Assembly (NCBI GenBank): GCA_009869945.1
Contig: WIXG01000531.1
Span: forward strand, 1 to 42,893
Direction: 5' to 3'
DNA length: 42,893 nucleotides
From: Mesaphorura yosii
Taxonomy: Eukaryota > Arthropoda > Collembola > Poduromorpha > Tullbergiidae
A model generated the notes under the pieces. That model did not search any database. It had not been told where the DNA came from and saw only the letters and a list, made by a program, of their open reading frames with translations. Below, one piece after another: positions 1-42,893 of the stretch. Every line of letters begins with the position of its first letter. Positions within the stretch are counted from its first letter, which is position 1. The translations under genes were made by a program, and so were the position numbers.

Positions 1-170
1 GTCACAGCATTAAACAAATCATGTCTTAATACCATCCTCATTTCAATTTTCATTTATCAAAACCTGTATGTATGTAATATGGAAATGCAAGTCAAGAACT
101 AGAAAATTCACGCGCGCAAGACCCGGCCCCTAGTATTATTAATAATTCTTTGAATTTTGAACTATTGCAG

Positions 171-1053
171 AAGCACGGCACAACCCAGAAGCAAGTAAAG
201 CCTGTCCAACTGGACTCGGACGTAAGTTTTAAGCTTCTCGCTTGAAGGGCCTCGTATAATTCCCCGTTCTTGTGCAGGAACAAGCCAAAATAGCCAAGTC
301 TGGTTTGGAGATGAAGGCCATCACTTCTGACCTGGAGGCGGAGACGGAAAAGTGGGGCGAGGAAGGGGCTCCGGAGGAAGACAACGAAATCGTTCGGAAG
401 GCGAAGGTCATGTCGAACATGGCCTACGGCATGTACCAGTTCACAAAAGGCGAGGGCACGCTCCGCACCACGCAGGACTTGTTCACACAGGCCGAGTACT
501 TTGCGGAGGAAGCGAATCGTCTCTACAAAGTCGTGCGGCAGTTCTCGTACAACGTGAGTTCGACCTCCGCTGACCGCTGCCCTCAATTTTCGAATTTACG
601 GAGTTGCTAACCCGACTGCTGATAATCCAGGTCCCGACAAGCACGGAGAAGAAGGAGCTGTTGGAGAAGGTCGATGAGGTTCCGACGCGAGTGCAGCAGC
701 TGCAGTTCAAAGTGAAGAACCCGACGGTGGGGAAGGCGGCTACCTTCACCAAAGTGGACTCTGTGATTCAGGAGACGAAGAACCTGATGCGCATCATTTC
801 GAGCGTGGTCTCGACGTGTTTCCACTGCGCCCGCGTGTTCTCTGTCCGGATGGACGTCTTCGACCGTGGACGGGGCTCGCCCTACCGCACGGACGGCGAC
901 GAAGTGAGTGGCGGCGGAGGCGCGGGAGGGGGCGAGTCGAAAGGAGGCTCCACGTCGGAAGGAAGCGTCGGCCGAAATTACGGCATGTCGAGACGACGGG
1001 ACAAGGAGGGGCGAGATGGACGACGAACGCGCGTCTCCTTCCTCCTCTTTTAG
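171..1053 (+). CDS. CTNNAL1: Alpha-catulin-like protein (alpha-catenin/vinculin family), C-terminal part
   Basis: Three exons are visible: 171-221, 278-553 and 631-1053, joined in phase 0 with GT-AG introns of 56 and 77 bases. The 5' part lies outside the window. The translation contains family blocks such as KAATFTKVD, VIQETKNLM and LFTQAEYFAEEANRLYK, which fit the C-terminal helical-bundle domain of alpha-catulin better than classical alpha-catenin. Alpha-catulin is a cytoplasmic scaffold linked to Rho signalling and, in worms, to dystrophin-associated complexes (family knowledge). The last about 50 residues after the conserved STCFHCARVF segment are rich in Gly, Ser and Arg (GGGGAGGG) and resemble no family tail that I know. 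The stop is TAG at 1051-1053. Family is clear; catulin rather than catenin is my reading from memory. Confidence 0.85.
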
Positions 1054-1683
1054 GCACCCGGTCCATTAGGCAGAGTGCAACCTCTTTAGAAATGACACCA
1101 AAGAAAGACAACCCCAAGACAAAGAATGAAAATGTGTTCTATATTTCTTACGAATATTAACGAGGCTGGCAACGCCAGACTGAGTCTCGGCAAATCGTTC
1201 AATCTCGTGGTAGAGTAGCAAAGTTCTTTCCTCTCTGAGATTTTGATCCCCAACCGAATTCAAATCCAAACATGTTCAACTCTCGTTCATGGTTTACGAT
1301 TGACATTGGTTTCAGGTAACATAAACCTTAACTAAACGCCCGCTTTTAAACTTCGGCCCTCTCGCCGGAAGTGATATTGAAAATACGTGGTGCATATTCA
1401 GAAGCTTATTCCCTATTTGGTGTTGTGCAGTCAAACCCTTTCTACTATTCTAAAACCACCAAATGCCTTATTAACTTACTGTACGTAACTCTGAATTCTG
1501 CATTGTGTAAAGTAGCTTCTGTGGCGGGGGAGCCCGACGCCTTCGTAGAGCTTAAAGCTGCTGCATTCTGACAACTCGTGGCGCGGAGGCTCCTGAACGG
1601 CCACTCAGGCTGCTGCATGTCAATTTATTGTTTGTTGGTGTTGAAAATGTTGTCACTGCTGCGCTGCTGTCGTGTCCGAGTCA

Positions 1684-1689
1684 AATAAA
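1684..1689 (+). terminator. Polyadenylation signal AATAAA for alpha-catulin
   Basis: Consensus hexamer about 630 bases after the alpha-catulin stop and just before the opposite-strand signals of the convergent Scratch gene. Confidence 0.5.
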
Positions 1690-1737
1690 GTCTATTTTGA
1701 ACTGGCCACGCCCACGCCCTTCTCATGAACAAAAATG

Positions 1738-1743
1738 TTTATT
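1738..1743 (-). terminator. Polyadenylation signal for Scratch (minus strand)
   Basis: TTTATT on the plus strand reads AATAAA on the minus strand. A second copy is at 1755-1760. Both lie downstream of the Scratch stop at 2326. Confidence 0.45.
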
Positions 1744-2325
1744 GCAACGTCCAATTTATTGCTTTGGTTACAATATTCAAGAGTAGCAAGAGTTTCGAAC
1801 AAGTAGTAGCATAGTTTCGTTACACTAGGCACTAGGTGCTATAACCTCTATCAAGTGCTGTTTGCTGATTGGCTCCACGTAACATGTGGCTATCTCTGCA
1901 AGAGGCCTAGCTTTTGTTGCCTCCATTATGTAAACTACTGCACTGCCGACCAACGCTAACAGCGTAATCAAGGAAGGGAGAAAGTAACAACGCAAGCAGA
2001 GAGATCGAAGCGCTTTCTAAACCGGCGAAATGTGAATCTAGCCTCTTTAATCTCACAAAAGACGCAGACGCACACACTCGGCAACCTAAAAGCTTGCAAC
2101 GTTTTGGCAAAATTTCGTTACGACGACTAGCAGAAGTTGTTGAAGACGAGTAGGCACTAATCATAAGACGCAGATCGCTTTCTAATTTCAGAGACAGTCT
2201 ATGCTTCTTCGAGTTAGACGCCCAGCCACGACTCGGCTCGGCTCTAGTCTGACCTCGGCTAGGTTACTGGGCTCCACTAAATCGCTGGCTACGCTCGTCC
2301 GCCCGCCCTCCTTTGCGTCGTGGTT

Positions 2326-4124
2326 CTAACTCGTCGTGACCTCCACCGTCATTTGAACGGGAGGAACACTGGGTGGCGTGGCTGCGGAGGAGTTTTCGCA
2401 GCTGCAGCTGGAGTTGGACGAGTCGGCGGAGAGAGACTGGCAGTCCTTGAAGCACGCCGAGTCATGGTGTTTGTTCAGATACGACTTCAGGGCGAAGGAC
2501 TTTTTGCAGCGCTTGCAGGCGTAGTTTTTGGTGGACGAGTGAGTCTGCAGATGGGCGCGCAGGTTGGAGCGGTCCGCAAACGCTTTCCCGCAGGCACACG
2601 TGTACGGTTTCTGGAAACAAAACAAAAGTGCATTTGTTAGGAATGGATCGCTGCGTTCAGGCTAGGTAACTTCTGGGTTACCTCTCCCGTGTGACTGCGC
2701 ATGTGTCCTTGGAGGAGCCACGGACGTGAGAAGGCCTTGCCGCAGACCTCGCAGACGTGATGAAGATTGTGGGTGAGGATGTGCATGGCCAGCGCCGGCA
2801 TGCTGACGTACGCCTTGCCGCAGGTGGAGCAACGCTTGGCGGAGTGCGAGTCGAGGCTGCGGTGTGTCTGCTTGTGGCGGGACAAGTTGGACGACGTGGC
2901 GTAGTTCTTGCCGCATTCTGAACAGACAAACCGGGCTTTTGAGTCGACCGGGCAGCTGTCCGAGTCGGAGTCAGCCGTACTCTTCTTGCACGCATTCACG
3001 TCGTCCTGCGTCGAGCCACTTTCTGCTAAGGCTGTGGCCTTGCGTTTGGAGCGACCGTCCGAAACAACGAACGAGTCGTACGCATATGAGACGACTTTCT
3101 CGCATCGTCGCGACTCGCCTTCACCGGACTCTGGAAGACCGCACTCGGCTCCTGGCGCACTCGGGCCCTCTGCCTCGGCTTGGTTCGTTGGGTCGGGGCA
3201 CTCCGACTTGATTTGAGCATCTGGCGAGCTGTTTCGCGGGTTGGGCAGGTGACCAGGAGTTGAGCTGTCGAAAGTGCTGTACATTTCCGCCTCGCACTGT
3301 GAGGAGTTTGAGGAGACGGGAGACACGGAGGCGGAGGATGGCGGCGTCGGCGGCATGAGCGGCAACGAAGCGCTGAGGTCGAGAATGGCGTGTGCGGTGG
3401 AGAGATCTTCCGCTCGTCGTTCGAACATGGCCGAGCAGACAGACTGCAACCGCATCTTCTCCTCCTTGACCGCCGCCACGCATTCCGGGAGGCGATACGG
3501 GCGATAAATGTCTCTGTTCTTTTGCGGCAAGTATCTCAGGCGGTACGACTGTGACCAGGTTCTGATGAGAAACGGAGAGTGGTAGTCCGCGCCCGTGCTG
3601 GACGGCTTGCTCGCACTCAAAAGCGTCTGCGGAGGAGTCTCCGGCGACGCAGAGACGGAAGGCGACGAGTCATGCACGTAGCCTGCAACGAGAAAGAAGC
3701 GAAATTAAAAGACATGAACAACTGCGCCCAACCAACAGCTCCCTCTGCTTTTGGATTGCTCACCATTAAAGAAGACGGTCACTTTTCCAGCGGTGGGGAC
3801 AGGCAACCAAGAGGGAACGGGGGAGGTGCACTTTTTGCCCGCTCCCACGCAGTCGCTCACTTGCTCGGTGGCGTCCGCTGTCGTTGTGGCGTTCGTATCA
3901 CGCTTTTGAGGTGGAGACTTCGAGAGGCCAACTGTTTTGTTGCATTTATTGCTAGGTTTATTACAAGATTTCGTTGTGTCGTTATTGGCGTTTCCGTTTA
4001 TTGCTATTGTGGGTGACGACGGTGTGAACTTTTCTTTCGTTGTGTCTGAGGTTTCAGGTACTGCGGGTGGAAGCTTTCTCTCGAGGGCCTGCTTCCACTT
4101 CTTAGCCATTAAACAGCGTGGCAT
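2326..4124 (-). CDS. scrt: Scratch-type Snail-family C2H2 zinc-finger transcriptional repressor
   Basis: Three exons: 4124-3764, 3682-2682 and 2610-2326; phases agree, giving 548 residues. The chosen start gives MPRCLMAKKW, a SNAG repression motif at the extreme N-terminus, as Snail/Scratch proteins require; in-frame codons upstream were therefore excluded. A long Ser/Pro-rich middle precedes five zinc fingers from about residue 372. Finger linkers carry the Scratch-specific blocks YATSSNLSRHKQTHRSLDS, KAYVSMPALAMH and FALKSYLNKH. The last finger ends in H-x4-C, as usual for the family. Finger 4 is odd: Cys459-Ala-Cys461 has one residue between the cysteines instead of two. Known role: nuclear repressor binding E-box-like sites in neural precursors. 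Family assignment is very secure; the exact ortholog is an inference. Confidence 0.93.
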
Positions 4125-5252
4125 GTTTCCGCCTGCTTCGGTTCTTATCTCACTGGCCACGGAACTTTAAATGTGATGCCATTGTTGGCATTGTGAAACG
4201 AGGCTGGGAGTCAGCATGTGAGGACTGCACAATGAGGGTCGTCGAGTGGAGCGGACGAAGGAGAAAGCGAATTCAGAAGGGAATCGAGTGTCGAGGCAGA
4301 GGAGGAACTTACCACGCAGCAGCGCAGCGTGCCACTCTGAGCGGTGACATGTACGACTGGAGAAAGCATGTGCATGAGACGAGGCGGCAGTATTCTACCG
4401 CCTGTTGAATGACGGCTCGTCCCATGCCATAGAACACTGCCCGTCATCATTAAAAACCCCTGCCCCCATGCAACGCGGAAGAATCTGACTGAACCATCAA
4501 CAAAATGGGCAGTCCGGTTTTTAATTAAGTCAATAAATTTTATTTCTATTCAAGCTCAGCCTTTCTGCAATTTTTAACATTGAAATTATGCAGACGATAA
4601 AAATTGTTTGGTGTTGAGAATCTGATGCTGATCTCCGCATGCAGGCCCGCGTACATCTCGCATGAATAGTTTCAACCTCACCTTTCGAGAGTGGCAAGTA
4701 GAAACTGACCATTGTTCCATTTGTCTCTTTGACTACCTCATCCATGTCGCTCGCATTGGTTTATTCAAAGTTTCTTGACGAAATTGTAATAGCGTTCATT
4801 AACTTTGGGTTTATTGATGGTAGAGATCACCCGGACAAGTTGAAGGGCCAAGCACTTCAACTATAAAATGAATAGGCTAATTACTTAACAAGCACGGAAA
4901 GCCAAGCGAAAAGGCAAACAATGAGATTAGCCCACAAGTCGCACTTGAGCTCTCAAATCCCGATTTCATCATACTTATTTGTTGTTTACGCTGACAGATT
5001 GACGTAATTCCACGTCGAATTTCACGCGATAATCAATGAAAATGGACAATTGCGGAGGTTTCGAGGCTTGGAGCAATTTTCTCCATGAAAATGCGGAATC
5101 GTCCGCAAAATGGGCGTCGGCCCATGCCCTCCGAACCTGTCAATCACTCACGAATTGCATCAGGTTCACTTGCGTTATCAGTACAATCAACTGGCCAATA
5201 AAACCGTCGAGGTGGCTGGGGAATTTCCATTTCGTATCAGGCAGTCGGCACG
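4125..5252. other. Intergenic region between divergent Scratch and MOXD1-like genes
   Basis: This 1.1 kb stretch should hold the 5' UTRs and promoters of both neighbours. I see no conserved coding sequence. The only suggestive item is a spliceable minus-strand mini-ORF at 4745-4530 (see findings). No convincing TATA box is positioned for either start. Confidence 0.5.
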
Positions 5253-7178
5253 ATGAGATTCTCTGTACTAGCATGCCTCTTGCTCCCCATGCTCCTCGGG
5301 GTCTCTGCCCAGGAGGAGCCCGAGTGGCGAAGGGAGGTGTTGGATCCTCGCTACACTGTCGAATGGCGGTCAGACTTCGAGACGAAGCAGCTTGAGTTCC
5401 TCGTCAGGGCCAACACGACCGGATTCGTGGGCTTCGGCCTGTCGGTCGGCGGAACCATGAACGGGGCAGATATCGTCATCGGAGGAGTCCACCCAGACGG
5501 AACAAAGTACTTTGCTGTAAGCAAAACGAATCAAGTAGCATTAAGCAGCTGTGCTCAATCATCTAACAAGCCGTGCTTAATTAAGACGATTTTCTCTTAG
5601 GACTACCACGGTACAGGGAACACAGCACCCGTCCTCGACGAGCGGCAGAATTGGGAATTGATTGACGCGACAGAGGCTGCGGGAGTGACGACTCTGCGCT
5701 TCACTCGCCTCATGGACACATGCGACGACCACGACGAGCCAGTCACCGCGGGCACACTCAAACTCATCTGGGCACTTGGTACCACAGACACTCTCGCCCA
5801 GCACCTGCCAACAAACCGCGGAGCACTGGCAGTCAACATGCTCGACCCGCCCCTGCCACCCGTCGACCTCTCGCAGTTCGAGAAGGAGGTTGTGGGCATG
5901 GACTACGCCCTTCAGCCGAAGGACACGGTGTACTGGTGCACCATCCACCGCAGAGTGCCCAGGGACGGCAAATCCCACATCGTAGCCTTCAGACCCATTC
6001 TGGACACGCCAGAGGCGCTGAAGCACACACATCACTTCAACATGTACACGTGCAGGGGCGCCGACCTCGATTCCGCCCTCTCCGACTATGTGGGGAGGGG
6101 CATGGACTGCCACGACCAGTACCTGCCCAGGTGGCACTGTCAGAGCAACCTCTACGCCTGGTCCTTCGGCGGCAGACTCCTAGTCTTCCCTGACGACATC
6201 GGCTTCCCCTGGGGAGAAGACGCCACCGAGTACTACCTCTTCGAGGCGCATTTCGACAACCCCGCCCTCGAAGAGGGCAAGCAGATCCAGACGGGCGTCG
6301 AGATTTTCCACACGAAGGAGCTTCGGGAGCACGAGGCTGGAATGCTCTCCATCGGCCACGCCACGTCGCCCACGCTCATGATTCCACCACGCACGGGCGA
6401 CTGGTCCCTCGTCGGTCACTGCAGCTCAGCCTGCACCGCGGCCAGCGTCACTCCTCCCTCGGGCATTCAACTGTTCAACGCCAACCTGCACGCGCACAAG
6501 TCTGGGCGAAAGATGAAGCTGCGACAGTTCCGTTCCGGGCAGGAGTTGCCGTCTGTGGCGAAGGACTATACGTACGACTTTGACTTCCAGGAAAACAGAC
6601 CGCTGCGGGAGGCGGTGACTCTGCTGCCGGGCGACCACCTCAGTCTGGAGTGCACCTTCGACTCCAACTGGCGCGCCCCGCACGCGATCATCGGGGGCAT
6701 TTCCACGCAGGACGAGATGTGCATGGTCTTCCTTTTCTACTACCCCAAAGTGCCCCTCGAGGCTTGCTTCAGCGGATACCCAACCACCTCACTCCTCGCC
6801 CGTCTCGGCTTGGAGGAGGTCGGACCAGGCTCCAACCCAAACATCCTTAAGCCCGAGAAGTGGGCAGGGATCTCCTTCAACCAGTTCCTGACCAACAACG
6901 TGAGCTGGACCGAGGCTGAGAAAAGTGCTCTCCTGCAAGAGCTGCGGTACGGCGTCCACGACGACCTCTGCCACACGCTGGACATTCCTACGCTGGGTCT
7001 GGACGGAGTGCCTCTGCCTGGAGTTCGTGCCCTGGCCGGGATCAGCTACCCAGACTTCGAGAAGGAGTACCAGGAGGAGAGCGCCGACTGCAAGCGAGAT
7101 GGCTCGGCAGCGATCGTCATCGTCTCTCCGCTAACTTTCGGGGCTGCCCTCCTGCTTCTTGTGAGATTCGTCTTCTAA
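5253..7178 (+). CDS. MOXD1: DBH-like copper monooxygenase (MOXD1 type)
   Basis: Two exons, 5253-5516 and 5601-7178, joined in phase 0, encode 613 residues, the length I recall for vertebrate MOXD1. A signal peptide (residues 1-19, ending VSA) leads into a DOMON domain (about 25-160), followed by the two copper type II ascorbate-dependent monooxygenase domains. Copper ligands are visible: His232-His233 in HTHHFNM and His305 in LFEAHF for the first site; His385/His387 in NLHAHKSGRK and Met461 in DEMCM for the second. The C-terminus ends in a hydrophobic stretch, suggesting a membrane or GPI anchor. The family hydroxylates small substrates in the secretory pathway; the natural substrate of MOXD1 is unknown. 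All catalytic residues are intact, so the enzyme is probably active. True dopamine beta-hydroxylase or tyramine hydroxylase is less likely because of the C-terminal anchor. Confidence 0.92.
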
Positions 7179-7617
7179 TTTATTGCATTTTAATTGCCGA
7201 TAATGATCTAATTTCTCGCTGCGTGAAGTAATAAAGAGTGGAAGAATTCCAGACTTGAATCAAGCAACCGAAGTGTCAGTTGTTGTCGTTTGCATAATGC
7301 ACTCAATAAATTACGCTGAGAATGAATGAGTGCACGAGTGGGGCGTACCGTCAGCTGGCCTGCGAAGGTTGACGTGTGTCCATATGGAGAAGGACGACGG
7401 GCACACGTGCAAAAATTCATCGTCTCGTCAGTCAAGTTCCCAGGCAGCATCAACTCGGCGTGTCCTAATGTCTTTCCCTCCTGCGTAATAGACCCCTCGC
7501 AAAAAATTCTTCACACAACGCAAATCAATGCATTGTCTGCTCCCCCTTGACTTTGTATTTCTTCAAATTCGACACGTTTTACTTCTCGATTTTCAGTGTT
7601 CGTCCTCTACTGCAGAA
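7179..7617. other. Intergenic spacer between MOXD1-like and secreted Sec14-like genes
   Basis: It contains the probable polyadenylation signal of the upstream gene (AATAAA at 7230-7235). The rest should be the promoter and 5' UTR of the CRAL-TRIO gene. No coding signal is seen. Confidence 0.5.
7230..7235 (+). terminator. Polyadenylation signal AATAAA for the MOXD1-like gene
   Basis: Consensus hexamer about 52 bases after the stop codon at 7178. Confidence 0.55.
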
Positions 7618-8845
7618 ATGAAGACCGTCTTGCTCCTGTCGCTGCTCTTGACGACCGTCTCAGGGGCAGCAGACCTGCACTCCGCCACAACCACAAGTGT
7701 CCTCGTCCACATCACTCAGAAGGCTCTCCTCATTCTTGACTCCACCTCAACCACAAGCCCGGCTTCGTCCACCTCCACCACCCCTCGCTTCACCGTCAAT
7801 CGGACCGGATTCGTGCAGCCGAATCGCCCGCGTTACACGACCGATGAGGAGCTGGCACTCCAGCGGGTAAGCAATCAGCCTCAGACGGCTTTTCTCTTCT
7901 GTTTTCTGATCTCTGTCTCCTTCGCTGGGTTTTGCAGCTCCGGCCGCGGGTGGAGCACCTCGTCCAGATGGAGGACTGGATGGATGACCACATCAGAGAA
8001 ACAGTCATGCTCAAGTTTCTCAGAGGTAAGCCAGTCGCCCTGGCTCTTCATACCATGTATTTCCTTTAAATTCCGCGTCCCTTGCAGCTCGGAACCTGAA
8101 CGTCAACGCGGCAGAGTCCATGATCAAAAATGTAAGCACCGCCTCCACTCCTTTCAATTATTTGCCCATTGCTTGACTCTGAAGAGGTTAATATGACCCT
8201 TTCGTCGCTTACGTTTAGGCGCTCTCATGGCGGAACGAGACTGACCTGGAGCGGCTGTTGGCGACCGACTTCTCTCGCTGGGAGAAGCTCTTCCCATTTT
8301 ACATCTCGGGAGAGGACAGACACTGGCGACCGCTCTTTTACGTCTTCATCTCGGCATACGATATTCGCAAGGCGGTGATTGCCGGGCACTACAACACGCT
8401 CATTCAGCTCTACGACAGAAGTTTCGAAATCGGCTTCAGGAAAGGACTGGAGAACTACGTGGAGTTTGGGCGGAACGTGGCGCTGGAAGGGTTCATGATC
8501 ATTGACTGCACGGGCTTCAACGTTCGTCAGCACGCGTGCCTGGGTTGCCTGCCACTCTACGTGCACGTAATACAGAGTTTCGAGAATTACTATCCACAAT
8601 CACTCTACAAAGTAATTCTCGTCAATGCTCCGCCGGCGATTGAGGTCGTCCTTCGTGTGGTTCGGCCCTTCATGTCCGCATACACCAAGAAAGCCCTTGA
8701 GGTCTACGGTCCGGACAAGGATTGCTGGGGTCCAGTGCTAGCCAAGTACGTGGCACCTGACCAGCTCCTAAAACGCTTCGGCGGCACGCGCAAACTGGAA
8801 TCGAGTACGAGAACGACTATGGGTTCACGGGGTGGTCGGAACTGA
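7618..8845 (+). CDS. CRAL-TRIO (Sec14-like) lipid-binding protein with N-terminal signal peptide
   Basis: Four exons: 7618-7866, 7938-8025, 8088-8131 and 8219-8845; phases agree and give 335 residues. The N-terminus is a textbook signal peptide (MKTVLLLSLLLTTVSGA) followed by a Ser/Thr-rich linker. A CRAL-TRIO N-terminal helical region comes next (MLKFLRARNLNVNAAESMIK, about 95-140), then the lipid-binding domain with IIDCTGFNVR and VILVNAPPAIEVVLRVVRPF. The domain closes at the family motif FGGT, so no GOLD domain follows. Sec14-like proteins carry phosphatidylinositol, tocopherol or retinoids and are normally cytosolic, so the secretion signal is unusual. The last about 18 residues (Ser/Thr/Arg-rich) look atypical, and the minus-one frame there is open and more protein-like. 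Ligand unknown. Confidence 0.85.
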
Positions 8846-9132
8846 CAGCTGTGCTCTCAGATGCTTTAGATGTTCGCAATTAAGTATTCAGTGTCATGCA
8901 CTAACGAACATTAGCACTCATGAAAGACTGTTCAGTGGAAAAATTCGGAACTTGTAGTCAATGTAGACGACGCAATACAGTATAATGGAAAGTAACAATG
9001 CGATCTTAATTTATTGAAACACAAAACGTCTCACTGAGCGTTGAGCATGGTACAATGGCATATTTGCATATCTGGGAAATTGAGTAACAGTGTCAAAAGT
9101 AAAAAAGTGCGTACGTTTGAAGAATTGCATGT
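8846..9132. other. Short convergent spacer
   Basis: It holds the 3' UTR of the CRAL-TRIO gene and, on the minus strand, the probable polyadenylation signal of the zinc-finger/SMC gene (plus-strand TTTATT at 9010-9015, about 120 bases after its stop). No coding signal. Confidence 0.5.
9010..9015 (-). terminator. Polyadenylation signal of the zinc-finger/SMC-like gene
   Basis: Plus-strand TTTATT reads AATAAA on the minus strand, about 120 bases past the TGA at 9133. This placement supports ending the gene at 9133 rather than at the earlier in-frame TAA near 9442. Confidence 0.5.
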
Positions 9133-12100
9133 TCATGGTAAGGACATGAAGAACTGGCCCTGAGAGTCTTCTCTCTCGTGAATGACATCGATTAATACTG
9201 GCAGAGCAGATCTTGGAAAACTAAACTCAAATTGGCAGGAGGAGTGCGCGTCCGAAAGCATGACGGGGCATGATTCGATGACACGCCAAAATGAAACATA
9301 CAGTCCGAGCACGACCAGCTTTTTCTTCCCACCTGACATGCCCTTCCAAATATTCCTTGCATCATCCCTAAAATCAAAGCATTCAGAGCAACAGAATTTA
9401 TAAAGGTGCATCGCTATTCCACAGATTCCACAGGTGAGCTCTTACGGAGTCGAGGGAGCTGGCTGAGTCGGTGAGTCCTTCATCCACGCAATGAGTTCCT
9501 GACTCCCGTCGTCTTTACTCCCGAGAAGTATGTCACCCTAGAAAGAAGCACAGTTTGGTGAGTCTTACCGATGGCATACCACCAACAAAACAGAAAGAAG
9601 CAAATGGCAAATCGGTAAATGGCGTACCGTATAATTTTGTGCCTGAAGGAATTTGCAAAATGGGACTCGCATTTCTTCGAGTATGTCTGAAGCAGGGTCA
9701 GTTTGCTCACTGGATGATTGTAGGAGCCGTATTTTCTGTTGAGTTTGACCAATTTGAACACACACTTAAACACCCGTACGCTAATCTAATCCGTAAGAAT
9801 ACTTCTGTAATTTATTTGAAAATATTGGCTACCTGCAGCGTGTCCTTCACAAACTTGTACTGCTCATTCGCGCTCTTCAGTTCAATAGCGTGGGCAACCT
9901 GCAGTTGGCGAAGCTTTGCGTTTTCTGGATAGCTCCTCTTCAGACTGGCATTTAAGAAGGAAATCCTCTGAAAGAGAAGGCGATATATTGAACTTTAAAT
10001 GCAAATAAATGGAGTCAAGACTGCCTGAGTGCTCCCTTGCTCACCTGCTCGCGAGATGCTAAATCTGTCGAAAATGCTTCATTTTGATATTTCAGTTGCC
10101 TGATGCTGAGCGAAATTTTGTCTTCCTCTTCTTTGACAATTTCCCAGAAGATGTTGTCGCTACAAATGAGAACGAGAGTAAGAAGAGAAGGACTCACTTA
10201 CGCTTACTTCACTCACCAGGCCACGAAATTATCTGACAAGTACTGCAAGTTTTCTGTGCCGAGGACCATCACCCTCCACGCATACTCGGGAATTAATGAA
10301 CTTATCAAATCCTTGAATTGTGTTCGGGAAAGACTCTTCGATTTCACCTTTTCGTAAGCAATCTCGATCGGGGAGTCTTTCAAAGAGATTCCTTTTTGAA
10401 ATTTTCTTATGATCTTTAGCTCGGATCCGTATTTCCGTCTGAGCTCTTTGTGGCCATTTAAATTCAGCTTCATTTCAATCAGACCCTCCATCTCGCCATG
10501 TCGAACAACATCTATAACGCAACGACGACACGCTCTTTGAAATCTTACGGATTGCAGTTCAGTTCAGTGCCGAGGACTTACCGTTGAGATCGAGGTCGCC
10601 AAGACTCGTGAGATCAAACAGAACGTCGTATCCCAAGCCGACCAAACACGCGACAATTGTGGTAGTTTTCCCTCTGCCTCCAGGCACCTCGTAAAGATTG
10701 GAGTTTAGTTTTATAATTCTCTCGTCAATCGCCTTGAAATTGACTATTTTGACCTTGGAAATCAGTTGCTACAACGACAATGAAAGCACCACTTGGAATC
10801 AATTGATTAAAACGGACATTCTTGCTTGCCTACCTGAACTCTCTCTTTCAGGATATCGTCACTTTCTGAAATTTGCGGTTCTGCCTTTTCCAAGTTGTTC
10901 AAACTCGTTGCAGCCTTGGGCACTGTTTGAGTCTCCGGCTCGTCAATTGTCTTCGCCTCGTCGTCTGGATTATTGACCAAGTAATCTTCTTGTGTGTTCT
11001 GAGGCCGAGCTAGATTTTTTCCTGGACTGTCAGCACTTTTTCCGTGGTGGTTTCCTCTTTTGTAATGGAGCACGAGATTGCCCTTGCAGAACGTTGCATA
11101 GCTGCACATTTGGCACTTGTACCAGTCCACAAATCTCTGGCACCCGTGTTGATGGACTTGATGTCTTACCCATCTATCAATCGAGCGAAATGCAGCAGGG
11201 CAGATTAAACACTTGAAGTACAAATAAACTCGTTTTCCTGAGGGAGTGGTGGAACTTGTTTGGTAGGTAAACCGCGGATTTCCTGCCCTGATTTCAGCCG
11301 TTTCTGCTTCCGAAAGCAACGCGAACTCGGTCTGCAAGCATTCAACCATTGCTGAATATCGAAGCGGAGTGGCAAAGCGAGATGTCTTCTTTTGCTTCGC
11401 CTGTTGAAAGTGAAATGATACGACAGATTTGGTTCTCTGCCACTGGTTTGTTCCTGAAAATCATTACGTACGTCTTATCGATATGCAAATGAAGTGAATG
11501 ATTTACTACTTTAGACTACTTTTATTTGCTACTTTAGAAGCATTGCGTCACGTACGTGTTTTGTGAAGGCTTCTGTGCTTCCACGTTGTCCAGTAGGTAT
11601 TTGAACCAAAAGAACAGCTCTCACACATGTACTTAAATGCTCCTCCATGACACTTCATGTGCTGCTCCAAATCATAAGCTCGGAAATATTTGTGATGACA
11701 CTCGGGATCCTCACATCTCAACGTGGGAAGAGGCTTTCCAATTTCAGGATTCGCTGTGTCTATATTTTTAATCCATTTCTCATTGTGAAAGAATTTTGAT
11801 CAAATACATGCGAGATAGGCTTTACCTGGTGCCTTCGTAATCAGAACTTTATTTTGCTTCTGTTGCAGCTGAGTGTGGCCTCCTTCGTGCCAGCTTAAAT
11901 GCAAATCAAGGAAACCCTTCTGAGGTGACGCGTAATCGCAGTAAGTGCAACCGAATTGGTCATTCGAGCCGTGGCGTCTCATATGCTTAGATCGGTTAAT
12001 ACTACTTGTAAATACTTGTGGGCAATTTGAGTTTCTGCATTTGAAGGCTCTTCGCCTCCTACTATTGCTGGCGGCTTGGATACTTCGAAATGTTTCCATG

Positions 12101-13230
12101 TTATTAACAACGCCCCCACGAGCTAAACCGTCGGAGCTAAATATAATTAGCAGAAACAGAGAAAAACATTGAGTAAGTCTCAACTCACAATGGCTTGGTG
12201 CCGATTACCTGGGGTGAGTGACACTATGCCACCTAAACAAATGACTGACATCGGAGCTGTACGTGCACATATCGCATTGATACACTCGCTTAACATTGTG
12301 ATACTCTTCCATGTGCCATCTGAGTCTTTTGCGGTCACGTGCTTTCCAAGGACATTTAGGATCTAAACAAGGGTACACGCATTTTTTTTTCTTTCCAGGC
12401 AGCCGAAGACGCGTACCTGTATCACAAAACCAAACACTAAGAATCCAATCACGCGAGACTGAACCGTTCCCAACTTTTCAACAAACGAACTTACCTTTAG
12501 TTCTGCGGGCAGTCTGCCTTGCGAGTGGCTGTCTTGTACCACCTCCCTTCCGCTTGCCTTTGATCCCAAAGCGCTCAGGAAAGTGGCACTTACGATGACT
12601 TCCAATTACTTGGGACATTCGAGAGGAGAAGCTGCACTCCGGACACTTGTAAGGAAATTGCTTCACGTGGCCTTGTTTATGAGACAAGTAGCCCTCTAAT
12701 GAATACTGCACTGCTGGACAGTCATAACATTTGAATGTTTTCCTCTCCTGCTTTCTGAAGCCATCAATATATCTTATAGGATACTTGATGGCCGGATTTC
12801 CAGTGAACATTAATTCTTCTATCACTTGTGGCGATGAACTGTCCAAGTTTACGTGATCAGCGTCTAAAGTCAATGGATCTTCGCCTTCCTCGGCTCCCTC
12901 GACGCTCATCACCTCTTCTAATTCTTCCATCTCTTCATCGTCTTCACCGATATTTACTTCGTCAACGCAGATCTTCACGCGTTTAAGGGCTGACTGGTTG
13001 CATTCGCTTTCGGCTGGTTCTTCCATGCAAATATCTTCACTGAATCTCAGCCTATTAATTTGCATTCTGGCTGCTGCGGGTATGGGACCCACTTGGTACA
13101 AGCTCCCTGGGTATGTTCCAGCGTCATGATCATTGCTTTGCGAGTTGGGTGTAACCACATTAAATGGAGTGGCTTGAAAATGTCCATCTTCTTCGTCATC
13201 TTTATCTGTGTTGTGGTCGTGAATATCCAT
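9133..13230 (-). CDS. Five paired C2H2 zinc-finger modules fused to a miniature, degenerate SMC5-like ATPase head
   Basis: Twelve exons, all phases consistent, 1081 residues: 13230-12495, 12416-12209, 12136-11826, 11759-11556, 11453-10834, 10768-10582, 10511-10217, 10159-10045, 9967-9833, 9735-9628, 9537-9446, 9367-9133. Exons 1-5 each encode one pair of C2H2 fingers (pair 1 at about 168-216) after an acidic N-terminus. Exons 6-7 (694-854) resemble the SMC5/6 N-lobe: VKIVNFKAID, a P-loop-like VPGGRGKTT (Lys727) and RHGEMEGLIEMKL. Exons 8-9 give about 85 helical residues in place of the long arms and hinge. Exons 10-12 resemble the SMC5 C-lobe: NYTGDILL, signature MSGGK (1014-1018) and Walker-B-like CPVMLSDA. 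The catalytic Glu is Ala1044 and the Q-loop Gln is missing. Exon 6 has no ATG of its own. I infer a nuclear DNA-binding protein whose head may bind but not hydrolyse ATP. SMC5 is matched from memory. Confidence 0.72.
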
Positions 13231-14026
13231 ATCAATATCAAGGGAAGGTGGAAGCCATGTGTTAACTCCAACAGTTTATGAGCTTGAGCTAACAAATGAC
13301 TAGTTCTAGTTGATCTGAATTACGAAATTCCAACAACAAAAACATTAGGTAGCGATCAACCAAATGATTAGCAGATTTTTATTATCGCTCGCCATGCCAT
13401 TACTGGCAGTCTTCATATACAATTCACCGTCGCTGAATGTAACAACCCGGCAATCCGAATTTGGCGAGCTGATTCTGTTTTTATCTTGATGAGATGAGAT
13501 TTGTTGCGTTGCAACGCGACGTCTCCATTAATTGCACAAGTAATCAGTGCTGGACTAGATTACGAAAAGTAAACAACATAGGCCTCTGCTGACCAAGAAT
13601 TTAATTCAGAAGAAAACACAATCAAAATGTGATGTTTACCCTGGATTCGATTTTAAATTCCGAATGCTGCTGCAGTGGAACGATCGATCCTTGAAGATGG
13701 CATAGAATGCTTGATTTGTAGAATTTTAAACGTCGTCTCGCACTTGACTTTACTCTTCCTGGTTTTGTGCAGTGCACATTTCACTGTTCATGAATCCTGC
13801 CATCCTGCCGTTATCAGCAGACCTGAGATGAGGAGGGACTCTTGAAGTTACCATCGTCGTCAGTTACAGCTGCGTGTTCAAAATCCCAGGGATCCTAGTC
13901 TTAATTGGTCGTTTAACATACAAGTGGTTAGTGCAACACGTACAATCTTCGAGAAGGAACTCCTTATCATTCATTCTATATCTTTTGCCCTCTACTCAAG
14001 ATATTTCTGCCCTTACCACGCTCAGG
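13231..14026. other. Divergent promoter region between the zinc-finger/SMC-like gene and TUT1
   Basis: About 0.8 kb of AT-rich sequence without a supported gene. An open frame continues upstream of the TUT1 start but shows no family likeness and is taken as 5' UTR. Both flanking genes probably start within this interval. Confidence 0.5.
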
Positions 14027-17000
14027 ATGAAGATCGTCTGCGAAACATGCGACCACTCCTCTCGTACATTCTCCGACTGGATGGAGCATCTCGTCTCTTC
14101 ACGCCATCAAGTCCGCACGGCGCCTCTCGTCGTCTCGTGGCCCAAAAACTTGGTGCTCGTCGTGCGCCCGAAATTACCACAACGTACTCTCCAGTCGTCT
14201 GCCCATGACCTGATCTGGCACTTCAGCACTTGCGGCTTAATCGCGGATGTCCACTACCCGCAAGACATGAGCTTCTGCCTCATACACTTTGATGAAAGCG
14301 ATTCTTTGACCTATTCCACCAAATACGATGACATCAATGGGATCCGCCTCATCGTCAAGCGGTGGAATCAGCTGTCTCGGGCAGAGGGTATGTTTAATCA
14401 AACTAGCCAGAATGATTGTGTAATTGAGTTACTTACTCCTAATTAATTTCAGCGAACCAAATGATGGGCAACCCCTCACCACAACCGCAGTCACCTGCAC
14501 CTCCTCTAAACGTAGACGCCAGTAAGCGTAAGCCAAATCCCTCGCTTCCACAACCCACAGCAGCAGCATCAATTTCGGTAGGGGAGCCCGTAGAATCGCC
14601 ACCTGGCCAGCCACGCCCGCAACTGCCGCACACACCGCCACCCGCAGGTCACAGATACGTTCCTCCTTCATCCCTGCGGAATGGGGGAAGAGCGGCAGCA
14701 GCCCCAATTGCCTCACCATTCCCCAGCGCCCCAACTGCGAGCTTAAGCAATTCGAATGCGGCCGTTGACAAGAAAACTTCGACTCCTCCGCAACCAGGCA
14801 AGAGTGGAACGGCGGGAAAGGGCGCCGGGCCGAAGAAGACACGCGATGGGACGACCGAAGTTCCCATGGATCCATTCGAGCGACGTCACCTGGGCCTTTC
14901 GCGTCACCACGAGAACGCTGGACTGGACCTGGACCAGCAGTTGGTTCACTGGGTGCAGGAGGTCACACTTGCTGCTGACGACATGACTCGACGCAGCGTC
15001 GTGCTGGCCGACCTACAGCGCAGTCTGCAGAGCGACGAACGTGCTAAGAATGCTCTCCTGTTCCCGTTCGGCTCTTACATCACGGGTTTGGGCGATAAAG
15101 ACTCGGACCTCGACATTTACGTCAACTATCAGGGGGCGCAGATGGACCAAGACGAAGGCCCCCTGAACCAACCGCTTTCTGCGAACACCAAGCGCCAGCT
15201 CCTTGACATCACGAAAAGCATTCTGCGACGCCAGCGAGGCCGTTTCCAGCGCCTGCTCTCCATCCGCACTGCACGTGTGCCCATCCTCAAGGCGACTCAC
15301 TTTAGTGGCATCCAGATGGACCTTAGCTTCGAGAACATCACATCCGTCAAGAACTCGGAGTTGATCGCCTTCTATCAGTGCTTTGACCCGCGTGCGAAGT
15401 ACCTCATGCTATTTGTACGATACTGGGCCAAGTTCCACCGTCTCTCGGGCTCCGTCCTGATCAAGAACTACGCCCTTGTCCTCCTCGTCATCGTCTTCCT
15501 GGTCCGCAAAGGTCTCGCACCCTCCGTGCACACACTCCAGACACTCGCCAGCAAAAAGCTCCTCGTCGACAGCTGGAACGTCGGCTTCTCCACAGACATG
15601 CGACTCATCAGGGCTCGGATGAAAGAAAGACCCTGGTGCCCTGCAGGTGACGTGGAGGCCTGCGAGATCAGCCGCCGAACGCAGTACCCCACAGCGCGCT
15701 CGTTTCTTGCGATGGCTGCCGATTTCTTCGACATGTTTGGAAAGTTGGACTACTCGCAACTGGTCGTGTGCTCCCTCACCGCCGAGTTCTTGCCAAAGAC
15801 CCAGTTCGAGCCAGGCTACGAAGTGGAGCTGCCCTCTTCGCTGGATCTGTACAAGGCCTGGGCCTTCAAGCAGAGTCGGGAGACCCGCTTTGACGCACGA
15901 CGACCCTTCTGCCTGCAAGACCCCTTCCAACTCGACTTCAACGTGGGAACGTGCGTCAAACAAGAACTCATCGACGATTTTGCAGCATCCTGCGGGGAAG
16001 CCGCCACAGGAATCCGGGCCGTGCTTCAACAGAACGACCTCCAGAAGTCCTTGCTCTCCGTCCTCGTGGTGCGTCCGAAGAAACTGACCAAGGCAGAACG
16101 CCGTCGACTGCGGCGGACGCCCGGGCGGGCGGCTGCGGGGGCCAACGGAGTCCCAAACCAACCAATGTGCAGCTTCCGCCTGGTGCCTGGGCCTTACTTC
16201 AGCAAGGAAACTCTGTTCGTCAACTTCGGGACGAGTGAATTGGGGGAAGAGGATGAATCGCGGCTGATGTCGCTGTGGTGCATGTACGTGAAAGAATTTT
16301 TCAAGGCGCTGCTCACCGACGCATACAAGATGAAGGTCAGAGTGCTTGACCTGCCTCCGCCGGAGCCAGCCGATACTGAACCGCGCGACGAACATGAACC
16401 ACGCGAGAAGAAAGACAATACACTGGCTCCTTCCGGCACCAGCTCAGAGGCAGATGGAGACGAGGGAGGCCGACACAAACGCCGTCTACCTGAATCCCCG
16501 CCAAACGAGGAAGGGGCCGACATATCGAAAGAGGCAGGAGCGGCTCTGACAACAAAACCATTGCCGAAGATAGTGAAGACAGAAGCGACTGCTGCGAATG
16601 GAAATGAACAGGACACTGGCGAGCAAAAGATGGAGCACACGCCACGAGCCAACGAACAGATGGACTACGGGCCCGCCAAGTTGCAAGCACTCCTCTATGC
16701 ACTGCGTCAGATTCCGGCGTTGGAGGAGCACGCCAACGTCCGGCTGGCGGTGTCCGCCACGTGCCACCCGCTCTTCAACCAGAACCACAACCGTCTTGTC
16801 CAGCAGATTCGGAAGGAGGAGGATACGCAGGTAGGAGGAAACGGGACCAAAGATCTGGAGAACCCGTTCAGGCTGGAGGCAGAGGCGGCTTTGCGAGCTA
16901 CGACCAAGACCGCCAAGACGGAGTCACGCCGCGTGAAGGAGGTCACCTTCGAGGTGTTTGGACGGGTGGAGCTCGAGCGGAGGCGACGCGGGTCGACCGA

Positions 17001-17139
17001 GGCGATGAGTGTGGTTCCTGTGTTCGTGATCGAGGTGCGCCAGGATTTATTCTGCGCCTGGTTCTTGGCGAAGAAGTACTCGGAACTCCTCGAGCCGTAT
17101 CTGCAGCACCGCCTGCACCAGTGGATGCTCTCCGCCTAA
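14027..17139 (+). CDS. TUT1: TUT1/Star-PAP-like RNA nucleotidyltransferase
   Basis: Two exons, 14027-14387 and 14453-17139, joined in phase 1, encode 1015 residues. The ATG at 14027 starts directly before a zinc finger (CETCDHSSRTFSDWMEHLVSSRH reduced to Cys5-x2-Cys8 and two His), as in vertebrate TUT1. An RRM-like region follows (about 35-115), then a Pro/Ala-rich spacer, the polymerase-beta-like catalytic core and a PAP-associated domain. The catalytic triad is visible: Asp339 and Asp341 in SDLDIYV, after the FGS motif at 326-328, and Asp410 in QMDLSF. A strongly basic stretch near 663 looks like a nuclear signal, and an acidic Glu/Lys-rich insert follows. The family uridylates U6 snRNA or polyadenylates selected mRNAs in the nucleus. 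Which substrate is used here cannot be read. Longer than human TUT1 (about 874 residues) because of the spacers. Confidence 0.87.
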
Positions 17140-17192
17140 TTATCTGGACTACCTCAAAAGATCTACCCACAAAGGCGATTTGTGGAAATGAC

Positions 17193-17198
17193 AATAAA
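17193..17198 (+). terminator. Polyadenylation signal AATAAA for TUT1
   Basis: Consensus hexamer 54 bases after the stop at 17139. A second copy lies at 17283-17288, close to the minus-strand signal of POLD4. Confidence 0.55.
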
Positions 17199-17506
17199 TT
17201 AAATTGGGACTAGACAAACAGTGGACAAAATTCAAGATTGTAAGCTGAATAGTACAAACTGACACTTAAATTAATGAACTTGAATAAAACATATTTTATT
17301 TACTGACAAACGTAACATACCATATTTTATTGACCAATGTTCGCTTTAGTTGAACGTAGGCGGACTGCTAGTTAAAATTAAAGCACAGGCAATTAACAAG
17401 TTAGCGAACTTAAAACGAGTTAACAGAGAAAGACAGTGAAATGAAGTACAGGGAATACATGCCTCGAACGCGAAGAAATCTACGAAGAGTTGTTTTGATG
17501 GCGACA
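17199..17506. other. Convergent 3' region of TUT1 and POLD4
   Basis: No gene is supported. Plus-strand TTTATT at 17295-17300 gives a minus-strand AATAAA for POLD4, about 207 bases after its stop. Confidence 0.45.
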
Positions 17507-18007
17507 TTACGATCGATCGTAGGTTGCGTAGAGTGTTGGGTGGTCCCACAGGCAGAGCTCCGCTTCTCCCACTCCCTCCGCTAGCAGACACTCCAGATTC
17601 GCTCTCAGCTGCTGCAGCTTGCTCTCCTCCGAACAGAGCCCAAACTCTGCAGCCCTCTCCAAACGCTCCAATCGTGAGATGCCTTTGGCAGGTCCGAACG
17701 CGGAGTCCAAGTCGAAAGCAATCAGCTCCTGTAGCATTTCCTCCTTCGTCTGCCTCCCCTTCATCCTCTTAGTCTTCTCAGCTGGGACTTCCTCGACTGA
17801 GGATGTGGACGAAAGCTTGGAAACCCGTTTGGCGGCAGCTCGTTTGCCTCCAACATTGTTTTTCCCCAGGACGACGGTGGGGAGTTTCGACTGCACGAGG
17901 GAAGGCGACTTGCGCTGGGGCAGTTGTGTTGACGTTGCTCTCGAACTCCCATCGCTTTTCCCGGACCTTCTCGGTGCAGCTGATATGGAAGGACGACCAC
18001 GACCCAT
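17507..18007 (-). CDS. POLD4: DNA polymerase delta subunit 4 (p12)
   Basis: One exon, 166 residues from the ATG at 18007. This start was chosen over an in-frame ATG at 18040 because the family begins MGRKR and this reads MGRGRPSI. A long Ser/Lys-rich N-terminal region is followed by the conserved C-terminal domain: ELIAFDLDSAFGPAKGISRLERLERAAEFG, shortened here to its landmarks FDL, FGP, GISRLERLERA, and the terminal LCLWDHPTLY. This matches the p12 pattern FDL-YGP-GI-RL-RW and SLWHLYPL. The protein is the smallest subunit of replicative polymerase delta in the nucleus. I do not see the PCNA-binding-like KRLITDSY motif of vertebrate p12, so PCNA contact may differ. Human p12 is 107 residues; the extra length is N-terminal. 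A further 5' exon cannot be excluded. Confidence 0.85.
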   Translation of the reverse strand: MGRGRPSISAAPRRSGKSDGSSRATSTQLPQRKSPSLVQSKLPTVVLGKNNVGGKRAAAKRVSKLSSTSSVEEVPAEKTKRMKGRQTKEEMLQELIAFDLDSAFGPAKGISRLERLERAAEFGLCSEESKLQQLRANLECLLAEGVGEAELCLWDHPTLYATYDRS

Positions 18008-18490
18008 GATGACAATCGACCCTAAAACAACACCCAACAAACGACTCTGTCAAAGATAGAAGAAGCACAGCACGAGTTATACCAATAGAACCGCAGCAAA
18101 ATTGGAAATTGGAATAACAAATTATTTACCTTCACGTGAATGGAGGAGAAAGAAATCTGTAGATTGATTCGATATGGTGTCACTACGTCACGAAATCAAC
18201 TGCATCTCAACTTACAACGGCCAGTCAGTGTCAGTTTCTTCCCTCCGATGAATTGTGAAATAAATCGAACGTTTTGTTGACAAAATCGTCTGATCCGCAA
18301 GTCGATTGAGATCGACTCAGTCAGCTCAAATATCAAGGATGAAGAATTTGAATTTGACAGACACCCGTTAAGGGAATGCGAATATCTTGTCTGCCACCAG
18401 TCACAAGTTAATCATTGATTCCACTGAATTGGGAGCAAGCGAGCCAGGTCACTGGTACAAACTCCTTTGCCTGCTCCGGTTCGTGCGAAG
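18008..18490. other. Divergent promoter region between POLD4 and PIGG
   Basis: About 480 bases without a supported gene. It should contain both 5' UTRs and promoters. No TATA box stands at a convincing distance. Confidence 0.5.
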
Positions 18491-21083
18491 ATGGCCGGTG
18501 CCAGGGCTTTCGTTCTGCTTCTGATCAACATCCTGCAGCTAGTTGCCCTTTGCGCTGTCCTCATCGGTCTTATCGGCACCAAAAAAGTCAATAACCGACC
18601 CACATCGGTGCCAGAGTCTCTACTCCACAGGGAGCTCAGGTACGCGGATAATTAACCTGATCTTGACCGTAACTGTGGCTTGATTCGTTGTTCCTCTTGT
18701 CCAGGATCCCTCTGGAGTACGAAGCCACCGCAGACAGGATTGCGATCGTGGTCATTGACGCAATGCGAGTCGACTTCCTCCACAAATTCGACATGCCCTT
18801 TCTCAGCAGCCTTTTGGCACAGGGCTCTGGCTGTGCCTATGTCTGCAATGTCAAGACCCCAACAGTCACGCTCCCACGCATCAAGGTACAATCCACAACT
18901 ATTCATTCTAATATAGCCCTGGAAGTTTGACTATAAGGATCATGGATCAAGTCCATATTTAACAGGCACTCGTGACCGGTGATATTTCATCCTATTGGGA
19001 TGTCATCCAGAATTTCTACTCGAGTCGCCTGACACAGGACAACTTCGTTCACCGAGCCAAGCTGGAACGGAACAAGACACTCGCCTTTTATGGGGACGAC
19101 ACGTGGACGAAGCTCTTCCCCGACGTCTTCGACCGTGCAGAGGGAGTCAGCTCCTTCTACGTGACAGACTTTACCGAGGTCGACTGGAACGTCACCCGCA
19201 ATCTTGACCACGAACTGCTCGGGACCGACTCAGACCAGCTGCCCTGGGATCTCCTAATTCTTCACTACTTAGGACTGGACCATATTGGTCATGTGCATGG
19301 CCTCCGTCAACCCACGCTTATCCAGACGAAGCTTCACGAAATGGACGCCGTCGTTCGAAGAGTCTTCCATGCTCTCCAGCGCCACGCGAATTCTGCTCCT
19401 GACCGGAGCCCATCTTATCTGATCGTGACAGGTGACCACGGCATGGCCAACGTCGGCGGACACGGTAGTAACTCGCTTCCCGAAGTGACCACTCCTTTCG
19501 TTGTCCTCTCCACTCACATGCACTCGCCGAATTGTCGGAGGCCACGAGTGGATTCAGCAAATTCGACTGACTGGCCAGAAATTGAACAGGTGGATGTGGC
19601 GACGACCCTCTCCTTGCTGTGGGGACTCCGTATCCCAACCGCCAGTCTCGGCAAACTCGTGCCAGGATTCATGGCGCTGAGTCCCAAACTTCTGGCCACC
19701 TTGCATTACAACACTCTGCACCTCAACAATCTGGTCAGTGAAGGAGAAGGACTCGACGGTCTCGAGCCTCTTTTCACCAAGCATGCAGAACTGCTCAGCC
19801 AATCCGCACTCCGCAGCAATGTCACTGCAACCGCGGAGTTGATTGAAGCCTACCACAAATGTCTGACTGAACTGAGCGCCAGGGCCAGTGAAACAACCGT
19901 CGGCGAACAGAATCTGTCCCAAATGCTCCTCGGCTTGGCGATGCTCGTTGCCTGTGTGGCTGGTGGCCTCACTGTGATTGGGTTTCGGAGTCCAAAGCGC
20001 AGCACTACTCCTGGCCTGCTGCTCCTCCACCTGCTGGCACCGTTCCTTATCTACTTTTCCTCGAGCTTTGTGGAGGAGGAGCACTTCATTCGTCATTACC
20101 TCTGGTGCACCTGCGTGGCGGCTCTTCTTATGCAAGTGGGGGTCTGCTCCGAGAGGAGGCTATACTTGTCGTGGAGGAAGGGGGCCTCCTTACTCGCCTG
20201 CCTGGTCCTCCACCGATTGGCCAGCACATGGAAGTCGACTGGGCAAAAGTGGACACACCTCCCCAGCATCTCAGATGAAATCAATCCGACCGAGACTGCC
20301 TGGCTCGTGTTCGGAGCCGCACTACCACTAATTCTGTTCACACAATGGCGCAGAAGACGTGTCGGGGCCTTTGGTGTGGCGCTTCTGCTTGTGATTTTGG
20401 TCAAGCACTGGACCAGCGAGGCGTTCTTCGGCTTTCGCAACGAGGCGCTGGAACGTCTTGCCCTGGTCGTCATCGGTCTGCACCTGCTTTTGGGTGGGGG
20501 GCTGCTGAGGTCGTGGGTGCTGCTGACGACGCTCCTGCACCGTTTCTCCAACATTCCTCTCGTGGCCTTGGAACTGTTGCAGCTGGAGTTGCTGCAGAGA
20601 CTTTCTGAGGTGGATGAGGACGTGGAGGAGAGGGAGACTCTGCTGGGCGCGTGGTTCGGGTGGACGACTTTCTTTTACCAGGTGAGCTAAACCACTGGTC
20701 AGTAAAACAAATGTACGACGAATCTATGGGACTTGTTATACCGGAAGGGCAACTCTAACAACCTGGCGACCGTCGACGTCAGCGCAGGTTACATCGGCCA
20801 GACGAGCTACAACCCAGCCATCGTCTCCACTCTCATCATGGCCAATCTCTTCTCCGCTCCTTCGCTCCAACTCCTCCACTTCCGAGACCGTATCAGTAAG
20901 CCGTACCGCGGGCGTTCCTCTGCCATCCTGACAGTCTTGTGCGGGTATAATGCCGTGGTGTACACGCTGGCGCTGCTTCTCTTCCGTCAACATCTCTTCA
21001 TCTGGTCCGTATTCGCGCCAAAGCTGCTTTATGTGATTGGCTATAGCCTCCTCAGCTGCGTCCTCACGCCATTTCTGACCTGA
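18491..21083 (+). CDS. PIGG: GPI ethanolamine phosphate transferase 2
   Basis: Four exons: 18491-18639, 18705-18885, 18966-20681 and 20748-21083, giving 793 residues. The N-terminus has one membrane helix (about 5-28), then the luminal alkaline-phosphatase-like domain. Its metal and active-site motifs are present: VVIDAMRVDF, TPTVTLPRIKALVTG (nucleophile Thr), YLGLDHIGHVHG and TGDHGMANVGGHGS. FYGDDTWTKLFP is also a family block. Multiple hydrophobic helices follow, and the last exon encodes GNSNNLATVDVSAGYIG and HLFIWSVFAPKLLY, which fixed the last acceptor at 20747/20748. The enzyme adds ethanolamine phosphate to the second mannose of GPI anchors in the ER membrane. Human PIGG has 983 residues, so this copy is shorter in the membrane part. 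Assignment is secure. Confidence 0.93.
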
Positions 21084-21150
21084 TACCGCGCTATTCCCAA
21101 TGTTTTCGTTCCCCGTTGTATTCATGAACAATAGCTTGTCAAATGTGACC

Positions 21151-21156
21151 AATAAA
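21151..21156 (+). terminator. Polyadenylation signal AATAAA for PIGG
   Basis: Consensus hexamer about 68 bases after the stop codon at 21083. Confidence 0.6.
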
Positions 21157-21586
21157 TGCACCGCACTTATCTAGTCTCATAACAATAATCCAATGTCATT
21201 TAATCTGTACACTCGGCCCGTGTTTAGCCTCTTTCCCTGCTGCATTATCGCTTGACACTCGGGCAGGGGGGTCGATGTGTTTACGCGTTGTCACAACGAT
21301 ACTGTCCTCCTCATCGGCAGTGTTGCTCAACTGAAAAATATGTTGCAAACTTGCAAATGTCGTTACTCGAGTGTTGAACACCTGTTCCAAGAATTCTTGT
21401 CAACGAATTCAGCCAAGACGGTGACCCCAATCCACGTTTCTGCTCTGCCGGTACAACAAAAAATAACAACCGTCAGGGACGTGTCCCATTATGCTAATCA
21501 ACGCATCTGGAATCTGAAATGGGAACACGAGACCCAATAATGCGAGTATAACACACTGCCTACAAGCAAATGCCTCAATGTGAACG
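21157..21586. other. Intergenic spacer between PIGG and the CUB-protease gene
   Basis: No supported gene. An 87-codon plus-strand ORF at 21277-21540 lacks any recognisable domain and is probably chance. Confidence 0.45.
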
Positions 21587-21592
21587 TATAAA
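21587..21592 (+). promoter_or_regulatory. Possible TATA box (TATAAA) of the CUB-protease gene
   Basis: TATAAA stands 35 bases before the first ATG of the signal peptide and 44 before the second. Transcription from about +30 would give a very short leader, favouring the second ATG at 21631. Inferred from position only. Confidence 0.35.
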
Positions 21593-21621
21593 ATGCTGCG
21601 TCCGTGCCTCGTCCTGCCTCA

Positions 21622-23738
21622 ATGATCCAAATGGCTCCACTCTGGCCGCTCCTCCTCTTCGCCGCACAGCTCGCGCTCTGTGCAGCCTCACCCTCTATTC
21701 CCACTTTGTCCTACCGCTCCAAAGTACTCCTCGCAGACCAGGCGCACTACGCAAGTCCTCCCCGACCAGCCCAGTCCCCAAACGCAGGTACAAACTGAAA
21801 GCAAGTCCACGGAATCGCCGTGCAAAGCAAAACCTAAAAGGGGTTCATGAAAACTACTTCACAGGGCAGAAATGTGGTGGTGTGCACTCCCTCAGCGTCG
21901 GAGATCATGGAGTCATCGAGAGCCCAGGCTACCCAAACGCCTACGAAGCGGGGCTGGACTGCGAGTGGCGCCTCGAGGTAGGTGACGGTGACACTCCGCT
22001 CTCAAATCACTTAACGTATCTGCACTCTCTTTTGATTTGTCTTGATGCGCGTTCCTGTGGCGTGTGCAGGGTCCGTCTGACTCCAGCATCCAAGCGACGC
22101 TCTTTGACGCTCGCACACAAAACAACCTCTTTGCGGGCGTGTCCGACTCGCTCTTCCTCTCGCTCTCCGGAAACTGGAGCGACAGCCAACGCTACTCGGG
22201 CGACTTCAACCCTCTCAATCCACTCGTCCTCCTCTCCGACGCAAACGTCATGGGTGTCCGCTTCCGCTCCTCACGGCTCTCCTCGGGCGCCAGAGGTTTC
22301 AAACTAGCATATTACGTAAGACCCATCATTGCCATCATTTTGCCTTGGTGAATCACTTCGGTCAGTTGTAAATTCGGCCTCGTTCGTAGGCCACGACTAG
22401 GAAGAAGCCCGCGGCTTCGGAACCCGCCCACGACGTCCATACAGGTGAGTCACAGTCACACTTTCTCGTTCTCGCTAAGTGCGCGTGAATTACCATGTTT
22501 GTCCAGCGGTGATTTGTCCGACGGTGCCAGTGGGAACACCGGCCATCTTCCCATGCAACGGTAAGCCAACCCTCTACCATTCACCCCACCTTCACTCGAT
22601 TCAGCAATTTGGTCACATTCGCTGCATCTCTCTCCATTAAGGGCAGTCCAGGAGTAATTCAGACGACGACCTCGCCGACATCGAGCGTGTCAACCCGCAC
22701 CCTTTCCTCGTGGCACTCATCCTGGACGACAAGCAATTTTGCTCGGGCACCCTCGTGAGCGAGCGCCACGTCGTCACCTCCGCACACTGCACTCGCGGGT
22801 GAGGCCCACATTCTGTGAGTGTCCAGCTAGGAACCACACACACGAATAAAATGATTGGTTAGGCCTGCGCTCTGCCTCTTGCAGTGTCCAGCAGTTTGAC
22901 ATGATCTTCGGCACGGCCGACATCTCCGTCCGCGATGGGGGTGTGCAGCTTCGTTCTGCCAACGCCTCTCACGTCCTCGCCCACCCACACTTTGACACCT
23001 TGTCAGGAGCCAATGACATCAGCATCATCGCACTTCCGCAGAATGTCACCTTCACACGTAAGTCATCCGTCACCCGCTTGAACTCGGGACGCCTAATCTC
23101 GTTGACATGTGGGACTTGTCTTCAGGGTTCGTGTCTCGGGCAGAACTACCGTCCTGGAACGCCATCGCAGTCACGCTCAGTGACACGGAGGCACAGACCG
23201 TCGGCTGGGGAGACACTCAGCGTAAGAGCCCAACACAAAAAATTCGTAAATTCGCTCCTCGAACCATAATTCGAATTCGAACGCCATGTGCCTGATTTCA
23301 GAGAGCGCGGTCTACGCGCTTGCTGGCATGTCACGTGTGGGGATCCTGCCAAACACCTTCTGCAGAGCTGTCACCAGGGCCAGCTCGGGGCTGACGATGT
23401 GTTCCAGGCCCGTGGCCACAGAACTCTGTCAGGGCGACTCCGGAAGCCCCGTCTTCACGAGAAACTCAAATTGCGAGGGTTGTGACAAAGGGTCGGTGAA
23501 GCCACAGAGTCCCGGCAAACCACACAAGCCAGCCAAACCCTCGAAGCCCTCGAAGCCCTCGAAGCCAGGTGGCAAACCAAACAGACCGAATCGACCAAAG
23601 CAGGAGGAAGAGAACGACGAGGAGGATCGGCCACCAGTCTTCTTGGGTCTCATTTCGCACGGCTCCTGCGGCCGGGGCTTCTCAATCACCCGAATCACGG
23701 CCTACCTTGACTTCCTCGCCCGAGCAGCAGCGTTCTAA
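21622..23738 (+). CDS. Secreted CUB-domain trypsin-like serine protease with Lys-Pro-rich insertion
   Basis: Nine exons: 21622-21787, 21865-21977, 22070-22315, 22390-22444, 22507-22560, 22642-22798, 22885-23057, 23126-23221 and 23302-23738, giving 498 residues. After a signal peptide comes a CUB domain (from CGGVHSL, with VIESPGYPNAY and CEWRLE), a short Cys-containing linker and an S1 protease domain. The catalytic triad is present: His260 in TSAHC, Asp307 in NDISII, Ser400 in GDSGSP. Three oddities: the residue at the S1 specificity position (six before the Ser) is Glu394; no RIVGG activation site is seen, only DIERVNPHPFLV; and about 50 residues rich in KPSKP, Asn and acidic residues are inserted between the catalytic Ser and the strand FLGLISHG. 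Secreted, probably a zymogen. Specificity unknown. Confidence 0.87.
23517..23612 (+). repeat. Lys-Pro-rich coding repeat
   Basis: Degenerate 9-base units (around TCGAAGCCC) encode PSKPSKPSKP and KPNRPNRP inside the protease domain. The repeat could expand or contract by slippage. Confidence 0.6.
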
Positions 23739-23922
23739 CTTCTAAAAGTACGTGTGCCTCGAATAGTTTCACTGTTACAAATTAGAGTGTGTAAAAGCTT
23801 CCAGAGCAAAATCTGTAAATGAGAGCTGGGTTTGTTATTTGGAAGTCGAAAGTAAAAACACGAAACACTTCTTAAAAGACTTGTATTTACTCAGTACACA
23901 AAGAAAGCAAGGTGATAAGTGG

Positions 23923-23928
23923 AATAAA
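23923..23928 (+). terminator. Polyadenylation signal AATAAA for the CUB-protease
   Basis: Consensus hexamer 185 bases after the protease stop and only 57 bases before the end of the convergent Rab2 coding region. Confidence 0.5.
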
Positions 23929-23984
23929 TGAAATTAACTTAAAATCAGATTCTGCGAATTTAGTAGCCAATGCTGTTCTCTAAT

Positions 23985-25662
<1,678 letters not shown>

Positions 25663-27268
25663 TTATAAATGCAACTCGTCTGCAATGCGGCTTGAATCGG
25701 TTGCATTTTTCGGCAAATCGTTTTCTTCATAATTGAGTCCTGTGAGGTCTCGTATTTCGTCCTGATCATACCTGTGTAGTAATTCGGACATTAATTACAG
25801 GACGTGGAATATAGTAATTCACGTCACCCAAACATTACCTGTCATCGTCTGATCCTGACTGCTGAGAGTTTGTTGACAGGTGTGAACCCGTGGACATTAG
25901 CGAATTCCTTGTCAAAGATCCTCGACGAGGAGTCAGGTGCTGATAGTTTGCTGGTCTCACAGTAATTATCAGATTCGAACTGTTTGCAACCCTGCAAATA
26001 GATAAAATAATTTTGACAATTAATATAATGAATGGGCTTCGATTGGGCCTTTTATTATGAACCTACATCATGTCAGTGACCTAAACGCAACACCAGGCGT
26101 TGTCAATATCGTCATAATCATGAAAGAGAAAATCCACATCATTAGCTCAATTTCAACACGTCATAGAAATGACTTCCCAGTAGCAAGATTACCTGATCAA
26201 GCGACTTTCCTGCGACCTCAATGCCATTCACTTCCAGCACTTCATCATTAACACCTACAACAATGAATATACCTCAAGTAAGTGTCTTTCATTTTAATTA
26301 TGACCAGCAAGTAGCATTCTTCAAGTTAATGTGAGACTGAAACATCGTACAAAGTCATAACTTTACCTAAAAGGCCTGTAGACTCTGCCAGTCCTCCGGG
26401 CACCAGCCTGAAATGGGAAATAGAAAACTTATGATTGATTCTCACAAGCGACTTCAAGAATAACAAACCTTGATATGAATATTCCAGGGACTTTTTCCAG
26501 GCCTTGAGATGTCACTCGAATAGATGTGCCATCTCTGATATAAAAGCCCAATGGCTTGTCAGATTCTTTGTGCTTCAATAACCGAACTCTTCGGCAAGTC
26601 TCAGGTACAATGTCCACATCGATTATTTGGGACACCTGCCTGAAGTCTTGCGGGTTGGAAATTGTCAATGGATGATATGAGTTCCTCAATTTAGGAGTTA
26701 ATATGGCGGATATTAGTGTTTTGTTCTTGTTGAGGTACTGTGCTTCAGTGTTCCCTTTCCTTTGGATAAGAAGGCGAAGTAACGGTCGTGAGTTCTGAAG
26801 GGCGATAGAGAAATTGTCGTCATTGTTGATGGGAAGCAAGTCGCCATCCTTAGGGTCCGTGTACGAAATTAGGAACGGGATGTCCTGAGTATGGTGCAAC
26901 TTCTCCAGAAGGGCATGGAATTCATCGAACGACGGCTTTGCACTTCTAGCCAGTGAGAAACGACGAAACTCGGCCTCAAACTGCAAACAAACCATAAAGT
27001 TGAAGATCGAATCTTTGTGCTGCTAATTTATTGTTGTGATTCTTGTGACAGAAAGGGGAAGTAGCGATTTCGGAGTAGGATAACAGAGCAGAAATAGGAA
27101 GGATAGAAGCGTAGAATACGATGACTAGGATTGGGCTCGCAATTTAGTGTTCGGTTCGGTCGAGCCGATGACCTGCCTCAACAGATTATTTTTGCGAAGG
27201 TGAAAGTTGTAACGCCAAATCTAACGTACCTTGCTTTTCACCTCAACCAACGGGGATAATGCCATCAT
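25663..27268 (-). CDS. par-6: Par6 cell-polarity scaffold (PB1, semi-CRIB, PDZ)
   Basis: Seven exons: 27268-27230, 26980-26469, 26407-26367, 26254-26193, 26080-26067 (14 bases), 25991-25839 and 25771-25663, giving 309 residues. The start MMALSPLVEVKSK fits the family N-terminus. Domains in order: PB1 (about 8-95, EAEFRRFSLAR, YTDPKDGDLLPINNDD), semi-CRIB (SNPQDFRQVSQIIDVD) and PDZ (KPLGFYIRDG, GIFISRLVPGGLAESTGLLG, VLEVNGIEVAGKSLDQVTDM). The tail retains the DEIRDLT block. The 14-base microexon supplies VTDM of the PDZ domain and is needed to restore frame. Par6 binds aPKC through PB1 and Cdc42 through CRIB-PDZ at the cell cortex to set polarity. Secure assignment. Confidence 0.95.
26067..26080 (-). 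other. par-6: 14-base microexon of Par6
   Basis: Flanked by an acceptor (TTTAG) and a donor (GTAGGT) on the minus strand. It encodes Val-Thr-Asp-Met plus two bases of the next Met codon. Leaving it out shifts the frame of the PDZ end; including it restores the conserved order [23 protein letters not shown]. Confidence 0.85.
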
Positions 27269-27292
27269 GGTGCGGGATGGTTTTGTTTTCTC

Positions 27293-27929
27293 ACTAAAAG
27301 ATTAGCAGATTCATTAGATTTAATGGTTAGTTTAATAAATTATACTCTCGATATAAGTATCATTTAAATGAAACTGAAACTCACCGTCAAACACCTGCGC
27401 AAAGGAACTGGTCTAATTCCAATTTGCCTGAGATGCAGGTATTCCGCTTCAGGATCAAATCCAAGAAAAAGATAAGATTAACTGCTGACGAGTTCGAACC
27501 GTACCTCGTGAATTAATTTCGTCAACAAGTGAAATAGGCGGAGAGGGTGGCTTACAAATTCTGTGACCGTACTCACTTGCCAATCCCCTACTCGGTGTCG
27601 CTGACGCAGACAGATGATTCTCTGCTGTCGCGTCGGTGTTGGTGGCAGCCTTGATGACTGACTGTGCAACAAATAAGCTTTGAATGAGAACTTGGTCGAG
27701 AGCATCCTTTGTCTTGGAGTGCGGGAAAATCGATAGCGCTTCTTTGTGGCTCCTCTCCTCTGTCTGGAATCTGTACACAGCTTTAAAGAGCGGAGTGCTG
27801 ACTCGTGTTGTGCGACTCCAACTTTCTGACCACTGCGGTTAATGTTAATTTAGTGAATCATCGAAATAACTCTTCATACCTTCGAAATCCTAAACGAATT
27901 GCGAACACTTCAAGTAATCTACCAAACAT
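27293..27929 (-). CDS. Unidentified small protein with mitochondrial-type presequence, immediately upstream of Par6
   Basis: I do not recognise this protein. Exons 27929-27880, 27821-27505 and 27446-27385 join in consistent phase (143 residues). The stop would be the TGA at 27293-27291, the first bases of the exon that also carries the Par6 ATG; without that last splice, the frame ends at 27364. The N-terminus (MFGRLLEVFAIRLGFRSWSRTTR) is basic, amphipathic and free of acidic residues except one Glu, like a mitochondrial import sequence. Later parts contain ERSHKEALSIFPHSKTKDAL and EYLHLRQIGIRPVPLR. An alternative donor at 27392 would fuse it in frame to Par6. Its start codon overlaps that of the divergent RBL gene. 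Exon choice is less secure than for neighbours because no homolog guides it. Confidence 0.4.
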
Positions 27930-30900
27930 GGACACCGAAATGACCGAAACCGAAGACACAGCATACGTTAGATTTCTGGAATTGTGTTCCGATCTGAATC
28001 TGGATACTACGACAAGAGAGAATACTTGGCACACATTCAGTACCATTCGGGAGAAATACACGCTGGAGGTAGGTGTTTCCTTCAATTTGTTGCACGGATC
28101 TGCAGGGCTATGTTCAGACTCCGACTAGTTGAAGTGTTAATTATTTAATTGACGTAATGACGTTCCAGGGTGATCCCAGTCATTGGTTGTGCTGCGCCGT
28201 ATACGTGGCCTGCAGGCAAGCTTCAATTCCCTCAGTTGGGTCGCAGGTTTTTCATGGATCGTATGTGAATCTCACCAGATTGCTGAGAACTTCTGGTCTA
28301 AGGTAACCACACTAGCAAGGAATAGTTAACATTCTTGGTTGAGAGATTAACGGGACTAACTACATTGTTATGTTACGCGCTCACTTGGTATTTAAACAAA
28401 TAATTTTTGAATGCAGCTTGGTGGAGTTCTTTGAGAAGAGCCGAAAATGGGGAGACATGACGAATCTGAATCAGGATTTCAGGAACAAAATCGAGAGATT
28501 GGAAAGAAATTTCGCGGTAACAACAGTTATTTACAAGAAATTCGAGCCGATTTTTGCTGGAGTGTTCAAAGATTTTGCTAGACGAGACCCTCAAGACAAG
28601 AGCAGCAAGAGAAGGTATGTAAGGATTCGATTTTGTCGTTGACTCAGTCTAATTATTTGTTTTTCATTAATTTAACTTGCTAATCTCATTTCCAGACATC
28701 TACCAAAATCGGCGGTGGATCTCTTTGAGTACTGTTGGACGCTGTTTCTCTGTGTCAAGAGTTCTCTGCGCATCAGTGATGATTTGGTGAATTCCTACCA
28801 CTTGTTGCTGGCATGCACTGACCTCATCTTTCACAACGTGGCACAAGGAGGAATGAAGAGTTTGCTTGCACCAAGATTTGCAGGTAACGTAAGAGTACAA
28901 TCCCAGGCATTTTATTCATTGGTTCTAGGTCCACTGTCACCTTTTCCTTTCGTTCAATAAACTTTACACCGCTGCCAGAAAATGTTCTTAATCAGATTAA
29001 TGATTAACCCTATATTTCTCTGTTGTAGGACTGGTGGATAGTGCCATGGACAATTCTCAAGGCGAGGAACCGTGTATCATCCACGACCTGTGCGACCTTT
29101 ACGATGGTATATCATTAGAAGCGAAGACAATTAAGGAGTTTTGGTTGAAACCAAAAATCAAAAACATGCTCGAGCAAGGGGTAAATAAAGAATGGCTAAA
29201 TGGTTTAATTTGATGCCTTACCATTTCAAGCATTCAATTCGTTTTCTGGAATTAGATTTTACTTGGCGATCCAGAAACACTTGGTGGCTTAATTGAAGAC
29301 TCGGTTTTTGAGCACAACTCCAAAAAGTTGGAAAAGGAATACGAAGAGTACGTGTTGACTGAAGGGGATTACGACGAAAGGATGTACTTGTCTAACGACA
29401 AGCATTCGGAGTTTGGAGTTGAAAGTAACTGTGACGAATATCTTCGGTCACTGGAAAAGCAGCCTGCCATTAGAACGTACACACCAGTTCACGAAGTAAG
29501 CATTTTACTGTTCTTTCATCTGGCATTCCCTGTTTCAAGTTCCAACACTTATTTTCGTTTCTTCCGTAGTTGAGACATCTCATTTTGCCAACACCACTCA
29601 CATGCAAAAAAGTTTCGACTGGGAAGGATGATTTGATGAACTCACCAGTAACAACAGCCACTCAATGCGTCAGTCGGCTTCAGGTAAATAACGCAGTATA
29701 ATTAATCAGTATCAAATCCCTCTAAAGTTATATATAATATTGGGTTTTTCGTTTTACTAGGCTCTTCTTTGTGGTCGAAGTGCAGAGCCTTCTGGTGAGT
29801 TGAAGAAATTGCTGGATAAATATCCAGAGAGCGCGACCAAAAGCCTGTTGGAAAGGACTGAGCGTCTGGGAAATATTTTCTGCTCTCATTATTCTGCAAA
29901 GCACGAGAACACCCCTGGTTTGCATACCGAGTTTAGTCGATTTCGTTGCCAACTGGGCCAGACTCTGTACTACCGCATTTTGGAAAGCATTTTAATTAAG
30001 GAGGCCAATTTGCGCACGGAGAAAGAAATCGCAGTGAGTAAAAATATCTGAATATGAAAATGAAGATCCTGAACGAACTTGGGGTAAAATGAATTCCTTA
30101 ATTACAGGACATCATCGAAGAAGACATGTTTCAGACAAGCTTGTTCGCCTGCTGCTTGGAAATTGTTCTGTACTCGTACAACTCACAGCGTCGTTTTCCA
30201 TGGATTCTGGACATCTTTGCCCTGCCTGGGTACTACTTTTACAAAGTAATTGAAGTGGTCATTCGTGCGGAGGAGAATCTCTGCCGAGAAATCGTGAAAC
30301 ATTTAAGTCAGGTATGCTGCGATGACGTTCGTTAATTTTTACTGATCAATTAGAGTTGAGAATGAAGTAGTCTGCTGCTTGTTAAAATAGGTGGAAGAGA
30401 AAGTGCTGGAGGAGTTGGTTTGGAAGGCGGACAGCCCCTTGTGGAAAGCATTGGAAGAAAAGGGGGAGCCGATCCCATCGTGTGAAGATGTCTTCCTTCC
30501 GTCACAAATTGATAAGAAGGGCGATCAGGATGCCGAGGGGCAGCCAAAGCGCTATGCCGTGATTAAAAGTGAGATGCGCTACCACAAAAACGTGAAAAAT
30601 GAGATTGGATTTTTCTGTGAACTAATTAATTGCTTGTATTTATTTCAGCTCCTTCTGGAGAGAAATGTGTGCCAGTGACTGTGGGCGAGTCAAATCGGTC
30701 AACGCTCATTATCCAAGACAAAACAAGCTCACAGATTCTTGGAGTGGTCCTGCCTCCTAAACACGGAGACAAACCAAAAATTGGAAATTCCATCGCGTTG
30801 TTCTTCCGAAAATTTTACCATCTCGCCTTCGTGAGGTTGCAAGACATCTGCAGTAACCTTGGACTTGCTGACGAGGTTCTCAAGAAAATTTGGACGTGTC

Positions 30901-31793
30901 TGCAACAGGCAATTGTGAACTACTTGGAAGAACTCTTGAAGAGCAGACACGTTGACCAGATCATCATGTGCTGCGTCTACGTCGTCTCGAAGGTAAGTGC
31001 TTCTAGCTCCTAACTCTAGCCAACTTTAGGATCTCAAATTCCATGTGAGAATATTTTGAAGCTAAAATGTGTCTGCCTCTCTAGGTTCTTGGAAATGAGA
31101 AGAGTTTCACTGAGATCATGCGCTGCTACAGACTTCAGCCGCAGTCATCTTCGCATGTGTACAGAAGCGTCCTGTTAAGTGACAATGAGGAACGTGGAGA
31201 TCTCATCAAATTCTACAACACCATTTTCATAGGACGTATGCAGAAACACGCTCTTCGTTTCTCACCAAGAGCTGTAAGTGCCCGGGTCGGCTAACTGGGC
31301 TTGAACCCACAGCCACTGAAAATGCAAAATTCATTGCTCTGTTATCTTGTATCACAGGAAGAGCCTGGCGTTCCGTTGTCGCCTCTTCCACAAACCAAAG
31401 CGATGCCCATTTCCCCATGCAGGAAGATGTCCAACAACCACTCAATATTCCTCCGTCCTCTTCGGGGTCCCAAGTCTCCATCCCCCATGAAAAATCTGAA
31501 GTATAACTTTGCTCGGAGCCCGACGGACACTTTGAAGGCAATCAATGCGATGGTGCAAGTTGCCCCAGACTCCAAGTAAGTGAACTAATGAACTATTAAT
31601 TGCTTCCCGAAATGAGAGCGGGGTTTCTGGGTGACACCAGAATATGCTTGATTTGATGACTTTTCTAACTCTTTCCAGAACAAAAGCTGTGAAACGGATT
31701 TTGGTCCATGACGAGCAAGACAGTGGAAAGCCTTCGAAGGTCTTCGCAAAACGTCTTCAGGATTTTAAGGAGGAAGTTCAAGCCTTGGAGTGA
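27928..31793 (+). CDS. RBL1: Retinoblastoma-family pocket protein (RBL1/p107 type)
   Basis: Fourteen exons: 27928-28068, 28169-28302, 28417-28614, 28696-28883, 29029-29180, 29256-29495, 29570-29683, 29761-30033, 30108-30311, 30391-30568, 30649-30992, 31085-31273, 31358-31575 and 31679-31793; 895 residues. The N-terminal cyclin-like half has KSRKWGDM and YCWTLFLCVKS. Pocket A (about 380-560) includes VSRLQALLCGRS, ERLGNIFCSHY and DIFALPGYYFYKVIE. Pocket B (about 640-780) includes IALFFRKFYHLAFVRLQDIC, KIWTCLQQAI and HVDQIIMCCVYVVSK, then FYNTIFIGRMQKHALRFSP. The C-terminal domain has SP sites (PLSPLPQ, ARSP) and RRILV-like KRILVHD. The family binds E2F/DP and recruits repressors (DREAM) until cyclin-CDK phosphorylation. 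RBL rather than RB1 fits the short A-B spacer features; copy type is tentative. Family is certain. Confidence 0.92.
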
Positions 31794-31870
31794 ATATTTA
31801 ATAGCAGTTCTGAATCTAAGAGATTATTATACATTATTATCGTAAATTAAATTGTTCGTTGCAATCACCT

Positions 31871-31918
31871 TTTATTCACCTTACAAACTGTGTTTGTGTT
31901 GTTCACTGCTGCTTTATT
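31871..31918 (-). terminator. Polyadenylation signals of Derlin-1
   Basis: Two minus-strand AATAAA copies (plus-strand TTTATT at 31871-31876 and 31913-31918) lie 86-133 bases past the Derlin-1 stop and just beyond the convergent RBL stop at 31793. Confidence 0.55.
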
Positions 31919-32003
31919 CATATTCACGTGAAGCACCGAATTCATTGTCAAGCTAATGCTAGGTGCCAAATTAAGTTGACAGTTCGCTCTGGGGTCTTCT
32001 CCA

Positions 32004-33275
32004 TTACCTCCCTCCAAGAGAGTGGCCTTGACCCCACCGATGCTGAGCAGGTCCACCAGACGATGATGAACCTCCTCCTCCAACGGGTTGCTGTCGTCTC
32101 CCGGGAAACCACGACTCCCTAACAAATAGCACGTGAACATTATGAGGTCGTATGAGGTCAAGACGCCTCTGCAATTTCACACATGACTGCAGGACTCACA
32201 GGAAGGCGGGTGTTGACATTAGCGACTGGCCTCCATACTCTTGAGAATACTGGAACTTGAGGAAATAATACAAATGGCCAATCAATATGCCCATCAACTC
32301 TGTCATTCCTCTGTACAAATCAAGAACAAAATATATACATCATGCCATGCATGCTCAAGTAGTTATTCGGCGAATTTTATGGTCTACGAACCCGCCAGAT
32401 AGAATCATGTTGAACCCGAATAGCACCTGAGAAAAAAAAAAGTTTTCGTCTTATTAGAATTGTGGCCTAAGAATTGTGGCCTAAGAATTGCACACTTGAC
32501 CAGGAATCCAACTTACCCATGGAAGGTACATCGCTCGAAATTGAGTACCAAACCAGAAATTCACAATCACGTCCTTGTTCAGTTGGCAGTAGATGTACAA
32601 TACACACATCACCATCGGGTCCATCAAAACCTGATTTTCAATATTGAGAAAGTCATTAGTAAATTTTCTTAGCTCACGACTTGAATAGCTTACCATCACA
32701 TTCATGAACAGAGCGGAGACGACGCAGGTGACGTATGTAAACAACAATAGAAAAGCATACTCGGCTGGGTTTGGCGCATAAATACCTGAAATGCCACACA
32801 ATGCCAAGATTAAGTCACAGCTCGGAGAACAGTTTGGCATAAATTGAGTCGAGTCAGAGTTGAATATTTGAGGTTAAGATGATAAATTGCTATCAATTTT
32901 GCCTGCCGTTTCACATACCTGACTCTAGATTTCTGGAATAATTCACGAGAAAGTACAAGTTAATCAAGAAGTGGAACCCAGTTTGTGGACTGATTGGGTA
33001 GTAGAATAAAGCGGTGATTGGTCTCCAAATCTGCATTGGTGATAAAATTATCACTTATTAGCTGCGTTTTTCAATTTGGTATTGTTTGTAGGCTAATAAT
33101 TTTCCTATTGACATGAACTTACTTCGAACTTGTGTAGGAACCGATCAGGGATGAGGACCAGCCAGGCGGCTGGCAGAATTCCTAATCTCCCCAGGAGAGA
33201 CAATGCCACCGTGCCACCAAACCAGTATCGGGTAAAGAAAGGTAGTGTATTAAACCACGCCGATGCGTCTTCCAT
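32004..33275 (-). CDS. DERL1: Derlin-1 ER-associated degradation protein
   Basis: Seven exons: 33275-33123, 33030-32919, 32785-32694, 32630-32517, 32426-32392, 32311-32201 and 32118-32004, giving 243 residues. The start MEDASAWFNTLPFFTRYWF matches the Derlin N-terminus. Family blocks include KFEIWRPITALFYYP (rhomboid WR motif), AQ/CQLNKDVIVNFWFGTQF, YLPW, and the GxxxG-like region SGGGMTELMGILIGHLYYF. Six membrane helices are expected. The C-terminus ends in HRWGQGHSLGGR, a p97/VCP-binding SHP box. Derlins are inactive rhomboids that thin the ER membrane during retrotranslocation of misfolded proteins. The exon 5 donor reads GTTCGT, not GTAAG, but the 80-base intron restores the conserved reading. 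Confidence 0.95.
32457..32490 (+). repeat. 14-base tandem repeat in Derlin-1 intron 4
   Basis: The unit GAATTGTGGCCTAA is present about 2.4 times in perfect copies. It lies between exon 4 and exon 5 of Derlin-1. Confidence 0.85.
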
Positions 33276-34542
33276 TTCTATCCGGTCAGAAACTGGTCAC
33301 TTAATGCAATTTCCACGCCCTGGATGCAAAATAATAATCTCGCTTATTAATTACGCTTGATTTACCCTGTGTTTTAAAGCCTCACCGATTCTCAATGCGA
33401 TGACCGCGTCAAAGTACTTAATTATTGTGAGTAATTTATTAACATCAAACTATCAATCAAGAATCAACGCACTGTGTCCTGAAGCTGTGTCCCATCAATG
33501 ACAATAAGAATTCTCTTTTAAATGAAAAGCAATAGCACACGTAGTCAGACGGACTGGTTTGAATTCTGACAGAATTTGTCTCAAGTTGGCCAATGAACAA
33601 CATTCGCGTCTGCGCGTCGAGGCGCAGAGTAGAAAAGGAAGGAAGCATAGTACTCGCATTCGCGAATCGCGATGAACAACTCATTATAAAGTTGAATGAA
33701 TATAAATGTGTGAAATGGACGTTGTCATTTGTCAATCAATTATCCATTTTCATTACTACACCCCGGAATGGGACGGACGATTGGACTTTCTCTTGCGGTA
33801 CACGGTTCCTTCCAGTTAAAGAAAAGAAAATTAGATAGAAATGCCCAGACATCTGGAGCCGCGAGTTACCGGGACCTCGACGCGGGACACGTCTCCCGCA
33901 TTAGTTTTTTGTTTCTGCATTCTGCATTCCACGATCACATTCCAGCAGCACTCCAGGCCCGGTCTAAAAAAAAACTTAAAATCTCAACAAAGACTGCCCC
34001 AACCCACCACGGCCACACCGCGACTGCACTGGAGTCACTTGCATTTGAATGCTTTTGCACTTTGTGAAAGCACGATCACAGAGAGCGAGCAGCAGCGGCA
34101 CAGCAGCCGTTGTTTAGGAACAAAGAAATAAAGTGAAAAGCAGTGGGGCGAAATTCTGGTGCAGTCAGTTGTTTTCTCACGTTCGCTCTCGCCAGAACAA
34201 AAGTGGCTGAGCGGTTTGGAAGAAAGAACAATCAGAAGTCGCTTGCCTCCAATTAACTAATTTAGTTTCTCGTTCAAGTAGCTCCATTAGCTTCCTTGCA
34301 GTTGGCAATCCTATTCATGTACGACTCAGAACCCTTTTTCTGTCGACATATTTTAATTGCAGGTGAAAATCACAGATTTATCATAAAGTAAAACCAGATC
34401 AGTCTAATCAGTTCTCTTCACGTTGGAATTCGGATGAGATTGACGAACAATAACACCTTTTTCTGACGGACTCAGTGCCAAGGGGGTCTCGGAAGTCAAT
34501 CTGCTGGCTAGACTTCAAGAAGCTAAACTTGAGCTTAGAGCA
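33276..34542. other. Divergent promoter region between Derlin-1 and cyclin E
   Basis: About 1.27 kb with no supported gene. It probably holds the promoters of both genes and one or more noncoding 5' exons of cyclin E (an ATTGCAG/GTGAAA donor near 34362 and an ACTCAG acceptor at 34475 are present). The frame before the cyclin E ATG stays open back to that acceptor, so a longer N-terminus is possible. Confidence 0.45.
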
Positions 34543-35935
34543 ATGCCGGCAATACGTCTACCCAAGCGAAAGAGCAGATGTGACGCTCCACATCCACAAA
34601 CGTTCAAGAAGACTAGCTCGAAGAGATCAAGACTCTGCCAGGTGCTGCTCCCAGCCCCCTTTGCTGATGACCGTGAAATGTGGAGTCTCATTTGTGAAGC
34701 CAACAATAAATACGTCAGATCAGAAAATATATTGAAGAATCATCCCGTCCTGAGCCCGCAGATGAGGGCTATTTTGCTGGATTGGATCATGGACGTATGT
34801 GAGGCTTATCACCTTCATCGAGAGACACTTCACTTAGCGGTAGATTACCTAGACAGATACCTTCTTACACACCAGAATGTTTTGAAGTCACACTTGCAGC
34901 TCCTCGGTAAGTTTTAAAAAGTTTTGTGCTTAGTACGCAATTGCAAACTCATTTGGAATAGACGGTCAACAAATGTTTATGCAAATTACAGGAATCACCT
35001 GCCTCTTTGTTGCTGCCAAAATCGAAGAGATTTACCCTCCGAAGTTGTCGATATTCTCTTACGTGACGGATGGAGCGTGTACAGAAAAGCAAATTCTGGA
35101 AATGGAGCTCGTCTTAATGAAGGCACTCAAGTGGAGGCTGAGCCCACTCACATCGGCAGGCTACTTGAACCTGTACCTGCAGCTGTGTGAGATCTCGAGA
35201 CACTCAGTTCTCTGTACCGAATTGCGCAGCTCCAAACACCCTGACTTGAAGCTCTTTAAGCCAACCTATCCTGGGGTGGAGTACGTACGTGCGGCGCGCA
35301 TGCTAGACCTTGCAACTTTAGATGTTTCCTCCTTGAAATTTTCGCACGCATTGTTGGCATCAGCTGCCTTGTATCACTTAAAAGGTAAGCAAAAACCAAG
35401 CATAAGACCTGGGTCTATCTTCAATGGGTACGAATGGCAAATGGGCTTTGTTAATTCTTGTAACTTATTCACCAGGACGAGATTCAGCTTTATCGGTGAC
35501 TGGCTATTCCTGGGAGCAACTTGCCCCTTGTGTGAATTTTATGGCACCCTACACTATGGTATGATCTTATCAACGTAATTGTCGAGAAAAGCGTTGACAG
35601 TAAAAAAAATTCAAAGTTCCAAAATGTTTTTGTTTAGGTACTGAGTAGAAATGAGATTCCTGACGTGCTCCCAGCTATAGAAAACGTTCCTGACGAGGAA
35701 CGGCATCTGGTCCAGTCACAGTGCGTCTCCTTGAAAATGCTAGTAAGCTAAAAACCCACCCAGCGAGACTTTAATCTATTTGGCCGAAGAAGGCTTATTT
35801 AATCTCTGCCCTTTTAATTTCAATTAGGATCAAGGGCAAGTCCTTGCAAACAGTTCCAAGCTCTGCAGCCCACTTCATGTTGGAGGACTCCTGACCCCAC
35901 CAAGCAGTACCGAGAGATCTTTTGGCAAACTGTAG
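34543..35935 (+). CDS. CCNE: Cyclin E
   Basis: Five exons: 34543-34906, 34992-35384, 35476-35558, 35638-35742 and 35828-35935, giving 350 residues. The basic N-terminus (LPKRKSRC, KKTSSKRSR) suggests nuclear localisation. The cyclin box holds MRAILLDWIMDVCEAYHLHRET, with LYL/DRYLLTHQNV, then LFVAAKIEEIYPPKL and YVTDGACTEKQI, which are cyclin E hallmarks, and LMKALKWRLSPLT. The second cyclin fold ends with FSHALLASAALYHL and GYSWEQLAPCVNFMAPYTM. Residues 336-342 read LLTPPSS, the Cdc4/Fbw7 phosphodegron (Thr338, Ser342). Cyclin E activates CDK2 at G1/S and is destroyed through SCF-Fbw7. The start may be further upstream (see the promoter entry). Secure assignment. Confidence 0.95.
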
Positions 35936-36524
35936 CATCGCCAACAACAGTTAACTCGATTGGCTCACTGAGTCTTGATTTGCACACTCGACTGACTCGG
36001 CATCTGAACACTTGACCACAATGTTACAAATTCTGCCAACTACAACTAATGTCACTGCCTTTCTTCGAAATATGATAAAGTTAATGGTTCATGAATTGGC
36101 GTCCTATTTTGTGTTCTCTGTGGAAATGACAGCTTACCTTTGACAATGAGCGTGGGCTTCAATTTTTTGAAATTTGTACATACTACCTGATCTCAACATT
36201 TTAATATTTCTGACTGTTCTGAGTGTCTGAAAGAAGATGTTCCGTAAAATGCTGGTTCTTAGTCGAGTAATTGTTGCACGCATTCACGGACGCCAGTCCA
36301 GTCTTTCGAATTAACTGAGATATTGAGTAGACGTGTAAATTAAAACCTGACAAAACCTAGAAACGGAATGTTCGTGCTGCAAGAATCATTGAACTTAACT
36401 GTAGATTAATTGTGATTTATATGGAAGTTTCAAGCTGAGATGGACCTCGAATATGTCCATCTAATTTTAATAAAAGCATATAATGCAAAGCTGAAAAGTC
36501 GAACACATTCTTTTCTGTTTAGTT
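35936..36524. other. Convergent 3' region of cyclin E and INTS1
   Basis: It is the cyclin E 3' UTR, ending at AATAAA 36469-36474 only about 50 bases before the INTS1 stop at 36525. I found no clear minus-strand AATAAA for INTS1 here, so its 3' UTR probably overlaps cyclin E. No coding signal. Confidence 0.5.
36469..36474 (+). terminator. Polyadenylation signal AATAAA for cyclin E
   Basis: Consensus hexamer about 534 bases after the cyclin E stop. Confidence 0.55.
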
Positions 36525-39500
36525 TTATGTCTGTGTCCTGTGGGCCCGAAGGAATTCGATGGTTCTCATCATCGCGGCGAGTGCTTGAGAGTTGCTTGTC
36601 GTGACACCAACGTTGAACAGCTCCTTAAAGAGCCACTCGCCAGTTTCTGGAAATAATCCAAATTAGCAAGTGAACATTGAACACGTTCAATAAACTACCT
36701 TGTGAAAGCACGATGAATTCATTGAATCTCCTCAAGAGATTATTGTTGCAGAAACCGTCTTTTGTCGTCCACGCCTTCAGCACCGGTTCCAAATAAGAGT
36801 TGCAAGCCTCTGCAATTGTGCATTTAGTTTTTTGTAGGCACTGCAGTTTTCAGCAAGTGTCTAATGTTTCTAGTACAAGAGTCCGAACCTGGAGAGTTGG
36901 TCATATGCTTAAGAATAAGAGCGAATGCCAGACTTCGGCACGCGTCATTGTCTGAGCGAACAAGCGGGGCGGACAGGTGCGTGAAGGGCTGAAGTGCGGC
37001 GGGATGCCGTGTAGATACGTAATCCAGTTCTTGCATGATTGAGACCAACTCTGTATACCAAAAAATATAAGTCAGACGCTCTCTCCATTCTCATCGTCCA
37101 AGGAGGATAATTTCAGGTTAGCTTGTCGTCGGTTACCGTCAACATTTGAGGTGTTGTGATTTACAATGTCCACCGCTGCAGATTGCAAGTATGTCTCGTT
37201 GTTCTCTGACGTGAGCACCGACAATTCTGACCCGGACTTCGGTGGGACCAACGAGTTCATTAAGTTGTGCAATGGATCCAGTTCTTCGTAAAATTGGCAC
37301 TGCGCCAACTCTCTACAGATTAAATCGAAAGAATTTGATGCCATTTTCAGGAAGAGCGAGACCTTTAAGAATACTCAGGTACCTGAAGGTTCCGTAGTGC
37401 ATGGCAAGCAGCTCTCGGATTCCAACCTGGTTTGTCTTCAATAAATTCTGTATAAGTGTGGCAAACATTCCCAAACTAGTCCCGTAGTCCTTCTGGTGTG
37501 CGTAGTTCTGTGGAATTCGTGATTATCAGATGAGTCATTCTCATTCAGCATTTACACTACTTCCCGCGATTATAATTTATCCCAGATTCCTGACTTCGGT
37601 GAACAGACGCTATGTCAGGACAGAGTTCAACTTACCTGGAAAACCTTGATGTACAAATCCAAGATGGACTTCAAAGTCTGTATTTTCTCCGCCTTGTTGA
37701 CCAAACATGGCTGAATCAGTTCCAGTAAACCCAAGTAAATCTGGAATGGGATGTGGTGATTTTGAGCATGGAATGTCGAAAATTCCAGGTGTATTCTTCC
37801 TTCCAGCGAAGCTTTCATCAGATCAAGTTGCCTGTTTAAAAATTGGCCAATAAAGTCGTGACCCTACTCCGATGCGATTTATTATAATTGTGGCAATCGT
37901 ACCGAGCAATGAGAAATGGATGCGTCGATGCCAATTTGCGTAGGCATTGGTCGATCTCTGTGGCCAGCTTCTTGTACTCTTTGGTCCCCTGTACATTTGC
38001 CACAGTGTAAATCAGCGAGTGAGTGATGTTATCAGTTACAGACGCCGATGGCCCTTCCGGAAGCTTCTCGATGTGTTCAGGGAAGTCAATCTTGGTGATC
38101 ACTTCTGGCTGTTCGTAGTAAACTTCCGACAAGAATTTTAACAGACCCCAGCCAGAATTCCTGAAAAGCGAACGCGGTATTGTCCCTTTTGTGCCATTAT
38201 TTTGCATTATCCAAGCGGTCGAGTGATTCGCAAGTTGTGTACCTGATCCGGAAGATGGAATTGAGGGCTTCACTCACGGACACTCCATTCGCCAGGCAGC
38301 ACTTGATCCAAAGCTTGACTCTGTTCTGAGTGCCAAGTGCTTGTTTAGAAACGGACGGCTGAATTGCAGACTCCGAAGAGCATAAAATGTTTGAAATTGA
38401 GAATGAGTTTGAGTTGTTTTTGCCCTCATGTTGATTCACTTCGTCCATTATGTACAGTGCCAACGCAGAAATCTGAAGGCAAAGTCAAATTCATAGGTTT
38501 TGCATATCAAGCTGAGGTTGGTACAAAAAAATACCTGACTTCTATCCAACTTCAATGCCAGGGAGTCATCTTGATGCTTCGAAGGAACTTTGTCTCTGCC
38601 CTGCCACAATTTTGGGTTCGTAATGGTCGCCGCCACCAAATCCAACACGGCTCCCGAGTCATACTCACTGTCAAAAATTAACGAAAAGGTGACGCCGGAG
38701 TTTTTGGCTTTTATTTCCAGAGATCTTGAGCCTAACCTTGGATTGAAGGCTGTCAGGCAAGTCTGAATGCATTCCTGTACCGTGGCCCAATTAGACTCGT
38801 GAATTAGCACTGTTAGCAGGAGTGGTCGCCAGAGGGGTTGGGGCTTGTTCCGACCAAGCAGCAGAGAAAGCTGAAAATTGTAACGTAAAAGCGTGAAGAG
38901 CCTCCAGCAATGAAAATCGTGCAGTTATTTGCCGTACCTGCACGTCTTGTGCCCTTCGAACAGCTGAAGGTTCAACCTGCAGGAACGTGTCGACTAAATG
39001 ACCAAGCGAGTTTCGTGGGTGAGCTGGAAGAAAGAGAAAGGACCAAACATGCTTATTCGTCAGCTAATTGGAACATTAAAATCGAACAATCAAATGCGCA
39101 CCATTCGCTGGACCATTCATGCCCATAAGCTGTGTGATAATTGACCCCAACTCCATTCCTTCATTGGGGGAAGAACTGCTTCGTGTCAACTTCTTACAGC
39201 AGTAGTTCGATGCCCGCCTTCCTGTGTAAGTTGAAACGGCTCTGCGTTTTGCTGTGAGACAACTTCTCAGTTGAGGCGTAGAAACACCAGAGAGTTGGCC
39301 CGCAGATTCCGTGTCCACATTTGCCAGATTTTTTAGGAGACGGTAGAATTCTTCGCCTCCTTTTGCGCCCCTTGCGTAGTGCATTTCAACCAGAGTTTTC
39401 ATGTAGCCTGCATCTGTGATGGATTTCTTAACATTTTTGGAGTCGGAAGCAAGGAGAGACTCCAGCCGGGCAAGCAGCGCACTGCGAAGGAAGACGCGAT

Positions 39501-42500
39501 TAAGTAATTTATAGCAGACAGTCCACGCTGTTCGCATGCTTTTAGGAATTTGGCTGAGCGCTTACGTGACGCACGCAGGTGGAATTCCGAAAGACTGGAC
39601 GAACAGTAGCAAATGCTCGACGTTGGCATTCATCAATGCCGCACGCAAAAGGCGTGAATGAATTGACCGGATCATGCGTAATTTTATCCAGTCAGGATAA
39701 ATGCAGGCTTCTCCTTCGAATGGGGCAACGAGGAATCCTTGAGGATATGAGACGTCCTGCGAGGAGCTCCCAAACCAGGCGTCCGTAAGCTCCTTGTGCT
39801 TTCGCTCCATCTTCTGAGACTCCTTCTTTCCACACTTCGGCTCGTAAGATGACAGCAGAATTAGAATGGCGTGAATTACTGAGTTGCTGACGATGGCCTC
39901 CTTCGCGCCCTCCCACTAAAATGGGTCGAGGACAAAAAAGTCAGCAACAATTTTAAATTAAAGCAATTAAACACCGACATGATTTTTACCTTCAGGAGCA
40001 CATTGTCGGTTTCTTGTTCTTCAAACCATTTGCATATTTCAGAACGGGGTTCTTGTGCCTAAACAATCAAGCCAATTAAAGTGACTTTAGCGGCCAAAGC
40101 TCAACAACTTCCCGTAGAGTTTCAACAGTCTAAAATGGCACCTTTCTCAGGAAGCCAGTGAAAATGTTGAAGAGTGGCTCATAAACTTCATTGTGCATCG
40201 ACAGAACCAAAGAAGCGACGCAGTTTCTTTCGACCACAAACTGTGCCACATCGTAGACTATTTTGACAATTTCTGCGTCGTCGAGCACAAAGCCCCAAGT
40301 GCCCAAGTATTCAAGATAACGGCAAATCCAGTCGGGATCATTTTCCACGGAAAGTGCCTTTCTGAGAATCATGATGATCATTTCTTGCACTTCCGTAAAC
40401 ATGCGTATGTTTGGCAGTCCGTCGATGAGCCAATTGTCACCAGCATTTTGTGGACTCCAGAACAGCAGTTCAAGCGCCTGAAGCGCCTGAGCACGATTGT
40501 GGGCTTTGGGCGAGTACAAACGAATGCAGAAATACTCCAGCACTTCCTTGACTGTCTCTGCAGCTTGTCCGTGCAAAATGTCCTGAAATTCAAAGGAATG
40601 ATTTACATTGACGATTGTCTTATTGGCGCTGTTCGTTCCACACGCAGACAGAGACGGGCACTCACTCTCAGGAAGTAGACGAGCTGGATGGCTTTCATGT
40701 CCTCCTTGGCAGCGTCGGCTATCTTCGATATCTTTTTCACACCCTTCTCGGAAGAATCTACGCCTCGAGCTGCCTGTCCGTTGTCGGTCATGATCAATTT
40801 CTTAAGTCGGTGGGCTTGCAGCAGAAACTCGCACAGGCACTGGACAGGAAGTGCTTCGAAGGATCCCTCAGATACCAGTTCCGATAAGCGGTTGAGAATG
40901 GGCTGAGAATTGCGCTGAATCAAATCCACCAAGAAGTCTGGGTTCCGACTCCTGCACAAATTGTGGCCCAGTCGCAGACGTTCATTTAGGCTTTGCAGGT
41001 GGCTCAGTACCGTCTGAGGAGGACACCGACAAGGCCCGAGCGGATCCAGACTCATCAGCTGCAGAAAAAACAGCCAAATTCTTAGCTACTAGAAAGTTGA
41101 AGGTAAGGCAGCAGTCTGTAGTAAGTCGATACTCACTTGAGAAAGCAGGAGGCTGTTCTTTTCAGTGATAAGATTCTTCGAAGAGGCCGCAGCCAAGTGG
41201 CCCTCAAATTCCAGAATCAGTTCCTTTTCTCTGGCTGCTAGTTGGCGCTCCTTTGCCATAATTTCCTCCATTGACAACGACGAAGGGGTCGGGAACGCAA
41301 AGTGGCTTCATAAATCAGTCAGTCAAAGTCACAGTCGCTCTGACAATCATACTTGTACGCTTCGCATTGAGAACTTACTTTGTCATGCACATCTCCATCA
41401 AAGCCTTGAGGGTCGGGTACGACTCGAAAGCGACTTTGCCCAAATCGGTCGGGTTGTTGGAGGAAACTATGCAAAGCAACAACCATACTCGCCAGTAGCT
41501 CTTCGTGATCGCCAGTTTTGGGGGCTCATATCTTGGCAAGAGAATCAATTAGTAGAATTAATCACTCAACACAAAGTCATACATTTCATTGATACAAGAA
41601 CATGTTTCACTCTTACCCGGCCGGAAGAATTATGTTCTCTGGATGCTTGTACTGACACAATCGAAACAGCAGCTCAATTACTTCCAGCTTCTGCATCGGC
41701 AGGAGGCAATTGGATGCTGCGGCTTTCATTATGAAATACTCTACATAATCCAGTAGTTCCTGCATCGTCAGATTTTGTTCTTTTGATGTATGGGAGTTGA
41801 GAGAATTGAGTAACAACCACATCAGAGCCCTACAGATAGACAGGAGTTCGTAACAAAGAGTACCAAAATTATTTAAGTGAGTAAAATGAAGCCTTACGTT
41901 TCTGATAAGGGTGTCCGCAGGCATAATTTCCCAAAAAGCGCCCTCTCGCTCTCAGATGGGAACCCGTCTTTGCTTTGTAAATCAGTTCCTGGGTCCTTCA
42001 GCAAAAGCTGAAAATACAAAAAAATTACTCGTCCTAACATAGTGTATGGCGCATGCGGAATAATTTCGTGCACGAAGTTTTAAGTACCTTGTTGAATGCC
42101 AGGATGTACTCTCGCTTGGAGGGCTGGAATACTTTCCCCGCATGTTGGTACAGCCAACGAAGGGCGTCCTCTTGAATTTTGGCCACAGTATGGAGAAAGT
42201 TCTGGAATCGAAAACTTACAGTAACTTCGCACCCGAAAGAAGTTTTAGTTAATTACCCGCAATAATAAGCGGCACTTACTGTAAGGATACTGGATTCCCT
42301 GTCGTCGCGAACACCCGGAGGGCACGAGAGAAACATTGCCAGCAACAACAAATCCGTCACTGACTTGAACGCTTTTTCTCTAACGTCTCCGTCTCGCCAA
42401 ACAATGTCCTGGAATGGAAAAGTGTAATCAAGACACTTTATTAGGTACTCGCTTATTACCTAAACGAATCTACGAATCTCGTAACACTGAGCGAAGTTGA

Positions 42501-42868
42501 ACCTTAATTACCTTTGGTTTAAGAAGTGCATCCACGAACGGAATGAGTGAGCACTCGAAGCGAGATGCACGCTGTATTTCGCGGAGAATCAGTCTGACTG
42601 CCGGTAGAAAGTCGTCCTTCTTCTGCAGCAGCTCAATGATGACTTCCGCAAGCATGCCAAAGCCTGTGGGCGAAGCAGGAACTATTGTACCCAGCACCAT
42701 CAGGTTATTTGGGTTTCGTGTTGGAGTGAGCTCGTTGTAAATAATCTATGAGATGGGAAAATGGTGTTTAAATTATGTAACACGATTTTATTCCAACACT
42801 TGCAGCCAAAAGAACGAACCCGTGAAATTACGTTCCGCATGTTATTATCGTCATCCTTCACCATTTCC
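36525..42868 (-). CDS. INTS1: Integrator complex subunit 1, C-terminal about 1511 residues
   Basis: Twenty-four exons run from the right edge: 42868-42820, 42745-42512, 42408-42280, 42201-42088, 42007-41898, 41829-41617, 41531-41379, 41305-41137, 41058-40666, 40582-40142, 40058-39990, 39915-39566, 39481-39102, 39023-38938, 38870-38737, 38667-38535, 38472-38243, 38160-37903, 37831-37636, 37507-37383, 37312-37137, 37050-36889, 36809-36699 and 36646-36525. All phases agree. Diagnostic blocks: YPTLKALMEMCMT, LAAASSKNLITEKNSLLLSQ, LGHNLCRSRNPDFLV, ALPVQCLCEFLL, WQGRD and RHPAALQPF near the end. INTS1 is the large scaffold of Integrator, which cleaves snRNA 3' ends and attenuates paused RNA polymerase II. 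Mostly helical repeats; no catalytic site. The N-terminus lies outside the window. Very secure family, moderately secure individual splice sites. Confidence 0.92.
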
Positions 42869-42893
42869 CTGCAGAGTAGATAAAGTGAATAAA

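Follow-up and report, generated by a model that had tools for sequence, protein, structure and literature searches.

SMC proteins are known for their long arms and hinge, and the SMC5/6 complex is usually thought to act without sequence preference; the means by which it reaches particular DNA are still an open question. To our knowledge, the factors SIMC1–SLF2 and SLF1/2 carry no SMC head. They are described as SMC5/6 recruiters (PMC12656486), separate factors that direct the complex to particular DNA, and we use them here as a working comparison for the proposed role only.

The window analysed here, 42,893 nt long, is contig WIXG01000531.1 of the collembolan Mesaphorura yosii (C531 in an assembly of 93 Mb and 1127 contigs). 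It holds a gene that appears to encode one protein with ten C2H2 fingers followed by both lobes and both necks of an SMC6-type head. With SMC6 the predicted protein shares both head lobes, both neck helices, the exon layout and the intron phases, whereas it has neither arms nor hinge, carries N-terminal fingers and shows degenerate ATPase motifs. With C2H2 zinc-finger proteins it shares its paired C2H2 motifs, but here a C-terminal head is added and the Pfam finger models match below their cut-offs. Arms and hinge have thus apparently been removed, and head and necks kept and joined to fingers, in two old copies. We regard this architecture, together with the SMC6 origin of its head, as very probable.

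Gene structure and zinc fingers

The gene occupies positions 13230..9133 of the minus strand as 12 exons separated by 11 GT–AG introns of 57–102 nt, and it reads as a single open frame, 1081 codons long and closed by TGA (Table 1), in agreement with the 12 phase-consistent exons proposed in the earlier note. Within residues 1–693, the pattern C-x2-5-C-x10-14-H-x3-6-H finds ten C2H2 motifs, one pair in each of exons 1–5. Across 2000 shuffles of these residues the mean was 0.14 motifs and the maximum 2, which upholds the five finger pairs described previously. Four Pfam C2H2 models match the protein, none of them above its cut-off, and DNA binding by the fingers is for that reason an assumption in what follows.

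Table 1 Features of the finger–head gene in the window
Feature	Position	Strand	Remark
Exon 1	12495..13230	-	Start ATG, acidic N-terminus, finger pair 1
Exon 2	12209..12416	-	Finger pair 2
Exon 3	11826..12136	-	Finger pair 3
Exon 4	11556..11759	-	Finger pair 4
Exon 5	10834..11453	-	IR.GNP.FTY.T block (common to paralogue), finger pair 5, linker to head
Finger/head intron	10769..10833	-	65 nt, phase 0, in-frame TAG at end
Exon 6	10582..10768	-	N-lobe start of SMC6-type head, without Met
Degenerate P-loop VPGGRGKTT	10661..10687	-	Two residues short; paralogue: GVHDCGKS
Exon 7	10217..10511	-	N-lobe; preceding intron phase 1, alignment column identical to SMC6b
Exon 8	10045..10159	-	N-side neck helix; corresponds to 109-bp SMC6 exon; preceding intron phase 2, as in SMC6a and SMC6b
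Exon 9	9833..9967	-	45-residue stub replacing arms and hinge; phase-0 introns on both sides
Exon 10	9628..9735	-	C-side neck; corresponds to 114-bp exon of SMC6a, SMC6b and paralogue
Exon 11	9446..9537	-	C-lobe; preceding intron phase 0, column identical to SMC6a and SMC6b
Exon 12	9133..9367	-	C-lobe, signature-like and Walker B-like stretches, stop TGA
Signature-like MSGGK	9325..9339	-	
Walker B-like VMLSDA	9247..9264	-	Glu absent
AATAAA, candidate poly(A) signal	9010..9015	-	120 nt beyond first base of stop codon

A diverged second copy

A search of the genome with the window head returned a diverged paralogue on contig C62, whose gene model was assembled by hand, exon by exon. The two heads are 38% identical. 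The order of parts is the same as in the window gene, namely finger pairs, a phase-0 intron and an arm-less head, and the nine C2H2 motifs of the paralogue form four complete pairs and one half pair, the gene model being incomplete at its 5′ end. Intron phases are identical throughout the two heads (0,1,2,0,0,0,2); in the finger part they agree at three of four introns and differ at one. The best-conserved exons are exon 9 and exon 12 (44%).

Constraint was judged by codon-position differences in preference to a Ka/Ks value. Over 383 head codons, the two copies differ at 0.35 of second positions and 0.64 of third positions; the LWL85 estimates for the head are dN 0.55 and dS 2.8, and NG86 gave no dS for this pair. 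Because second positions differ far less than third, the head has been subject to constraint on its protein sequence. For the fingers (27% identity), where second positions differ by 0.53 and third positions by 0.69, the codon positions offer much weaker evidence of constraint than those of the head. Together, the existence of this second diverged copy suggests that the combination of zinc fingers with an arm-less head has been retained by evolution. Head searches of the genome yielded these two finger–head copies, on C531 and C62, and no third, the counts being lower bounds; their other matches were one on C8 at chance level (E = 3.98) and a finger match on C154 (E = 0.02). A finger search found further C2H2 places, the best on C144 (E = 8e-5).

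The head and its lost arms

Residues 694–1081 match the Pfam SMC_N model across both lobes with E = 0.0022 and 17.9 bits, below the cut-off of 40, and they score 33.1 bits against an SMC6-head profile. The two lobes of an SMC-type head claimed earlier are therefore supported, the Pfam match spanning both of them at a sub-cut-off score. The P-loop, signature, Q-loop and Walker B have established functional roles in the ATPase, and the order P-loop, signature, Walker B is common to SMC proteins generally. What the earlier note took for the order expected of SMC5 is thus unspecific, and profile and intron evidence favours SMC6. The three motifs that it named, VPGGRGKTT, SGGK and MLSDA, are all present, but all are degenerate. 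Compared with the SMC6 rows, the P-loop of the window head has two residues fewer, and it does not fit GxxxxGK[ST], the paralogue having a full Walker A at this point. At the signature the window has MSGGK and the paralogue LVGHR, where the SMC6 rows show LSGGE/C/K-type sequences. Walker B in the window lacks the Glu that comes after Asp in the SMC5 and SMC6 rows, and the window head and the paralogue alike have lost both this Glu and the Gln expected at the Q-loop. The window head accordingly does not have the full SMC6 set of an intact Walker A, an intact signature and a Walker B that includes Glu. Since P-loop, signature, Q-loop and Walker B are all altered, ATP-driven dimerisation is unlikely, which tells against the ATP-driven form of the dimerising head suggested earlier. 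The head is probably an ATPase-dead, cut-down copy of an SMC6 head.

From the codon split between exons 7 and 8 to exon 11 there are about 119 residues, both necks counted, and arms and hinge are represented by one exon of 45 residues in the window (exon 9) or 49 in the paralogue. Measured from neck exon to neck exon with introns counted, the distance is 310 nt in the window gene and 296 nt in the paralogue, compared with 2944 nt in SMC6a and 3237 nt in SMC6b, the two SMC6 genes of this genome. About 2.6–2.9 kb of genomic DNA in the arm and hinge region is thus absent relative to SMC6, and the proposal that arms and hinge are essentially gone holds. A hinge profile was dropped as evidence for hinge loss: it was also without a match at the SMC6a, SMC6b and SMC5 loci, and length alone therefore counts here. 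If entire exons flanked by phase-0 introns were dropped, the frame would be preserved, and this could have been the route to an arm-less head.

SMC5/6 genes elsewhere in the genome

The genome contains a separate, apparently full-length SMC5 gene on contig C8. Its locus was found by an AAA_23 family search; a DNA pattern for DEINQGMD, used to seek SMC5 with at most one mismatch, gave no match because SMC5 has an intron at that point. Two diverged SMC6 genes, named by their PDB matches, lie on C61 (L021) and C65 (L023), about 3 kb separating the N from the C lobe in each, and three separate Nse4_C matches exceed the cut-off (C176, C414 and C457). Subunits of SMC5/6 may thus be multiplied in this animal. 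Judging by their motifs, we take two further loci, on C42 (L020) and C44 (L022), to be SMC3-like, and a locus on C12 is presumably Rad50-like.

Origin of the head

The head was compared with an SMC6-head profile, built from the two SMC6 genes of this genome plus human and yeast pieces, and with an SMC5-head profile, built from the one SMC5 of this genome plus human and yeast pieces. The SMC6 profile scored higher than the SMC5 profile for the window head (33.1 versus 11.8 bits) and for the paralogue (39.7 versus 15.3 bits), an advantage of 21–24 bits; among 100 shuffles the highest scores were 1.1 and 4.3 bits, the former for the window head with the SMC6 profile. With SMC6a removed from the SMC6 profile, the scores were 31.2 bits (window) and 31.4 bits (paralogue). 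Profile–profile comparison also leans towards SMC6 (97–98.5% versus 95.5–97.4% probability). Pairwise BLASTP was weak, the top piece for the window head being the genome's own SMC5 (E = 0.033), and phmmer of the window head alone against the PDB returned no SMC, its single match being a retron protein (E = 0.083). A two-row profile of window and paralogue found Rad50 as its best PDB match, and not SMC6, at a non-significant E = 0.023; exon boundaries and profile scores favour SMC6 over Rad50.

At six places, one of them shared with SMC6b only, exon boundaries of the head agree by position or by phase with those of the SMC6 genes of this genome. The first head intron lies at N column 75 in phase 1 in the window gene, the paralogue and SMC6b and is missing from SMC6a; the nearest SMC5 intron is two columns away and in phase 0. 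The second head intron has phase 2 in all four genes, its position in the pair differing by two columns from that in the two SMC6 genes. The exons equivalent to exon 8 measure 115, 115, 109 and 109 nt and all end in phase 0. Those equivalent to exon 10, 108 nt long in the window and 114 nt in the paralogue, SMC6a and SMC6b, begin in phase 0, and all four have their end at C column 49, again in phase 0. The last head intron, in phase 2, lies within eight columns of its position in the SMC6 genes, and SMC6a has two extra introns that are absent from the pair. None of the three SMC5 introns mapped, all of them in the N lobe, agrees in both column and phase, and the SMC5 C lobe is one uninterrupted frame through both C-lobe intron positions. 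Two sequence stretches, KYGSELKIIR and VSFWRVIESCP, align with SMC6 stretches as well. By profile scores and exon boundaries, the head is nearer to SMC6 than to SMC5.

In an unrooted tree of nine rows, with long branches, a branch with support of 74/71 (not starred) separates the four SMC6 rows from the pair and SMC5. By path length the rows nearest to the pair are those of SMC6, and the AU test does not reject a topology that unites the pair with the SMC6 of this genome (p-AU 0.186). As proof of an SMC6 origin the tree is indecisive. The label 'SMC5-like' given to the head in the earlier note is not borne out, as profile scores and exon boundaries favour SMC6 and the tree does not decide.

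Alternative explanations

Fingers and head could belong to two adjacent genes, a zinc-finger gene and a separate arm-less SMC6-head gene downstream, possibly in an operon-like arrangement, but we think this unlikely. It would fit with the stop at 10809-10807, reached eight codons after read-through of the exon 5 donor, and with the paralogue, in which read-through stops at 5489-5491 (L024) and an ATG at 5551 is in frame with the head exon; given that ATG, the paralogue by itself would permit a separate head gene. The two frames would then lie about 40 to 60 nt apart. Splice scores, compared over 32 introns of this gene, the paralogue, SMC5 and SMC6, cut both ways: the acceptor between exons 5 and 6 is ordinary to weak (rank 8 of 32 in ascending order; 7.4% of 2902 AGs reach its score), whereas the donor is strong (rank 28 of 32; 0.6% of 2623 minus-strand GTs). 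Several further sites in the hand-built gene models are weak, some of them more so than this acceptor: they occur at the E9/E10 acceptor of the window gene and, in the paralogue, at the p4/p5 and p8/p9 donors and the p2/p3 and p7/p8 acceptors. Against two genes stands exon 6 of the window, which contains no Met and is immediately preceded by an in-frame TAG, yet shares 37% identity with the paralogue across 62 residues. A complete window head therefore requires splicing to an upstream coding exon, and exon 5 sits 65 nt away, in phase, across an intron that contains neither AATAAA nor ATTAAA. The phase-0 finger/head junction is moreover common to both copies. The same order in the paralogue, the startless exon 6 and the strong donor lend support at the level of sequence to a single product, as the earlier note had supposed.

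The remaining alternatives concern the head within that single protein. Degenerate ATPase motifs, lost arms and a deletion in the P-loop would suit a dying SMC6 pseudogene lying in frame behind a zinc-finger gene by chance, but this is very improbable given two copies whose heads are 38% identical, with frames open across every head exon and second codon positions much more conserved than third. Equally little credence goes to derivation of the head from SMC5. SMC5 does share an ABC head of the SMC kind and a weaker profile match, it supplies the best BLASTP piece for the window head and it falls with the pair on one side of the weak tree branch; it nevertheless scores lower with both copies, shares none of its three mapped introns in both column and phase, whereas the pair agrees with SMC6 genes exactly at two columns and by phase at others, is farther than the SMC6 rows by tree path and is present in this genome as a separate gene. 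Retention of ATP binding or hydrolysis, with ATP-dependent dimerisation, is somewhat less improbable, though still distinctly unlikely. In its favour, Walker A is complete in the paralogue, the P-loop Lys and a Walker B Asp persist in both copies, and the SGG of the signature survives in the window, but the Walker B Glu and the Q-loop Gln are missing from both copies, both signatures depart from the SMC6 type and the window P-loop is two residues short.

Database and literature searches

No fusion of C2H2 fingers with an SMC head surfaced in the protein database or among the literature matches listed, in which subscription journals are thinly covered; the earlier statement that no description of such a fusion was known stands to that extent. 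Candidates in the protein database were chosen by shared five-residue words, which limits its reach. The 388-aa head matched none of 4718 candidates, although the length limits set there could have kept a fused relative from view. When residues 520-1081 were scored, the window protein matched none of the 7994 candidates sharing most words, and the paralogue scored on 587-1001 matched none of 6418.

Proposed role

The structure of the gene allows us to propose a role for the protein that joins a finger array to an arm-less head derived from SMC6. We suggest that an SMC6 gene lost its arm and hinge exons, leaving both lobes and both necks behind the fingers, and that the fingers would anchor the protein at particular DNA sites. 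There the head, having lost residues that an SMC pair needs to hydrolyse ATP normally, may act as a docking surface that offers SMC6-type contacts, the neck for the Nse4 kleisin and the head face for SMC5. Subunits of SMC5/6 could then be recruited to those sites, or held there non-productively. On this explanation as a whole our judgement is evenly balanced. Partners for it exist, because one SMC5, two SMC6 and three Nse4_C matches occur in the same genome, and it is possible that the head docks on, or competes for, them. More tentatively, the protein might work as a DNA-bound false SMC6 head that recruits SMC5/6 subunits or keeps them idle. It may be doubted, but is worth considering, that such proteins form a new class of SMC5/6 regulator: directed to DNA sites by their fingers, they would present their hinge-less, ATPase-dead head as a false SMC6 partner and so seat SMC5/6 at chosen loci or block it there. 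If the head does dock on SMC5/6, it would provide a natural test of which SMC6 surfaces are sufficient to bind partners, and it would exemplify control of that complex by DNA sequence.

Neighbouring genes and other observations

Elsewhere in the window, a further C2H2 frame at 2637..3704 on the minus strand has the look of a Scratch/Snail-type factor, and an 898-codon frame at 14443..17139 on the plus strand is presumably a terminal nucleotidyltransferase or poly(A) polymerase. We take the frames at 26429..27022 (minus strand) and 34934..35578 (plus strand) to resemble PAR-6 and cyclin E, respectively. In the genome at large, the cuticle domain Chitin_bind_4 matched at 66 places, as would suit an arthropod. 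The TTR-52 family had zero matches, as it did in the control genomes.
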